A DNA stretch of 64,000 bases from Jaenimonas drosophilae (taxonomy: Eukaryota > Euglenozoa > Kinetoplastea > Trypanosomatida > Trypanosomatidae), in contig JASAON010001632.1 in the NCBI GenBank assembly GCA_030849065.1, forward strand, positions 62,001-126,000, given 5' to 3'. A model generated the notes under the pieces. That model did no database searches and was not told the origin of the DNA. It was given only the letters and a program-made list of their open reading frames with translations. This document shows positions 1 to 64,000 of the stretch, in pieces; the stretch's first letter is position 1, and each line of letters begins with the position of its first letter. A program made the position numbers and the translations under genes.

Positions 1-277
1 TTCGCTTGGGTCCGTACAGCCTATTGAATGGCCAGGCGGGCGCACTTGCACCTCCCGCTGACAAGCCGCTGCGGCCTCCTCGGCACCGCTCCTCTACATA
101 GCGCAAGAATGCCACAAAGGCATGAATGGTTGTGGCGGTGGCCACGGGAACGCATCCGACGTGCTCCTCCACATCAGCTGCAGCCTGAAGAAATAAGCAT
201 TGCTCCATCATGCCCCGGCTTAGCTCCACTCGGACGACCTCCATCTCTGCAGAGATGAAGTCAAAGACATGCGCCAT
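1..277 (-). CDS. Unrecognised protein, N-terminal part only (cut by window edge)
   Basis: Reading the minus strand from an ATG at 277-275, 92 codons stay open to the left edge with no stop. The frame lies in the same direction as every gene up to 36.4 kb and is the expected next gene downstream of the 546-1763 gene. The visible part starts MAHVFDFISAEMEVV, is rich in Glu, Val and Ala, and looks partly helical. I see no known motif. A run of nine T on the coding strand (459-467 on the plus strand is A9) lies upstream and could serve as part of a splice-acceptor pyrimidine tract. Ninety-two open codons would arise by chance about 1% of the time, so the call is likely but not certain. A plus-strand frame at 28-258 is also open and is treated as its shadow. 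Confidence 0.62.
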   Translation of the reverse strand, partial: MAHVFDFISAEMEVVRVELSRGMMEQCLFLQAAADVEEHVGCVPVATATTIHAFVAFLRYVEERCRGGRSGLSAGGASAPAWPFNRLYGPKR

Positions 278-545
278 GGGGCCCCTCTCACTTCTCCTTC
301 ATGGATGCCACGACAAGAAGTGGGACGACAAACTCCCAAGTATAACGTGCTTTTGTGTGTCTGTGTCTGTGATGCAGTCTGCTATGCTCAGTGCGACCTC
401 TACTTCAACGATGATGGTACAAGAAGGAGTCAGTGGTGGACGAACGCTATACAATACCAAAAAAAAAGGTGCCGTCATCTGAACCCAACCTGCATCACGG
501 ATTTCCTCAGGGAGAGGGGGTCCATCACATCAATCAATCACTTCC

Positions 546-1763
546 TCAGGCTGACTTCGTTGTTGCGGGTTGACCTCGTTTTCTGGTTTTCCAGCCTGAC
601 ATCGACTGCACTGTGGTGCTCCACGCACATCGTGGTGACCTTGGCGCAACGAGAGCTACCACACCTCCATCAGCATCCTTGGCGGTAAGGCGACCGCACA
701 GAGGAATGAGCGCCTTCAGCTCACGCTGCGCTTGCTCATCTATGCTTGGCATAGGCTTCGCTTCACGTGCATCTGCCAGAGGGAGGTGGTGGGTAACCAC
801 GCTTCTCTCCCACACCTGAACATCCTGTTGGTGTTGGGACCACACCGGCATCGTCTCTGAGATCACCCGCTGTAGTACGCCATGGAGGAGCTCAGCAAGA
901 ATGGTTTCCAAAGTGTGAGAGGCCAGCACATGAAGCACCAGTCGGTCCGCCACCACGCGGTCCGTCACCTGGTGCGAACGTGGCTGCCGGCTAAAGTGGC
1001 GTAGTTCACCCACCAGGGAGAGCACAACAATAGCCTTCACGTCGGGATGCACCCGTAGTTGAGGAGCACGCGTAGGGGAATGAGTGCTGCTGTTGGGAGC
1101 ATCATCTGGGCCATCCGCGGATGCGGATGGGTTCATGGCGCCATCTTGTGCGTCTTCACTGGGCAGCAGCAAGGATGCCAGCTTCAGGCTGTCGAAGAGC
1201 TGCGCTAAATGCCGGCTTGAGAGGAGGTACTGCACAACACTGCTCAGCTGGTCAATGTTGGTACATGTCGGCATCAATCGTGCAGTGCGGTCCGTCAATT
1301 CCTGCAGCGCAAAGCTCTTCCCTGCCAGCAGAAAGATGGAGAAGCGATCATCCACCACGAAGTCCTCCACATACAGGGACGTAGACGCGCGCTCAGAGTG
1401 AGAATGAAGGAGCTCTGGCAGGCTGTGCTGAACCACCTCCTTATCACGAAGGTGTGCCACGACTGAGCACAACCTCTGACGCCGTTGCTGTTCTCTGCGC
1501 TCGGTCAGGGCATCAACCTCGTCAAAGTTGAAGCTCAGGTGACGCGTGAGCTTCTCTTCAATCGCAGCACTTCGTTCCGGGCGGGCAAATGTAGCAGCAA
1601 TGACACTCTTTGCTTGATGGGCCACGCCAGCCGCGTGCTCTCCCCACGATGTAAATGAAGCATCACATAGAGCACATACTTTATGACTATGCGAGCGCAC
1701 CTGCGCAAGAGAAAACGTGGGACATGCACGGCGCCCCCACAGCGTAGGTCTACGAGCGGACAT
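546..1763 (-). CDS. Probable mitochondrial U1/C2H2-type zinc-finger protein, function unknown
   Basis: Encodes 405 residues from the first ATG; an upstream in-frame GTG is not used. The N-terminus is rich in Arg, Ser and Leu and free of acidic residues for about 30 positions, which suggests a mitochondrial presequence. It is followed by one zinc-finger-like motif, C30-x2-C33-x9-H43-x5-H49. The H-x5-H spacing is of the U1/matrin kind often found in RNA-binding proteins. The rest is mainly helical with a Ser/Pro-rich, low-complexity segment near residues 205-240, and I recognise no enzyme motif. Mitochondrial zinc-finger proteins in trypanosomatids often belong to RNA-editing, RNA-processing or mitoribosome complexes, so such a role is a reasonable inference but unproven. 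A CT-repeat pyrimidine tract lies about 55-75 bases upstream. Confidence 0.8.
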   Translation of the reverse strand: MSARRPTLWGRRACPTFSLAQVRSHSHKVCALCDASFTSWGEHAAGVAHQAKSVIAATFARPERSAAIEEKLTRHLSFNFDEVDALTERREQQRRQRLCSVVAHLRDKEVVQHSLPELLHSHSERASTSLYVEDFVVDDRFSIFLLAGKSFALQELTDRTARLMPTCTNIDQLSSVVQYLLSSRHLAQLFDSLKLASLLLPSEDAQDGAMNPSASADGPDDAPNSSTHSPTRAPQLRVHPDVKAIVVLSLVGELRHFSRQPRSHQVTDRVVADRLVLHVLASHTLETILAELLHGVLQRVISETMPVWSQHQQDVQVWERSVVTHHLPLADAREAKPMPSIDEQAQRELKALIPLCGRLTAKDADGGVVALVAPRSPRCAWSTTVQSMSGWKTRKRGQPATTKSA

Positions 1764-2193
1764 CTCTAGATCACCTATCACACTTTAATTGAGTGCCGTA
1801 CCCTTCATGACAGCCGAAGAGAGAGAGAGAGAGAGACAGTCCTGTGATGCGAACAACTCAACATTGATACAACACTTCACTTGAGGCACCACCACAAATG
1901 GATGCCATTTCCACGAAGTAAGTACACGTGACTTCATTGCCGTTCGCACAGTGTGTGCATGTGTGTGTTTGCATGACCCATGATTCAATTCATCAAAGAA
2001 TGATAAGACGTGGAGATCCATCAAAAAAAAGGAAAATGAAAAGAAAAACACCACAAGTGACTGTGCTTCGTGAGCGCACACACAACTACTTGTTTTTTTT
2101 TCGAAATGATTCATCAAACACTCGAGCGTGAGCTAGATTGAACCCCTCCCAAACCATCTACAGAGCATCAGCATGTTGATGCTGTGTAGATGG
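1764..2193. other. Intergenic spacer with splice and polyadenylation signals
   Basis: No convincing gene. It holds a GA-repeat (1819-1836, CT on the coding strand), a TG-rich stretch near 1952-1967, an A-run near 2024-2031 and a T-run at 2093-2101. These fit the trans-splicing and polyadenylation signals expected between two genes of a minus-strand array. Confidence 0.6.
1819..1836 (-). promoter_or_regulatory. Polypyrimidine tract for spliced-leader acceptor of the 546-1763 gene
   Basis: On the minus strand this is an uninterrupted CT repeat ending in TTC, followed within about 15 bases by ATGAAG. The first AG after the tract would remove that upstream ATG and leave the ATG at 1763 as first start codon. 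Confidence 0.5.
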
Positions 2194-5100
2194 TCACCAA
2201 AGGCTCCATTCCAGCTCATGCGCGATTATTTTTCGATAGAAGCCACTTGCGGCAGGATCATCGTAGAGTGCATTATGTGGCTTGTTCGGACCAAAGTTAA
2301 CCACCCACGTATGCGAGTCTCGATGGCGCTCCTTCGTCAGTTTTATGTAGGGGAGTGCGTCCAGGCAATCGCCCCAAGAGAAGAAGCCATATTGATAGGG
2401 CAGCGCAAGAACTCCACTCAGGGCGGTGAATTGTCGAGCGAGCATTGTGATACTTACGGGATGCCTCGCCGAGTTTAAAATGTGGCACATGATTTCCTGT
2501 ATCCAGGTGTTTCGTCTCAGGTTTCGTAGTATCGGGTTAGTCAGTGGGCGTACGCGGCACCAGGCATCATCCACGTCACTAGTGCAATCAAAGACATGAC
2601 GTAGGTGATGCCGTATCAGATGTGAAGCGACAAGCTGTGCAACCGCTTCACATGGGAAACAGCACATATTTCGATAGTAGTCGCACGGAAGTCGCTCCTT
2701 GAGTCCCACGAGTCCCTGCTGTTCCAGGTCATGTACGTAGGGAAATAGGAGGTACTCCCTCTCCTCAGCTACATGACGGATGAGTGCCTGCAGGGTAACT
2801 CCCTTTGGCGGAAGTGTTCGCAACTCCTTCCTGAAGTTTCCATCACAGAGAAAAGATGTCTCTTCGCCAATCCCAATCATCGTGAAGCCCCCAATTTTGG
2901 CCTCCCCCTTACAAGCGTTTTCTGCCTTTTCCATGATTGCAGGCAGAAGAAATTCTTCTTCGCCGTGCTTGACGCGTTCAGCACAGATTCGAGTTATCTC
3001 CTCCATGATGGCGCGAAACAGGAAGTCATCCTTGCCAATGGTGCGTAAATCGCACACATGAAAGTAGAGAGCCATGCCCTCAAGACATGGCCGCCTCATG
3101 AGCCTCAGTGATCCCATTCGTAGTGGTGCCCATGGACGTATTAGTTCCACGTCCCACGTCCACCGTATAAATGGCAATAGTGAGCACATGTGATTACACC
3201 CGGCACAACCGTAGCGTGCAAAGGAGAATGTGGGGGCCACCTGGGCAATAGCACCACTGAGATCTGCAGCTGGAATCCACTGATGGTATGTGTGGCAGTC
3301 ACCATCCCTGCGGGACGCACTGCTGACCAGTGCAGCTGCGCGCACGATAACGTCTCGAACAAGGGGGTCAAAGCGTATTTTGCTTAGATCATACGGAACA
3401 TGAGGATGATTGTCATAGGACAATTCATCCATGACGATCTGTTCTTGGGACGTGGTGTGCAGGGTGGGTTGCTCAACGAGTGAAAGAGGTGTGATCTTCA
3501 AGTCGAAGTGCTCTAGCAGCGACTGAGGTTTCTGGACGGGAGAATCGGTCATCCCGTTTACATTCTCCTCAGGTCCATTACCCACAACAATAGCCATGGT
3601 CTTTTGGTCGCGCTGGTACTCATCAAGAATATCGCTCCGCACATCCTGTGTGTCCAGGTTTGTCTTTGAGTTTCGGCTGGGATCCCCAGATGAGTTGCTC
3701 TTCTTCTTTTTACTCTCCATTGTTGGACTGACTGGCTTGTCCATGGTGGTGGTCATCGCGGCTTCTTCCACGAGCTCCACAGCTTCTTCGCCTTCAATTT
3801 TGTTCACTGCATCTTCACGGGCCTCAACGGAGCATGGAGGTGTTGGAGGCATCGGTGGCGCGTCGCCGCTGCTCATTTGGATGTGCTCCAGACGGCGCCC
3901 GCTATTCATCACAGTTACCACCCACGTCAGCGGGGTTCCCAACATCTCCACCAGTTGTTGCATTGTTGTGCAGCCGTAGAGCTTGCTGGAGAAGTGGCCG
4001 CACTTCTTCACGAGGTACTCCCATACGACGGAGGAGGGGAGACGACCATTCCACCTGGGATTGGATTCATCGAGCTCCTTCACTGCCTGAGTAATCAGAT
4101 GTTGGGCCTCCATGAGGGGGCGCATTCCATGGGTCCGTCGAGTGCATGCCGGTAGTGAGGGATAGCTGAAGGCACCACCATCATCGTTGGTGGGACGTAT
4201 CCTACCATCACTTTGCTTTACGAGAGGATTCATCAGCAGATCCACGGCATGCTGGCGTGGAAGAACGAGAGGCTCACGCAAGGCACTCATCCCCTCGTGC
4301 ACCGTCTCTTCATCCAGTTCGAAAAACTCGCCGTGGGAGAGGATGAAGTCGGAAAACTTCTTGTGGCCGCACGACTTCCAAGAGAAGGAGGGTTCCACCA
4401 CAGACATGGTCTGCTCCACTTGGCTCAAGGCAACACCGTCGTACAGGGAGCCAACGGTACGCCGACGCCGCAGCGACTCAGCCTTTACGATGGCGGTGAA
4501 GATGATTTGTGCTGTGGCAAGTTGTGCAAGGGGGTCTTCTGGCGGTGGTGGCGAAAGCGGGAGCGACATTGGTTGGTTGTCATCGCTGCTGCTGTCCTCC
4601 ACGATACACGGCGGCGTGGATGAGCACAACTCAGATGACTCGGAGATAGCGCAGTCGCACGGGGTGGGGGGTAAGAGTGGAACGATGACGTCCTTGGAAG
4701 AAGTTTTTGGCATCTGGCACGCGAATGAATTCTCTGGAAGCACTTGGAAGTTTGCCGTCATCCAATCCTGATTCTGACGAAGAACATCATACTGTTCCCT
4801 TGTGCCCAGGAGCACGACTTTCCACCCACTGTTTTGCTTCAGACGTCGAAGTAGGTAGGCAAGGAGTGCCAATGGCTCCGAGGAGATGCCAGGGGGTAGG
4901 CAAAGAAGTATCAGACTGTTTGGGGTGTCAAGGGTCTGAGCAAGCTCCATACCCAGTCCCAGCATGTGCGTCGCCGTCGCACAGGCACGCGATTCCTGGC
5001 ACAGGGGCTGGGCAAAGACAACCTGTGGGTGGTGGCGAACCAAGAGATCTTGCCACTCGATCAAACCGACGGTGTCGGAGAAGAAGATGAATGCCTTGAC

Positions 5101-5271
5101 AATGCTGGATTGAGCACTAACCTGCTGCAGAAGAGAATCGTACAGAGTAGGGCTGATGACATTTGAATCGAAAAGTAAAGCTGCCACAGGTGGTGTACCA
5201 TCACTGTTTGGGGGCAATCGGATGGAACACGTAGTATCACCCGAATGCCCAGCTCCGTCCACCTCAGCCAT
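2194..5271 (-). CDS. Degenerate NYN-like domain with multiple LOTUS/OST-HTH-like domains
   Basis: Encodes 1025 residues from ATG at 5271. Residues about 25-180 read like a PIN-like NYN fold: a first strand LLFDSNVISP, a middle helix, a hydrophobic strand SLILLCLPPG where active members have the SGDsDF motif, and a closing WKVVLLG strand. The acidic residues expected at the second and third catalytic positions are absent. It is followed by several segments of the LOTUS/OST-HTH pattern (helix, helix, then a Gly/aromatic-containing turn and hydrophobic helix) at about 254-319, 385-449, 635-710, possibly 754-807, and 923-990. The NYN plus LOTUS order is that of MARF1/Limkain-b1-type RNA regulators, in which LOTUS modules bind RNA or helicases. 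I infer a cytoplasmic post-transcriptional regulator without nuclease activity. The 470-620 linker is Ser/Glu/Lys-rich and probably disordered. Confidence 0.72.
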   Translation of the reverse strand: MAEVDGAGHSGDTTCSIRLPPNSDGTPPVAALLFDSNVISPTLYDSLLQQVSAQSSIVKAFIFFSDTVGLIEWQDLLVRHHPQVVFAQPLCQESRACATATHMLGLGMELAQTLDTPNSLILLCLPPGISSEPLALLAYLLRRLKQNSGWKVVLLGTREQYDVLRQNQDWMTANFQVLPENSFACQMPKTSSKDVIVPLLPPTPCDCAISESSELCSSTPPCIVEDSSSDDNQPMSLPLSPPPPEDPLAQLATAQIIFTAIVKAESLRRRRTVGSLYDGVALSQVEQTMSVVEPSFSWKSCGHKKFSDFILSHGEFFELDEETVHEGMSALREPLVLPRQHAVDLLMNPLVKQSDGRIRPTNDDGGAFSYPSLPACTRRTHGMRPLMEAQHLITQAVKELDESNPRWNGRLPSSVVWEYLVKKCGHFSSKLYGCTTMQQLVEMLGTPLTWVVTVMNSGRRLEHIQMSSGDAPPMPPTPPCSVEAREDAVNKIEGEEAVELVEEAAMTTTMDKPVSPTMESKKKKSNSSGDPSRNSKTNLDTQDVRSDILDEYQRDQKTMAIVVGNGPEENVNGMTDSPVQKPQSLLEHFDLKITPLSLVEQPTLHTTSQEQIVMDELSYDNHPHVPYDLSKIRFDPLVRDVIVRAAALVSSASRRDGDCHTYHQWIPAADLSGAIAQVAPTFSFARYGCAGCNHMCSLLPFIRWTWDVELIRPWAPLRMGSLRLMRRPCLEGMALYFHVCDLRTIGKDDFLFRAIMEEITRICAERVKHGEEEFLLPAIMEKAENACKGEAKIGGFTMIGIGEETSFLCDGNFRKELRTLPPKGVTLQALIRHVAEEREYLLFPYVHDLEQQGLVGLKERLPCDYYRNMCCFPCEAVAQLVASHLIRHHLRHVFDCTSDVDDAWCRVRPLTNPILRNLRRNTWIQEIMCHILNSARHPVSITMLARQFTALSGVLALPYQYGFFSWGDCLDALPYIKLTKERHRDSHTWVVNFGPNKPHNALYDDPAASGFYRKIIAHELEWSLW

Positions 5272-5657
5272 TCCTCGTACTCTGCGAGTTGCAGTGAATA
5301 TGTTGAAAGTTCTCGTTCCGACAGGGGGTGCAGGCAGCGTGTGTGTGATCTCGGTGCAGGTCTAAAAAATATTGGTCGAGAAGATGAGATACGGAAGAAG
5401 GAGAGTACAGTGCTACATCATAAACAAGGGAAGAGAAGGCATCACTCCACCTCAACAAGATGGGGGAGCAGCAACGTGGCCAAGAGCTCTTGAAGTTAGA
5501 CGTCCGGTGAGCCTAGACACAACCGGAGCAAAAAAATGAAATAATCACTTGCCCCACAGTAACCCATGTGCCCTCACCGTGAACATGTTTCAGCTCTCAG
5601 CTCCTGTCGCAACGGACTGGGCAGGGGTGGGGTACTCGGAGCAGAGTGTTGTTTCCT
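5272..5657. other. Intergenic spacer with splice acceptor
   Basis: No gene seen. The part next to 5271 carries a strong minus-strand pyrimidine tract and AG; the part next to 5658 is probably the 3' UTR of the eL37 gene. Confidence 0.6.
5362..5406 (-). promoter_or_regulatory. Polypyrimidine tract and AG acceptor of the NYN/LOTUS gene
   Basis: On the minus strand the stretch reads CTCTCCTTCTTCCGTATCTC, continues pyrimidine-rich and ends TTTTTTAG. The AG (plus-strand 5362-5363) would give a 5' UTR of about 90 bases. Confidence 0.6.
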
Positions 5658-5906
5658 TTACGCCTTCGTCTTGAAGTGGTTGGCGATGCGGCGGTTGACG
5701 ACCTTCAGGTAGCGGCAGCGGCCGGTGCCGGTGGTGCGGCGCTTGATGGCCTTGACGGACCAGTTGAAGCGACGGCGGCTGGCGCGGGGGTAGGCGCAGG
5801 CGGCGCAGCGCTCCCACTGGACGTGGTAGGCGTTGCGGCCACAGCGGCGGCACAGAATGTGGGTGCGGCCATGGCGCTGGCCCATAGAGGTGGTACCCTT
5901 CGTCAT
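5658..5906 (-). CDS. RPL37: Large-subunit ribosomal protein eL37
   Basis: Encodes 82 residues, the normal eL37 length for kinetoplastids. The start MTKGTTSMGQRHGRTH is the conserved eL37 N-terminus. The zinc-ribbon ligands are present as CRRC and CAAC around residues 19-37, and the basic tail ends in HFKTKA. The protein sits near the peptide exit tunnel of the 60S subunit. Codon use is strongly biased to G/C-ending codons, as expected for a highly expressed gene in a genome without promoter control of single genes. A pyrimidine-rich stretch with AG lies just upstream (about 5912-5970). Its near identity to the trypanosomatid sequence, as I remember it, is one of the best taxonomic clues in the window. 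Confidence 0.97.
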   Translation of the reverse strand: MTKGTTSMGQRHGRTHILCRRCGRNAYHVQWERCAACAYPRASRRRFNWSVKAIKRRTTGTGRCRYLKVVNRRIANHFKTKA

Positions 5907-6067
5907 CTTGTCGGACTGGAGTAAAGAAAACTACACGCACGTGAACAGACATGTGAGAGGAGGATGACGATGAAAGAGTAACACACACGAAGTCAGGAGT
6001 AGCGCGGCACAAAACAACAGAAGAGATGCGTTCATAGTTATAGATTGTGAGCACTGGCTCGAAAGGG

Positions 6068-7780
6068 TCAGGCACGGAGGCACATCCAACGCGTTGAAGG
6101 AGGAGAAGAGATGTCTCCGCCTTCTTCCAGCAGGGGTGAGCTGCTTGTGTCTGCCACTGGTACATGCCAACCTGTGGTCATTCCATCCGTGGAGCGCCAC
6201 CGCTGAATGCACCGAGTGAAGGGCTCTGGCCACTTCCAATGCAGATGTGTTGTTTCTTCTTCACGTGAGCAGCAGAAACGGATCTGGTGCTGGCTGCGCC
6301 ATCGCACGAAGCACCGCTGACTCAGCATTTGAAAGTGGTGATCTCTCATGAGATCGTTTGTGAGGACGTAGATGCTCTGACGGGTTTCTTGTTGGGTTGC
6401 GGTGCCCGCAACAGGACCGCGCGCACTGTTGTCTTCGTAGCATGCTGCCTCTCTGGGCCTTGACAGGTGCAGGGCCGCAAATAACCACAGAAGATCATCA
6501 TTCAGGCCTGATGGTGTGCAGTAGACTTGTCGCTGCTTCCGCCACTGTGCTACCATCGCGGCATCTTCCGCCGTTGCCAAGTTCCTGTCCTCGCAGTGGC
6601 GTTCGTGGAGCATCACCAACGGCCGTACGAATCCATTCTCCTTGGCCAGCTGCAGACCAGCGTCAATCAATCGAAGGTTTACACCGACATCGACCCTCGA
6701 CTTCCCGCCTGGATGCTTCTTGCAGTTGCGACTGAAGTTGGTCTCCTCCGAAAGAGGTGCCGGTGTGCCCTGCTTCTGCAGCAATTGCTCCTTCGAAATG
6801 TGGTACCAGGAGGAGAGTCCGTAGTAGCCGAGGTTGGCACCGTCAATGAGTAGATCTGGTGCATAACCCCCCTTCATGAATTCTGTGAGGAAGCGCTTCC
6901 ACGTATCAAAGCCACGACGGGCCCGAGGACTCCGGCAGGTGGCTGGAACAACAACCTCAGTAAGGTCGTGGAGCAGTCGTTGGCGATCACTGACCGTGAA
7001 TGGATATCCCCCTAGTGTGGACCCACAGGCAGGGCACTGCACAGCAGCGGTGTCGGGGGAGATGGACACCTCTTCAGCACGAGACAACCACCATGGCAAC
7101 AACACCTCCTTCGCCATTGCCTCACTCACTTCTGGTATGTAGTCCTGCATGTGCTCGAGAAGGGCATCGAGGGTGGTGCAAGGCTCCCCAACCTGGAGGC
7201 ACAGCTTCCCAAGGGCCAGCAGATCAGCAGCCGGTAGCTCCAACTTCAGGCGCAGAGATTCGCTGAAGACAGCAAAGGCCAGATCGCGGTCCTTTTCATG
7301 GGTACAGCAGAAACGAAGATAGACGGAGGCGGTGCGTCGGCGTAGGAGTCTGTGTTGGAGGAGATAGGAGAAGAGGTGCTTCGCCGCTATGGCGTCATTG
7401 GTTTCGCAGTGGAGCTGCAGCAGAACCGCCAACACACTCTCTTCCTTCCAGTGATCGTCGGCCTTCATTACAGCTCGCACTTCATTGACAAGAGACAAGC
7501 CGAGGGAGGCTTGATGATTGGCGAGGCAGGCATGTAGCGTCGCAGAGAGGGCGGGCCACGAAAAGGTGGAGCTTCCTGATCCGCACAAGAGCGATCCCTG
7601 AACAGCGGCCACCGCCGCAGCCGCATCACCCTGGCCCACAAGCGCGTTAACCCGCTGAAGCGTCGTCGCGTTGGATGGAGCGGTATCGTGCCGTGAGCGG
7701 CGTTGATGGAACAGCCAATGTGTGTTGAGGGCGGGCCACCGGTGATGGAGTCGGCACCAATGCTGGTGCGCACGATTCAT
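6068..7780 (-). CDS. PRORP: Protein-only RNase P (PRORP), probably mitochondrial
   Basis: Encodes 570 residues from ATG at 7780; an upstream in-frame GTG is ignored. It cleaves the 5' leader of precursor tRNAs without an RNA subunit. The N-terminal half has helical PPR-like repeats. The C-terminal NYN metallonuclease domain (about 300-530) keeps all four catalytic aspartates: D313 in LIDGAN, D428 and D429 in LNDDLLW, and D476 in LTNDLMRDHHF. The zinc site that joins the domains is present: CPAC near 247-250, His in GWHVP near 537 and Cys in RWMC near 568. The first 31 residues are rich in Arg and His with no acidic residue, as in a mitochondrial targeting signal. Trypanosomes have a nuclear PRORP1 and a mitochondrial PRORP2, so PRORP2 is the likelier match. 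A pyrimidine tract and AG lie at 7839-7862. Confidence 0.93.
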   Translation of the reverse strand: MNRAHQHWCRLHHRWPALNTHWLFHQRRSRHDTAPSNATTLQRVNALVGQGDAAAAVAAVQGSLLCGSGSSTFSWPALSATLHACLANHQASLGLSLVNEVRAVMKADDHWKEESVLAVLLQLHCETNDAIAAKHLFSYLLQHRLLRRRTASVYLRFCCTHEKDRDLAFAVFSESLRLKLELPAADLLALGKLCLQVGEPCTTLDALLEHMQDYIPEVSEAMAKEVLLPWWLSRAEEVSISPDTAAVQCPACGSTLGGYPFTVSDRQRLLHDLTEVVVPATCRSPRARRGFDTWKRFLTEFMKGGYAPDLLIDGANLGYYGLSSWYHISKEQLLQKQGTPAPLSEETNFSRNCKKHPGGKSRVDVGVNLRLIDAGLQLAKENGFVRPLVMLHERHCEDRNLATAEDAAMVAQWRKQRQVYCTPSGLNDDLLWLFAALHLSRPREAACYEDNSARGPVAGTATQQETRQSIYVLTNDLMRDHHFQMLSQRCFVRWRSQHQIRFCCSREEETTHLHWKWPEPFTRCIQRWRSTDGMTTGWHVPVADTSSSPLLEEGGDISSPPSTRWMCLRA

Positions 7781-8141
7781 CGTCTTGTGTGCCACATGAC
7801 AGGTGATTTGACACGAATGGCGTCCTAAATGTGTGCAACTGAGAGAAGAAAAGAGAGGAGGGAGTACTCACAGACGGCTTCCACGATGTGCGATTGGACT
7901 CAACGACGCAAGCGTCTGAAGAGCACAGTGGGGAATGGCGTATTTCTACCGACGGCGAAGTTGAGAGTATGCATGTCGGTAGATCCAAGAAAAGAGGCAA
8001 TGTGGACCGCCCCCTAAGAATATGAACGGAAGCAAGTTGTTGTCTGTTGTTATGGGAGTGCCCAGACACATGCCCAGTCATCTTGGGTGGGGCACCGTAG
8101 CCTAAACCCATCACTTTGTGTCAGGGTGATGGCGTTGCCGT
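7781..8141. other. Intergenic spacer
   Basis: No gene seen. Bases 7839-7862 (minus strand) form a CT-rich tract ending CTCAG that fits the acceptor of the PRORP gene. The remainder is unstructured and probably the 3' UTR of the membrane protein gene that ends at 8142. Confidence 0.55.
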
Positions 8142-10481
8142 CTACGGCACCGGCGCTGACGAGGTTGGTTCCGTGGCGAGAGCAAGCTTGGATGGTGAGT
8201 CTGACTGGGCGTCTGGGCAGTTGTTGGATGCTCGGCTGACTCCATCCTGCAGCGGGCGCGTGACGCTGGAGAGAACACGTGTCTTTACTCCCCACAGCAG
8301 CCACAGCACCGTCAACAGTATCCACAGAGCCATGAAGAACCAGTAAGTGGCCCACGTGCAGAAGCCAAAGAAGAAGGCGTCTTGCATCACTCGAGTCTCG
8401 TAGGTGGAGCATGAATCCTCTCGGTAGGCGATGGAGCCTGTGATGAGAATGGCGACCTGGAGCAGCGCAACAACAATCGAGGCGTAGCTCACGGGGAGAA
8501 TAGGTGCGTCCGTGAAGAGAAGGAGCGTGAAGAGCACGGCCATGTACGTGAGCGCCAAGCCCGCTTCGGCGATGACTGTGATGGGAAGGAACTTGCAGCT
8601 CTCACCAACCTCCTCGAGGACGATGGCGGAGGCGCAGACTAGGAAGGCGCAGCATTCTCCAACGAAGAACATCAGGTAGTGGCAGAGATAGACGAGGCGG
8701 TTGGTCCGGTAGAGGGGCATGATCTTGGTGCGGATATCAAAGCACGCAAAACCGAGTCCACTCACGGAGTCGTAGGCCACTGACATCCACGCAAAACGGA
8801 GAACGGAGATGGCCCAGTGAATCAGCACGGCTCCAATGAGCATGCGGAAGGTCGAATCCTTCTGGTACTGAGGTGGCACCTCATTGGAGGTGTAGTTGTA
8901 GAAGCACTGCACCAGCAATTGGGGGACCCCGAAGGAGATGGCGTAGCCCACTCCCGAGAGCCGCGAGAGCACCAGGGCGTTGTGGGCTAAAATGTAGCGA
9001 TTGCGCCGAAGAGCTCGGATGTAGACCACCATACACCACACATCGAATACAGGAATCAAGGGAACGGACGTGGCATAGGAGGATGGAAGTGGAATGTCAT
9101 CGTTGGGCTCCACCATGGATTCGTCTGGTTTTCTGCTGGAGGAGAACATGATGAAGATAATATTCGCGGCAAACCCAGCACCATAGGTGATGAGGGTGTT
9201 GAGTCCGTAGCTTTCGCAGTTGGGCTTCGACATCCAGTACCGCACAACCAGCGCAATACTGACGGTACAGAATAAAATGGAGAGCAGATGGAAGATCATG
9301 ATGATGATGCTCACAAGGTGGATCGTCGTGGAAAAGATCAACGCAAGGGAGTGGGAGGAGACATTGTGCGGGATGACGTGTCTGTGATCGTGGAGGAGGC
9401 CAATGTACTCAAACCCACTATGACAAAGAAGGCGGTATTGCTGAGGGCTGATACGGACAAAGGGCAGGGAAAAGAAGGCTTTCAGGTACTCGTAGACTTC
9501 GGGGTTGAGGTCGGCGTTGTCGGTAGGAATCACCTCGTCCACGGTTGCCTGCACCTCCTCGTGGGCAATAGGGTCGTTCACGTCCAAATGCTGAGAGTTA
9601 GCAATCAGCTTGACGAGGAAGGGGGTGCGGTTGGCTGCCTTCACCTCCTCCCCCGTGACGGGATGACTGGGTGACCGCGTGCTTAGTGCCGCAGCCACAA
9701 GATGGCCAAAACAGTCGTTAGGATTTGCTCGGTAGCCCTCCAATGCCCCGAGAAGATCCACCTCCAGCTCCGTTCCGTCTTCGTCACTCGCATCAACATC
9801 GGAGTTGGCGAGATCATCCGACATGGCGTCCTCATCCACGAAGTGAATCAGTGGCATAGGCCCGGTGCGGCCATCTGGATTGCTGCGCTGCATTTCCATC
9901 CGCACAAGAGGCGGCCGACCTCCAGAGGGCCCAACGTGCTGAGATGAACTGCGATAATCCTCCCCATGGTCGTGCCTCAATGGCTGCGGAGCACTCTGAA
10001 ACATGGAGTTGAAATGAGCCTCCGAGCGCGCAGCCCCATCGCGTGTCCGGGGCTTGCGTCCCGCACCACGTGCGGGAGCGATGGCTGGCGGCCGGCGCTT
10101 ATCATCATCGCTGGAGGCCTCCCCCACCCCTGCCTGGGGATCTACCCACTCCGTCCACTGCTGCACTACGTGATCTCGGCCACGGGCGGCAGACTCGCGC
10201 ATGACGCCCATCCATCCGCCCCCGGCCTCCCCCTTCCCCGCGGCAGCGGCACGGGGGTCCTCATGAAAGCGCACGCCACGTTTGGCTGGCGGAGAGGCCT
10301 TGGGCGTCGAGGCCGTACTGCGGGCAGTGGCGAAGGCAGCACTACTCCGCTCGCGGTAGAAGCTGCTCGACGCGCTTACTCCAGTAGGAGAGGCATCATG
10401 CAGATAGACTGGGTGGGCAATGCTGCAGTCAGAGCTGCTGTGGAAGGAGAGCTCGTCGTTGCGTGAAGATGATCCGATCAT
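8142..10481 (-). CDS. Large polytopic membrane protein, unrecognised
   Basis: Encodes 779 residues. About 370 N-terminal residues are soluble, Ser/Ala/Asp-rich and probably disordered, with basic patches and an acidic stretch near 215-245. From about residue 380 to 745 there are eight or so strongly hydrophobic segments, beginning with a pair separated only by a short turn (LALIFSTTIHLVSIIIMIFH, then LLSILFCTVSIALVVRYW). A central segment, SFGVPQLLVQCFYNYTS, preceded by Arg-rich helices, is loosely like the XK/Xkr scramblase signature in which a Glu/Ala-x-PQLLLQ motif follows a basic loop. I do not consider this enough to assign a function. The C-terminus is short, polar and probably cytosolic. 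A minus-strand pyrimidine tract ending in GTAG lies at 10538-10561. Confidence 0.85.
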   Translation of the reverse strand: MIGSSSRNDELSFHSSSDCSIAHPVYLHDASPTGVSASSSFYRERSSAAFATARSTASTPKASPPAKRGVRFHEDPRAAAAGKGEAGGGWMGVMRESAARGRDHVVQQWTEWVDPQAGVGEASSDDDKRRPPAIAPARGAGRKPRTRDGAARSEAHFNSMFQSAPQPLRHDHGEDYRSSSQHVGPSGGRPPLVRMEMQRSNPDGRTGPMPLIHFVDEDAMSDDLANSDVDASDEDGTELEVDLLGALEGYRANPNDCFGHLVAAALSTRSPSHPVTGEEVKAANRTPFLVKLIANSQHLDVNDPIAHEEVQATVDEVIPTDNADLNPEVYEYLKAFFSLPFVRISPQQYRLLCHSGFEYIGLLHDHRHVIPHNVSSHSLALIFSTTIHLVSIIIMIFHLLSILFCTVSIALVVRYWMSKPNCESYGLNTLITYGAGFAANIIFIMFSSSRKPDESMVEPNDDIPLPSSYATSVPLIPVFDVWCMVVYIRALRRNRYILAHNALVLSRLSGVGYAISFGVPQLLVQCFYNYTSNEVPPQYQKDSTFRMLIGAVLIHWAISVLRFAWMSVAYDSVSGLGFACFDIRTKIMPLYRTNRLVYLCHYLMFFVGECCAFLVCASAIVLEEVGESCKFLPITVIAEAGLALTYMAVLFTLLLFTDAPILPVSYASIVVALLQVAILITGSIAYREDSCSTYETRVMQDAFFFGFCTWATYWFFMALWILLTVLWLLWGVKTRVLSSVTRPLQDGVSRASNNCPDAQSDSPSKLALATEPTSSAPVP

Positions 10482-11264
10482 ACATGTACACCTCCGTCAT
10501 GCAATGACTTGAGATATGTAGGGGTGTATCAGAAATACTACAAAAAAGAAGGATGGAGAGGAGAGACATGTTGTGACAATCACCGCATCAACTTGATCAC
10601 GACAGTATTCACCTCTTCCCACAATACACCCGCACAGACGAGGGTGTGTATTGGGGGCGGGGCGTCGGGGAAAAAATGAACGGGTGAGAAATGACTGTCG
10701 GTGCGCACCCCTGTTGCCCGGCGCTTCACCACCTCGGTCAATCAAACGTGATCGAGAGGGCGAAGAGATCAATAAAAGAATCATGCAGCGCGTATTAGCA
10801 ACGCTGTTAGTAGAGTAGGTGGTGGGTGCTCAACTGGTTGGGAGCTGAAGCAACAACGGGGCTCACTTCCCCACACTGCCAAATGAAGACGCTGGGGGAG
10901 CCCGCCACCACGACAGGATTGGGAGTTTCTTCTCTCCACATCCTGCTGAGTCTCGGTGAATTCCACCAAGTGAAGAGCACACACACACACAGGTCTCATT
11001 GGCGCGCGTTCCCACAACAACGCATGACTGCAATCACATAACAACGTACTGCGTTCGTCGTCGTGGAGTGGTGTTTCACACTGTAGTAGGTGGTGGTGAC
11101 GGTGTAGAAACGCATTTAGAGAGAGAAACGTAAACCTGGAAAATGTGGGTACGAGGCAAAGCCTTCTGGCCTTGTCGGCGGTGATTCATCATCATCAACT
11201 TGATCGTGAGCTGCCGATGGCACGGCTGACCTCTTCCCACACAAGAGTGCCCCTCATCACTTGC
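10482..11264. other. Long intergenic spacer
   Basis: No supported gene; minus-strand frames of 95 and 87 codons are low-complexity and lack features. The minus-strand splice tract of the 8142-10481 gene is at 10538-10561. A CA repeat lies near 10979-10991. Two short near-identical patches, ATCAACTTGATC followed by ACCTCTTCCCACA-like bases, occur near 10587-10622 and 11191-11244. I found no tRNA-like A/B boxes. Confidence 0.5.
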
Positions 11265-12338
11265 TCACTTGGAGAAGAGAGAAGAAAGGGAGGCCTCTTG
11301 ATGGAGACTGTGGACGGCCTGTGCCACCAGCGGAGCAGTTGTGAGGACGGTGATCTTACTGCACCGCGTTGTTGTCACCTGCTGGCCAATGGAGTCAGAC
11401 ACCACGAGCTCCTCCAGTGCGTCGCACTCCGTGATGCGTGAGCAGGCAGGATCCGTCAGGAGGCCGTGGGTTGCGCACGCAATGACCCGCGTGGCACCCA
11501 TCTCCTTCAGGAGATCACATGCCTTGCACAGGGTACCCGCCGTATCCACCATATCATCCACAATAACGCAGGTGTAGCCCTCGACGTTGCCAACAGTTTG
11601 CATTGAATCCACCTTACCAGCTTCTTTGCGACGCTTGAGGATGGTGACGATGTGGCTGGCACCAATGCGATCGGCAAGGACGTTGGCTCGCTCCACACCT
11701 CCCGCATCGGGTGAGACCACCACCGTACGCTGCTTGTCGAACCACTTCTGACGCTGAATGTACTTGGCAAATTCCGGGAACATGAGGAGATTATCCACGG
11801 GGATGTTGCGGAAGAAGCCCTGAATCTGGCCGCAGTGAAGGTCCAGCGTGACGACGCGGTCCACGCCCATGCTCTGCAGAAGTTGGGCAACGGCAGAGGC
11901 TGAGATGGGTACGCGGGGCTCGCTCTTTCTGTCCTGGCGGCTGTAGGCGAAGTAGGGCACAATGGCCGTGATGCGCTTCGCCGAGGAGAGCTTGAGCGTG
12001 TGCACAAGAAGAAGGAGCTCCATCATGGCCGTATTCACATCTGTGCCCCCGCTAGCCGCAGTGGGTTGGATAATGAAGCAGTCATCACCACGCACGTTAT
12101 CCACAATTTTGATGTTCAGCTCGCCATTGGCGAAGCGCTTGATCTCCGTCTTGCAGATGTCAATGTTGAGAAGCTTTGCAACGTTGTCAGCCAACTCCGC
12201 ATTTGCCGTACCCGAGATGAGTCGCACTCGGTAGTTGGTCTCCACCTCTGGCCGCTGATGAATGCGGTAGAAGAAGGTTTCTCCCGCGGCCACCTGCTGG
12301 GCCTTGGCGTTTTCGGTACTGCATTGTGGCGCAGGCAT
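11265..12338 (-). CDS. PRPS: Ribose-phosphate pyrophosphokinase (PRPP synthetase)
   Basis: Encodes 357 residues. Makes 5-phosphoribosyl-1-pyrophosphate from ribose 5-phosphate and ATP, the precursor for purine salvage, pyrimidine and nucleotide synthesis. Seen in order: N-terminal strand and helix LISGTANAELADNVA, the FANGE loop, the flexible catalytic loop YSRQDRKSEPRVPISA, LDLHCGQIQGFF (Mg-ATP site and subunit contact), SPDAGGVERA, and the PRPP-binding loop VIVDDMVDTAGTL at about 257-270. All expected catalytic residues appear intact. A 30-residue N-terminal extension precedes the domain. Trypanosomatids have several PRPS paralogues and some are glycosomal; the C-terminus here, LFSK, is not a clear PTS1 signal. 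A CT-rich acceptor tract lies at about 12382-12403 on the minus strand. Confidence 0.95.
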   Translation of the reverse strand: MPAPQCSTENAKAQQVAAGETFFYRIHQRPEVETNYRVRLISGTANAELADNVAKLLNIDICKTEIKRFANGELNIKIVDNVRGDDCFIIQPTAASGGTDVNTAMMELLLLVHTLKLSSAKRITAIVPYFAYSRQDRKSEPRVPISASAVAQLLQSMGVDRVVTLDLHCGQIQGFFRNIPVDNLLMFPEFAKYIQRQKWFDKQRTVVVSPDAGGVERANVLADRIGASHIVTILKRRKEAGKVDSMQTVGNVEGYTCVIVDDMVDTAGTLCKACDLLKEMGATRVIACATHGLLTDPACSRITECDALEELVVSDSIGQQVTTTRCSKITVLTTAPLVAQAVHSLHQEASLSSLFSK

Positions 12339-12967
12339 GTTTAGTAGTATGTTTACTTTATTGTTGTGTGGTACGAGGTGGAGAGAGTGAGAGAGATGCT
12401 ACACGTGACGTGATGGTATCCTTCACACGTGAGTTATACGCTGAACTACAATGGAATGCGCGGTCTGACCGTGAACGACACCACAAATCAGAGGAGCGAA
12501 TTTGACACGGTGGAAGACCTCGAGCTACGACGAGGTGCTGTGCTATGCTAAAGATGATGTGTGCTTGGACAACGAAATGACTGGTGCCTGCGTGCGTGTT
12601 CCTTTCCGTGAGACTCAGTAGTTCAGCCGCCACTGACTGCCTACAGGTAAGATGCACCAGCAATACCACAATTCAGAGAATGAAGTGAGGGCAGAAGGTT
12701 GTGCACAAGGCCAGAGATGAGATGCCTCCTGGATAGGCATGAAAAAAAAACACACAGTAAGAACCGTGGACGAGTAAAAACCTTGAGTGGGTGTGTGTCT
12801 GTGGGTGCGGAATGGAGAGGGGAAAAAGGGTGGCGCTACCCCCGTATTAAGTGTGGGCTACAATGGCTGTTAAGAGTGATCAGTTGAGAGTCCCTCGGTG
12901 CCAACAGGCACTTGGATTGAACTAACGTGTGACCACCGCCACTACCACAATCATCAACCTTGTACAA
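12339..12967. other. Long intergenic spacer
   Basis: No supported gene. The PRPS-proximal side carries a minus-strand CT-rich tract (about 12382-12403). The other side has an A-run at 12741-12749 and would be the 3' UTR of the Pho88 homologue transcript's upstream neighbour or processing region. I saw no RNA gene. Confidence 0.45.
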
Positions 12968-13495
12968 CTACTTCTTCCGGCTTGGCTTTGCCGTTGTGCG
13001 CTGAGCCTCTTCGGATGCAGCTCCCCAAATGTTTGAGAGCCACTGTGGCATCATGCCGCTGTGAACCCAGGGCCGGCTCAGCTCACCCTCCTCCTTCTCC
13101 CCGCGCAGGTGAATGCGGAACACCTCCGAGCTGTACATGGTCTTGGGGTTGTTGAAGCACTGCAGCAACAGCGGGTAGACGATGCCGTAGTTGCGCGCCA
13201 TGTAGAGACCAATCACTGCGGAGAGCCCAACCTTCATGAAGACCAGCTCACGCAGTTTGGAGATGTCGTAGGAAGAGTGGGTCATGGCCTCCATTTCACC
13301 ACTCATCTGATCCTTGACGGTGATGGGAGTAGAGTCGCCTCGCTTGAAGATGCGGTAGAAGATGACCGCCGCAGCCACAAAGGCCGCCGTGTGAATCACC
13401 ACGAAGCAGCGCATGATGATGCTGATCACGGCTGGATCGGTGGAGTCGAGGCTCCAGCTAAGGATCAGCATCGTGAAGGGGATGAGGATGTTCAT
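12968..13495 (-). CDS. PHO88: Pho88/SND3 family ER membrane protein
   Basis: Encodes 175 residues. Pho88 (Snd3 in yeast) is an ER membrane protein of the SRP-independent targeting route and was first linked to phosphate transport. The N-terminal hydrophobic segment (about 3-20) is followed by SLDSTDPAVISIIMRCFVV, then a second membrane helix. Next come the family pattern MSGE, a YDISKLRELV segment (family YDLxEI) and a third hydrophobic stretch. Near the end are FNNPKTMYSSEVFRIHL, matching the family's pattern before the conserved IHLxG, and ELSRPW (family DLxRPF). The tail is basic and ends AKPSRKK, compatible with a cytosolic ER-retention-like end. Length and order agree with the family. 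Confidence 0.86.
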   Translation of the reverse strand: MNILIPFTMLILSWSLDSTDPAVISIIMRCFVVIHTAAFVAAAVIFYRIFKRGDSTPITVKDQMSGEMEAMTHSSYDISKLRELVFMKVGLSAVIGLYMARNYGIVYPLLLQCFNNPKTMYSSEVFRIHLRGEKEEGELSRPWVHSGMMPQWLSNIWGAASEEAQRTTAKPSRKK

Positions 13496-13862
13496 GGCTT
13501 GATCGGTCTGCTTCGTGGAAGTCTTTCTGGGCTACAGAGTTTGCGTTGTGATGGGTTATGAAGAATGATGAAGTAGAGAGTGGTTGGGATGTAGCGTACA
13601 CAAGGAAGCCGTAGCACATCGGGGAAGCAAGTCCGTCAGCAGAACGTGCCGTTCACACAAGTTCCAACTTATTCGTTTCGGCACAGACACAGGGGGGGGG
13701 GCGCCATGACAGGAAGTGGCGCTGATTCGATCTTCCACGCGGGACGCTTTCCACCTTCACCAAGCACCACATTAAGAACGTTAGATTATATCGGTTTTTT
13801 GTTGTTGTGTGTTGTGGCTGCTGGCCACGCCCACTAAAGAGGAGGCCTTTGAGAGTACCCCT
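13496..13862. other. Intergenic spacer with a run of ten G
   Basis: No gene seen. Bases 13692-13701 are G10 on the plus strand, which is C10 on the transcribed (minus) strand. The rest is probably 5' processing signal for the Pho88 homologue and 3' UTR of the GRWD1 homologue. Confidence 0.55.
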
Positions 13863-15521
13863 CTACTTCATCAATGATCTCCAGTTCATTGGGCGGAAGA
13901 GATGGAGACCCTCAAAGTCTGTGGTGACCACCATACCAGGAACCTGCGCATGCCAGTGTGCCTCCTTGGGGTGCGTGAGGCCCTGATGCTGAAACATGAG
14001 CTGATCAGGAATGCCCGTCAGGTCGGAGCGGCCAAAGAGCTCGCCCACCACCTCCTGCTCCTCGGACGGATCGCGTTCCAGACTCAGATCCCACAAAGTG
14101 CACTGGCCATCATCACCTGTCACGGAGAGCACACTTTCGTTGTGTGCGGAGAACTCGACGGAGGTGATGCTCCCTGTGTGCCACGGCAGACGCTGAATCG
14201 GCTCGGACGCTGCACTGGCATTGGTGAGGTGGCGCAGATCCCAAATAGACACCGCCCCGCTATCCGCGCCTGTGACGAGCAAGTGAGACGCCTGCCGCGC
14301 GCGGTTCCAATCAGCCACGTTGATGTCGGTGGGATCGGCCTGCCAACTGAGTTTGCAGCTGCGCATATCTCGAGTATCCCACACCTCCACCACACCTCCG
14401 GCTCTCGCACTAATAAGAACATCCGCCTGCGTTGGGCTCCACTGGATCTCCTCAATGGAGTGTTGGTTGGATTGACTACTGGCGATGCTACGCCAACGTC
14501 CATCCTCGGTTGGCTGCCACACAAAGAGGGAGCCATCGCAGTCTCCAGACGCGAAGGTGTTGGCGGTGATTGGGCTCCAGTCCAGGCCGTAGCCCTCGGT
14601 GCGGTGGGAGGTGGATGGGGTGCAGAACTTAAGAGGGGCGGAGACCTTCTTAGGCTCCTTCCAGGCAGCGGCCTGCTCCTTCGTCCAGTTGGCAAAGTCA
14701 GCCAGAATGCGGGTGTCCGTCTCGAGGTCAAACACCTGCACATGGCCGGCATCAGACCACACCGCCACCAGCTGCGGGCCACCCGATGGGTTGTTATGCG
14801 GGGAGCAGCGTACGCGGTTGGCCGTTCCATGATGGGCGATGCTTCGGTGGTGCACGATGGGCTCGCCATCGTTCACCTCCTCTTCATCCTCGTCCTCGTT
14901 GTCCTGGCTTTCATCTCCATCACCAATGTAGCTGTCCTCACTGTCTTCATCACTCATCACATCATGACGAGTGCGGCAAATGTTGCTGACACGAAGTACT
15001 ACCAAATGGTTCTTGGACTGCTCATCTGCCTGTGAGCCGCACACGAGCATCATGGATAAGGGGTACTTGGTACGATTGGCACCATCAGCATCATGTACCA
15101 CGTCAAAGGAGAGACAAGGGTACTCTGTGCGGAGCTGAAAGAAGGAATCGTAGGCCTTGTTAGAGTAGGCCAGCTGACCCGCCACATCACCTTCCCCACT
15201 CTGATCCCTGCGCCACACCATGGCGGCGTCTTTGCCGTCATCCTCGCCCTCATCCTGGGCCGTCTGGAACGTCACGGACTTGAGACCCTTGGTGAGCTCC
15301 GCCATGGACTCGTTCTGCAGCTCAGCGTACTCATCGTCATCGTCCATAATGACTTCCTCTTCCACGTCATCTTGCACAATCAGCTCGCCATCGCTGCTGG
15401 ATGCATCCTCCCACTCGTCCTCTGCGTGAGCTTCTTCGTTGGCCTCAGTGGCTTCCTTACGCTGGCGCGCTTCCGGCACCTCATCTGCCTCCCTGGTGCT
15501 TCGCTTCATTCCCTTCTTCAT
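13863..15521 (-). CDS. GRWD1: GRWD1/RRB1-type WD-repeat ribosome assembly factor
   Basis: Encodes 552 residues from ATG at 15521; an in-frame upstream start would add 20 hydrophobic residues absent from the family. GRWD1 (yeast Rrb1) is a chaperone-like factor for ribosomal protein uL3 in the nucleolus. The N-terminal about 120 residues are very acidic (runs of Glu and Asp), as in the family. Residues about 125-200 match the CAF1C/RBBP4-like N-terminal helix region (YPCLSFDVVHD), and then come WD repeats with clear GLDWSP, IQWSPTQADVLIS, VEVWDTRD, SIWDLRHL and TLWDLSLERD elements. A second acidic insertion lies near 210-235. An opposite-strand frame across this gene (13902-15035) is a shadow. 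The upstream minus-strand CT repeat at 15613-15633 is a likely splice tract. Confidence 0.94.
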   Translation of the reverse strand: MKKGMKRSTREADEVPEARQRKEATEANEEAHAEDEWEDASSSDGELIVQDDVEEEVIMDDDDEYAELQNESMAELTKGLKSVTFQTAQDEGEDDGKDAAMVWRRDQSGEGDVAGQLAYSNKAYDSFFQLRTEYPCLSFDVVHDADGANRTKYPLSMMLVCGSQADEQSKNHLVVLRVSNICRTRHDVMSDEDSEDSYIGDGDESQDNEDEDEEEVNDGEPIVHHRSIAHHGTANRVRCSPHNNPSGGPQLVAVWSDAGHVQVFDLETDTRILADFANWTKEQAAAWKEPKKVSAPLKFCTPSTSHRTEGYGLDWSPITANTFASGDCDGSLFVWQPTEDGRWRSIASSQSNQHSIEEIQWSPTQADVLISARAGGVVEVWDTRDMRSCKLSWQADPTDINVADWNRARQASHLLVTGADSGAVSIWDLRHLTNASAASEPIQRLPWHTGSITSVEFSAHNESVLSVTGDDGQCTLWDLSLERDPSEEQEVVGELFGRSDLTGIPDQLMFQHQGLTHPKEAHWHAQVPGMVVTTDFEGLHLFRPMNWRSLMK

Positions 15522-15963
15522 GATTATTGATGTTCTGTTTCTTACAATAAATGCAAAGAGCAAGAGACACCGAAACCGCAACCACGATTCAAATCTGGAC
15601 CTAGCAAGGCGTAGAGAGAGAGAGAGAAGACAGAAGATGTGGTGGATGTTGCACGTCCGTGTTAATCATTTAGGTAGTGACGCCCAGACGTGGAAGGTGT
15701 ACCATCCACAGGGCTAGATGCTCACTTCCGTGGCGGGTGGTAGGGGTTGGGGTTGGGAGGAGAGACTCCCATGGGGGAACGCATATGCTCCAGCTATCCG
15801 TATGGCGATCAATGGAGCCTACATTCAACACGGAGAGTTCACGCCAAGCACAAGAACAAGCAGCGCATGAAGATGGAATGCACAAGTGAGGCCTGACGTG
15901 CACCGCTAAACAAACAAATCGCAAACTTAACCAAGCAAACTGCAACTGAGGTGGTACCTGCTC
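15522..15963. other. Intergenic spacer
   Basis: No gene seen. An AG repeat at 15613-15627 (CT on the coding strand), followed on the minus strand by GCTAG, fits the acceptor of the GRWD1 homologue. The remaining 300 bases carry no feature I recognise. Confidence 0.55.
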
Positions 15964-16578
15964 CTACAAGCTTTGAAGGGCCTGAAGACGAGCACTGATG
16001 TCATCCTCCGACACATCCTGCCGTTGTTGAACGCGTGTACCAACTGGTCCAGAAAGCGGACCTTCCATCTGGGCTGCCAAATCAATGTTGTTTGCCGCCG
16101 CCACTTGCTCAAGCAGCTGATCCACGTCTCCAACCGGGACCGTACTCGCTGATGTACTCTGAAATGCGGCATCCATGGTGCCCAGATTGACGTCCACCAT
16201 GTCAACCTGCTTCTCGAAGTCGTCCATCACGCGAGAGATCTTCATGGGATCCATGGAGGACAAAACCTTCTCCATGCCCTTCACAGTGCTCTTCATGGCC
16301 TTGGTCACCGTCTTCATTTGCATCGCAGTGTTGATGCGAGATGCTGCTGCATCCAGGCGAGAAGACAGTCTCAGATAATTGAGGCTCTCATTCTTCTTGC
16401 GAATGACATTTTCTGCGTAGATACGTGCTGCCTCCACGTTGTTCTTCTCCAAGGCCTTTTTCACGTTGGCCTTCTCCTTCTCCGAGGCCTTCTCCGCTGT
16501 CGTTGCGCTCTTGTTGAGCTGCTTCGCTGCAAACTTGATGTTGAACATCACATCGAACATTTCATCATCGCTTCCCAT
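15964..16578 (-). CDS. CHMP1: ESCRT-III subunit CHMP1/Vps46
   Basis: Encodes 204 residues, the usual CHMP1 length. CHMP1 recruits and regulates the AAA ATPase Vps4 during ESCRT-III membrane scission (endosomes, cytokinesis). The N-terminal helices FNIKFAAKQLNKSATTAEK and EKANVKKALEKNNVEAARIY follow the family pattern closely, as does RIYAENVIRKKNESLNYLRL. The middle segment SMDPMKISRVMDDFEKQ and the C-terminal MIT-interacting motif EDDISARLQALQ are present, so binding to Vps4 should be intact. Nothing odd was noticed. Confidence 0.95.
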   Translation of the reverse strand: MGSDDEMFDVMFNIKFAAKQLNKSATTAEKASEKEKANVKKALEKNNVEAARIYAENVIRKKNESLNYLRLSSRLDAAASRINTAMQMKTVTKAMKSTVKGMEKVLSSMDPMKISRVMDDFEKQVDMVDVNLGTMDAAFQSTSASTVPVGDVDQLLEQVAAANNIDLAAQMEGPLSGPVGTRVQQRQDVSEDDISARLQALQSL

Positions 16579-16816
16579 CTCGCCGTATGTGTAAATGTGG
16601 GTTGTATGAAAGGGTAGAGGGCTGCTAGAGGTGGTGCCTTGAGAGAGAGAGAGAGCAGAAGATAAACAGTAGTGCGCCTACACACAGCTCCAAGCCCATA
16701 CACTCATCAACGTGGCATAGACGGGAATGTGCTTTGTGTCTATGTAGCAGCTGATGCCCAGTCCTCAGATTTGCACCTCACTCAATCTCACCCAACGATG
16801 CGACTGACGCCACACA

Positions 16817-17206
16817 TCAGCTCGCCATATCCTTCGATAGTCTAGCTTCGTTGATCATGGCGTAGAGAAGAGGTACGGTGCTTGGTGCACCGGCCAGGTT
16901 TAATTCGGCGGCTAACACGTTGTGGGGTGCGGGAGCGTCTGGCACCCGAGCCTCTAGCTGAAAAACCGCTAGTGTGTGCTCGAGTCCGTTGAAGGAGAGG
17001 TACTCCTTGATGAGTTCATTGATGATGAGATTCTCTGGAGGCTGGGCCGGGTGCAGTTGCTGATCCACAGCTGTGGCGTCAAGCTGCTGACTAACTGATA
17101 GCTTCTGAAAGATGGCAGCTCGGAGTTCCGACTTGATCCGGCTCATCGTTCCGTTGGCATCCAGCGCATCACGCATCGCGCTCTTCAACGTATCTGGACT
17201 AGTCAT
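16817..17206 (-). CDS. FOR20: FOR20/FOPNL-type LisH protein of basal bodies
   Basis: Encodes 129 residues. FOR20 is a small centriole/basal-body protein needed for docking of basal bodies and cilium assembly. The start pattern LKSAMRDALDANGTMSRIKSELRAAIFQKL matches the family N-terminal helix. The LisH motif follows at about 53-80 with ENLIINELIKEYLSFNG, where the family has ENLLINELIREYL, and the C-terminal part has the expected PLLYAMI element. LisH motifs mediate dimer formation. Size and pattern agree fully with FOR20. Together with the CFAP91 homologue further along, this indicates a flagellated cell. Confidence 0.92.
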   Translation of the reverse strand: MTSPDTLKSAMRDALDANGTMSRIKSELRAAIFQKLSVSQQLDATAVDQQLHPAQPPENLIINELIKEYLSFNGLEHTLAVFQLEARVPDAPAPHNVLAAELNLAGAPSTVPLLYAMINEARLSKDMAS

Positions 17207-17461
17207 CTATGGAAGAGATTATCTTCACCAAACACGTTTCTTGCTCTTCAGTTCGAGCGATAGGGCTTTGCCCTCAGTTAGATGAAATAGGGAGAGACGA
17301 CGACCACACATATATCCATCACGTGTCCTTGCAGCACATGCTGAGTGAATCACCACAGCAGATGAACAGCTTTGGTTCCTGAACAGATTGAGGGACCGAA
17401 ATCCACCACACAGCGGAACCACCATATTACACTTACAGAGATCTTACCCATCAACAAACAA

Positions 17462-18754
17462 CTACTTGGAACGAAGCACACGCATCACCACCGTGATGAG
17501 CATGGTTGCACCAATCAATACACCGATAAGAAGAGAGCGATTGAAGCCTCCATTGTGTCTCGCCACATCCCCACTGGTGTTGGCATCTGTAGATACGCCG
17601 GGCTTCGGCACCTTTGGGGACTCCTTCGGAAGAGGAGCTCCTCCCGCGGCGGGGGTAATTTTGCTCGCGGCAACGTTACTACGGCCCTGGTCCAACGGAC
17701 CGCAGTTCAGGCGAACCGAGCGGTAGATGGCCGACTTCGTCCCACCAGGAGCGAGAGGAAGGCGAATAAGACACCGTGTGGTTGAGAGTGCCACCACTTC
17801 GCCGCCATCCTTGATGAACGGGATGGAAATACGCTCGACGAGCTTGAGCGAGGCACCCTGCTTGAGGTACTTGTACTTGATGATCGTGGAGCAGTCATTC
17901 GCCGTGACAAGACACTGGCCGGAGGAGAGAGCTGCGACGTATACGTTTGTGTGGTTGTGGGTGTCGGACTCTGGGGTCACACAGCTCTCCAGTTCGTGGT
18001 CCTCCTCGGTGTCTCCTGAGATGGACTCTGAATGCTTCCGGGGCCGGTGGCGGCTGCGTGCCGGACCAGCTAACTCAATCAGCATGGGGCTGAGCTTTCG
18101 TACACTTCCTTTAGTCACATACACACCATGGAGCGTGGCATCGTTGTTCATGATGAAGACAAAGTTCCCTGAGCTACCCACAGATTTGCACTCTCGCTTG
18201 GTGCCTTGCCTCCCACGACGGTTGGGCAGATCAACGGTCTGCAGGGCTGTGTCCTCCTTAAGGTCAAATACCTCCACCGCCTGGCGGGCGTGATGGATGA
18301 CGCCAAAGTGGTACAAGGCAGCAAAGGACATGGAGCCACTGTGTTGCTGCATAACTTGAAGTTTGCCGCGTTGGGCATCGAAGGGAAACAAGAGCGTTGT
18401 GTCGGATCCTGGCTGTGACACGGCAATGTGATCGACACCGATCCACGCCACTGATGGGTGCTCAAAGGCAAGATGGTACTCATCCACCAAGTCGGTCAGG
18501 CTATCCTTCTCCAACTTGTAGAGGCGCAGAACGGTGCGGAACTCACCGCCGTTGGTCTTCTCGGGCTGATAGCCACCGACCGGTACCGCCATCGCCATCA
18601 GGTGCGCGGCTTCGTTATAGGAGAAGCTGAGCGTTGTGCCACCGTAGAGCAGCCCAAAATCCTCCGTTTCGGTGCCGACCGTCACGGAAGACTCAAGACG
18701 AAGGTTTCCCTTCGCATCCACAAACAAAAATCGACCATCTGCTAAGGCGGTCAT
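17462..18754 (-). CDS. Tail-anchored beta-propeller-like protein (possibly Sec12-like)
   Basis: Encodes 430 residues from ATG at 18754; an upstream in-frame GTG is not used. The sequence alternates short hydrophobic strands with polar turns for about 340 residues, as in a divergent WD/beta-propeller. A Gly-rich loop near residue 60 is followed by a strand TVLRLYKL. A basic, Ser-rich insertion lies near 225-250. The C-terminus has one strong membrane helix (LLIGVLIGATMLITVVM) followed by only RVLRSK, so the propeller would face the cytosol. That topology is shared with Sec12/PREB, the ER exchange factor for Sar1, in which a Gly loop in the first blade binds potassium. The sequence match is weak, so I offer this only as the first hypothesis to test. 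Confidence 0.8.
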   Translation of the reverse strand: MTALADGRFLFVDAKGNLRLESSVTVGTETEDFGLLYGGTTLSFSYNEAAHLMAMAVPVGGYQPEKTNGGEFRTVLRLYKLEKDSLTDLVDEYHLAFEHPSVAWIGVDHIAVSQPGSDTTLLFPFDAQRGKLQVMQQHSGSMSFAALYHFGVIHHARQAVEVFDLKEDTALQTVDLPNRRGRQGTKRECKSVGSSGNFVFIMNNDATLHGVYVTKGSVRKLSPMLIELAGPARSRHRPRKHSESISGDTEEDHELESCVTPESDTHNHTNVYVAALSSGQCLVTANDCSTIIKYKYLKQGASLKLVERISIPFIKDGGEVVALSTTRCLIRLPLAPGGTKSAIYRSVRLNCGPLDQGRSNVAASKITPAAGGAPLPKESPKVPKPGVSTDANTSGDVARHNGGFNRSLLIGVLIGATMLITVVMRVLRSK

Positions 18755-19080
18755 CCTGTCCACGTGTGCAGAGAAATAACAGCAACACAGAGCAATTCGC
18801 CAAGGTTCTTCTCCGGGTTATAATATGGGTATGGGTGGTGACTGAGATTTCTACAATAGACTCTCGCCCTTGGCAAAAAGATTGATTGAGGGAGTAGGGG
18901 GGAGCTGCAAGAGGCTACTCTACATCCACACAGAAAAAAGGATAGAGAGAGTTGAAGGGGATGCGAAATTGTTCATGCAACACCCACGACGGTTCTGTGG
19001 CAATTCACTCACAGAAAAATATGAACCAAAACAATTTTACATCCACAACCACCACTTCTTGTACATCGCTGCAACACCCA
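18755..19080. other. Intergenic spacer
   Basis: No gene seen. The stretch is A-rich on the plus strand (T-rich on the coding strand), for example near 18930-18945 and 19013-19035, and could supply both the acceptor tract of the 17462-18754 gene and the 3' UTR of the next one. Confidence 0.45.
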
Positions 19081-20028
19081 CTAGGCACATTGAAGCTCTT
19101 CGACTCGAGCTTCAGCAAGCCTTCTTCGGGCAATCTTCCTACGGTACGCGCACTGAATCTTGATGGCACTGTCATCCAAAATCAGCCGAGCCGTGATGCC
19201 ATCTGGAATGACGAAGGACCGAAGAAGCATAATCTTCTCCACACGAGCAGTCATTTCCCCTGCCACACTAAGACACTTGACATAATCCAGCTCCACTGCT
19301 CGGCGTGCTTGGCTCTCTGCTGCGTAGAACTTGAGAAAGGCGTTGGTCCGCATCTTATCGTGCCGCGTCTCAGAGTCGTCCAGGTCATCTGAGATGCGCC
19401 GCCACATCCACTGCGGCTGTACTTGGCACAGCTTGAGGAATACGCTGTCCAGAGCCTCCACGCAAATGACCTTTCGTCCCATGTTCTCCATCTCCGCACC
19501 CATCTCGCACGCAAAGCTCCAGTACTCCTCTTCCACGATGCACCGTGCTCGAAGCTCCTCCTCCTCCATGAATTCTCCAATGGCGGTTGCCGTCATCGAC
19601 ACAAAGAGCTTCGTGGCGAGGTCGGCGGTATCCTCAATAATGAAGCGACGCTCTTCTCCCTCATCGCCGACCAGTGTCGTCAACCTATTTTCTTCGATGC
19701 GCAATAGTGACTCATTACGTTCACGGAGGATGTGGATCAAGCCCCACAAATACTCTTCTAAAAGGCCCAGCCGTTGTTCGCCCTCCTCTGGGTGAGCACA
19801 AATGATGCACGAGCGACGCATATCATCCCAATTGATGAGCATGCTCTCCGGTTCAGTGGATGGCGCCGACGTCGATTCATTAGCTTTCACTAAACTATGA
19901 TTTGTGCTGGTTCCTACCCGGATGACTGCCATATCGTCTGCATCCGCCGTTACGAGAGGACGAAGCCTGGATGGCGGCCTTCTTACTGGTCGAGCGTATG
20001 ACCGCTTGATCATTGGAACTCCACTCAT
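19081..20028 (-). CDS. IQ-motif protein, otherwise unrecognised
   Basis: Encodes 315 residues from ATG at 20028 (MSGVPMIKRSYARPVRR). The frame continues further upstream with a hydrophobic, unlikely extension, but a minus-strand pyrimidine tract (about 20090-20165) ends shortly before 20028 and favours the inner start. The protein begins basic, has a largely helical acidic body (residues about 110-280) and ends with one IQ-like calmodulin-binding motif, AIKIQCAYRRKIARRRL, about 20 residues from the C-terminus. The position and charge suggest a cytoskeletal or flagellar calmodulin-binding protein, but nothing identifies a specific family. Confidence 0.78.
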   Translation of the reverse strand: MSGVPMIKRSYARPVRRPPSRLRPLVTADADDMAVIRVGTSTNHSLVKANESTSAPSTEPESMLINWDDMRRSCIICAHPEEGEQRLGLLEEYLWGLIHILRERNESLLRIEENRLTTLVGDEGEERRFIIEDTADLATKLFVSMTATAIGEFMEEEELRARCIVEEEYWSFACEMGAEMENMGRKVICVEALDSVFLKLCQVQPQWMWRRISDDLDDSETRHDKMRTNAFLKFYAAESQARRAVELDYVKCLSVAGEMTARVEKIMLLRSFVIPDGITARLILDDSAIKIQCAYRRKIARRRLAEARVEELQCA

Positions 20029-20517
20029 GGTTGAAATGATGAATGCGTGCTGCGAGCACAGACTCTCACAGAACTGGGGTACCTTCCGCAATCTAAATGG
20101 CCTTAACAGAGAATACCCAAAGAGAGCGACAAATAGTGACGAAGAAGAAGCATCATCGACAGAGAGAAGCACCACGTCTGAAAGGTCTGAAGATACCCCC
20201 ACACCACGTGTAGGTATCCAACTGATGTCACTCGTAGTCATTCTTGAGTTCCCAGTGCTTGAGGTTATTCGACTTACGCATTTATTCGCCACAAACACAA
20301 AAATAACAAAGCAAAAAGACGTAAACAGGTTCCTTGCTGTATACCCCCCGCCTGCGGAGGGAGAAGGGAGCGTCTGTGTGATGCCCTCCGCAGCTAGCCG
20401 CTGCCACACTACACCCTTGAGCGGCGGTGGGAAGATACAGCCCTTTTTGTGTGTTTTAGAGATTTAGTGTTGTCCTGTCATTGCAGCAGTGAGCTGAACC
20501 AGAAGAAGAGGTGCTCA
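20029..20517. other. Intergenic spacer with splice tract
   Basis: No independent gene seen, although the frame of the IQ-motif gene stays open to 20409. On the minus strand, CTTCTCTCTGTCG and TGCTTCTTCTTCGTC (near 20140-20165) and CGCTCTCTTTGGG (near 20120) are pyrimidine-rich and fit an acceptor region for the gene starting at 20028. Confidence 0.5.
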
Positions 20518-22485
20518 TTAACGCCGGGTACGCGCGCCGTTGCTCTTGACCTTACCCGTAAACAGATGAATGGGGCGGAGATTGGGAATGTGGTGATCGC
20601 CCTCACCCTTCCTGGCAAGACGAGCTAGTGGCTTGACCTTCACCTTGCTGAGCTTCACAGCGCTCAGCTTCTGGTTGATGTCACGGTAGCCCTCCGACGG
20701 GTGCACGCTCATGCTGCGATCCCTGCTGGCAGAACGGGCGCTAAGACTACGCGTCGACTTAGTGCTGACATGGCTGCCCGAGCGGTCACGCATGATGGCA
20801 TCCTGCGCAACAGACATGGAGCGACCACGCTTCCTACCAATGCCAGATCCATCCTTGGGCTCCACCATGGCAGATGCAGAGCGAGCACGCGTATCCTGAC
20901 TTCCGGTACGCTTGTTGAAGCGATCAATGGCAACGGACTGCTGACGGGTGCGACGAATGACAGGGTTCTTCATGGCGCGCTCCATCTTGATGACCTTGAC
21001 CTTGTCCTTAATGAACTTCACCGCATTGACAGTATCCTCGTCCAGCTCATGATGCTGCTCCTTCTTGGACTGCTCCAGTTCTAGGCTCTCCAGGCGGGCA
21101 TCCTCTTCGGCCTCCAGCTCCAGAAGGCGTTCATGGATTTCGGGGTCAATGTTGTCGAAGATGTTGTGGCCATCCATGATGTCCGGAATGATGTCGTTCA
21201 CCCACTCAGGATCCTCCAGGTCCCACGTCTTGCGGTGGTTGGCCTGGTAGCGGCCCGGACCACCGTTCTCCCACTCGTAGTCGCGCTCTGTCTTTCTGCG
21301 CACACGTGCGGGCTCTCCTGATGCCATCTCTTCCAGCTTTGAATCTGGGATGAAGGCGTCACGCTGGATGTCATCACGGCGTTGCGGCTCTGCGCAGTAC
21401 AGACGATTTTGAATTGCCTGGTAGCGTCCAGAACCTTCCTTCTGCTCTGATCGGTGGGCCAGGAGGACGTCGCATGCGGTGGTCTTGAGGTCACCCACAC
21501 CAACGTCTGTCAGCGTACTAGTGGTGATGAACTTGGCCCCAGCCTCCTCCACAGCATCCATAATCAGGCGTTGCTCCTTGGCACTGATGTCATCAATGGT
21601 GCAGACATCGCACTTGTTGAAGACCACCACGACGGGCTTGCCCGTGAACAAGGGCCCAATCGACTTGAAGAGGGATACCTGCTGGGCAATGGAGTAGCCG
21701 CACTGACCGCTGAGATCCATGAAGAAGAGAATGCACGCGCGAAGATGAGCAAGGGCGGTGATGGCCTGCATCTCAATGACGTTGCGTTCCTCCAAGGAGT
21801 GATCCAGGATACCAGGCGTATCAATGACCTGCCACGTGGTGTACTTGTAGTCGGTATGACCAACAAAGAGAGACTTGGTTGTGAAGGCATAAGGCTGCAC
21901 CTCCACATCGGCACGGGTCACCTTGTTCATGAAACTGGACTTACCCACATTAGGGAAGCCAGTCACGAGGAGGGTGCGAGCGTTGGGGTCAATGGATGGA
22001 AGACGTGACATGTGCTGACGCACCTTCTCAAGGTAGGCCAGTGCACTGTTGAGCTTCTTGCACGCCGTGGCCATGCGGCCAAGAGCGGCGCGCTTCAGCT
22101 GCTTGCAGCGGTAAAGTGAGTCACCGTACTTCAGGAGACGGACGTAGTCACGACCAATGTTATCCACCATGTGCCGGACCGCACCAACCTGACCGAGGGC
22201 AACCTTGTAGTGATCGCGGTCGTAGAGAACGTGCATGAGATCACCATAGAAGGGATGAATATCATCCATGCGGGGGAACTCCTGCAGAATGTACGTCAGC
22301 TTCTCATTGATGGTCTTCTGGGTAAACTTGACCTTTCGCATGTAAAACTGGCGAATACGGGAGATGTGGTAGCCCTTGTGGACCACTGTCGGTGTTTTAC
22401 GCTGCGTCTTGGACAGGACAATGTCCATGAAGTCCTTGTACGTCGGGACGACGGTGATGGACTTGAAGTTGTACAACGACGACAT
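20518..22485 (-). CDS. NOG1: Nucleolar GTPase NOG1
   Basis: Encodes 655 residues, the usual NOG1 length. NOG1 is an essential GTPase of 60S ribosomal subunit assembly that enters the peptide exit tunnel of pre-60S particles. The N-terminal region [14 protein letters not shown] is nearly identical to trypanosomatid NOG1 as I remember it. G motifs are intact: G1 GFPNVGKSS near 171-179, G3 DTPG, G4 NKCD and a G5-like STLTDVG. The order fits the OBG/NOG class. The C-terminal 250 residues are basic, rich in Arg-Ser, and contain the family's helical tail and nuclear/nucleolar signals. T. brucei NOG1 is a known trans-acting assembly factor, so the function is secure by homology. Confidence 0.97.
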
Positions 22486-22926
22486 GGCTGCAAAGTCTGT
22501 TTATTCGGGGTGAAGTAGCAACTGCTTGTTACGAGCTGAGAGGAGCACCTCTGACCGCAACGGACTGTTGGCGGAGAAGGTTCGAGAGGATGAGCTGGAC
22601 ACCTTAAATGTCTCCTGTCGAGATCACGAGACACAGAAAAAAAAGCTTATAACAAAGTAATCACTAAACAACGTGGCCACCGGCAAAATAAAGTTGCCAA
22701 CTGACCTATACTGCACAAGCGAGAAAGTAAGGGGCAAAGAAGAAGCAGTGTCCACAACCACCATACACAACTGGAACTGGCTTCGCCACAAGCATCAAAA
22801 AAAAAAGTAAGTTGATGAATGGGCAGAGCATGAATGCACTTTCGTGTATGCCGGACTTTCAGTTCCGTTACCAGGGGGAAGCTGACACAAAGTGCTCGTG
22901 AATAGGCTGACATGCGATCAGCACCT
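22486..22926. other. Intergenic spacer
   Basis: No gene seen. It includes an A-run at 22635-22643 and another at 22797-22807 on the plus strand (T-runs on the coding strand) and purine-rich stretches that would be pyrimidine tracts for the NOG1 acceptor. Confidence 0.5.
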
Positions 22927-24876
22927 CTACACCTTCTCTCCATCCATTGCGTTATTCATTGAAGGAGACATGGATGTCGTCCTGGGAAGATCCTTTAATA
23001 ATGATGTTACGCGATAGCCACCCTGTCCGTCCAGCTCCAGAAGCTCCGTGTGGAGTGCCTTCAGCGCCTCCCGATGCGAAATAGAGATGAGCGTAACTCC
23101 AGCCTTCTGCAGTCTCGCGTAGAGCATAGGTTCATCTGCCTGAGATACAGCACTGGTGCATTCATCCAGAAAGGCAAACACTGGCTGCTGGACAAGAACA
23201 CGAACGAGGGCTACTCGCTGACGTTCACCTCCGGATAGCACCTCATGCCAGTTGTTGACCGCACTTAAACCACCAGCGCGCTCTAGTACCTGGGCGAGGC
23301 CCAGTGAGTTGGCGTAGTCACGCAGATCATCGTCACAAATTCCCTTTGCCGCTGCCTCTGCTTCTGTCAAGGGATACAACATCTGCGACCGAAGCGTTCC
23401 CACGGTCAAGAAAACACGCTGAGGTAAAACAAGAATGCTGCCTTCATCTGCTGGAAGATAGAGCTCCCCCGTGCGCAGTGGCCAGAGTCGGGTCAGAGCA
23501 CGAATCAGCGCTGACTTACCGGAGCCATTACTTCCCATGACTAGAATGTGTTTCCCAGGTGTGATGGTGAGGTTGAAGTTCTTCAGAACGTAGCGTCCAC
23601 TAGGGATGGCGATGTCGGCATTACAAAACTTAATCTCGTTACTGTCAGTAATTTTGTAGTTCTCCATGCTCTCGACTCCACTCTCGGAGAGGTTGAGGAG
23701 CAGCTCCCTGAACTCTCCCACGCGATGGGTTGAGCTGCACAGCGCCGCCACTTTCTTGTGAAGCAGCAGCAACTTACCCACAGCCAAGGACAGTGGGATG
23801 TACAAGTGGGTACTGCGGACGTAGAGCTCCGTGAGATCTGGCGTGGAGAGATTGGCCTTTTGGTCAAGTGTCACAGCACCACACACCACGTAGCCAATGC
23901 ATGTGGCTCCATACTGAATGAGCAGCGAGTCCATAATTCCACTCCATACCTTCACCTTCTTCATGAAGGATTCATGCTTCGTGATGGACCGCAGCAAGCC
24001 ATCTGCATGCTCGCGCTCCACGTCCTCACCACCATAGAAGGCGACTTCCTCCGCATGAACAATCATTTGGTGATGAGAGGTTCGATAGTTCCCCTCACGC
24101 TCTTGGCTCACGGCCACAAGGTGCGCAAAGTTGGGGAGGAGGGTCGACATCATCGTCGCCACAAACCCGTAGTAGGAGAGAACCACAGCTGGAGGAGCAA
24201 AGCCACCTGTGTGCGCGAGCGCAAAGGTCAGTGTGATGGCATCTGCCATGGGCTTGAGAACTGAGCGAAGGAGGTCTGTCAGGCCATTGCAGAAGTCGCG
24301 CGTAGTTTGCGTGATACGATGATCCGGATTGTCTAACGCGTTCATTGTGGCAATCGCATAGATGTTGTTTCCACGTAGGTACTCCTCCTGCAGTTGTCGC
24401 TGGAGGTTTTCTCGAAACAGTTGCTGGACCATGATCTTTGCGTATTGCGCGCCAACCTTGCTCACAGCTCCTGGGATCGAGAGAAGCGCGACATCACCAA
24501 TGCCGGCGAAGAAGGACTTCATGTCACCCTGCACCAAGTACTTACTGTTGCGACCGAGTGTGCGAGCCATCAAAATGGTCAACTTCGTGCGAACCAGAAA
24601 CAATGAGGTCAGCATGAAGACTCCAAGGAACTCACGTGAGAACACACTAGGAATGCAGATGCGCAGTAGGGGGAAGAATCGACGCCAGAAGGCTCTGTTC
24701 AATTCGATAGGCTCATTGCTGGAGGACAACTCCATCTGCCGGTTCCGTCGACCTTGTTTTGAAAGGTACTTTGCCCAGAAGTAACTCCATAGCTTCAGCA
24801 TGATGGTTGCGAAGACTAGTTGGACCGAGCAAAGGCTCAGAAGGCTGCGCCTTTGCACAAACTGCTTTAGTGTCAT
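22927..24876 (-). CDS. Half ABC transporter, subfamily D (peroxisomal/glycosomal type)
   Basis: Encodes 649 residues from ATG at 24876; an upstream in-frame start would add a hydrophobic leader not typical of the family. One membrane domain (about residues 1-330) precedes one nucleotide-binding domain. In the latter I see Walker A GSNGSGKSA near 445, the signature LSGGERQRVALVR near 540, Walker B FAFLDECTSA near 560 and the switch His in ISHREAL. Residues about 15-85 and 185-230 have the ALD/PMP70 pattern. The homologues in trypanosomes are GAT1-3, glycosomal membrane transporters; GAT1 carries acyl-CoA. Which GAT this is cannot be told from the sequence alone. Half transporters work as dimers. 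Confidence 0.93.
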   Translation of the reverse strand: MTLKQFVQRRSLLSLCSVQLVFATIMLKLWSYFWAKYLSKQGRRNRQMELSSSNEPIELNRAFWRRFFPLLRICIPSVFSREFLGVFMLTSLFLVRTKLTILMARTLGRNSKYLVQGDMKSFFAGIGDVALLSIPGAVSKVGAQYAKIMVQQLFRENLQRQLQEEYLRGNNIYAIATMNALDNPDHRITQTTRDFCNGLTDLLRSVLKPMADAITLTFALAHTGGFAPPAVVLSYYGFVATMMSTLLPNFAHLVAVSQEREGNYRTSHHQMIVHAEEVAFYGGEDVEREHADGLLRSITKHESFMKKVKVWSGIMDSLLIQYGATCIGYVVCGAVTLDQKANLSTPDLTELYVRSTHLYIPLSLAVGKLLLLHKKVAALCSSTHRVGEFRELLLNLSESGVESMENYKITDSNEIKFCNADIAIPSGRYVLKNFNLTITPGKHILVMGSNGSGKSALIRALTRLWPLRTGELYLPADEGSILVLPQRVFLTVGTLRSQMLYPLTEAEAAAKGICDDDLRDYANSLGLAQVLERAGGLSAVNNWHEVLSGGERQRVALVRVLVQQPVFAFLDECTSAVSQADEPMLYARLQKAGVTLISISHREALKALHTELLELDGQGGYRVTSLLKDLPRTTSMSPSMNNAMDGEKV

Positions 24877-25093
24877 GCTCAGTGATCCAACAGAGTGGTG
24901 ATAGTCAGTGAGCAAAACCTGTCGTATTGGAAGGGAGTAGGTAAGGAGAGAGAGAAAGTAAGAGAAAGAGGATAACAATAAGAATGACAGCCGCGGTTAG
25001 AGAGATCATCAATATCGACAATAGCAAAGAAAAGATCCCACGCTTCGAGTTCCTGAACGCGACAAGGCAGTGGTGGTGGAAGCCATCAGCTGG

Positions 25094-25687
25094 TTAGTCC
25101 TCCCGAACCACAGTGTGGTGAAGAAAGGAAAGGGGCTGACTCCCATCACCAACCTGGACCGTTACACGCACCTCGTTGCCCGCATCAAATGCAGCGCGCA
25201 GGCTATCCAGATCCGATGTGGGGATGCTGACAGTGTGTTCATACTCTTCTCCATCCTCGGTCATCAGCGCAGCTACGTTCCCATCTGCAGGAAGATCCAG
25301 CACGGTGAAGGTCCTCGTGGAAGACACCGGGGCAGATCCTCCCGTGGGCTTCTTGTCTTCCCCGAGAATGGACCAATACACAGCAAGAATCTTGTCCTTT
25401 TGTGGGGATGTAAAGACCGAAAAGGGCATCTTCAGAGCATCCTCCAACAGCTGGACAAGGGGGGATTCCTCCTTCAATTCTTCGGTTCCAGTGCTCGCTG
25501 GCGTGCTCGTCATGTTTTTGTGGTGGGTCATCACCGCCATAAACAGATAGTTCTGCGCTGATTTGGTGAATCGATATTCTTGGTTTCGATAAAGAAACCG
25601 ACGCAGAGTGGCAATTTCTTTCCGCAGAGCATCCCCTTGAAGGTTGGCCTCCGCTGCCTCCTTGAATTGCTTGGCTCGCTCATCCAT
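25094..25687 (-). CDS. Unrecognised protein with eIF5A-like C-terminal OB-like domain
   Basis: Encodes 197 residues from ATG at 25687. The N-terminal half is helical and charged (MDERAKQFKEAAEAN, then LRKEIATLRRFLYRNQEYRF). A loop rich in Ser, Thr and Gly follows. The C-terminal 75 residues read TFTVLDLPADGNVAALMTED, then GEEYEHTVSIP, DLDSLRAAFDAGNEVRVTV. This resembles the C-terminal OB fold of eIF5A/aIF5A, which has a DGEE segment, then LP, a GDL..xI helix and a GxEVxVTV strand. The N-terminal hypusine domain is absent, so this is not eIF5A itself. Role unknown. Confidence 0.83.
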   Translation of the reverse strand: MDERAKQFKEAAEANLQGDALRKEIATLRRFLYRNQEYRFTKSAQNYLFMAVMTHHKNMTSTPASTGTEELKEESPLVQLLEDALKMPFSVFTSPQKDKILAVYWSILGEDKKPTGGSAPVSSTRTFTVLDLPADGNVAALMTEDGEEYEHTVSIPTSDLDSLRAAFDAGNEVRVTVQVGDGSQPLSFLHHTVVRED

Positions 25688-25878
25688 CTTAGATCCGGTA
25701 CTCTTTCGTCGACACCCCTACGGCCACACTCTGTGTTCGAGAAGAGAAGTACGGGAAGTGCAGGAGTACTGTTCCAAGTCAAATCAGGAAGGTGTTGCCA
25801 ACCAATAGCGCAAACACCACGGCAAGCAAAGGCAATTTTGCTGGGTATAGGCCAGGGTTCAGTGGAGATCTCCTCTCT

Positions 25879-26160
25879 TCAGTCGTCGTCATCGTCATCA
25901 TCGCCATAGACTCCAAGCCAGAGATCCACATATCCTTCATAGATCCAGTTTCCAATGATGGCGTAGGTCACGACACACAATGCGCCAGCCGATGCCATGA
26001 TCCAGCGACCTGAGTTTGAAGGGGATGCATACTTCCGCACTGCGTCAGAGACGGTTATGCCCTCTTCTTCCAGTAATGGTCTTACATCACAGGCCTTGCC
26101 TCGTAGGATGGCGCCTCTGGCTTTGCGATGGAGGCAACGTGGAGCTATGACTCTCAGCAT
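25879..26160 (-). CDS. Small single-pass membrane protein with poly-Asp C-terminus, probably mitochondrial
   Basis: Encodes 93 residues from ATG at 26160; the frame extends 44 codons upstream but that part is hydrophobic, patternless and less likely to be used. The N-terminus MLRVIAPRCLHRKARGAILR is basic and could form an amphipathic mitochondrial presequence. One membrane helix lies at about 53-72 (SAGALCVVTYAIIGNWIYEG region). After a short stretch the protein ends in seven consecutive aspartates, encoded by a (GAC/GAT) repeat seen on the plus strand as GTC/ATC at 25882-25902. Size and layout resemble small accessory subunits of inner-membrane complexes, but no family is recognised. Confidence 0.65.
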   Translation of the reverse strand: MLRVIAPRCLHRKARGAILRGKACDVRPLLEEEGITVSDAVRKYASPSNSGRWIMASAGALCVVTYAIIGNWIYEGYVDLWLGVYGDDDDDDD

Positions 26161-26313
26161 TCCATTGTTTGCTGAAAGAGGGGAAATCGTGGCTTCTGCA
26201 AGAATAAGATGCGAGCAAAAGAAAGCAGCTTTCCTGGGAGTTGCCCGTCTCAGTGAACTGACAAGTAAAAACAAATGCCACTGCAACCGCACTACGACAT
26301 CAGCAATGCAGCA

Positions 26314-27591
26314 TCATCCAGCGACCAAGCTCTCGAGCTCAGCAACGGTCTTCTGCATGAATGCGTACCAATCCATCCACTCATCTGGATTTTTGTCAGC
26401 AGGTGGCTCACGTAGTTCAAACAGTCTCTCAGAGTAGTCCTCAAAACCCATGTGAATGTACTCATGGGCAGACAGCGCAGCACCACAGGGAAGCTGAACA
26501 TCCTCCAGTTGTCCACGATGAACAAGATCAGTAGTAGTGCAAGTACCAGCTGCGGAGTAGGATACTTGGTAGCCCATGCTACACCACACTGCTTCGGCAA
26601 CCTCGACGACTCCCACGCACGCACATGGACCAGTGGATGCATGAATCATTCTGGTGCATGGATGTCCAAAGTGGGCCATCATATGAGTGTTGTTGTTGCG
26701 AAGTTTTCGAATGCTGATGTCCTCTGGAGTCATGAGAAGCGCTTTACACAGATCACGAAGGTGCACCATCAGCGTCATTCCCTGGGTGCCATTGCCAACA
26801 CGAGATACTATAAAGTCCGAGAGTCCTTCTTGGAGCAGCATATTTCTGCGCTCCGTCAGGTTGGCAGACTCACAATGCCTACGTTGAAGTTCCTCATTCC
26901 ACTTTATCTCTGCTCGCTGAGCCAGCAGCTCAAAGATGGACACACGCTCGCTTCTCCCCATCGTCAAGATTGATGTACGATCGTGCTTCTCCTCTGCTAT
27001 CAGTACCGATCGGATTTGGCCTTCAAACATTACCACATCTGATAGCCCACTAGCCACACGTTTTGCCCATGACTCCGCTTGTGCACGACGAAGGAGGTGC
27101 TCACTGAACTCCGCTTCTGATGCCTGGAGAACAAAGGACTCATCTATCGGCAATGGCTGGTGAAGATCTAGAGCCTCCGCCAGCTCGTTCATTCGTTCAT
27201 TCATCGGTTCTTCCGACTCCATATTGCAAGAATTGAGCAGTGACAGTGTGCAACCTGTGGAATCGCTGTGCAGAATGCATGCGGCAATACGTAGAAAACG
27301 ACCAGCAAGTGCCTCAATCTTCTCGCACATGGACTCGTTGTATATCTGTCGATTCGGATCCTGTTCTCGAGCCTTTCCTAGAAGCTTCCACAAGCGAACA
27401 GATCCATCTTCCAACGAAGCTTCCACCTCTACAGCCGAGCTATGGAGTTTCTCCACGTCGCGAGCTTCCTGATTCAACTCGGACATTTCTTGCTCTTCGT
27501 TCTCAGTGATGGAGGTGTAGGCAGCAAAGAGGGTTCTCGTGTCATTCTCTAGTTTGTCTACTAGAGCAGTCAACTTCTTGAACTCCGTCAT
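26314..27591 (-). CDS. Coiled-coil protein with a PUB-like domain
   Basis: Encodes 425 residues. The first about 75 residues form a likely coiled coil (acidic, heptad-like Leu/Val spacing). A helical middle part follows. Residues about 275-350 resemble a PUB/PUG domain: MVHLRDLCKALLMTPEDISI, RKLRNNN, then VVEVAEAVWCSMGYQV. This gives the family order of a Leu-rich helix, a P-x-D loop, the (K/R)-x-(I/L)-R-x-x-N motif and a final helix ending in GF/GY. PUB domains bind the C-terminal tail of p97/VCP and occur in PNGase, UBXD1, RNF31 and in the ENGase gene at the right end of this window. If right, it would be a p97 cofactor. The match is by eye and divergent; the insert after the Asn motif is longer than usual. 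Confidence 0.75.
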   Translation of the reverse strand: MTEFKKLTALVDKLENDTRTLFAAYTSITENEEQEMSELNQEARDVEKLHSSAVEVEASLEDGSVRLWKLLGKAREQDPNRQIYNESMCEKIEALAGRFLRIAACILHSDSTGCTLSLLNSCNMESEEPMNERMNELAEALDLHQPLPIDESFVLQASEAEFSEHLLRRAQAESWAKRVASGLSDVVMFEGQIRSVLIAEEKHDRTSILTMGRSERVSIFELLAQRAEIKWNEELQRRHCESANLTERRNMLLQEGLSDFIVSRVGNGTQGMTLMVHLRDLCKALLMTPEDISIRKLRNNNTHMMAHFGHPCTRMIHASTGPCACVGVVEVAEAVWCSMGYQVSYSAAGTCTTTDLVHRGQLEDVQLPCGAALSAHEYIHMGFEDYSERLFELREPPADKNPDEWMDWYAFMQKTVAELESLVAG

Positions 27592-27757
27592 TGGAAGCAG
27601 CCTACCTCGCGTGAAACAAGAGTGGTGTAGTAATTGGATTAACTGGAGCGTGCAAGGGGGTATTCAATATCATCTAGGTACTGCCACAGCAGCTGTAGCA
27701 AATGCGCCTCTTCGTTTAATTTTTTTTTTTTACACGTAACACAGCATCCACTCCATC

Positions 27758-28909
27758 TCAAAGATGCATCTCTGCCTGCAGCTTGAGACACTGACATAGA
27801 CAGTCTTCGAAGTAGTCCTCACGGACAATGGCTTGGTACGCGTTCACAGGAACGCAGAAGGGCCTTTCCACCACTTCACCAAGGATACTGCTAGAATGCT
27901 TGTCTCGAACATCCACGATGGATCGCTCATCGCCAAGGAAGATATTGTCGTCGAAGAAAATGTTGTAGATTGGAGATGACCCAGCCACGGGGAAAACCTT
28001 GCCCCCGATGCGTCGCTCCGCAGAGCGTGCCCAGCAAGGATAGTAATCGACTAGTCCACCAACACTCGAGTCTGTGCACGAACCCAACACCTCACTGTTG
28101 AACGACTCAAATGAAATTCGCTTTGCTCGTTTGGCACCTGGAAGGCTCTCCAGTGCCTGAATGATAGCTGACTCTATTTCTTCATGGATATTTGCTGCTG
28201 TGGCGGATACAGCCGGCCCATGACAAAGAAACAGATCGTCACCATCACGATAAATGCAAGCAGTCCAGGGCTCGACCGAGGACTTCTTCATGTGCTCCAG
28301 AATGGAACCTCTGGGCTTGCATACATGGTTACCTTGCACAAAGCGCCCCCATTCCGCCATTACAGAGGCCAAGTCACTTCCAAAAGTGCGGAAGATGAGC
28401 GTAAAGGGCCAGTTAAGTTCGGACAGAGAATTTACAAGATGAAAGAAGGATGGAACAATGCTGTGGAAGGTTGGCCCGTCTCCACAGGTGAGACATTGCT
28501 TCTGCTCATCCACTAGTGAGGCATACTTGGAACCCACTTCACCTGGGCTCGTGAAGGCTCCAGTTGCCGCCCGCCGCGCTGCCGTAACCTGTTTCCACAC
28601 TGCATCCCTCTCAAGCTTTGGTAGGTCCTGCATCCCAGTGGGTTCACAAAATGTGTTGTCTACGTATTGATCATATGAAATGAGTTCACTCACATCGATG
28701 TGCTCCGGTGCCTCCTCGCCGGGACCTACCACTGCTTTCCATCCATCTCCCGTCACTAATCCCAACACATTGGCGGCAACGTTGCTGTTCAGAACGTTCT
28801 CCATGGACTTTCCTGCTGCAGCATCTACCTGGATAATGGTCTTGTTAATATCCATGTGCAGAACCAGGTGCCTCCTGGGAACCGTCTCGAAAAGAGCACG
28901 CAGAGCCAT
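27758..28909 (-). CDS. HAD-like protein, predicted phosphatase fold with variant motif I
   Basis: Encodes 383 residues from ATG at 28909; an upstream in-frame GTG is ignored. Motif I is LHMDINKTI (D20, N22, T24): the nucleophile Asp is present, but the second Asp of the usual DxDx(T/V) is Asn. Motif II is in FTLIFRTFGSDL and motif IV in YNIFFDDNIFLGD. I recall similar proteins with an LxxDxNKT or LxFDVNxT start in various protists. Asn in place of the general acid/base Asp often marks HAD enzymes that are slow phosphatases or that act in other phosphoryl transfers, so activity is uncertain. The middle third (about 80-170) is a cap-like insertion. Confidence 0.82.
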   Translation of the reverse strand: MALRALFETVPRRHLVLHMDINKTIIQVDAAAGKSMENVLNSNVAANVLGLVTGDGWKAVVGPGEEAPEHIDVSELISYDQYVDNTFCEPTGMQDLPKLERDAVWKQVTAARRAATGAFTSPGEVGSKYASLVDEQKQCLTCGDGPTFHSIVPSFFHLVNSLSELNWPFTLIFRTFGSDLASVMAEWGRFVQGNHVCKPRGSILEHMKKSSVEPWTACIYRDGDDLFLCHGPAVSATAANIHEEIESAIIQALESLPGAKRAKRISFESFNSEVLGSCTDSSVGGLVDYYPCWARSAERRIGGKVFPVAGSSPIYNIFFDDNIFLGDERSIVDVRDKHSSSILGEVVERPFCVPVNAYQAIVREDYFEDCLCQCLKLQAEMHL

Positions 28910-29040
28910 AGCTGCGTTCTTAAACACGAGAGAGAAGAGGGCAGAAGACTTGGCGCTTTAGGTCCACAGATGAGGAACACAGTTCAGCTTCTGGAGATGA
29001 TCTAGGAGATGCCAATTGCAATATCACAAGCTGTTTGGTA

Positions 29041-29676
29041 TTACCAAACCAGATCAAATAGGCGTTGAACCCTGTCTTGAACTCGGAAGATGTGAATTCC
29101 AGTGATTCTCGGAAACACAACTATGAAATACCACGCAATATGACCAACTAACATCGATGTGATCCCCAACGTTACGGCACCGTCAGATTTGTAGCCCATG
29201 AGTACTAGCATCGATAGTGGGACAACCCACATGGGTACTTCGACAGCCCACATCATCACAGCGCGGTTGTCAGGGGCTAACCGACAGAACAGGTATAACA
29301 ACGCAGTGATAGATGGGTAAGCCATGAATGGTGTGTCGAACACTTGCATCATTCGCAGCACAACGAGGCTTCCATTGATGAACAGTAAGACGAACAGGTA
29401 GTCTAAAGGACGATTGCCGAATGATTGCTCTTCAATCATGCTACTAATCGCATACATAGTTTGAATTTGAAAGAAGCTGCGCATGTTGAAATCCCCATGG
29501 AACAAGAAGCTTGATACCAAACGCCAATACTGCTTGTGATCCAGCACAAATGAAGGGACCAGCATCATCTGAAATGAGTTTACGATGCCGCATGCCGTGA
29601 GGATAAGAACTACGATGGTAAGGGAAACAAGACCTGTTGTCACAGGAGGACCACGTAGTGCATGAAGCCGTTCCAT
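29041..29676 (-). CDS. Derlin, ER-associated degradation membrane protein
   Basis: Encodes 211 residues from ATG at 29676; the three codons upstream begin with TTG. Derlins are inactive rhomboid relatives that help move misfolded proteins out of the ER to p97. The start has the family pattern PPVTTGLVSLTI, and residues about 45-80 contain QYWRLVSSFLFHGDFNMRSF, typical derlin WR-L loop text. Further membrane helices follow in the expected number (five to six). The C-terminal segment FPRITGIHIFRVQDRVQRLF is short, and I do not see a clear SHP p97-binding box. Relevant to the PUB-bearing proteins in this window, though not next to them functionally by necessity. Confidence 0.9.
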   Translation of the reverse strand: MERLHALRGPPVTTGLVSLTIVVLILTACGIVNSFQMMLVPSFVLDHKQYWRLVSSFLFHGDFNMRSFFQIQTMYAISSMIEEQSFGNRPLDYLFVLLFINGSLVVLRMMQVFDTPFMAYPSITALLYLFCRLAPDNRAVMMWAVEVPMWVVPLSMLVLMGYKSDGAVTLGITSMLVGHIAWYFIVVFPRITGIHIFRVQDRVQRLFDLVW

Positions 29677-29876
29677 TAGCAACAAGTATTCGTCACAACC
29701 TCTATGGCGACAGCTAGAGTAAAGCAGTTAATGTATTTCTCCATGTGAGAAAACAAAAATGACAAAAGTGAAGGAAGGTATCGTAGGTGGACCTGAAGAG
29801 GGCAGACAATGAGGACAAATTGAAATAACCGTTGATGCAAATGAAATATGAATGGGCATGTGTACGTGTGCGACCC

Positions 29877-30449
29877 TCAGTAGCCACTGAGAATGACGCC
29901 AATAATGCTACTAATGCAGCATACGGTGTCCAGCATAGCCCATGCGGAGATGAGGACGAAAGCAGAGTAGAATGCGGTCACAAACGTCAGCAGACAGCTT
30001 GCCGAGCTGTGAATATGCCTGAGTCGAATGCTGGCCATGGAGCGCGAAGCCAAACCGCCAGTGAAAAGTGCCAGCGCCACATAAACTGCTCGTCGACAGT
30101 GGATATCCACTCGAACGGAAACCTCCGATGCTGGTGGAGTTGTCACGGAGGAGTCGCCGTTTGTCGAAGGCACAATAGACACCATGGATAGAAGTGCTAC
30201 GCAACATAACAATGCACAGTGCAATTTCAGCCAGGCATGATAGGTTCGCTCGGAAGCGTGGATAATCCGCAGAACACTTCTTCTTCTGTCTGGTGCCATA
30301 GATGCTAACTGCCTAATACCTTCCAAAATAAAGCCATGATATTTGCCTTGCAACTCTTCCAATGTCCTGGCCTCGTCATTTGTAAGTTCACGAGTCTGCT
30401 TTATTGAAGTGAGTTCTTCAAGAATTCTTTCATCTTCTCGAGTGTACAT
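29877..30449 (-). CDS. Small polytopic membrane protein, unrecognised
   Basis: Encodes 190 residues. The N-terminal 50 residues are charged and helical (REDERILEELTSIKQTRELT). They are followed by three or four hydrophobic segments at about 75-95, 120-140 and 150-190, the last running to the C-terminus IIGVILSGY. A Ser/Thr/Pro loop separates the first two. I recognise no motif. The coding direction and the spacing to derlin (200 bases) and DCAF1 (164 bases) fit the array, which is the main support besides the hydrophobic pattern. Confidence 0.75.
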   Translation of the reverse strand: MYTREDERILEELTSIKQTRELTNDEARTLEELQGKYHGFILEGIRQLASMAPDRRRSVLRIIHASERTYHAWLKLHCALLCCVALLSMVSIVPSTNGDSSVTTPPASEVSVRVDIHCRRAVYVALALFTGGLASRSMASIRLRHIHSSASCLLTFVTAFYSAFVLISAWAMLDTVCCISSIIGVILSGY

Positions 30450-30613
30450 ACCTACCTAATTCAGTCGTAAGAAAGTGCAGTCGACAGAAGATTTATCACA
30501 CACCAGAATGTTATATCTTGTTCTCCCACTGGGATTGGCTTTGGAGGAGGAGAGACAACAAATTAATCCGACGTTTGGTAAGCGTTTGTCGACCCATCAT
30601 CGCTTTTCGAACG

Positions 30614-33600
30614 CTAGGTTGAGTTATTCGACTGGGTCTCGCTGTCTGCACTCACATCAGTGGACTCCTCAATCTCCTCGGAGCTTCCTTCATGTTCCGC
30701 AAGCTCGGCAAAATCATCATTTTCGGTATTGATGCTCTCTTCATCCTCAAAATTGCTCTGATCATCGTGATCATCCTCATTACTGTCATCGCTACTTGAG
30801 GAAATCGAGCCATCATCTCCAGATGACCAATCCTCAGAGTCATCGCCTTCATCTACTTCGCTTTCTGGTTCGTCTGGAGCGACGGGAGAGGCAAAGGCAC
30901 CAACATCGGGAAACGGGCCGGACGATGTGCTAAAAAATCGTATCACAGACTCGATATCCTGATCAAGAATGGCAGCACAATATCGGTCAGATGGATCCAA
31001 TGCAAATGCCTTGAAAGGAGGATGGACTTCCTCAGAGAAGATAGGCTCGAAGGAATAGCTATCAACAGCTGACACAATTGGATTCGCGGTGTTGGTTGAC
31101 GAGGACGCTTCGCGGAAACTGTAGATTGCTCTACCAATTCGGTTCACATGAAAGCTACTCGCTTTCTGGAACGTTGGCACAGTCTGAACCATCTTCATTG
31201 TTCGCATATCCCAAACCTTTTCATCAATGATTACCAACGGCAGGTACGGATGAAATGTGCTGGCGAAAGATTCTGTGATTCTATCAAAGCGCACGATGGG
31301 TGAATCACTGCATCTTATGTCCCACAGCACAGCATCATTCAGAATAAGCTGAGAGGTACCGTCAAAGAGCGCAATGTTATCGGAATTGTCACCATGCCAA
31401 ACTGGATCGATAAACTGCCGTAGCTCCTGTTGAGTGCCGAGATCAAACAGCCGGCAGCTATGTTCTTCACAGGTTCCCAATAGCAAGGAGCTATCATGTG
31501 AAAACCTCACCGTGCGACACTCTGGGAGCTCGCATCGAATTACTGGAAGACTGTTTCGTGGCATGATCTTTACTTTTCGCGCATCGTTCACCGCAGCAAT
31601 TAGATCTCCTGAGTCTGACACCACGAGTGAACTGATGCTCTCATTCTCAAAAACCAAGTGCTGCTCGATCAACTTGTCCTCCGATGGTTCCTCAGGAAAT
31701 GTGTCAAACAGTGCAATCGCGCCTTCGGATGTTCCAATGATGATTGTGTCGCCGTCGTCACAAAATGCAATACACTCACCCTGCAACCCTTCTCCAGTTC
31801 CAGTGATATCAAACATGAAAGCCGGATTTCGGTAAATCATGCAACTTTCGTTTGTTCTAAATCGCAGGTGTGGGCTCGGGCACATTTTCCGCGTCAGTAG
31901 ACGATTGAAGAGATTTCTGGTCTCGTCTGCTGGAGCAGGAGGTGGAATGTAAACGTGCTTCTTTGTCAAGTCGAACAGTGGAAGGGTTTCAATGGGGTTG
32001 GGACAGTTTTCTTGTCGAAGTCGAAGATACGACCGGACAATGGAATCCAAATCGAGGGAAGGATCGCTTCGCGACTTTACCCCCTCGCTTCCAACCTGCA
32101 GGTTACTTTCTTCCAGAAGTTTTTCAGCTGACTCGAACAATCCTTCGGATTCGAGATGATCGGCAATCAGGCGTAAAAGAGATTCTCTTGAGTAGTCCAC
32201 TTCTGCTCGTCCAACAATCGCCTGTCGCTGCTCAATTTCCATAGGATCCAAAGGCGCCTTCACCACATCCGAGGTTAGATCAAACCGAGCTTCTCTACGA
32301 ATAAGAGTTTGAATGTTATCCATGAAACGGCCGGCTGGATCTAGCTCAGCGTGAAGCTTGCGTGGTCCCATCATCGATACATACTCTCTTTGCAAAGAAA
32401 TATATTCCTTCTGCACCGAGCTATATTGATGAAGAAGCTCCTGTGCCACACGGTGGACGCCAAGAGCTTCGAATAGTGAAAAAGTGTCTCCAAATCGTCG
32501 AAGTGTAACCATCAGCTGCACTGCTCTCGCGATGACTGGAAAGTAATTGCGCTTTGCAGACATCGGGGCGTCTTTCTTAATGTTCAGCACTTCCAGTAGT
32601 GTTCTTACACCGTCACTAGCCCGGAAAGCCGCACAAGAGGTATTGAATTTACTTACTGCTGCCTCATCGCTGACATCAAGCGGGGGTGTTGTAATATTGA
32701 TGAGGATCTGAAGTGCTGCAATGACACACGGTAGCAAATGCGTTTCACGAAACGCATTGCCTTTTCGATACGTCACAGAGAGATCATTAACAACAACAAT
32801 GAGCTGAGCAATGCCAGAGTCGTTAGACCTGGGCTCCGCGATCATCGGCCTAATATACGGCACAACAGTGAGAACGCAAAGTGCCTGCAATGACGCTGTG
32901 AGCAGCTCCCACCGACTCTGAACAAAATAGTAGTTTGTGCACCGCAACAATAGCGAATGAAAGCCTTTATCAATGAGTGCTTGCACAGCCAGCACGCGTT
33001 CAGGCGCAAGGAGACTTTGAACGTTATCTGCTGATATGTCAGGAAGTGCAGGCGAAGGGGCAGATAGCAATCCAAGAACTGCATCAACTGTAGCTGGGTC
33101 CCTCGGCAGTGACATGTTCGGTGAGGACTTCGTAACCAGAGTGGACAAAACCCTGTGCTTGCGGAAAACCACTTTCGTTGACAGCATCAAATGGGATATC
33201 AGGTATATATTCATGCACTTCAGGGAAATCAACTGAAGTGCCGCAGATGAAATGTCAAACTGTTCTTCAGATATTTTCAGGAGTCGCTCCAGAAGTTCAA
33301 TTGTTTTTGTAGGCCCATCTGATTCATCAAAGAAATTCAGTGCTCGTGGGAAGCTCAGCACATGATAGAGAAACGCACCGACACTACCTTGAACATCGGC
33401 GCTCGAGCTGAGCTGCCAATGATGAACAACGAATTTCATAATGGGTAGAAAGTAATTTTCATACCTCCTCAGAACTTCTTCAAAGACAGCTACTTTCGCA
33501 ATATGTGACAGGACAATTCCGCACCCGTAAATTGTCGATACATCCATCGGACCTTCAATAATTCTTAGAATCCTTCCAACACCGTCTCCGTCTAGAAAGA

Positions 33601-35383
33601 GCAAGGCAAGCTTTCTGTGCCCCAGTAGAGCGTTCAAGACCCATCCAACGCGAGCAATGAGCTCACGATCCTCGCGAAACGAACGTTTCTGTGCCCGAAG
33701 ATCCATATCCCACGAAAGAAAATCCGCAAGCTTTTCCTCATCGACTGCCCCATCTTCTTCAAACACTGCAAGCCTTCTTTTTTCGCGGAGGTCAGCGTCG
33801 TCGTTCGCTTCTTCATTCGCAGCAAAGGAAGCTGCGAGATTAGTTGAATCGAGCACGTGCGTAATTGACTCCAAGGTTTGAAATTGCAGAACTGGGACAA
33901 TTGTTTCCCTCTGCTGACAAAGGACACCAACAACGGCGCAGATAAGGAGAAACTCCTGAAGGGCAAGGCCTTCTGAATCAGTTTGCATTGTCTTCGACAA
34001 CAAAAACCTCTCCCATGAAACAACTTCGCAATGTGGAGACTTGAAAGAGTACCTGAATAGGTGCTCTTCGGCAGAGTCAGCGTGAACGGTGTCGATGCTG
34101 GGAACCCACTTTATAACAACCTCATCGTTGCTAGTAAGCCCAATAACTTCTCCAAAATCGCAGTTCTTTCCTTGGTGGTCATTCTTCCAGCCAGGACCTC
34201 TACCGACTTTTTCCCCAACATATGGGGACCAATCATCATAATCATGTGAATTAAATGGATTTTCGATACCTCGCCACTTTCGTTTTGACGGTGAGCTTCC
34301 ACGGCCATGTACTCGCTTGCGTGAATCTTGAGGTGGCGATTGAAAAGTATCGACTCCAGGAGGTACGGGAAGGGGAGAGCATAATGGACTTGACGAGAGT
34401 TCCTGATTTGGTTCAACTAACGCTGCAATGGGACTTCGGGAAACCGGTGAAGTTCCAGAAGAAGCTCTGACGGAGCCAACTCGGGAACTGCTCCGAATAG
34501 CCGCGGAGCGGTACCGATGGGGAGATGATCTCAAATCATTCTTCCCAGGTTCCTTATCTTCGGGATAGCCAAAGATTTTGTGAACCAAGTGTCGCAGGCG
34601 TTGAAGCAGGATCTTCGGAATGTGCTGAGCAAGAGCTTCAGCTGTAGCTTGGTCGTCTTGATCCAGCATACTAAACATTAGCGAGAGCGGAATAAGTCGC
34701 TTTCTCCGTGCAGGCTCCGAGGCCACTGTCTTGCAAAGATCAAACATGGCGATTGGATCGAGAAAGCTCTCTCGTGAACCCTCAACAACCAGAAGACCAC
34801 AGTTTGTAGCTATTAGTTGGGTAGTCACCATGCTACTGTAGTATCTCTGCAGAATTGCCGAAGCTTCCTCAGATATGTTTTCATCATCGAGGGGCCGACG
34901 CTCGTAGGAGAAATCAATGATTTCACCCAGAATATCACAGAACTTTGTGTTTCTGTGTATGGCATGCGTCAGCGACTCAAATGGCACTCGGTCTTCCATG
35001 TTTAAGCTTTGGGTATAAAGGTCAGCACAATGCTCATGCTCATCGTTAAGAAGCCGCAGAAGTCTTGCCCAAAGAAAGTGAAAGAGTTCCAGAAGATCAA
35101 ATAAGCGAGCCTTACTGTCGGAAAGCTGTTTTTGTGAGCTATCGATTCTATCATTTGGCCACTTTTCAATAGTTTCTTTGGACTCTTTCAGTAGCTTCGA
35201 GGCTCGTACGATGCGTTTGATGAGAGACTTTACCAATGGGAGTGAAGGACTTGACATTACCACTTCTTCCTCTTCGTCTTCATCTGTGTGCTGATCATCA
35301 GCAATTGGAATCAATGGGATACCATTTTCCTCATCTGATGGTGAGTAATTTTCAAACTCAGGGGGAAGGGTCCATTGAGGCAT
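30614..35383 (-). CDS. DCAF1: DCAF1/VprBP homologue (CRL4 substrate receptor)
   Basis: Encodes 1589 residues from ATG at 35383; an upstream TTG frame adds 12 residues. DCAF1 is the large receptor of the DDB1-CUL4 ubiquitin ligase. Seen: an armadillo-like helical N-terminal half (to about 1000), a LisH motif near 1058-1085 (LLRLIADHLESEGLFESAEK), a WD40 domain from about 1180 to 1500 and a very acidic C-terminal tail (about 1505-1580). Two DWD boxes that contact DDB1 are conserved: VLWDIR near 1348 and KVWDMR near 1389, with text between and around them matching animal DCAF1 (FHPYLPLVI, TVPTF). The acidic tail is also a family trait. Codon use is less G/C-biased than in the ribosomal genes. 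Confidence 0.93.
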   Translation of the reverse strand: MPQWTLPPEFENYSPSDEENGIPLIPIADDQHTDEDEEEEVVMSSPSLPLVKSLIKRIVRASKLLKESKETIEKWPNDRIDSSQKQLSDSKARLFDLLELFHFLWARLLRLLNDEHEHCADLYTQSLNMEDRVPFESLTHAIHRNTKFCDILGEIIDFSYERRPLDDENISEEASAILQRYYSSMVTTQLIATNCGLLVVEGSRESFLDPIAMFDLCKTVASEPARRKRLIPLSLMFSMLDQDDQATAEALAQHIPKILLQRLRHLVHKIFGYPEDKEPGKNDLRSSPHRYRSAAIRSSSRVGSVRASSGTSPVSRSPIAALVEPNQELSSSPLCSPLPVPPGVDTFQSPPQDSRKRVHGRGSSPSKRKWRGIENPFNSHDYDDWSPYVGEKVGRGPGWKNDHQGKNCDFGEVIGLTSNDEVVIKWVPSIDTVHADSAEEHLFRYSFKSPHCEVVSWERFLLSKTMQTDSEGLALQEFLLICAVVGVLCQQRETIVPVLQFQTLESITHVLDSTNLAASFAANEEANDDADLREKRRLAVFEEDGAVDEEKLADFLSWDMDLRAQKRSFREDRELIARVGWVLNALLGHRKLALLFLDGDGVGRILRIIEGPMDVSTIYGCGIVLSHIAKVAVFEEVLRRYENYFLPIMKFVVHHWQLSSSADVQGSVGAFLYHVLSFPRALNFFDESDGPTKTIELLERLLKISEEQFDISSAALQLISLKCMNIYLISHLMLSTKVVFRKHRVLSTLVTKSSPNMSLPRDPATVDAVLGLLSAPSPALPDISADNVQSLLAPERVLAVQALIDKGFHSLLLRCTNYYFVQSRWELLTASLQALCVLTVVPYIRPMIAEPRSNDSGIAQLIVVVNDLSVTYRKGNAFRETHLLPCVIAALQILINITTPPLDVSDEAAVSKFNTSCAAFRASDGVRTLLEVLNIKKDAPMSAKRNYFPVIARAVQLMVTLRRFGDTFSLFEALGVHRVAQELLHQYSSVQKEYISLQREYVSMMGPRKLHAELDPAGRFMDNIQTLIRREARFDLTSDVVKAPLDPMEIEQRQAIVGRAEVDYSRESLLRLIADHLESEGLFESAEKLLEESNLQVGSEGVKSRSDPSLDLDSIVRSYLRLRQENCPNPIETLPLFDLTKKHVYIPPPAPADETRNLFNRLLTRKMCPSPHLRFRTNESCMIYRNPAFMFDITGTGEGLQGECIAFCDDGDTIIIGTSEGAIALFDTFPEEPSEDKLIEQHLVFENESISSLVVSDSGDLIAAVNDARKVKIMPRNSLPVIRCELPECRTVRFSHDSSLLLGTCEEHSCRLFDLGTQQELRQFIDPVWHGDNSDNIALFDGTSQLILNDAVLWDIRCSDSPIVRFDRITESFASTFHPYLPLVIIDEKVWDMRTMKMVQTVPTFQKASSFHVNRIGRAIYSFREASSSTNTANPIVSAVDSYSFEPIFSEEVHPPFKAFALDPSDRYCAAILDQDIESVIRFFSTSSGPFPDVGAFASPVAPDEPESEVDEGDDSEDWSSGDDGSISSSSDDSNEDDHDDQSNFEDEESINTENDDFAELAEHEGSSEEIEESTDVSADSETQSNNST

Positions 35384-35521
35384 TGCTACTACTACTTGGA
35401 TATTGTTGGAGTTATTCAAAAACGAAGAGGTTGAAGAAGAGAATTATTCCCATTGTTTTTCATAGCACTGAAAACAGTCCCTGACCGAAATACTGCAGAT
35501 AATTTGTGAGTTGCTTTCTCA

Positions 35522-36445
35522 TTATTCACGACCTACGCGCTTGCCATAAATAAAGAACGGTGCTTCGTCGTTCCAATCAGCTGAAAAGTGAGCAGCTGAG
35601 ACGAGCTTTAAGGAGGAATCGCGCAGTTTTGCTTCACTTAGTTTTCTGGATGTAATTACGCATTGGATCGATGGAACTGACGCGACAACTTCAGAGAAGC
35701 GCTCCATTAAGTTGTCATCAAACATCCATGAGTGTGAAAAAACAACATTGACCATTTGCTTGTCCAGAAGGGTAGCACAGTCGACTAAGTCCATTTCGTA
35801 CCAAAGAGCTTCCTTTCCAGCAAAAACATCTGGGTAGTATTGCTTCGCATTTTGAGTTGCTTGTTGAGACGCACGGATTCTTGAGGGAATTACGTCCACC
35901 CCCACCGTTTTTTCGCAGTGGGTCTCCGCTAGCACTTGCAGACAGACATTACCCACACCACTTCCAATATCGCAGAATACGATAGACTTTTCCAACTCTG
36001 GGAAACAAGTGTCGTGCTTCACAAGCACACCAGTACCAGTATCAGCACCAGCTTTCAAAACAGGCAAAATGGCACGGGTCCACATTTGGCGCACACCATT
36101 GCAATCCACAATTCCAATTTGCGCAAAAACTGTGGGCTGAACCGTTATGTGTTCCTCGCCCAAATCCAACTCCCCTCTTTCTTCATACTCGGAGGAGAGA
36201 TCTTTGTAAATTACTCGCTGAATGTCATCAAATTTTGTTCGAAGCTGCGATATACCGTAAGGCACATAGCTGGCTTTGATCGTGTGACTTCGATATGAGT
36301 TCATTGAAGTTGCGATTCCTCCAACCACAATTCCCCCAGCGATACCCTTCATCACCAATCGAAATACTTTGGGTTTTAGGACGATATTCAGCCCCACTAT
36401 AGAACCTGCCATTGCCGCACCGAACAGTAGGAGGTTGGACGCCAT
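35522..36445 (-). CDS. DOT1-like class I SAM methyltransferase with N-terminal membrane segments
   Basis: Encodes 307 residues. The SAM site DIGSGVGNVCLQV (about 158-170) has the DOT1-type DxGxGxG text. It is followed by VGVDVIPSRI (second strand, acidic end), a VNVVFSHSWMFDDNLMERF segment where DOT1 enzymes have NNFAF...L..RF, and VITSRKL (family IVSSK). Trypanosomes have nuclear DOT1A and DOT1B that methylate histone H3 K76. This one differs: residues 4-23 and about 33-48 are hydrophobic and Gly-rich (LLLFGAAMAGSIVGLNIVL, then GIAGGIVVGGIA), suggesting one or two membrane passes, and the VYGE motif of DOT1 is not seen. I infer a membrane-bound, possibly mitochondrial, protein-lysine methyltransferase. 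First gene of the minus array, beside the strand switch. Confidence 0.82.
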   Translation of the reverse strand: MASNLLLFGAAMAGSIVGLNIVLKPKVFRLVMKGIAGGIVVGGIATSMNSYRSHTIKASYVPYGISQLRTKFDDIQRVIYKDLSSEYEERGELDLGEEHITVQPTVFAQIGIVDCNGVRQMWTRAILPVLKAGADTGTGVLVKHDTCFPELEKSIVFCDIGSGVGNVCLQVLAETHCEKTVGVDVIPSRIRASQQATQNAKQYYPDVFAGKEALWYEMDLVDCATLLDKQMVNVVFSHSWMFDDNLMERFSEVVASVPSIQCVITSRKLSEAKLRDSSLKLVSAAHFSADWNDEAPFFIYGKRVGRE

Positions 36446-37034
36446 TCGGAGCCTGGGGTGTCCTTGTCTAAATGTAGACCTGTAGACCTATGGTTCTAGG
36501 AAGATTTGCGGAGAGGGGGGGGATCGTCATATGAACTAGGCACTTCCTCGTATTTCATTGATTTGCCCGCAATCATGCCCAAGCTTAAAGATAGGGCATT
36601 CGCGCTGCAAGGTGTGCCCGCTGCCGTCCGGGGGGGGGGTGAGGTGATGGCTTCCCTTCGCTTCCTCTCACGGTTTGCGCTTTGACTTGCGGGGCCTGCG
36701 CGGGGGGGGAATGAATTTTGACCATGCTCTCTTTTTTTGTTTGCCTGATTGTGCGCTGGGGGGGATTTAGTGAGGCGCGCCGCACATCGCTACGGCGGGT
36801 GGGATTTGCTGCTTCACTTTTTCCATCGTGACATTTGTAATTCAGTGCCTTTGTGTGCCACTGCGTGTTTGTGGTGTAATTTACTGACCCCTCTTAGAAA
36901 ACCTGAGTATGTGGGTTGTGCCTCCAAACAACCCGCAGCACACTGATCAACACTGTGAGATGTGAGAGTGACATGCGGCGCTGCCTCATTTTCCCCCTCA
37001 CACTTGTTTTCTTGTAAGTGAAGCAAGTGAGTCA
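36446..37034. promoter_or_regulatory. Divergent strand-switch region, likely RNA polymerase II start region
   Basis: Left neighbour starts at 36445 on the minus strand and right neighbour at 37035 on the plus strand. In trypanosomatids such divergent regions are where polycistronic transcription begins in both directions. It contains four long G-runs, all on the plus strand, at 36515-36522 (8), 36630-36639 (10), 36702-36709 (8) and 36758-36764 (7). A tandem pair of TGTAGACC lies at 36473-36488. No TATA box or tRNA was recognised. Bases 36990-37015 contain a pyrimidine stretch that could be the acceptor tract of MDP-1. Confidence 0.8.
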
Positions 37035-37595
37035 ATGGCTGTGCCGCGAGTTATAATTTTTGATCTGGATGGTACACTTTGGAATCCTGAAATGTACCAA
37101 CTTTGGGGTGGTGGATCTCCCTTCAAAAGAAACCCCAAAGACAACTCAAGCATGATCGACCGGTCCGGAGAATCCGTAAGGCTTATCGGTGAAACTCGTG
37201 AAGTTCTTGAGCAGCTCGCAAATAATGAGAAATGGAGTTCAACGTACCTCGCTATTTCATCGACGTGCGATGAGCCAGCCTGGGCGATGGAGCTGCTTCG
37301 TTTGTTTCAGTTTACTAGAGCGGGAAAGATTGTTGAAATGGGGGCACTATTTGGTAATTTGGTTGAGATTTACAAGTCAAATAAAGCTCAGCAGCACCGG
37401 AAAATTCTTGAGAAGGTTCGCGTCGATGATCCCACGATTGAATTTTCAGACATGCTATTTTTTGATAATCAGCGAGATAACATTCGTAATGTGGAACCAC
37501 TAGGCGTCACGTGCTGCTACTGCGGAGATGGAATGACTCCCGGGACATTTGAAAGGGGGATTGCTCTTTGGCGAAAGAACAGCTCATCACTGTAA
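37035..37595 (+). CDS. MDP1: Magnesium-dependent phosphatase 1 (MDP-1), HAD family
   Basis: Encodes 186 residues from ATG at 37035. MDP-1 is a small HAD phosphatase thought to act on protein tyrosine and on sugars or glycated proteins. Motif I is IIFDLDGTLWNP with both aspartates, motif II is in YLAISSTCDEPAWAMELL (family SRTxEPxWAxELL), the conserved Lys lies in the IYKSNKAQQHRKI stretch, and motif IV is MLFFDNQRDNIRNVEPLGVTC. The last Asp pair of motif IV is DN rather than DD, a modest variation. It lacks any cap domain, as MDP-1 should. First gene of the plus-strand array. Confidence 0.92.
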   Translation: MAVPRVIIFDLDGTLWNPEMYQLWGGGSPFKRNPKDNSSMIDRSGESVRLIGETREVLEQLANNEKWSSTYLAISSTCDEPAWAMELLRLFQFTRAGKIVEMGALFGNLVEIYKSNKAQQHRKILEKVRVDDPTIEFSDMLFFDNQRDNIRNVEPLGVTCCYCGDGMTPGTFERGIALWRKNSSSL

Positions 37596-37689
37596 CGGCC
37601 AAAGGAATTATTTCGCAGACAATCACATGTATTAATTTACCCGAAAGGGTGGGGTTATCGTCTTGCAGTTCACGTTCATAACTGTTACG

Positions 37690-37724
37690 CACTTTCTCTC
37701 CGTCTCCTCTATTGCTTTTTTCAG
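37690..37724 (+). promoter_or_regulatory. Polypyrimidine tract and AG acceptor of the large coiled-coil gene
   Basis: The stretch ACTTTCTCTCCGTCTCCTCT continues into a T-run and ends TCAG at 37723-37724. Spliced-leader addition here would leave a 22-base 5' UTR before ATG 37747 and excludes the in-frame TTG at 37663 as start. Confidence 0.75.
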
Positions 37725-37746
37725 TCTAGTTGACCTGCAGTTGCAG

Positions 37747-40700
37747 ATGGGGTTCACAATTTGGGCTGAAGCCACAGCTCGAGACATCAATGCTCTCCTC
37801 ACACTGCACAAGGTTCATCCCCAAGTGCGTGCGGATGTAAAACGTCGACTGAATGCTCTAGTCGAAAAATCTTACGAGGAACTAGAATCTCTTCAACCAT
37901 GTTACAATGAGTCTCCTGAGAATATTTGTGGCGCTATTGCCGAAGACATTTTCCGACGAACTATTGATGTAGCTATTCCACTGGCACAACTACGTGACGA
38001 AGAACGAAAGTGCTCTGAACTGCAGCAAGAGCTTAGCGACTTGAGACTGAGCGCAAAGAAAGCGAACGACCGCTGCGGTCACACTGAAGCTGTGCTTATT
38101 GACTTGAAGCAAGCTCATGACTACATGCTGCACAGCTATTTCCGTGAGGTGTTAATCCTTCGTCACCGGGTAGATGAACTCCAGCGCCGCGGCTCTGGGG
38201 CTCCTTCTCCACCAACTCGTAGCAAAACACGGGGGTTTCCCCAGTACAGACGCGCAACCGATTCTTCGCGCGATCAAACACAACGACAAACAACTTTTGG
38301 TGATGCAATCCAGATTGCGGAGAAAAGTGATTCGGATGATCGGGCAAATAGTGATGATGCACCATCTTCTCCACGGAAATCTGAAGGCACCAATCACCCT
38401 GATTCGGAAGCACAAATTGTGAACTCACTTGGTCCGTATGCAAAATACTTCCAACAAAATGGAATATCTGATGCAAAGTCTATGCTCCAGTGCATAGCGG
38501 CAAAGTACGAAGAAAGTATTGATGCTATTTTTGACTACGAACGTTACCTTGGTATTCTCAACAAGAGTGCTGGATCTTGGGAAGATCGTTACAATGCAGT
38601 ATGTGAAGAGAATGAGGAACTCTCGCAGCAACTTGAGAAGGAGAGGGCAAAAACTAGAAGTATGCGGTACGCTGACATGGATCGCGATGAGACGATTTCA
38701 TTTCTGGAGAGAAAGCTTGAGGATGCGCGTCTTCTTACGGAAAAGTATCAGCTTTACCTGCACTTGGCAACTGGCCCTGTTCGAGTTCAACTCACAGATC
38801 TTCTCGATGAGATCCGGAATGAAGTTGGGATCATGCGTGCGGAGCATCTTAGGCAAATGTCATTAGTCAAGGACGCCATGGTGGAATTGCAGAACCGTTC
38901 AGAAGCACTGCTTGATTTTTTCCTGACATATGTGCAGGGAGCTGGTGAGATCATTCACAATATCAAGTTGGATGCAGCGGCAAAAACACTAGACGAACTG
39001 AACAGTATTCCAGTGGCATCTACCACAAAAGTGATGAGCTTCTTTGCAATTCAAGATAGCGGACATCGTATGAAGTGGTCCAAGAAAATTGTTGGCGCGC
39101 AGCCAGATTTCAATGAGGATCCGGATGCTTTTTACAGTACGGATGGACTGAGTTTTTGGAGTTATCATCCAATTACTCGAAGCGCTTTCTCAACGTTCAG
39201 TGAACTTCATGACCTTGTTGAGAAGCTCCGCAAACGCAAAGCACACGCAATTTCTCAGGGATCCCTTCTCAAAGGAAAGAAAGCTAGAGATGCCTCGTAT
39301 GATTATGGAGATGACTATCATGTGCCGGCTGGCGTTGATGTACCTGCGACTCGGTCTGGGACTTCGGTTGTTAGCACTGCAGATGCTCCAGCTGGCCTTT
39401 CTTCGGATATCCCTCGTACGGCGGCTGAGCCAACACCTGCTGGCACTACCACAACAACTGATTCGTCGGCATCACGACCTCAATCGAAAAATGCAGTTGC
39501 CAACCGGGCAGATTCCTCCGCTGCAGCAGGAAAAGCTGAGCCGTCTCTCCCAGCGACGCTGCTCAGTGAGAAGGAATCCGTAGATCGCCACCGAACTCCA
39601 AGTGCAGGTCTCGGAAGCTCAACTGCGTCGAAGCAGCTTCCGGCGAGAGATAGCTTGGAACTGTACGCTAGAACGAACAGTTCTAGCAGTAGGCGAGTTG
39701 GTGGCACTCCTTCCACGGCCCTTCGAATTTCCCCAGCTGGAGAATGGAAGCAGAAGAATGTTGACGGCGCAAATGGCATGACTGGATCTGATATCCTCAA
39801 GGAATTGGTTCACCTTCGACTACGTCGAGCGGTTAACAATAAGAGATTAGCTCATTGTAGCAACTGTGTGAACTTAGTGGAGTTGCCAATGAACGCAGAA
39901 TTCCGAGAGAGACTTCAAACTGTTGCAGATACCATCGACAAACGCATTGTGGAGGATAGCGAACGAATCGCTGAGTTATTGGGGCTGCTTCAAAGCCACA
40001 TGGATAAGTTTAACCAGCAGCGTCGTGATGCCATTCAGCAAGCACTAGAAGCAAGAAAGCGAGAGGATGAGGAGAGAAAAGAGGAGGCACGCCGACTTCT
40101 TGAGTGCAAAACAGCAATGGAACAGGCTCGAGCATCGTTCTTCACTCCATATCTGCACTCCCCCACTAAGAAAAAATGTGTATCCTTTGACAACAAAGGT
40201 GACTTACTTGGTGGGTATGTCATATTCAACGGGGAGCTCGTACCAATTAGCTCATTCTTTCTTGAGCGAGCGAAATGGGATACGGAGGAGCCCGATGCAC
40301 CATCCCACCCACAGTATGTTAGAGGTCAAGGTCGTACTCCATATGCTGCGGTGATGGATTACTGCACAGGAGTGCAGTTAGGAATGCCAATGGGAAGCAC
40401 TCGCGGCCCAGTGTATCTGGAGCACGATCCTGAAACTTCCAATTTCTTTGTGGCTGATGAAAAGGGGAAGAATATTCTTCTGGAAGCCTCGAAGAATCAT
40501 GAGGAGCATGAAGCAGTGCGATTACCTCCATCTGAGGGAGTAATGCCGTTGACACAGATTATTGTTCCAGCCCCAATGCCTTTAATTGATCGTCATGCAA
40601 GGAACGCAGATACTCAGATGGCTGCGATGAATGCTCTCATGAGTGACGGCTATTTGTTCTACTACGATCCAGATGCACCCAAGACAGTGGGGACTTGGCA

Positions 40701-41328
40701 GCCAAGATCCTTTCCTGATGTTCTTGAGCCAGTGTACCTGGTGCCTATGTGTAATCCAGTAATACAAGAAGAGACAGCCGACATGCATCCAAAGGAGCAG
40801 CTTTGCGACTCTGATGTTTACACAACTTCCTCAGCACCGATTCCACTATCCTCTGCAACCAATACGCTCATTGGATCCAGTTATTCTTATGGACTGCCGC
40901 CTCGAGTCTGCCGGCCTTACGCTAACGAGCCGATGCTTCAAATCCGAGCACTTGGAGCACCAGGATATGATGCACAGGGGGAGCGGCAGCCACACCCACC
41001 CAGTCACGAGGTCAATACTGAGGGAACTATCGGTGGGTTTTCGTCTGCACTAGCAAGAGCAAAACTTCTGAGGACGGCAAGACTGCTAAAGGAGGAGCAG
41101 GATCAAACTGAAGATCGGGAGAGACGGAAAGAGGACTGGCAACAGCGAATGCAGTACCAGGAGCCAACGAAGAAGGAGAAGTACTTACGCCTGCGACTTC
41201 CCAGGATTGCCTCTAGCTTTCCCGATCCCTCCGAGACTGCCAAGTTGCAGCAAAAACTGTGGCCTCAAAGCTCCAAGAAGAGACTTGACTCACACAGTGA
41301 GCAGAGAGTTGATGGCGCAGAGCCATGA
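37747..41328 (+). CDS. Large coiled-coil protein, unrecognised, possibly cytoskeletal
   Basis: Encodes 1193 residues from ATG at 37747, chosen because a clear pyrimidine tract and AG lie just before it. Residues about 1-130 are helical with charged heptads, and further coiled-coil stretches lie near 290-420 and 700-820 (KREDEERKEEARRLLECK). Residues about 500-690 are Ser/Thr/Ala-rich and probably disordered. The 820-1090 part is different: compact and aromatic-rich, with GYVIFNGELVPISSFF, DYCTGVQLGMPMGS, GPVYLEHDPETSNFFV and YLFYYDPDAP, and may be a folded domain I cannot name. The C-terminal 100 residues are basic. Large kinetoplastid coiled-coil proteins with one folded module are often in the flagellum attachment zone, basal body or cytoskeleton, but nothing here proves this. 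Confidence 0.83.
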   Translation: MGFTIWAEATARDINALLTLHKVHPQVRADVKRRLNALVEKSYEELESLQPCYNESPENICGAIAEDIFRRTIDVAIPLAQLRDEERKCSELQQELSDLRLSAKKANDRCGHTEAVLIDLKQAHDYMLHSYFREVLILRHRVDELQRRGSGAPSPPTRSKTRGFPQYRRATDSSRDQTQRQTTFGDAIQIAEKSDSDDRANSDDAPSSPRKSEGTNHPDSEAQIVNSLGPYAKYFQQNGISDAKSMLQCIAAKYEESIDAIFDYERYLGILNKSAGSWEDRYNAVCEENEELSQQLEKERAKTRSMRYADMDRDETISFLERKLEDARLLTEKYQLYLHLATGPVRVQLTDLLDEIRNEVGIMRAEHLRQMSLVKDAMVELQNRSEALLDFFLTYVQGAGEIIHNIKLDAAAKTLDELNSIPVASTTKVMSFFAIQDSGHRMKWSKKIVGAQPDFNEDPDAFYSTDGLSFWSYHPITRSAFSTFSELHDLVEKLRKRKAHAISQGSLLKGKKARDASYDYGDDYHVPAGVDVPATRSGTSVVSTADAPAGLSSDIPRTAAEPTPAGTTTTTDSSASRPQSKNAVANRADSSAAAGKAEPSLPATLLSEKESVDRHRTPSAGLGSSTASKQLPARDSLELYARTNSSSSRRVGGTPSTALRISPAGEWKQKNVDGANGMTGSDILKELVHLRLRRAVNNKRLAHCSNCVNLVELPMNAEFRERLQTVADTIDKRIVEDSERIAELLGLLQSHMDKFNQQRRDAIQQALEARKREDEERKEEARRLLECKTAMEQARASFFTPYLHSPTKKKCVSFDNKGDLLGGYVIFNGELVPISSFFLERAKWDTEEPDAPSHPQYVRGQGRTPYAAVMDYCTGVQLGMPMGSTRGPVYLEHDPETSNFFVADEKGKNILLEASKNHEEHEAVRLPPSEGVMPLTQIIVPAPMPLIDRHARNADTQMAAMNALMSDGYLFYYDPDAPKTVGTWQPRSFPDVLEPVYLVPMCNPVIQEETADMHPKEQLCDSDVYTTSSAPIPLSSATNTLIGSSYSYGLPPRVCRPYANEPMLQIRALGAPGYDAQGERQPHPPSHEVNTEGTIGGFSSALARAKLLRTARLLKEEQDQTEDRERRKEDWQQRMQYQEPTKKEKYLRLRLPRIASSFPDPSETAKLQQKLWPQSSKKRLDSHSEQRVDGAEP

Positions 41329-41579
41329 TTTCTATTATGTATAAAGCAAGACTGACTGCTGTTTTTGTCATGTATGCCAGACATGCTGCAAAAAAAAAAA
41401 TGATTGATATCTGTTCGCTGAGTGCACCAATGCAGTACCGTTCTTGCTCTGGTTGTTTGTTTTTCCAGAGGTAATATCTGCTTCTCTTTACCCGTCTCTG
41501 GAAGTTGTCCCAGCAATTGTGCCTCTTTGTAGTGCACGCTGAGCGAACAAGAAAGAAACTAAACTATCAAGGCTATAGG

Positions 41580-41852
41580 ATGCTTGCGGGTGGTCCACTG
41601 ACAGTGGAAAAGGCAGAACGGATTTGCTGGTGGTACCTAGTACTTGGATTCTTGGGACTGCCGTGGCTGTGGGGTATGTCATGGATGTACTTTCGCCGCT
41701 ACGCTGGAGAAAGCGATCATATCCGTCGGTACACGGATTACTCACTAAAACTTTCTATTGTGGGGGTCATTGTAATAGTCATTTTGAGCGTTTCGTTGAA
41801 TCAGTGGCTTCCAGATGACAGCTCCTTGTGGATTCTTCCACCCAGTCAATGA
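41580..41852 (+). CDS. PEN2: PEN-2, gamma-secretase subunit
   Basis: Encodes 90 residues from ATG at 41580. PEN-2 is the smallest subunit of the presenilin intramembrane protease and promotes presenilin autocleavage. The family pattern is clear: LTVEKAERICWWYLVLGFLG, LPWLWGMSWMYFRR (family LPFLWxVNIFWFF), then DYSLKLSIVGVIVIVILSV (second membrane segment) and the C-terminal PDDSSLWILPP, which corresponds to the conserved D-Y-L-S-F...P end. Length is close to the human 101 residues. It implies that presenilin, APH-1 and nicastrin genes exist elsewhere in the genome. Upstream in-frame codons from 41505 lack support because the pyrimidine-rich acceptor region (41475-41510) overlaps them. Confidence 0.88.
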   Translation: MLAGGPLTVEKAERICWWYLVLGFLGLPWLWGMSWMYFRRYAGESDHIRRYTDYSLKLSIVGVIVIVILSVSLNQWLPDDSSLWILPPSQ

Positions 41853-42132
41853 TGCCGGCTGCTACACAAATTCGATGAAAGCACAATGAACTCTTGTCTA
41901 ATAAAATTCGAATTGCCCAATTTTCTGAATGAAAAAATCACTTTTTTTAAATTTCTCACGTATGTCATTTCTTTTTAAGCTCTGGTGTCAGTTTCACCAT
42001 TAGTCTATTCTTCGTCAGGAGTCCATAGGTTTCTCAACCCACTGACCCCACATAGAGTTCATACGTTTAGTTCACCGTTGATTCTGTTCCATCGAATCAA
42101 AAAAAAAAAACACTTGTCCTCATCGCTTCACA

Positions 42133-44868
42133 ATGGAGCTACCACCTCGCTCTCATGGAGATGGGGCAGACGCGCGCTACATTGGAGTAGCTGATGGGCA
42201 ACATTTTCGTTATATCTTAGATTGCGCCAGCGCGCTCGACCGTGAGGGGTTTCCTTGTCATGCGGAAGAAGTATCCGCCGATATCTGCGGGACCCCAGAG
42301 CGGAGGAGGAATTCCTGGTGGGATCACTACGATGATGCACTGCATCCATACGGACTCACACCAGTTGTGGATAGGTCCACACCACGGCCCACAGGGTTCC
42401 CTCTGGGATTTGACGTGAACACCCCAACACCATGGCATGGCCCACCCCAAGTTTCCACTGATGGGCAGCGATACTGTCAATCCTTATCACGGAATCTTGG
42501 GCTCCACTCCAATGGACGAGTCATGACATTCGATGTCCCAAATCTTCGGCAACAGAGTCTCTCCCCACAATCTAACCGTTGCTTGAGCGGAAGGTCGAAG
42601 TGCCAGAATGTTTCCTGCCGTGCAGACAGCTGGATTCCTAGCACGCCCGCCAAGCCCCAAGTATCCCGTTCAGACGAGGATGCCCCGCAAGTGGTTTTGC
42701 AGCGCGAACCCATATCCACTCCCGCAGAACATCGCGACGATGAACTCATGTTCCCACCAACAGAACGTAACCTCTTTGGTTGGGACGACGGCGGCCTCAC
42801 TCTGGGACCCTATACCTGTACTCCCCCAGGCACTCCAACAAAACGCACTGGCCAAAGCCGTAATGGAATAGATATCAGTTTTCCAATTGTGTCTCAAACT
42901 GCGGAATCCTGGTCTAATACACCCCCGCGAAAAGCGTATGACACGAGGTCAACCCCGCGAGGAACTTGGGAGCCTTCAGAGGAGCATGCGACCAGAAGCT
43001 CCACTCTCTTCCCTGACGCATGGTGCCACTCCATGACACCGCGAAAAATTCCAGATTCTTGCCTGTGTACCCCTGTCAAGCACGCTGATGCCATGGAGAT
43101 GTCTCAGTCATCAACCACCACTCCACTTCCATGTGAAAGCAGGGACGCACCATTCGGCTCTTCCACGTTGTCTCCAGTCCTTGCCTTGCAGCGTCGAGCG
43201 GCTACAGTATCGAGGAGAACAATTTCGTCCGACAGAACTTTAAATGCCCGACCGCTTATTCTTCGGGAAAACATGAGCGTCCTTCACTGGGGGTGCTTCG
43301 GACTGTTGGTTGCACTTGACAGCGTGGTGTACCTTTGGCAGAGTACCGAATCAATACACACCATGTATTCCGCCAGTGGCACTCGTGCACAAGTGAGTGC
43401 AGTTGCTTCATCGACTTCTCTTGACCACGACACTGACGAGGTGTACATTGCCTTTGCTCTCTCTACTGGTGCCATTACGGTGTATACCTACGCAGTAGTG
43501 GAGAATGACCGCTATGCCGGATCCTCCAGTGAATCACCTATGCTGACACTGCAGGGGGAGAAACAAGTTCGTGTTCGTCGCATTTCTGAGGTTACTCTCG
43601 TACCAGGCGAGAATGAGCCTGTGCAAAGCATTTCAGCTCTTCAGATCGTATCCCACACCCTGTACGCCGGTGGCATGAATGGCAGTTTGCTTGCCTTCGA
43701 CCTTCGGTACATTCTTCCCCCTACAGGCCCGCTGACTGCTGTGTCAACCACGGATGGTGCTAGTAATCCAGTACTCCCTACCGTTCCACCTCTCCGTTGT
43801 CACCACGTGTGGAGGGGGCCAGAGTCCGGCTGGCGACGCTGCAACAATTTACCTGTGACACTAAACACCAGAGGACAACATCGGGGGCAGGCAGCACCAC
43901 CAATGAACTGGTATCGTGTACTTCAGGTCGGCGAGCCTATTTTTCGCGTTGAAGTCAGTCGAGATCGTGATCACATTGCCGTCGGAACGCATCAACGTCT
44001 TCTGATCTTTCACGACCACCAACTTCAACCACACAGCGTAGTAATGTCAGCACCACCGAATCATCAAGAAGCCATCGTTGTGATGACCACCACTGCTCCT
44101 GTTCGCGCCTTCAAATGGCTGAGCCCCTGCTCTTCAGAGAGAGACCTTCCCCACAGTTCGCAAGTGGGTGCCAAGACTCGTGGACCCCATGTTGAGCGAC
44201 GTATGGGCTCAGCCTTGGTCTTTGCTGACAACTCCGTATCTGGAGAGCTGTGCGTCTACTATCTTGGGACGAAGAGCATCGTGTCGCGTTGGCTTGTCGG
44301 GAAAGAGGTGTTTTCGGTCGAGTGTAGTTCTCACTCAATGGAGGTTGTGCTGTGTGTGGATATGGAAGGATCCGGCCCGTCACTGACAGATTATCGAGTC
44401 AACACCACCCACTTTGCGTTTCCACGATCTACAGCTACTTCATCGTCTGGCATTTCCACCGAAGATCCGCCTACAACTCTTCGTGGCCGCGAGCGGCGAG
44501 TGACCCCCTCCTCCGGGAGGATGGATGGAGCCGGCCAGTCATCTCCACACCCGGCACTGTCCACTGCGCGCAAGAGGGAGGGACCACTACTCTTGCTGGA
44601 GTTGGTGAGCTCTGGTGAAAGCCATGTTTGGTCTCCTCATTTTGTTCAGCGGGGAAGCTCTTGCGGCGCACCAGGTGCTGCCATTTATTCCTCTCTCTCC
44701 CCCGACGATCGCGTACTTGCCAGCGCTGGAACTGAGGGCATCGTGCGACTGTGGAATCCGTTTTCACTGCCAATGAAGTGTACCGCAACAAGTCGTCAGT
44801 CATCTGGGATCAAGGAGAGCTGCGATTTACCAGAAGGCTGGTCGGGCCTCGCCGCGCGCCTGCGCTGA
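42133..44868 (+). CDS. Cdc20/Cdh1-like WD40 protein with long insertions
   Basis: Encodes 911 residues. Cdc20/Cdh1 proteins activate the anaphase-promoting complex. Near the N-terminus DARYIGVADGQ (residues 13-23) could be a degenerate C-box (family DR(F/Y)IPxR). After about 360 Ser/Thr/Pro-rich residues the WD domain starts with RPLILRENMSVLHWGCFGLL, VALDSVVYLWQS, which matches the family DDFYLNLVDWS...VAVGLDxxVYLW. Later blades follow Cdc20 order: PIFRVEVSRDRDHIAVGTH, PVRAFKWLSPCS, and the last blade SLSPDDRVLASAGTEGIVRLWNPF. Three loops are much longer than normal. The C-terminus ends AARLR, whereas canonical activators end in Ile-Arg. I think it is a divergent family member; whether it binds the APC/C is open. 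Confidence 0.78.
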   Translation: MELPPRSHGDGADARYIGVADGQHFRYILDCASALDREGFPCHAEEVSADICGTPERRRNSWWDHYDDALHPYGLTPVVDRSTPRPTGFPLGFDVNTPTPWHGPPQVSTDGQRYCQSLSRNLGLHSNGRVMTFDVPNLRQQSLSPQSNRCLSGRSKCQNVSCRADSWIPSTPAKPQVSRSDEDAPQVVLQREPISTPAEHRDDELMFPPTERNLFGWDDGGLTLGPYTCTPPGTPTKRTGQSRNGIDISFPIVSQTAESWSNTPPRKAYDTRSTPRGTWEPSEEHATRSSTLFPDAWCHSMTPRKIPDSCLCTPVKHADAMEMSQSSTTTPLPCESRDAPFGSSTLSPVLALQRRAATVSRRTISSDRTLNARPLILRENMSVLHWGCFGLLVALDSVVYLWQSTESIHTMYSASGTRAQVSAVASSTSLDHDTDEVYIAFALSTGAITVYTYAVVENDRYAGSSSESPMLTLQGEKQVRVRRISEVTLVPGENEPVQSISALQIVSHTLYAGGMNGSLLAFDLRYILPPTGPLTAVSTTDGASNPVLPTVPPLRCHHVWRGPESGWRRCNNLPVTLNTRGQHRGQAAPPMNWYRVLQVGEPIFRVEVSRDRDHIAVGTHQRLLIFHDHQLQPHSVVMSAPPNHQEAIVVMTTTAPVRAFKWLSPCSSERDLPHSSQVGAKTRGPHVERRMGSALVFADNSVSGELCVYYLGTKSIVSRWLVGKEVFSVECSSHSMEVVLCVDMEGSGPSLTDYRVNTTHFAFPRSTATSSSGISTEDPPTTLRGRERRVTPSSGRMDGAGQSSPHPALSTARKREGPLLLLELVSSGESHVWSPHFVQRGSSCGAPGAAIYSSLSPDDRVLASAGTEGIVRLWNPFSLPMKCTATSRQSSGIKESCDLPEGWSGLAARLR

Positions 44869-44978
44869 GATGACGGATTCTGGGTGTTTTCCAGTGACAG
44901 ATGTTGATGGTGGACTCAAATTTTTCTTGTTTCTCTTTCTCATGAACGACAACAACATACAACCAGGGGAGAACAGCG

Positions 44979-45233
44979 ATGTCAGCCTATGCTGGATCGT
45001 GGCGCGTGGGTATGAAGCCCCGTGAGCACAGCTGTACTCTTCCGGATCTCCTTGGAGCTGGTATGCTTGAGCTCCCATTCATTATGTCGTGGATCAACGT
45101 TCCACACAGACATACCTCCTCAGATTTTTTCCCTACTACCACGTCAGTTCAGATGTATTCTGAAGGGCAAACTGCCATATGGCAAAGATGTATCCCCCCA
45201 CTTCTTCCATTGACATGTGCTGTCACGAGGTGA
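44979..45233 (+). CDS. Possible small protein, weakly supported
   Basis: An 84-codon frame beginning MSAYAGSWRVGMKPREH. A pyrimidine-rich tract (44921-44941) followed by ACCAG lies just upstream, as at real starts. No known motif, and the product has no clear secondary-structure pattern. It may be a real short gene in the gap or chance. Confidence 0.25.
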   Translation: MSAYAGSWRVGMKPREHSCTLPDLLGAGMLELPFIMSWINVPHRHTSSDFFPTTTSVQMYSEGQTAIWQRCIPPLLPLTCAVTR

Positions 45234-45695
45234 CAACTGAGAGGACCTTTTTTGCATTTCGTGAGTTTTCACTCACCATCTTTTCACTGACTGGGCAGCT
45301 CTTATAACATAACGCAGACACCAGTGATTGGAAAGATCGCCGATGAGAACATAGTTGTACCCGATTCATAGAAAAATCTGCTTGATTCTGTATCTTAGCA
45401 GTCAACTCTTTTTTTAAAAATTTTCTGGGGCTTGTGCTGACCCTTGTGGCGCTGATATCGTTTGATCATAGAACCAATTCATATTCGGTGATCACAATAG
45501 AAGATATGCCGATGTGCCACCCTCCCCCTTTTTGTTTCGATTTCCTATGTTGACTCTCTGCCATCCGCGAATCTAATCCACGTTGCAGAAGCACAGAAGA
45601 CCTTTTTTTGTTGGTTTGCCTCAGTTTATACCCATTTTTTCATTGGTTCTTCTTCGAGCTCATTTGGTTGACCTCTGAGTTTTGTTGATGCGGGT

Positions 45696-45733
45696 GATGT
45701 AGACCTCGGTCTACGTCTTCTGTTGTTTTTTTT
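45696..45733 (+). other. Stable hairpin followed by a run of eight T
   Basis: Bases 45696-45704 (GATGTAGAC) pair with 45709-45717 (GTCTACGTC), with one G-T wobble, across a CTCG loop. T8 follows at 45726-45733. It resembles an RNA 3' end or terminator-like element, but no associated RNA gene was recognised. Confidence 0.4.
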
Positions 45734-46132
45734 GTGTTCCTTTCTGTTGTTTGCTCCTTATTCAAGGGGTTCCTTCCCGAAGTTATGAGTTGAGGAAGGT
45801 GGAAACAATTCCCGGTGTCATCGCTTGATGCCATCCCCATCCCCCCACCCCCACTGACAGACAGATACATTCGTTATCTGTGAGAGAAAGGAGCTCACCC
45901 TCTGCGGGTTGGCAGTAGCCTCTGTCTCAACCGGAGTTCATCCCTTGAGATGACATTTGTGTTGTACAGACCCACCTGGAAGCGGCTAATTTGCATGTCT
46001 GGTGAGAGAGTTGAACGCCTGCCGCTACCTGACGAATCGAATGAGATGAATCTTTGATTTTTTTCTTTTCTTTTTGTTTTGCCTGTTTGTGACGTTGCGG
46101 GGTGTACCTGTGTATCGATTGTGTCATCTCTG

Positions 46133-46324
46133 ATGACCTCTCTCGCAATGTATGCTGATCGCAGTGGTGAGGCTTGCGTCGAGCTGTTGTACGAACGAGC
46201 ACTTCTTGCAGTCCACAGGCATCAGGTTTTTGCCATCCTGTTCTGCTTTTCTGTATTACTTGTTGTTTTGGCGCATGGTGTGTACGCGGGAGAGCCCAGG
46301 GGACCCTGGATCGTACGTTTCTGA
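46133..46324 (+). CDS. Possible small membrane protein, weakly supported
   Basis: A 63-codon frame from ATG at 46133 with one hydrophobic helix (VFAILFCFSVLLVVLAHGVY). A strong pyrimidine tract (46053-46079) lies upstream, but the first AG after it (46163-46164) falls inside the frame, which argues against use of this ATG. Confidence 0.25.
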   Translation: MTSLAMYADRSGEACVELLYERALLAVHRHQVFAILFCFSVLLVVLAHGVYAGEPRGPWIVRF

Positions 46325-46597
46325 GTTCTCCCAATCATACGGTCAGAGAGGTTTGATGCTGACGTCGCGCTCTCGGGGTTGGCGAACTCACATGGTCTTG
46401 ACTGTGCCGCACATACTGTCTTCCCCTCATATCTTCTACAGAACAAGTACTTTTATACAGTAAAAGTTGCAACCACGGAAGGTTCACTCGTACCGTAGCA
46501 TATTTCCACAACGGTGTGGCGTGTCGTGGAGGCTTGACATTGCGACCATCCATAGAAATCATCTCCTCGTGCAATTGTGCGTGGAAGATCACATAGA

Positions 46598-47845
46598 ATG
46601 ACCCCAACCATGAGAGAGTCGATTGGATCTAATGTTCTTGATGAGAACTGCATTGCGCCGACGATTAGTGACATGAACATTTGGAAAACCCCTCAACGCA
46701 TGATGAAGGGGTATCGCATGGAGTCGCCGCTATTTTCACCCATGAATGAATCTCCCGGTTCGTGGTACGCCAGCATCACTGACAAACAACCATCACCGTT
46801 CCCCACCCCAACTTGGAGCGAGGGAACGCCAATCCGTCAAGTGAAGAGGTCCTCCTCCTTCTCCACCTCCTCCGATCCCACGGGAGCCAGTGATCGACCC
46901 CGCCGGCGTGCGATTTGCTTTGGTAGCCCCTTGGTCGCATGGGGTGGCAACGCTTCTTCTGGCGAGGAGAGGAAGACCGCGGCACAGCCATCTGCCGAAC
47001 GTTCGACATGCCCCACCAACATTCCTCCCCGTCTTGCTGTGGACACTCGTTCTCTCCGCTGGTGTTCTGATGGAATAGAGCGAAGTGAGGCACGACGCCT
47101 TGCTGATATTGGTGCACTCGTGGAGCTATACGTTCTCATTGGGCAGCGAGAAGCCGAACACCGCAGTGCCGTATGCAGTGAGGAGGCGTTTCTTCGTTCA
47201 CAGCTGAACTTGCGCTGTCGCTACGGTGCACAGCAGTCGGCGGACATCTCAACTGCGCCAAGACAGGAAGGTCATGTATGCCCACCCGACAGAAACTGTT
47301 CGCTCAGTGACGAGTATCACCATTTCCCTGATCGGAATCTGCCCCTTTCCAAGTATATAGACGCATGTGTACAGCACTATTTGGAGGAGGCGGATCGCGT
47401 TCTTTGTATGGTGCGCTTGGCCCATGCACCAACAGAGTCTTCTTCCTGCGGTACCCCGAGACTATCCTGCACTGCCTCTCTCTTTGTTTCTACACCGGTT
47501 CGAGGTGCGACCACCGCTCCGAGCATCCACGGCGATCCTGTTGCCACTCGATGGTGCATGGAGAGCGAAGGAGGAGTGGAAGTCAACGGCGGCCCACTTG
47601 ACCTCGTTGGCTGCGATGACGACGACGATGGGGGGGACCACCAATCTACCATTGAGATCGAGTACACCGGAAGAGAGCGACAGTTCCTCCAAGGAGAGTG
47701 CTCCTCTAGCTTGGTTATAGGGGCGGAGGCCAATATAGAGCTGGAGTACCCACCACGGTGCTCACCAACCTTCTCGAATGCCGACCGCCGTCGCCCAGAG
47801 TTCTGGGAGTCGCTGAGCAACGACTTGTCGCCACCTCTCTCCTAA
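46598..47845 (+). CDS. Unrecognised Ser/Thr-Pro-rich protein
   Basis: Encodes 415 residues from ATG at 46598; the frame extends back to a GTG. A pyrimidine tract with AG at 46417-46441 gives a plausible 5' UTR. The first 120 residues are rich in Ser-Pro and Thr-Pro (TPTM, KTPQRMM, ESPLFSP, PSPFPTP), suggestive of cyclin-dependent kinase sites. Residues about 150-215 form helices (ARRLADIGALVELYVLIGQ), and a second short helix is SKYIDACVQHYLEEADRVL near 255-273. The rest is Asp/Ser/Gly-rich and probably disordered. I see no known domain. A cell-cycle or cytoskeletal role is a guess from the Ser/Thr-Pro content only. Confidence 0.75.
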   Translation: MTPTMRESIGSNVLDENCIAPTISDMNIWKTPQRMMKGYRMESPLFSPMNESPGSWYASITDKQPSPFPTPTWSEGTPIRQVKRSSSFSTSSDPTGASDRPRRRAICFGSPLVAWGGNASSGEERKTAAQPSAERSTCPTNIPPRLAVDTRSLRWCSDGIERSEARRLADIGALVELYVLIGQREAEHRSAVCSEEAFLRSQLNLRCRYGAQQSADISTAPRQEGHVCPPDRNCSLSDEYHHFPDRNLPLSKYIDACVQHYLEEADRVLCMVRLAHAPTESSSCGTPRLSCTASLFVSTPVRGATTAPSIHGDPVATRWCMESEGGVEVNGGPLDLVGCDDDDDGGDHQSTIEIEYTGRERQFLQGECSSSLVIGAEANIELEYPPRCSPTFSNADRRRPEFWESLSNDLSPPLS

Positions 47846-48124
47846 TCTTTGAGGGCTTTTTGTGTGGTACCGTCATAAACCACAGCCCAAGATCTCTTGG
47901 TAGAGGATGCATGACAGAGCTCTTCACAATCATTTTCTTACTGCATTGCAGTTGCTTCAGAACCGATGTGACCTGATTGAAAGGAGTGCATAACGTGAAC
48001 TGAGATCATGTTCTTGTCAGTGACCGGTGAGTTGTCCATGTGTCTACGAACACCAGGGATGTCACCCTCTCTCTTCCATCAACTATTAACATCACTCATT
48101 AGGATTAGGGCCCCTTCCTGAGAG

Positions 48125-49012
48125 ATGCAGACTGGCCGTACCTCGCTTCTCCGCCTTTGCACAATTCAGCCTATTCGGTGTGCAGCTGCAGAGCTCTACA
48201 CACAATGCCCCAGCAGTCGCCGTGCAGCGGCGACGGTGACCGTAGCATCGCTTCTCTGTACGCAACGAATGTGCTCCAGCTCCAGCACCCCTAGCAAGAC
48301 TGGACGAACTACTGCCGACGCGTCCGATCTTCTACGCCGCTGGATGAAGCCTAGCACCAAGTCTACTGTGCAAAGACTCGAAACACAGTCTACAATTCCC
48401 GCGAAGCAGCCCAAGCCAACCCCTATTCAGGTGGAGGATCTTTTTGACGGTGATGGATCTGCCGTTCCGGAGAGCGATTCCCGGTCAACCGATGCTCTTC
48501 CCATCGCTGATAGTGTGGTGTCTGAGGAGCTGTTCTTTGGGGCACACGGGGCGGATGCGGGAGCACCTCTACCGGACTGGAGCACGGAGATGCCTTCCAT
48601 GGACGACTTTGTTGCAGAGCTGTCTGTACCACCGTCTTCCTTCGTTATCTCCAACCCTGAGGATGATGTGCCCGATGTAGACGTGAGCTCCGATATGTTG
48701 TCCTCTCTTAAGGCGGGACCATCGTCCCAAGTCTCAGAGAGTGTTGGCTTCAATGAGGAGGACAAGGAGCTGGACACGGACACAGACTTCCTCCGGGACG
48801 AAACAGCGGTGGAGGAGCTTCTCGAACTACGGAATGAGGCAACAGATGACGGCATTCATCGTGCCGAAGGCTTCCGCTTCTTCCACAACGTCAGCAGCAA
48901 CTCTGATACTCGTGGGGCGGCCAATACGAACGCCTTTGATGACAACGCCGTGAAAGCAGCCGATTTGGAGGGCCTAGGTGAGGAATTGTCCTCCACAGAA
49001 CGCCGTTCCTAA
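48125..49012 (+). CDS. Acidic protein with mitochondrial-type presequence, unrecognised
   Basis: Encodes 295 residues from ATG at 48125. A pyrimidine tract (about 48063-48080) and AG at 48101-48102 lie just upstream. The first about 60 residues are rich in Arg, Ala, Ser and Cys with no acidic residue until about position 30, as in a mitochondrial presequence. The remainder is strongly acidic (Glu/Asp about one in four) with Ser-rich linkers and few hydrophobic clusters. A short aromatic patch, EGFRFFHNVSSN, lies near 250. I cannot assign a family; a mitoribosomal or other mitochondrial accessory protein is possible. Confidence 0.72.
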   Translation: MQTGRTSLLRLCTIQPIRCAAAELYTQCPSSRRAAATVTVASLLCTQRMCSSSSTPSKTGRTTADASDLLRRWMKPSTKSTVQRLETQSTIPAKQPKPTPIQVEDLFDGDGSAVPESDSRSTDALPIADSVVSEELFFGAHGADAGAPLPDWSTEMPSMDDFVAELSVPPSSFVISNPEDDVPDVDVSSDMLSSLKAGPSSQVSESVGFNEEDKELDTDTDFLRDETAVEELLELRNEATDDGIHRAEGFRFFHNVSSNSDTRGAANTNAFDDNAVKAADLEGLGEELSSTERRS

Positions 49013-49245
49013 GCGTGTGCGATAGCGATTTGTGCGCGCGACACTCACTTTACCATTGGCACGGGAGATGTGAGCCTTGGTATCGGAATGTGTGTTTCAT
49101 CTCTCTCTTCTACATTTGGAGCTGTGCTGTCTTTGAGGGCAATCTGATATTTTAAGTGGTTATGCCTTTTCCGTATCTCTGTTGCATCTTTTATGAATGC
49201 TATACCACAGCGTGTAGTAGGCCACAAGCTGCTGCAACAACACAC

Positions 49246-50049
49246 ATGCATCGAACCACTGTGGCCTGGATGCGCTCCATCAAGAGCGAAGGCTTTATCC
49301 ACCTGTCATTGCTGCCACGTCACCGGAATGCTGCGCTGCGAAAACTGTCCTCGATTTCTGCTTCGACTATCGGGACGTCCACCTTGTCGGTAGCGGTGCG
49401 TACTGTACAGTACCAGCATAGCAGCGAGACCATTCGAGGTATCAACACAAAGAAGAAGGCCATGACAGAGAAGTGGGTCTCAAAGAGTACCAAGGAGTAC
49501 ATGAGCGAGGCTGACAGCAAGCAGGCAAACCAAGCAGGAACGGGGCTGCTGTCTCAGCGTCGTGAGGAGCGTTTCAACCTTCGACAGACTCGAAGGAGCC
49601 GCCATGAGCAAATCACGACGGAGGCAGACAAGGTGTTTGAGCTGGAAATGGATCGTATGCGCGACGACTCTGACCGCAGGTGGCGGAAGAGCATTAACTT
49701 CTTTAAGCGTCAAGGCGTGGCCTTCACCGTCGTGTACATTGCATCCTACTTGGGCATGCTGATCATCCTCTACCTCGGCTTTGCTTCTGGCTACATCAAA
49801 AAGGACGGGGTCGTGGACTTTATGGCCCTCTTTCTGTCCCACAGTGTTGACCGTGAACTCTTCTACCAGCGGGTGGAGGCCTTCGACACGTACATCAACT
49901 TTGGCTTCGCCTTCGTCGTCAATGAGATGCTGGAGATGGTGCGACTTCCTCTCGTCATGGTTGTCTTCTACCAATTTCGGCCGTACCTCACCGGCGTCAA
50001 TCGCCGTATCAAGAAGTCCATCTTTCGTTGGGGTGCCTCGGAGCAATAA
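49246..50049 (+). CDS. FAM210-type (DUF1279) mitochondrial inner-membrane protein
   Basis: Encodes 267 residues from ATG at 49246. A pyrimidine-rich stretch ends in CACAG at 49206-49210, so the in-frame ATG at 49156 lies upstream of the splice site and would not be in the mRNA. The N-terminal about 60 residues are basic and Ser-rich (presequence). A helical charged part follows. The C-terminal half matches DUF1279: FKRQGVAFTVVYIASYLGML at about 150-170, then a long loop and NFGFAFVVNEMLEMVRLPLV with the second membrane region, ending RPYLTGVNRRI. Animal FAM210A/B act in mitochondrial translation and haem supply; the role in trypanosomatids is not known to me. Confidence 0.83.
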   Translation: MHRTTVAWMRSIKSEGFIHLSLLPRHRNAALRKLSSISASTIGTSTLSVAVRTVQYQHSSETIRGINTKKKAMTEKWVSKSTKEYMSEADSKQANQAGTGLLSQRREERFNLRQTRRSRHEQITTEADKVFELEMDRMRDDSDRRWRKSINFFKRQGVAFTVVYIASYLGMLIILYLGFASGYIKKDGVVDFMALFLSHSVDRELFYQRVEAFDTYINFGFAFVVNEMLEMVRLPLVMVVFYQFRPYLTGVNRRIKKSIFRWGASEQ

Positions 50050-50189
50050 GGCCCCACAACACACAGACGGGGGATACTTTACAACTACCCCCCTTGGTAA
50101 CCTCATCACTGCCTGACTACCAACAACCACATACTCTGGCATTCACGTGCCTTATTTTTTTTACTTGTTGAACATTCCACCATCGTTGT

Positions 50190-50230
50190 ACCAATCTTCC
50201 TTCAACTTCGTTGTCTGTTTCTTGCTCTAG
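50190..50230 (+). promoter_or_regulatory. Polypyrimidine tract and AG acceptor of the CFAP91 gene
   Basis: CCAATCTTCCTTCAACTTCG continues to TTTCTTGCTCTAG, with AG at 50229-50230. It gives a 5' UTR of about 105 bases before ATG 50336. Confidence 0.65.
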
Positions 50231-50335
50231 GTTCGTTGGTGGGTTGCTGTGCTTCTTACAGCGGCAGCATAATTCACACCACAGAACACCTCTTTAGTTT
50301 GATTATTGCTTAGTAGTGCTTGATACTTTAGAGAT

Positions 50336-52381
50336 ATGAATCGAAACGGAGAGCGCGTCCATGGCGGCCGTGGCTTCATCACTGAAGTTGCCGGCCGCGA
50401 TCGCGTCAAATTCTTCCGTCGACCTGTCGAGCAAGAAGGAAGCCTCCCTACCACGGACACGGCACATATCCACTTTGCTGCCTCCTACTCAGCATCTCAG
50501 CTCGGTGGAACTGCGGCCTCAGGCAGAAGTCGCCCCGCCACGATGAATGGTAGTACCCGAAACCGACCACATCGACTCCCACGACTGCAGAAGTCAGAGG
50601 CGGAGGAGGAAGCGGAGAAGAAGCTCAACGAGCGCTCTCGCGCTGCAGGGACGCAGACGGGCTACCGTGAAAACGAGGCCCAGACGGACCCCTACTCCCC
50701 CAACTACTTCATCCCAGATGACATGCCCGAGCCGGAGATCTTGAAGCTCCAGGGCCTGAAGTGGAAGGATGGCCTACCTGTGGGTCAAGAGGAGGTGGAG
50801 CTCATTCAGAGACTTCGGCGCCGCCGCGCGGTGGAGGCGCAGCTTCCCACGGGAAAGGACGACGCCAGCATTGAAAAACGCTATGCGATGCTACACCAGC
50901 TGGAGGAGGAGGAGTGGAAGGACCGCGAGGAGCATGTGGAGAAGCTCCAGAAGCGTCGGCTGGACAAGATCGAGGCTTCTCTCATGGAGCGTGAGGCTGC
51001 CCGAGAAGAGGCGAACCAACGCCGGCTGGATGGCATCAAGCAACAGCAAATGTCTACCCTTCGTGGAAAGCTGACAACCCTCGAATCGCGCCGTATGGCT
51101 GACTCCCGCAGGGCAGTGGATCAGAAGCTGATGCAGACTAGCGGTAGCAGCCCACAAGGAGGCTCCGAGCAGCACCGCGGTGGACGTACAGACAATGGCA
51201 TTACTTACGGCTCAAGCACACGGAAGCGCGATTTGATTGAGTCCTACGTCAAGTACGGCAAGGAGGCTGCACCACCGCAGCTGGGCAATAACGCCGGAAC
51301 TCTGCAACGTGTGGTGAACTACGATGTACGACCAGCTATGCTTGGAAATTGGGATAATGTGGAGGAAGTGGATGCTGAGCGCGGCGTGCGCATTGAACGC
51401 GTCGGGGTAAAGACCTTTGACGTCCCCGTGAAGGAGGCCATTAAGCGCCTGCCAACTCTGTACCAGCGCCATGAGGCGGAGCGTGTGCTGGACTCACTAG
51501 AGTACGCCCACAATAAGATCCAGGAGAAGGATGCTGCTGAGGAGACGAGGCAGCACGTGCTGGATCTCTACCGCGCTACGCCAAAGGTACAGCGTCCAGA
51601 CACCCCCGTACTTGAGTTGGATGGAGATGACCAAGAAGAAGTGGAGGAGGCTTGCATTCTTCTTCAGCGTCTGCTCCGTGGACGCGCCGTCCAGAATGAC
51701 TACTTCGAAGGCAAGGAGCGCTGCCGCGGTCTCATTGAAGAACTGCAGGCGGCATCCAACGCCAAGTACGCCCAGCGCAGTCTGGTTGCCGCGAAGGAGC
51801 GGGAGGAGCTCATTGAGAAGCAGGAGGCCATGGTCCAGGGCGTGCTGCACGTTGCCCAGGGAGATATCATCAGCGACACTCTGGGATACCTGTTTCAGGA
51901 GCTGGAGCGGGAGCAGGATATCCAGCGTCTGGATGCACTGCGCGTGGAGGCAGAGGCGGTACGCCAGGATCGCGAGGTCAAGGAGATCGAGCGCCGCGAG
52001 GAGGAGCGCGTGGACCGCGATCGGGAGGAGGTGCAGTATGCTGCCTTCGTCAGATCCACCGATGCCACGATTCACTGCTTCCTCCACGACGTTTTTGCTT
52101 CGGCTGTGGATGGTACAGCACTGGCTGAGGCCGTTATGGCAGAACGAAACCGCCAGGCCGCACTGCCACCACCCATGGACCCACCTGCCCAAGTTGACAA
52201 GGAGAACCTTGTGTGCGATATGCTCGATGGGTTCGTGCTCCCCACTGTCGTGGACTTCATCGACCTCCGTGGAGAGGAGCTGGACAAGAAGGCACCAGCG
52301 GGCGCGGCATTGGATGTGGCACGTTCGCTGCCGCCCATGAACTCACCGCCCAGTGGAGACGAGGAGGCCCCGATGGAGTAG
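50336..52381 (+). CDS. CFAP91: CFAP91/MAATS1, axonemal radial-spoke base protein
   Basis: Encodes 681 residues. CFAP91 is part of the calmodulin- and spoke-associated complex at the base of radial spokes 2 and 3 in motile flagella. The signature is near residues 103-123, AGTQTGYRENEAQTDPYSP, almost as in animal MAATS1. Next comes LKWKDGLPVGQEEVELIQR, then long charged helices (EEEWKDREEHVEKLQKRRL; REAAREEANQRRLDGI) typical of the family. A central segment near 335-390 and a C-terminal helical region with acidic and basic stretches complete it. Length is close to the human 767 residues. Supports an axoneme with radial spokes. Confidence 0.93.
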   Translation: MNRNGERVHGGRGFITEVAGRDRVKFFRRPVEQEGSLPTTDTAHIHFAASYSASQLGGTAASGRSRPATMNGSTRNRPHRLPRLQKSEAEEEAEKKLNERSRAAGTQTGYRENEAQTDPYSPNYFIPDDMPEPEILKLQGLKWKDGLPVGQEEVELIQRLRRRRAVEAQLPTGKDDASIEKRYAMLHQLEEEEWKDREEHVEKLQKRRLDKIEASLMEREAAREEANQRRLDGIKQQQMSTLRGKLTTLESRRMADSRRAVDQKLMQTSGSSPQGGSEQHRGGRTDNGITYGSSTRKRDLIESYVKYGKEAAPPQLGNNAGTLQRVVNYDVRPAMLGNWDNVEEVDAERGVRIERVGVKTFDVPVKEAIKRLPTLYQRHEAERVLDSLEYAHNKIQEKDAAEETRQHVLDLYRATPKVQRPDTPVLELDGDDQEEVEEACILLQRLLRGRAVQNDYFEGKERCRGLIEELQAASNAKYAQRSLVAAKEREELIEKQEAMVQGVLHVAQGDIISDTLGYLFQELEREQDIQRLDALRVEAEAVRQDREVKEIERREEERVDRDREEVQYAAFVRSTDATIHCFLHDVFASAVDGTALAEAVMAERNRQAALPPPMDPPAQVDKENLVCDMLDGFVLPTVVDFIDLRGEELDKKAPAGAALDVARSLPPMNSPPSGDEEAPME

Positions 52382-52996
52382 GCGTCCACACCCGCGCGTG
52401 TAGAGAGAGGGCGGACGGTGGAGCGGGACGCGAGTGCTGCGTGCACTTGTTGGCGCCAAGCTACCCTCCATGCCCAGTTGGTGGCGTGTAGGGCACATTG
52501 AGCTGGTTTGGTTGTTTAGAGGTCATGCATACTTCCCCAATGTATTCAAGGGCTGTACACCACTGCCCACCTCCCTCACTCTGGAGCATATCCGGATAGA
52601 TGGCCGTGGCGGATGTAAATGTAAATAGGATGGGAACGATAGACTCTGGCTGAGGTAGGTTGTAGTGGCTGTTTGGGCCACTCTGCTTTGCCATGTGCGT
52701 ACGTTGCCTACGTGTCTCCAACATTCATTTGATTTGACAGTTGGTTGTTTATGTGGAGTTGCTGTGAGTCAAGCATATACCTTGATGATGCAAAGGACAC
52801 AAGATGTTCCAAACATACTTTTTTCTTCCTCCCGTCTCTGTTGTTGCTTCTCTTCTTCTTCATGTAGGCGAACTCCTTCAACCAAACAAGAAAGGCAACA
52901 TTAACATACCTTTTCGTATAAGAACCTAACTCCACTGTAGGTATTCTCACCAATCTGAAATAAATTCTTTCGTTCAGGTTTTTTTTTTTGTGGGAA
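52382..52996. other. Intergenic spacer with strong splice tract
   Basis: No gene seen; a minus-strand frame (52708-53205) that overlaps the next gene is a shadow. The notable element is the pyrimidine tract at 52819-52864. A second, nearer tract and AG lie at 52966-52977, followed by a T-run at 52979-52989. Confidence 0.5.
52819..52867 (+). promoter_or_regulatory. Polypyrimidine tract and AG acceptor
   Basis: About 45 almost pure pyrimidines (TTTTTTCTTCCTCCCGTCTC, then CT-rich) followed by ATGTAG with AG at 52866-52867. It is the strongest tract upstream of the kinase-like gene; the AG at 52976-52977 is an alternative. Confidence 0.55.
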
Positions 52997-54922
52997 ATGA
53001 CGAACCCTGTTTCTCCACTTGAGTGCATCGCAGCAGCGCTGCCAGCTCGCTCACCTGATGACTGCTCTCCATCCACTGCAACGCCATCCTCGAACTCCAC
53101 CGGTAGTGACGACGACCACTCATGGACGCCTTCGACCCGTTCACGCTCATCCTCGTGCTCATCATCGACACACACGAGGTTTACGACGGACCTCACCCAC
53201 TCCACACTTCACTTACCACATTCATCCAACGTTCCGACTGTTGGCAGCGTCCCGAGCAGCTCCACGAGAGATGCTGCCAGCTCGCCAATGACACCGGCCT
53301 ACAATGGCCTGTTTTCTTCTGTAGTACGCGTTGGGGACCACCTCTGCCACGGCAACCATGCTCACGTCTTTGAGGCTTCCACTGGAACGAATACGCGGGT
53401 TGAACGTGAGGCAGGGGCAACTTCCCACCATCACAACCGATCAGTGATGCCTGAGGGAAGGCCTCATGGAACTTATGAGGTCAACAGCAACGACGTGCTA
53501 CACTTTGCCCTCAAACATGTCTCTGCTTCATCTAGCCACGCCACGCGCGAGGTTCGGTCTCTCCAACACCTACAGAAGCTGTGGCCCACTGCCCCCGCCA
53601 AGACTCCCTGCCCACAGATTCTCTTTGCTCACCCCGCCAGGGATTGTCGTCTCCTCCGTGATGGCGCAGCGAGGTCTTGCCGAGGGCTCCTTCTCGGCAT
53701 GGAACTGTTGGGTGAGGACCTCCTCGAATGGACGGGCCGGTACGTGCTAGATGAGCGAGAAATCTGCTTCCTTGCCCGAGAGATGCTGCGCAGCCTTAGT
53801 GGCCTCCATCAACACCACCTCGTTCACCGCAGCGTCAAACCGGAGAATTTTTGCTGGAACCGCACCGCTGTTGCGGAAACTCATCTTCGCTGGATGGCAT
53901 CTACCATCGAACCGATAAAGGACGACAGCCCGCCTGATTTTCTGCTCAAGCTCATTGACTACGGTAGGTGCATCATTGCTCCTGATGCAGCCACTGCCCA
54001 TCGCGGCCCGTACGAAACAGAACGTCCCTACTCTGGCTGGTGGCATAGTCTTCACGGCTTCCTAGGAAAACCGTTGCATCAAAAGTGTGATTTGATGGGC
54101 ATCATTCACACCATTGGCTTTCTTCTCGATGACCAGCAGCGCCTTCGACGTCGGCGCTCGGGGAAAAAATCTCCGAAGGGAAAGTGCTACGCTGATCTAC
54201 GGTATGAGCTCTTCCGACGCGTTGCGAATGCGATGCGTACCCACCGTGATGAACTACGTGCAGAGGCACGAGCAATGTCAGTGAGACGCAAGCGAGCACG
54301 CTCTCCAACGGGAGAGGAGCGAAGCAGATGGATACGCCACAGGCCACCAGGAGCTCTTCCTACCTCCAACTGTATTGTGGGTACGAAGTATCATGCCCTT
54401 GACATGGCACCCTCAGGGAAGGAAGGCCCCTCCTCATCGATGGCAGCGGCCTTTACCGCTGCCGATGGCGGAGAGTCGTCCTCAGTCTCCTGTGCCACTC
54501 CCACAAGCCACAGTGGCCATTCGTTTGAGAGGACCTGCCCGGCGAGTATGCCTTCTCTGCCACGGCTGAGCTCAGATGAGATTCATCAACGATGTGTTGA
54601 GGCCGTTGAGTCGACCCTCGTTCCCACTCTGCGTGTGCTGGACTATATTCCTCCCGAATTGCCCAACTGGTTCAAGACATTATTCTGCCGTTGCCACGTC
54701 ATGTGCGAGGAGGATACCAACTGCACATCCGCAGAGATGAGTAGTGCCATGGAGAAGGTTCTCACAGAACGCATTGTTGGGTCTGCATCCACCTCTGCAA
54801 TTTGCGATCCCATTACGTGGATGGAACGGCAGGAGCGGAAAGTTGGCCTGGAGGTGATTCAGTTGGCTATGAGGCCCAAACGTGATGCCAATGGAGCGAA
54901 GCCCGACGTTTTCGCACATTGA
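52997..54922 (+). CDS. CK1-like protein kinase homologue, predicted catalytically dead
   Basis: Encodes 641 residues from ATG at 52997 (an earlier in-frame TTG is in the T-run). Residues about 1-105 are low-complexity Ser/Thr-rich. The kinase-like domain (about 115-415) has a weak Gly loop (HGNHAHVFE), a Lys in FALKHV (K173), a CK1-like MELLGEDLLEW, and HRSVKPENFCWN where active kinases have HRDxKPxN: S279 replaces the catalytic Asp. The metal-binding Asp is kept as DYG (D321). The order and text are those of the casein kinase 1/TTBK group. I predict a pseudokinase, though ATP binding may remain. The last 220 residues contain Ser-rich and helical parts with no known domain. Confidence 0.82.
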   Translation: MTNPVSPLECIAAALPARSPDDCSPSTATPSSNSTGSDDDHSWTPSTRSRSSSCSSSTHTRFTTDLTHSTLHLPHSSNVPTVGSVPSSSTRDAASSPMTPAYNGLFSSVVRVGDHLCHGNHAHVFEASTGTNTRVEREAGATSHHHNRSVMPEGRPHGTYEVNSNDVLHFALKHVSASSSHATREVRSLQHLQKLWPTAPAKTPCPQILFAHPARDCRLLRDGAARSCRGLLLGMELLGEDLLEWTGRYVLDEREICFLAREMLRSLSGLHQHHLVHRSVKPENFCWNRTAVAETHLRWMASTIEPIKDDSPPDFLLKLIDYGRCIIAPDAATAHRGPYETERPYSGWWHSLHGFLGKPLHQKCDLMGIIHTIGFLLDDQQRLRRRRSGKKSPKGKCYADLRYELFRRVANAMRTHRDELRAEARAMSVRRKRARSPTGEERSRWIRHRPPGALPTSNCIVGTKYHALDMAPSGKEGPSSSMAAAFTAADGGESSSVSCATPTSHSGHSFERTCPASMPSLPRLSSDEIHQRCVEAVESTLVPTLRVLDYIPPELPNWFKTLFCRCHVMCEEDTNCTSAEMSSAMEKVLTERIVGSASTSAICDPITWMERQERKVGLEVIQLAMRPKRDANGAKPDVFAH

Positions 54923-55193
54923 GTTTTCTTCTGCCACCATTTCTCACTAATCACAATTTCTTGCTCTTGAGGAATACGTGCTCACGTTGTGTCGCCATGA
55001 GAACTTGACAAGCAAAAATTGCACTTCTTGGGTAGCATCTCTTTTTTCATCTTCTTATCATTATTCTTCTCCTGGACGGATTAGGGGGTGCATGGAAACA
55101 AACAACAACCAGCTGCTTCTGTCAAGACGCCGCATACCTCCAGCTTTTGTTGTTTTTCACCACGATAGATACTAGATTTTTGTTCACTTCCAC

Positions 55194-56576
55194 ATGCACA
55201 CCACAACACCCCTTTGCAACCGCACCTCTCACCTCAGCTACTCTGCCTCTGTTGACGATGATAGCTGGAATACCACACTAGCTCCATCATCGTGGAGACA
55301 GCGCACGCAGACGCTGCGCAATAACGCCTTCACCGATGATGCCGCATCTCCACCTCCAAGAGATTGGCGAAAGGAGGTGCCCGCATATGGATGGGCACAA
55401 ACATCTCATTCATCCCTCATGTCGTCAATGATGTCCAGCGAGGAGCGTCAGGCGCGGCACCGTGTGACGATCGATCGAGATCTCAACGTACTGTGTGGCA
55501 GCACTGGAACAACCAAACCACGAGGTGGAGAGAGCTCAGGTGCCTACTATTCGCTGCCATTTCGAGACCACGTGCAATCAAACTATCACGATTCCTCGGC
55601 GGGGGTGCCGCCACCCCGCCCACAACCCCTTCCACGCGGTGCCGTTGCAAGCAGATCGCCTCCATCACGACTAGCGGATGATTCTCAGGAGCCCAACGTG
55701 AATCCTCAACGAGAGCGGGTGCGTGTGGATCGGTGGACGGACGTAGCGATGGGAGGTGGAACACAAGCCCACAGCCCAGAGCCACAGCAGACCGCTGCAC
55801 CACATCGAGATGGCCCACCAGAGCCGCAACTGTCGTCGTCTGGCTCGAGCGCTGACATGCTCGATGAGGATGCCCCGTTGGTTCCATCGGCACTCCTCAC
55901 CAACCTCCGCGACCGGCCCTACCTCTGGAATGCTCATCCGTGCCACCACATTGTGCTGATGATGCTGCAGAAACGGGGGATCTTTCTACCAACCTATCGA
56001 TCTCTCATTGACTACCACATGGCAGAGCTCTTCCTACACTACCTCTCCATCTGCTCTCAGGGCTCTTACTTTGTGCAGTACACCCGAGATGTCTGGCCCA
56101 AGGAGCGTTTTTTCCAGATTCGAATGCTTCCCGCTGACCGCCGTGCGGATTTGGAGGAGCCCGTTCCCCAACTCGTCTGCCACGTACACCGAGGAGGGGT
56201 GGACATCGTCAAGGCCATCTCCTTGGAGATGCTCGTTGGGGTCACCGCAACCCCCATGTCTACGGCTGCCTTTCAGCCCTTCATTGAGTCGTCCACCACA
56301 ATTCTTGGTTGTCGCCAGGGCCGTGGTCATCGCGCCCACCTCCCCTTAGATGGAGCCTTCACCTTGTGGTTCTATGATCAGCAGCAACACATTGCCGACA
56401 GCGTCAGTCTTCTCACGACCGATGCAAAGGTCTTCGACATTTGGACTAAAACTTTCAGGGGATTAGTCAGCGTCAACAGCTCCTCCGTCGTTCAGGCTCC
56501 GCTGTCGGTAGATGGCCACTCGATGCAGCTTGTGGAGCTTACCAGGGCGGCTCAGATGCAGGACTCACATCGATGA
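55194..56576 (+). CDS. Protein with C-terminal PH-like domain
   Basis: Encodes 460 residues from ATG at 55194. A pyrimidine tract (55037-55074) and TTAG precede it. Residues 1-225 are low-complexity, rich in Ser, Pro, Thr and Arg. From about 240 a folded region starts (RPYLWNAHPCHHIVLMMLQ). The part from about 280 to 440 reads like a divergent PH domain: GSYFVQYTRDVWPKERFFQI, then strands (QLVCHVH, GVDIVKAISLEMLVGVT), FTLWFYDQQQ and a final helix KVFDIWTKTFRGLVS with the conserved Trp. PH-like domains of this type occur at the C-terminus of several kinetoplastid cytoskeletal and flagellar proteins, in my recollection. Ligand unknown. Confidence 0.8.
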   Translation: MHTTTPLCNRTSHLSYSASVDDDSWNTTLAPSSWRQRTQTLRNNAFTDDAASPPPRDWRKEVPAYGWAQTSHSSLMSSMMSSEERQARHRVTIDRDLNVLCGSTGTTKPRGGESSGAYYSLPFRDHVQSNYHDSSAGVPPPRPQPLPRGAVASRSPPSRLADDSQEPNVNPQRERVRVDRWTDVAMGGGTQAHSPEPQQTAAPHRDGPPEPQLSSSGSSADMLDEDAPLVPSALLTNLRDRPYLWNAHPCHHIVLMMLQKRGIFLPTYRSLIDYHMAELFLHYLSICSQGSYFVQYTRDVWPKERFFQIRMLPADRRADLEEPVPQLVCHVHRGGVDIVKAISLEMLVGVTATPMSTAAFQPFIESSTTILGCRQGRGHRAHLPLDGAFTLWFYDQQQHIADSVSLLTTDAKVFDIWTKTFRGLVSVNSSSVVQAPLSVDGHSMQLVELTRAAQMQDSHR

Positions 56577-56730
56577 GTGTCGCCTCTTCTCTGGTGTAGT
56601 GCGTCTCTCTCACTCTTTATTTGTGTGCTTGGATGCTGCTCCCCACACTGCCAATGGTGTGGATATCACGGGTACCCGCGCGCCAACTCTTTTTGCTTCC
56701 CTTCACCAATTACATCAATGCCAATGATGA

Positions 56731-56794
56731 TTCCCTCCTCACACTTCTTTTTCTTTCCCTTCTTCACCTTCGCTCATTTTCTTCTTGCGCCTAG
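56731..56794 (+). promoter_or_regulatory. Polypyrimidine tract and AG acceptor of the 292-residue protein gene
   Basis: Sixty bases dominated by C and T (ACTTCTTTTTCTTTCCCTTC and following) end in GCGCCTAG at 56794. It leaves an 80-base 5' UTR before ATG 56875 and places the in-frame TTG at 56785 inside the intron-like outron. Confidence 0.75.
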
Positions 56795-56874
56795 CAGCAA
56801 CGCTCCCCCACCCCTCAATCATCGACGTGAAGTGCGTTTGGAGCCTTTTACCACTACTTACACAAGCAACAGCC

Positions 56875-57753
56875 ATGAACACCCGCCGAAAGGTCATTCA
56901 GCCCAAGGCGGTGAAGCCGTCTACTCAGTGGCACATTATGCACGAGGCCTACCACACCATGTTTATTCCCAAGAGCCACGAACACGTTGAGTACTGGTAC
57001 AATATGGGAGCGACGGGTGCTCAGCGTGATCTCTTCCGACAGGTGTGTGCCGAGATCTACCAGCAGGACCCCAACAAGCCCGACCCAACCTACCGTGCGG
57101 CATACACGGAGATCGTACAGCTAGAGGAGGCCCGACTCCTTGTGAAGAACTACACCATTGTCCTCACCCCAGAAGGGCAGGCCAAGGCTCGTGTGTGGAT
57201 CCTTCACGAGGCCAATCGCCGCCGCCGCGATCACTTCCGTGATGTCTTCACCGGCTGCCAAACTGTCTTTCTTTCCAAGAGCGTGATGAAGACGGACTAC
57301 GTCGCCCCGGAGGCCAATGCCTACCCAACCGATAAGGTGTTCTACCAATGCTCTGTGGACTGGGGCAGCCTCAAGGGACGGCAGAATGCCCAGGCCTTGC
57401 AGCAGCTGAAGCAGACCGCCAACACCTCGTCTGTAGTTCAACGCCCAAGCGTGATAGCCACAAACACCTCCGGAAAGCCACGCTTTACCAAGCCCAAGAG
57501 CCAGTTTGATGGTGTAAGTATGTTGGCATCTCTAGGATATGGGGATATGCCTGTGGAGGATGCCGCCCGCGAGCTGCGTGCGCGTCGTGATGCTCACCAG
57601 GAAGGTGAGCGCTACTACATCGACACCGATGGCAGCACCGTGTACAAGGCGGGTGCTACACATAAGCTTGCTGGACCTCCACCCGGGCCGGGCATCTTTA
57701 CAACCATCACCGATGAGCCGATCGCGGAGTGGAAGGTGAAGATCTGCGAATAA
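56875..57753 (+). CDS. Conserved-looking protein, unrecognised
   Basis: Encodes 292 residues from ATG at 56875 (MNTRRKVIQPKAVKPSTQWH), chosen because a textbook pyrimidine tract and AG end just upstream. The first 190 residues look folded and helical with many aromatic and charged residues (YHTMFIPKSHEHVEYWYNMG; EARLLVKNYTIVLTPEGQA; ANRRRRDHFRDVFTGCQTVF). The last 100 are Gly/Pro/Thr-rich with an RYYIDTDGSTVYKAGA turn. No membrane segment, signal or catalytic motif is visible. Codon use is G/C-biased like the ribosomal protein gene, which suggests good expression. The composition would suit a structural flagellar or cytoskeletal protein, but I cannot confirm this. Confidence 0.83.
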   Translation: MNTRRKVIQPKAVKPSTQWHIMHEAYHTMFIPKSHEHVEYWYNMGATGAQRDLFRQVCAEIYQQDPNKPDPTYRAAYTEIVQLEEARLLVKNYTIVLTPEGQAKARVWILHEANRRRRDHFRDVFTGCQTVFLSKSVMKTDYVAPEANAYPTDKVFYQCSVDWGSLKGRQNAQALQQLKQTANTSSVVQRPSVIATNTSGKPRFTKPKSQFDGVSMLASLGYGDMPVEDAARELRARRDAHQEGERYYIDTDGSTVYKAGATHKLAGPPPGPGIFTTITDEPIAEWKVKICE

Positions 57754-58129
57754 GCCCATCAAACCGAATCGTGTGCGTGTAGATGTACCAATGCCAATGC
57801 AGATGGGAACCGACGCAAAGAGCTTCGTTTTCATGTTGCATAGAGATGAATCAAGAAGGATCATCAAATGAATTCACATGATGTCCGTCGTTTTCCTATT
57901 TAGGAATGACGGGCCTTGCTTCATGCTTCATGTGAGAGAGGCTCCTTGACCCTCAACTCCACAATCATTGTTTCCTTTTCTCTCGACATTTCTTGATATT
58001 GTATTTTCATCAAGCTGTTAGTAGTACCTCCCAGTTTTGTGGGAGCTACAGTGGTTTAAGCAAGGGGGCACCACATCATCTCTACGCGCACATTTGTGTG
58101 CATTGCTTGTGTATTGGTTGATCATCAAG
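57754..58129. other. Intergenic spacer
   Basis: No gene seen. A pyrimidine-rich stretch at about 57969-58010 followed by CAAG and TTAG is the likely acceptor region for the gene starting at 58130; the in-frame codons back to a TTG at 58037 have no support as protein. Confidence 0.5.
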
Positions 58130-59188
58130 ATGGACAAGAGCGTTGAGGGCATTGTCTTTTATCGCCTCTTTGGCTCGCATCCAGCGGCGAAGGGTATGTT
58201 TCAGCAGCTTGGCTTTCCTGGTCAATCCACCACCGTGGCCCGTGTCCTGGAGCGATTGGTGGTGCAGCACAAGATCAACACCGCCAAGTACCGCTGCGAT
58301 GTTACTCGGTCGGATCGACAGAACAATAACGCCCCACCTGATGCGGCTGCTGCTGCGGCACCTTCGTCCAGCGGTGGACCGAGCAGCTCAGCAACTCTTC
58401 ACGGGGAGGACGAACTCCACACCTACGACAGCATCGTCGTGACGATATCAACGCGAAAGCTGAGCGATGAAGAGGGGGAGAAGGCCCGCGCACACAAGCA
58501 GGGTACTACCCACAGTGACCTGCCAGGAATGATGTCGATGGACGGTGCTCAACATGCCGGGCCATCCGCATCAACGTCCTCCTCACGGTCTGCGGCTCCC
58601 CGCACTGATTCCGATCCGAGATCGCTCGAACGTCTGGCCGCAGTGGCCAATCGAGTCTTCCCAGTGCACCGCGGCCAACGAGCATCTTCGGAAGCTGTGA
58701 CGTGTTCGCTCTGCGAGCTACCACCTTTTGATGGGCAGTCGCGACCGTGCTGCTCCTTCATCGTCTGTCAGGCCTGCCTCACATCGGCTCAGGCCATGAT
58801 GCCCGATGCTGGCAACTGCCCCGTCTGTGGTCGGCGCACCCTCCGTGAGAGCTCCCGCAGTGGATCACGTGAACGTGTGCGTTCAAAGACCGATGTTGGG
58901 GAGTCACTGAAGTCGGAGATCCCCTCCCGCCGAGACAGAGTGAATGGGGTTGTGGATGGCCATGAAACGCCGTCTCTGCGCTCATCGACTGGCCTGGATG
59001 GGACCCCAGGACGAGGCAGTACAAGCGCACTTGGGGCGGAGGTGGAGGTGGAACTGCGCCAAAACCTGGATCAGGTGTTGGCCCTGCTGGATGCCCGTGG
59101 ATCGGAGTTGGTGCTCCCAAACGGGCGACATCGAGGAGCAGAGATCTCTGCGCGCGACTCCGCCCTGCTTCATCCATTGAACGCATAA
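58130..59188 (+). CDS. DWNN-like and RING protein, RBBP6/Mpe1-like
   Basis: Encodes 352 residues from ATG at 58130. Residues about 1-110 resemble the ubiquitin-like DWNN domain: SVEGIVFYRLFGS, then FPGQSTTVARVLERLVVQHK and a closing strand YDSIVVTISTRKL (family SxVIVRRIP), with a 40-residue low-complexity insertion. A RING of the RBBP6/Mpe1 kind lies at 192-233: C192-SL-C195, PCCSF, CQAC and CPVC, the PCC doublet being characteristic. RBBP6/Mpe1 is a subunit of the pre-mRNA 3' end cleavage and polyadenylation machinery and a ubiquitin ligase. The CCHC zinc knuckle normally between DWNN and RING is not seen. C-terminal 110 residues are Ser/Arg-rich and then helical. Both halves fit, but the DWNN match is divergent. 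Confidence 0.75.
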   Translation: MDKSVEGIVFYRLFGSHPAAKGMFQQLGFPGQSTTVARVLERLVVQHKINTAKYRCDVTRSDRQNNNAPPDAAAAAAPSSSGGPSSSATLHGEDELHTYDSIVVTISTRKLSDEEGEKARAHKQGTTHSDLPGMMSMDGAQHAGPSASTSSSRSAAPRTDSDPRSLERLAAVANRVFPVHRGQRASSEAVTCSLCELPPFDGQSRPCCSFIVCQACLTSAQAMMPDAGNCPVCGRRTLRESSRSGSRERVRSKTDVGESLKSEIPSRRDRVNGVVDGHETPSLRSSTGLDGTPGRGSTSALGAEVEVELRQNLDQVLALLDARGSELVLPNGRHRGAEISARDSALLHPLNA

Positions 59189-59283
59189 ACTGCCGTGTTG
59201 TGATGACCAACATAACTCATTTTTCACCTTCATCTTCTGCACTTCGGTACATACTCGCTGCATAATCCTCCACTTGTTAACGT

Positions 59284-59321
59284 TATCTCCTACTCCGTTT
59301 GCTGTTCTTGTTTGTGTTCAG
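59284..59321 (+). promoter_or_regulatory. Polypyrimidine tract and AG acceptor of the stand-alone PPPDE gene
   Basis: TATCTCCTACTCCGTTTGCT continues T-rich and ends GTTCAG with AG at 59320-59321. The 5' UTR would be 16 bases and ATG 59338 the first start. Confidence 0.7.
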
Positions 59322-59337
59322 ATTGACTTGCTTCACC

Positions 59338-59808
59338 ATGACAACGGAGGTGTATCTCTACTGCTACGATCTTACCAATGGATTGGCGCGCAGTCTCAGC
59401 CCAATGCTACTAGGAAAGCAAGTGGAGGCAATCTGGCATACATCCGTCGTGGTATTTGGGAGTGAGTTCCTGTTTGATGGCGGTGTGGGTGTTCTTCAGG
59501 AAGGGATTGAGACCACCAAGTTTGGCAAGCCCCTCAAGAAGCAGCTACTTGGCAACACCGCCAAGTCCAAGGAGGATTTCCTCCAATGGGTGAAGCAGCA
59601 GAAAACGGCAGGCTTTGGCCCAGACGATTATAACCTGCTTAACCACAACTGCAACGACTTCACTCAGGCTGCATCGCAGTTCCTCCTCAAGACGGACATT
59701 CCTGCGGAGATCCGCGAGATGATTCCATCGCTGCTCAACACACCTTTTGGCCAGATGCTACGACCAACGCTTGAGCAGATGTCAGGCTCCTCTGCTCCAA
59801 GAAAGTGA
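59338..59808 (+). CDS. PPPDE (DeSI-like) isopeptidase
   Basis: Encodes 156 residues from ATG at 59338, the usual length of a single-domain PPPDE protein. DeSI enzymes are papain-fold peptidases that remove SUMO or ubiquitin. Seen: VYLYCYDLTNGLARSLSPML, the catalytic His in AIWHTSVVVFG (H34), the GGVGV turn, and the catalytic Cys in LLNHNCNDFTQAASQFLL (C105), followed by IPAEIREMIPSLLNTPFGQM, where the family has P..I..LP...L.TP.G. Both catalytic residues are intact. The closest relative visible is the first domain of the next gene, with Cys at the same number and the same closing segment, so these look like a tandem duplication. The tail ends SSAPRK. Confidence 0.95.
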   Translation: MTTEVYLYCYDLTNGLARSLSPMLLGKQVEAIWHTSVVVFGSEFLFDGGVGVLQEGIETTKFGKPLKKQLLGNTAKSKEDFLQWVKQQKTAGFGPDDYNLLNHNCNDFTQAASQFLLKTDIPAEIREMIPSLLNTPFGQMLRPTLEQMSGSSAPRK

Positions 59809-60239
59809 CAGTGCTACTACCAACCTTTTCTCCTTTACACATCAAATGTGGATGCGGTCGGACGAACAAAGATGCACATTGGTGACCTTTCTGCTGAGAT
59901 TTGGCTGCGACACAACGCTTGTGGTGCCTGTATACCCCTGCACCAATGTTGATGGTTATCCCCGTTGCCGGTGTCGCTGAGAATCGTTATGTATGTTTGT
60001 GGGACCTTTGCACGCCCTGCACCAATGTATCGGTTCAGATCTTGTGAGGGTTATCACTCCTCAAAATGTTGTTCCTCATCTGTTCTTCTTTAATTCCTGT
60101 CGAGTAGTTTCCATGGAGAAGAGCGTACACCAGCCCCATATAATACTGAAACTTTGCTCTCGAAAATCTTCGTTAGCACGAACTCACGAACAGAGGAACT
60201 TATCCACGTAGCGGAACTGCGCTGAACTTGACAACAGTG
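59809..60239. other. Spacer between the two PPPDE genes
   Basis: No gene seen. It contains a perfect 14-bp direct repeat CCCTGCACCAATGT at 59936-59949 and 60015-60028. A pyrimidine-rich stretch at about 60076-60100 followed by GAGTAG is a plausible acceptor for the gene at 60240. Confidence 0.5.
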
Positions 60240-63200
60240 ATGTCGGAAGTGGTGCTGTACTGGTACGATATCACCCAGGGCATGGCGCGCAATTTGAGCC
60301 CGATGTTTCTTGGCCGCCAACTGGAGGGTGTCTGGCACACATCCATTGTTGCCTATGGATGTGAGTTCTACTTCGTTGGAGGCGTTGGAATCTTGCGTGA
60401 TACCACACCAGGTGCAACACGTTTTGGTGTGCCCTTCCGACGCAGTCCACTGGGCCGCACGACCAAAACCGCAGATGAGTTTTTGCGGTGGACTGTGGAT
60501 CAGCGAGGCACCAATTTTGGTCCGTGGAGCTACAGCCTCCTCACGAACAACTGCAATCACTTCACACAGGCTGCCTCGCAGTTCCTACTTCAGATGGACA
60601 TTCCAGCAGATATTCGTGACATGATTCCAAACCTGCTGAGTACCCCACTCGGACAGATGCTGCGTCCCACTCTGGAACGTATGACGAGCATGATGGAGGG
60701 GGCAGCCTCCAGCGTGGGACTCAATCCTGCGACGCGGTCCATGGATGTGCATACGACTGGATCACCAGTCAATGTGAGTCAGCCACCGGCGACCCCCGGG
60801 ACGGGAGGGCTTCTGAGCCTCCGTAGTGGGCTGAGCTCCAGTGAGGAGGATGACTTGAGCCTAGCCCTGGTGATGTTGGAGTCCAACGAGCTCGTCGCAG
60901 ATGGAAAAGTGGAGGGCTACCAAAACACGTTGCTTGCCCTGACGACCCTCATGACGGTGTGGCAGAACATCATGGATCACCCCACCGAGGCAAAGTATCG
61001 TGGGCTCTCCACCTCCAGCGAGACCTATCGCACGAAGATTGCGCCACTCGAGGACTTTGGTGTGGTGGATCTTCTCCATCTCGCGGGCTTCCGTATTCGG
61101 CCACACGCGTCCGGCAACGGTGGTCAGCAGTGGGCGCTCTCCGACAACGACGGGAGTCTGCCGGTGTTGCAGCGATTGACGTCGGAGGTGGAGGGACTCA
61201 TCAACAACATGGAGTGTTCCCTTGCTGTTGCAATGAGCCTAGCCGAGGAGAATGCTCGCGTGGAGGCAGAGAGGGCGGCTTCCGCACCAAGTGTGTTAGA
61301 GTATTTTCTTTCTCCCGTTCCGGAGGACTTCACGCCACTCCACGTTGGTTCTGAAAACGGCGCGCCGCTCTTTTCCATCCTTGTTGACGAGGTTCACGGC
61401 AGCCGACACTGCTTCGGCAAGTGCCGTTTTGTGAGTGATCGCCACCTCGTTGAGGGCTCCCCAACGCAGATTGAGGCCTACTACTGCAGTCCAGACGGAA
61501 AGGAGGTGCGTCTACCAAGTGGATGTGCCTACCGCCTCTTGTGCGTGCGCAAAGGCTGCGAGGATCAGCTTCTATGGCTACCTTCCTCCATGATTGCCTG
61601 CTCGCCCTCGGTGGAGGACTTCATGTATCGTGGATATGGACGATTTGGTGTGGTTCGAGCCCCCATTCGGGGAAGCGTGCATCCTGGCGTACGGGAGCCA
61701 GCGGGACGTTGTGTGGTGCCGTATGGAGGAGAGGCACGTGTGGTGACGGAGGTGGCACAGGTGCTCTGCGAGCGCGCATGCATGCCCGAGGAGGTTCTCC
61801 GAATCGCCGACGAGCTCTACGACGGCGAGCACCGCTTAACGGAGTGGGAGCATCAACAGGGCATGTGCCCAATGGGCAGCTTCGATGAGCTTCTGTCATG
61901 GGAGCCGCCGACATTGAGTGATGCACAAACGGTGTGCCCTCTCCATCCACGAGCTCCGCGCCGCGGGAACTCCGGAAGTAGCGCCAAGGTACTCCTCTGC
62001 CACGACATGCGTGGTGGCTACTTGGAAGGTGACGCACCCTTCTTCACGTGCAGCTCGAGCATGGGTGGTCCTGTCGTGGATGGTTCCTACACCCTTCAAC
62101 ATTGGTCCTCGGTGGATGCGTTCGTCTACTTCAGCCATCATCGCGTGACAGTTCCTCCGAGGGAGTGGGTCAGTGCTGGCCATCGCCATGGGGTTCCGGT
62201 GCTTGGCACCATCATTGTGGAGGGCGGAGCCGGCGAGGCGGAGTGCGACTTCATGCTCATTGACGCACAACGCATGGCGCGCATTGTGGAGCAGCTCGTT
62301 CGTTTGTGTGATCATCACCACTTTGATGGGTACATGCTCAACATGGAGTCTCCAATGGACGTCACTCTGGCTCAACGTTTGCCTGCCTTTTGTTCCATGC
62401 TTCGGCAGAAGCTAAATGAGTCTGCAGCTGCAGGTACGATGAGGTCGGTGGTGTGGTACGATGCCGTCACCATTGACGGTAACGTCTTCTACCAGAATGC
62501 ACTCACCCTCAAGAACAAAGCCTTCTTTGATGTATGCGACGGCATCATGACCAACTACTTCTGGAACCCGATGCACATTGCTCTTTCCCGCACCGCAGCC
62601 GCCAATCGCCCTGAGGATGTGTTTGTTGGTGTTGATGTCTTTGGACGCCGCATGTTTGGTGGCGGTGGCTACAACACAAGCGTGGCTGTAGAGAATGCTG
62701 TCCGTGGCGGCCTCTCCGTGGCGCTCTTTGCGCCAGGATGGAGTATGGAGGTTGAAGGTGGTGGCTCACGTGAGAAGTTTCTGCGCTCCGACGCCCGCTT
62801 GTGGTCGAAGATGTTAAAGCACCTCGCCGCGCCTCACACACTCACGTTGGAGGCGGAGACGTCGCTGCCCGCGTGGACCGCCTTCTCCTCGGGGATTGGA
62901 CGAGGTCCATTTCGGGTTGCGGGGAAGTCAGTGACGTCGGCGGGGAGCCACTGGTGCTCATTGAGCTCCGCGCACACATTCCTCCCGCCTCGTCGGCCGC
63001 TTCTGGCGGAGTATGGCCAGAAGGCAGACGACGATGAAGAGGGAAAGAAGGGGAGTGAGTGTTTTGGTCTCCCATTCTCCGGCCCTGGTGTTGCGGTTGG
63101 CGATGTACTGCTCGCTCGCTGGGATGCTTCTACTGCCTGGTATGGAGATCGCTCGCTGACAATGGAGCTCCCACCACACTGCTTGGGTAGGGTTATGGAT

Positions 63201-63860
63201 GTGCGTGTGCTACTGCCAACTAGCGCAGCTCAGGATCTCGTCGTGGACGTTGCATGGAGGGTGAGTGGCGATGGCCGTCATCCGGCGCTGAAGGCAACGC
63301 TGGAGCGCAATGATCCCAACCGTGGAACCTCCGCACACCGTGCGGAGGTGGATCTCGTTGAGCTGGATGACGTGCTCTACGCCGACCAGCAGTGGGAGGT
63401 GCGGCGGTACACTCTGGAGAGTTGGAGTCCATCATCAGAGGGTGCGGAACCAACCGCGCTGCGTAGCCTTTTACTGTATAATCAACGGTCAGATTGCTCC
63501 ATGCGTTGTGTTGTAGGGGCGATGGCAGTGTCTTTGGTTCCTCACAATGAGATTCATGATTCCAGCAGTGCACTTATTCCAGGGCCGTTGGAGCCTGCAA
63601 CACAAGTTGTTCTGCACCCTACGCTGCGATCAACGGAGTGGATGATGGAGATGGAGCTTCCATCCATGGAGGTTGCAACGCGCGTGGCAGTTTTTGCTGA
63701 TGTGATTGCGGCAACCGAGGGCGAGGAAGTTGGCGTACCTGTGCGGACCTTCATGGGGGAGCACATTCTGCCTTCCACGGTGGATCGACTACAGGTTCGG
63801 CTTGTTGCCCCATCCACTAGTCGCGTCAGTAGCGCTCACTTCTGCCGTCTTAGTTTGTAG
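60240..63860 (+). CDS. PPPDE-PUB-DM9-GH85 fusion: cytosolic endo-beta-N-acetylglucosaminidase with isopeptidase domain
   Basis: Encodes 1206 residues from ATG at 60240. Domains in order: (1) PPPDE isopeptidase, about 1-150, with catalytic H33 (VWHTSIV) and C105 (TNNCNHFTQ). (2) PUB domain, about 225-300, NTLLALTTLMTVWQNIMDHP, EAKYRGL, ending VVDLLHLAGF. Weak UIM-like helices lie at 202-215 and 325-337. (3) Two DM9-like repeats, about 360-430 and 467-515, the second with RAPIRGSVHPG and CVVPYGGEA. (4) GH85 ENGase, about 584-860, with LLCHDMRGGYL, DAFVYFSHHRVTVPP, HRHGVPVLGT, the catalytic FDGYMLNMES (N701, E703), WYDAVTIDGN, FFDVCDGIMTNYFW, then C-terminal beta-rich modules. ENGase cuts the chitobiose core of N-glycans. 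No signal peptide, so cytosolic. I infer a p97-linked deglycosylase/deconjugase for ERAD glycoproteins. No frame break. Confidence 0.93.
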   Translation: MSEVVLYWYDITQGMARNLSPMFLGRQLEGVWHTSIVAYGCEFYFVGGVGILRDTTPGATRFGVPFRRSPLGRTTKTADEFLRWTVDQRGTNFGPWSYSLLTNNCNHFTQAASQFLLQMDIPADIRDMIPNLLSTPLGQMLRPTLERMTSMMEGAASSVGLNPATRSMDVHTTGSPVNVSQPPATPGTGGLLSLRSGLSSSEEDDLSLALVMLESNELVADGKVEGYQNTLLALTTLMTVWQNIMDHPTEAKYRGLSTSSETYRTKIAPLEDFGVVDLLHLAGFRIRPHASGNGGQQWALSDNDGSLPVLQRLTSEVEGLINNMECSLAVAMSLAEENARVEAERAASAPSVLEYFLSPVPEDFTPLHVGSENGAPLFSILVDEVHGSRHCFGKCRFVSDRHLVEGSPTQIEAYYCSPDGKEVRLPSGCAYRLLCVRKGCEDQLLWLPSSMIACSPSVEDFMYRGYGRFGVVRAPIRGSVHPGVREPAGRCVVPYGGEARVVTEVAQVLCERACMPEEVLRIADELYDGEHRLTEWEHQQGMCPMGSFDELLSWEPPTLSDAQTVCPLHPRAPRRGNSGSSAKVLLCHDMRGGYLEGDAPFFTCSSSMGGPVVDGSYTLQHWSSVDAFVYFSHHRVTVPPREWVSAGHRHGVPVLGTIIVEGGAGEAECDFMLIDAQRMARIVEQLVRLCDHHHFDGYMLNMESPMDVTLAQRLPAFCSMLRQKLNESAAAGTMRSVVWYDAVTIDGNVFYQNALTLKNKAFFDVCDGIMTNYFWNPMHIALSRTAAANRPEDVFVGVDVFGRRMFGGGGYNTSVAVENAVRGGLSVALFAPGWSMEVEGGGSREKFLRSDARLWSKMLKHLAAPHTLTLEAETSLPAWTAFSSGIGRGPFRVAGKSVTSAGSHWCSLSSAHTFLPPRRPLLAEYGQKADDDEEGKKGSECFGLPFSGPGVAVGDVLLARWDASTAWYGDRSLTMELPPHCLGRVMDVRVLLPTSAAQDLVVDVAWRVSGDGRHPALKATLERNDPNRGTSAHRAEVDLVELDDVLYADQQWEVRRYTLESWSPSSEGAEPTALRSLLLYNQRSDCSMRCVVGAMAVSLVPHNEIHDSSSALIPGPLEPATQVVLHPTLRSTEWMMEMELPSMEVATRVAVFADVIAATEGEEVGVPVRTFMGEHILPSTVDRLQVRLVAPSTSRVSSAHFCRLSL

Positions 63861-64000
63861 GGGGCCTACACTGCGACGCCCTTTCCCCCGACCCATTTCC
63901 CTGTGAGTGGTTCCCCGTACACATGTACACCCTATGCTTGACCTGACAAGCCTACACAGTGCGATGACTGGCTTTCAGACTATTTACACCTTTGCAACTC

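Follow-up and report, generated by a model that had tools for sequence, protein, structure and literature searches.

A trypanosomatid GH85 ENGase that carries PPPDE, PUB and DM9-like domains in a single reading frame

The window analyzed here is a 64,000-nucleotide stretch of the Jaenimonas drosophilae genome. One uninterrupted frame on the + strand runs from an ATG at 60240 to a stop codon at 63860 and encodes a protein of 1206 aa. The locus contains the following features.

60240 to 63860, + strand: single gene encoding PPPDE, PUB, DM9-like, GH85 and C-terminal beta domains, 1206 aa.
60246 to 60671, + strand: PPPDE / Peptidase C97 domain, residues 3-144.
60336 to 60338, + strand: codon for His33, catalytic by family.
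60552 to 60554, + strand: codon for Cys105, catalytic by family.
60846 to 61208, + strand: PUB domain, residues 203-323 by fold and 231-294 by Pfam.
61293 to 61778, + strand: DM9-like lectin fold, residues 352-513.
62079 to 62900, + strand: GH85 catalytic domain, residues 614-887, Pfam 2.6e-83.
62340 to 62348, + strand: codons for Asn701-x-Glu703, catalytic by family.
63060 to 63851, + strand: C-terminal beta domains, residues about 941-1204.
59338 to 59808, + strand: separate stand-alone PPPDE gene, 156 aa, Pfam 1.5e-31, 58% identical to the fused PPPDE.
60072 to 60104, + strand: probable spliced-leader acceptor site for the fused gene, a pyrimidine tract of 18/20 followed by AG, judged by pyrimidine count only.
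61302 to 61325, + strand: acceptor-like site within the frame, between PUB and DM9, equal in strength to the upstream site and also judged by pyrimidine count only.

Pfam domain calls were compared with predicted structures, and fold matches were obtained for all four domains. The GH85 profile matched at 2.6e-83 with 280.4 bits against a curated cut-off of 22.2, and the protein has the barrel plus beta-sandwich layout of Endo-A. The PPPDE / Peptidase C97 domain has the profile, the fold and the His/Cys dyad. Catalytic residues were aligned in 35 rows consisting of the window protein and 34 relatives. Each of the 32 rows that cover the region has His33 and Cys105; P0021, P0022 and P0060 have gaps there. 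The Asn of the catalytic Asn-x-Glu pair (Asn701) and Tyr740 are kept in 34/35 rows, P0059 having Q at both positions, and Glu703 and Asp741 are invariant (35/35). Retention of these residues suggests that both enzymes are probably active, and family membership makes glycan cutting and isopeptidase activity the likely functions. The earlier note had described a single frame joining the four domains with H33, C105, N701 and E703 intact, and the profiles, folds and residue alignment bear this out, with GH85 and PPPDE detected in the same 1206-aa product by profile searches. The conserved catalytic residues and the family-wide architecture rule out a chance frame. A model of residues 1-545 has a pTM of 0.48 and does not fix the relative placement of the domains. 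Outside the window gene the genome gave no GH85 match. The acidic helix formed by residues 200-214 was considered as a ubiquitin-interacting motif and dropped; Pfam reports no such motif before the PUB domain in 21 family members at E values up to 10, and the helix lies mostly inside the PUB fold (203-323). Neither a literature search nor passages of PMC10318531 supported an S-depalmitoylase activity for PPPDE.

The predicted structure of residues 352-513 adopts the DM9 fold, and the Pfam DM9 score of the sequence is 13 bits, below the cut-off of 26.2. The oyster DM9 mannose lectin CGL1 was the reference; the DM9 stretch gave no match to it by sequence, and the identity is 19%. The CGL1 mannose-site residues Asp22, Lys43 and Glu59 were compared by eye only, and on this basis the Lys of FGK and the Glu of GKE look kept and Asp22 is replaced, so that the site looks only partly conserved. 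Four Trypanosoma members, those from T. cruzi, T. grayi, T. vivax and T. melophagium, reach just 990-1039 aa and have no DM9 call, so this domain seems dispensable.

Database searches place the protein in a family. The first search returned 52 proteins, of which P0001-P0022 form the family; the remaining 30 are ENGases or GH85 proteins in which neither PPPDE nor PUB was called. PPPDE, PUB and GH85 were called together in 20 of P0001-P0022 and in 10/12 of the proteins added by a second search (P0053-P0064), or 30/34 sequences overall. Four sequences fall short: P0021 and P0022 lack both PPPDE and PUB, P0059 lacks a PUB call, and P0060 from T. congolense begins, by eye, inside the PPPDE domain and is probably a cut gene model. 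With divergent seeds, a third search brought in P0072 and P0073, which have all three domains, and P0074 and P0075, which have PPPDE, GH85 and DM9 and a PUB below the cut-off (E of 0.011 and 0.0017). Wherever an organism name is given the members are trypanosomatids, and these include Leishmania, Leptomonas, Novymonas, Porcisia and several Trypanosoma, T. cruzi among them. The fused protein is a genuine multi-domain ENGase, conserved and unusual, and is not peculiar to one genome. No protein under the name T. brucei appeared in the three family searches, each of which scored about 8000 candidates sharing most words, which makes absence from them weak evidence. Tb927.11.10370, a "glycosyl hydrolase-like protein" listed from a TbCul-A pull-down (PMC12816148), may be the T. 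brucei family member.

A GH85 tree of 42 rows places the window protein and the named trypanosomatids within an 18-row group (99/99). P0061, P0063, P0064, P0072 and P0075 fall outside this group on its side, as does P0076, a GH85-only long branch. The position of P0073 and P0074 on the opposite side is weakly supported.

The stand-alone PPPDE gene adjoins the fused gene directly upstream. A tree of 37 PPPDE domains, which draws its stand-alone genes from this species only, joins the two as sisters (93/89, bootstrap not settled), and the fused PPPDE has 62% identity to some fused domains of other genera, higher than the 58% to its neighbor. The stand-alone gene may be a local duplicate, which we treat as a lead only. 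Three more PPPDE matches occur elsewhere in the genome, the open frames that hold them being 901, 249 and 583 aa long. The presence of a separate PPPDE next door indicates that the domain can act alone, and P0071 has PPPDE, a ubiquitin-like domain and PUB without GH85, so PPPDE and PUB also co-occur outside the ENGase family. Both observations would fit enzyme domains that were joined only historically and act on unrelated substrates, the PPPDE cutting ubiquitin-like tags or thiol-labile bonds elsewhere. Retention of the combination in 30/34 members plus P0072 and P0073 speaks against this account, and we rate it improbable.

Acceptor-like sites lie upstream of each gene, at 59321 (16/20) for the stand-alone gene and at 60104 (18/20) for the fused gene. 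Five acceptor-like tracts of at least 16/20 occur inside the fused frame, a number that makes the count weak evidence, and the best of them is at 61325 (18/20, with AG), as strong as 60104. The L. tarentolae model P0021 begins, by eye, at this internal site, which together with the site leaves room for a short product lacking PPPDE and PUB. By alternative trans-splicing one frame would then give rise to a shorter DM9-GH85 enzyme as well as the full-length protein, and the absence of PPPDE and PUB from P0021 and from the contig protein P0022 would agree. We hold this to be very unlikely: the next in-frame ATG after 61325 is codon 451, which lies inside the DM9 fold, and the gene models of P0021 and P0022 may themselves be broken or truncated.

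The PUB domain has both the profile and the fold of its family, and its closest relative is the PUB of PNGase, in predicted fold and also in sequence, where the single-sequence match is weak (E about 0.02) and the family profile gives 1.2e-4. The pocket for the p97 tail is described as YxxN(x)9Y + K/RxxN with Y38 and Y51 of PNGase named (PMC6995525); R55 is named elsewhere (PMC4017264), and the N41 and N58 positions were derived from spacing in the alignment. The equivalents of Tyr38, Asn41, Tyr51, Arg/Lys55 and Asn58 in the window protein are V240, N243, Y253, S257 and S260, and thus two of five are kept. The same positions were counted in 33 family PUBs, with P0059 included despite the missing Pfam call and without P0021 and P0022, which have no PUB: Tyr38 is present in 0/33, Asn41 in 22/33, Tyr51 in 29/33, Lys/Arg55 in 3/33 and Asn58 in 0/33. 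The carboxylate clamp positions are replaced family-wide, with Ser in 26/33 and 29/33. Four other PUB frames in the genome, one of which scores below the Pfam cut-off, have Asn41 in 4/4, Arg or Lys55 in 4/4 and Asn58 in 2/4; Tyr38 is found in 0/4 and Tyr51 in 0/4 (F, R, F, F). None of these four PUBs has either Tyr, which suggests that such organisms can perhaps do without both; what then sets the family apart is the loss of the carboxylate clamp.

These data bear on the proposal in the earlier note that PUB docks on the C-terminal tail of p97 as in animal PNGase, so that glycans and ubiquitin-like tags are trimmed during extraction. Part of the setting is present: the PUB fold is predicted to be PNGase-like, Derlin and a UGGT-type domain were found in the genome, and its p97 ortholog ends in DDLYS, as does Leishmania VCP (PMC7403338). 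Asn41 and Tyr51 are widely kept in the family, and the window protein retains the Tyr51 that the other four PUBs lack along with the first Tyr. Docking through the known pocket is not supported, because Tyr38 and Asn58 are missing throughout the family and Arg/Lys55 almost throughout, and those same four PUBs keep Arg/Lys55, two of them with Asn58. The Leishmania VCP interactome names three PUB proteins, LinJ.09.1060, LinJ.11.0920 and LinJ.36.0140, and none of the terms PPPDE, glycosyl hydrolase and acetylglucosaminidase is matched in its main text, where the fused protein does not turn up (PMC7403338). By their names the three genes are on chromosomes 9, 11 and 36. In five Leishmania/Porcisia assemblies the contigs that carry the family gene measure 1.41-1.61 Mb, sizes that we take to fit chromosomes 30-33, and the fused protein is probably not one of the three. 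As first stated, p97 docking is doubtful, and we regard the full extraction scheme as unlikely.

With much of the known pocket gone in trypanosomatids, the partner of PUB or its binding mode probably differs. The domain may have switched partner, keeping its fold as a dock for another protein in the way that the SPATA2 PUB serves CYLD, with no direct tie to p97. The family-wide replacement of the clamp in a retained fold would fit such a switch, as would the pocket of the deep relative P0073, which keeps Asn, Tyr, Arg and Asn; P0071 has Asn, Tyr, Lys and Asn. No other partner is known, and we advance the switch as a tentative possibility.

The genome was also searched for PNGase, as had been proposed. 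A PF01841 search gave no candidate, and an 88-residue PNGase core gave no match, a negative that counts for nothing without a known positive. Rad4, which has a related fold, was found. STT3, expected in such a cell, was likewise missed in the assembly by profile and by motif pattern, and GH38 mannosidase had no match there. STT3 is known in T. brucei (PMC5421464). Genes are missed either by the assembly or by the first-look filter, so we do not claim that PNGase is absent, and the N-glycan pathway of the organism is only partly seen. The window protein itself gave no match to a transglutaminase-like catalytic core at E up to 1. That one cytosolic kinetoplastid enzyme couples N-glycan release with ubiquitin/SUMO removal on retrotranslocated glycoproteins, replaces PNGase and is recruited through a new trypanosomatid-specific PUB pocket is, taken as a whole, an unlikely statement.

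The explanation we prefer is a kinetoplastid cytosolic GH85 ENGase with N-terminal PPPDE, PUB and DM9 domains that most likely acts on N-glycoproteins exported from the ER. The cytosolic location is suggested by a product that opens directly with the PPPDE domain. The two activities may be coupled on an ER-derived substrate. The GH85 barrel would cut the chitobiose core and leave one GlcNAc on the protein, and the DM9 and C-terminal beta domains may grip either the glycan or the client. The PPPDE domain would strip that client, or a partner, of ubiquitin or a ubiquitin-like protein. Through PUB the enzyme would be anchored to some member of the ubiquitin-proteasome machinery, the p97 tail being a possible former tether. 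We give this explanation in its entirety about an even chance of being correct.

Most of what is known about the stripping of sugars from misfolded glycoproteins ahead of the proteasome concerns PNGase. Here a deglycosylase other than PNGase is joined to a probable ubiquitin/SUMO isopeptidase, which would make a two-step coupling directly testable. The altered PUB pocket is a test case for a change of partner with the fold retained. Leishmania and T. cruzi both retain the fused protein, and no PPPDE or PUB was called in the animal ENGases returned. The PUB and glycohydrolase additions are absent from the human host according to a 2018 survey, which proposes the T. cruzi Peptidase C97 DUBs Q4DM33 and Q4DJ21 as drug targets and notes their PUB and glycohydrolase domains in one sentence (PMC5976635). 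Database entries named endo-beta-N-acetylglucosaminidase / PPPDE / PUB domain protein exist in Leishmania and Trypanosoma. The earlier note's statement that it knew of no ENGase with either PUB or PPPDE is overtaken by these entries and that sentence. No functional work on the PPPDE-PUB-GH85 combination was found in the open-licence PMC literature.

The window protein shares its GH85 catalytic domain with the cytosolic ENGases of other eukaryotes and differs from them in its N-terminal domains, a PPPDE or PUB call being present in 0/36 other ENGases (P0023-P0052, P0065-P0070), which mostly carry PF25529. DeSI-1 and DeSI-2 (PPPDE2 and PPPDE1) are about 170 aa in the PDB and lack the other domains. 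Animal PNGase / NGLY1 likewise has a PUB beside a cytosolic deglycosylase, but its transglutaminase core is absent from the window protein and the pocket residues differ. A close parallel is in T. cruzi, where PPPDE, PUB and glycohydrolase occur together in Q4DM33/Q4DJ21 as they do here. The T. cruzi protein P0057, which may correspond to Q4DM33/Q4DJ21, is a family member, and the named Trypanosoma members lack the DM9 call, unlike the window protein with its DM9-like fold. The architecture is widespread and already recorded in print and in databases.

Among ORFs of at least 300 aa, 14 of the 15 lying before 36.5 kb of the window are on the minus strand, and all nine located after 37 kb are on the plus strand. 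The single plus-strand exception before 36.5 kb (ORF 13902-15035) overlaps a minus-strand ORF. The interval 36445-37035 is a divergent strand switch. The individual features discussed here are as follows.

29041-29685, minus strand, Derlin (DER1) family gene (match G000:C341:91104-91649 in the genome assembly of this organism)
35522-36445, DOT1-like methyltransferase gene, adjoining the strand switch
59338-59808, plus strand, stand-alone PPPDE gene, the immediate upstream neighbour of the fused gene
61302-61325, pyrimidine tract followed by AG, resembling a splice acceptor, within the frame of the fused gene
L005:1161-2882, elsewhere in the J. drosophilae genome, further PPPDE protein (574 aa) whose C-terminal region is long

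The PPPDE domain of the fused gene is 58% identical to the upstream stand-alone PPPDE gene, and a rough tree places the two as sisters. P0071, a separate protein of 618 residues, combines PPPDE, ubiquitin-like and PUB domains with no GH85. The acceptor-like site falls between the PUB and DM9 parts of the fused frame. Judged by eye, P0021, a gene model of L. tarentolae that lacks PPPDE and PUB, starts near the counterpart of this site.

Family member P0059 matches the GH85 profile only in part. In the family alignment, Gln replaces both the catalytic Asn and a conserved Tyr of its GH85 domain, and the protein is possibly inactive or else misaligned at these two positions.

Searches of the G000 genome returned no match to the STT3 oligosaccharyltransferase (profile or motif search) or to a GH38 mannosidase. 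These missing matches reflect either assembly gaps or genes passed over by the search filter. Unlike STT3 and GH38, a UGGT-type domain and Derlin were both found in this genome. Derlin is a component of ERAD, and its gene lies within the same 64-kb window as the fused gene.
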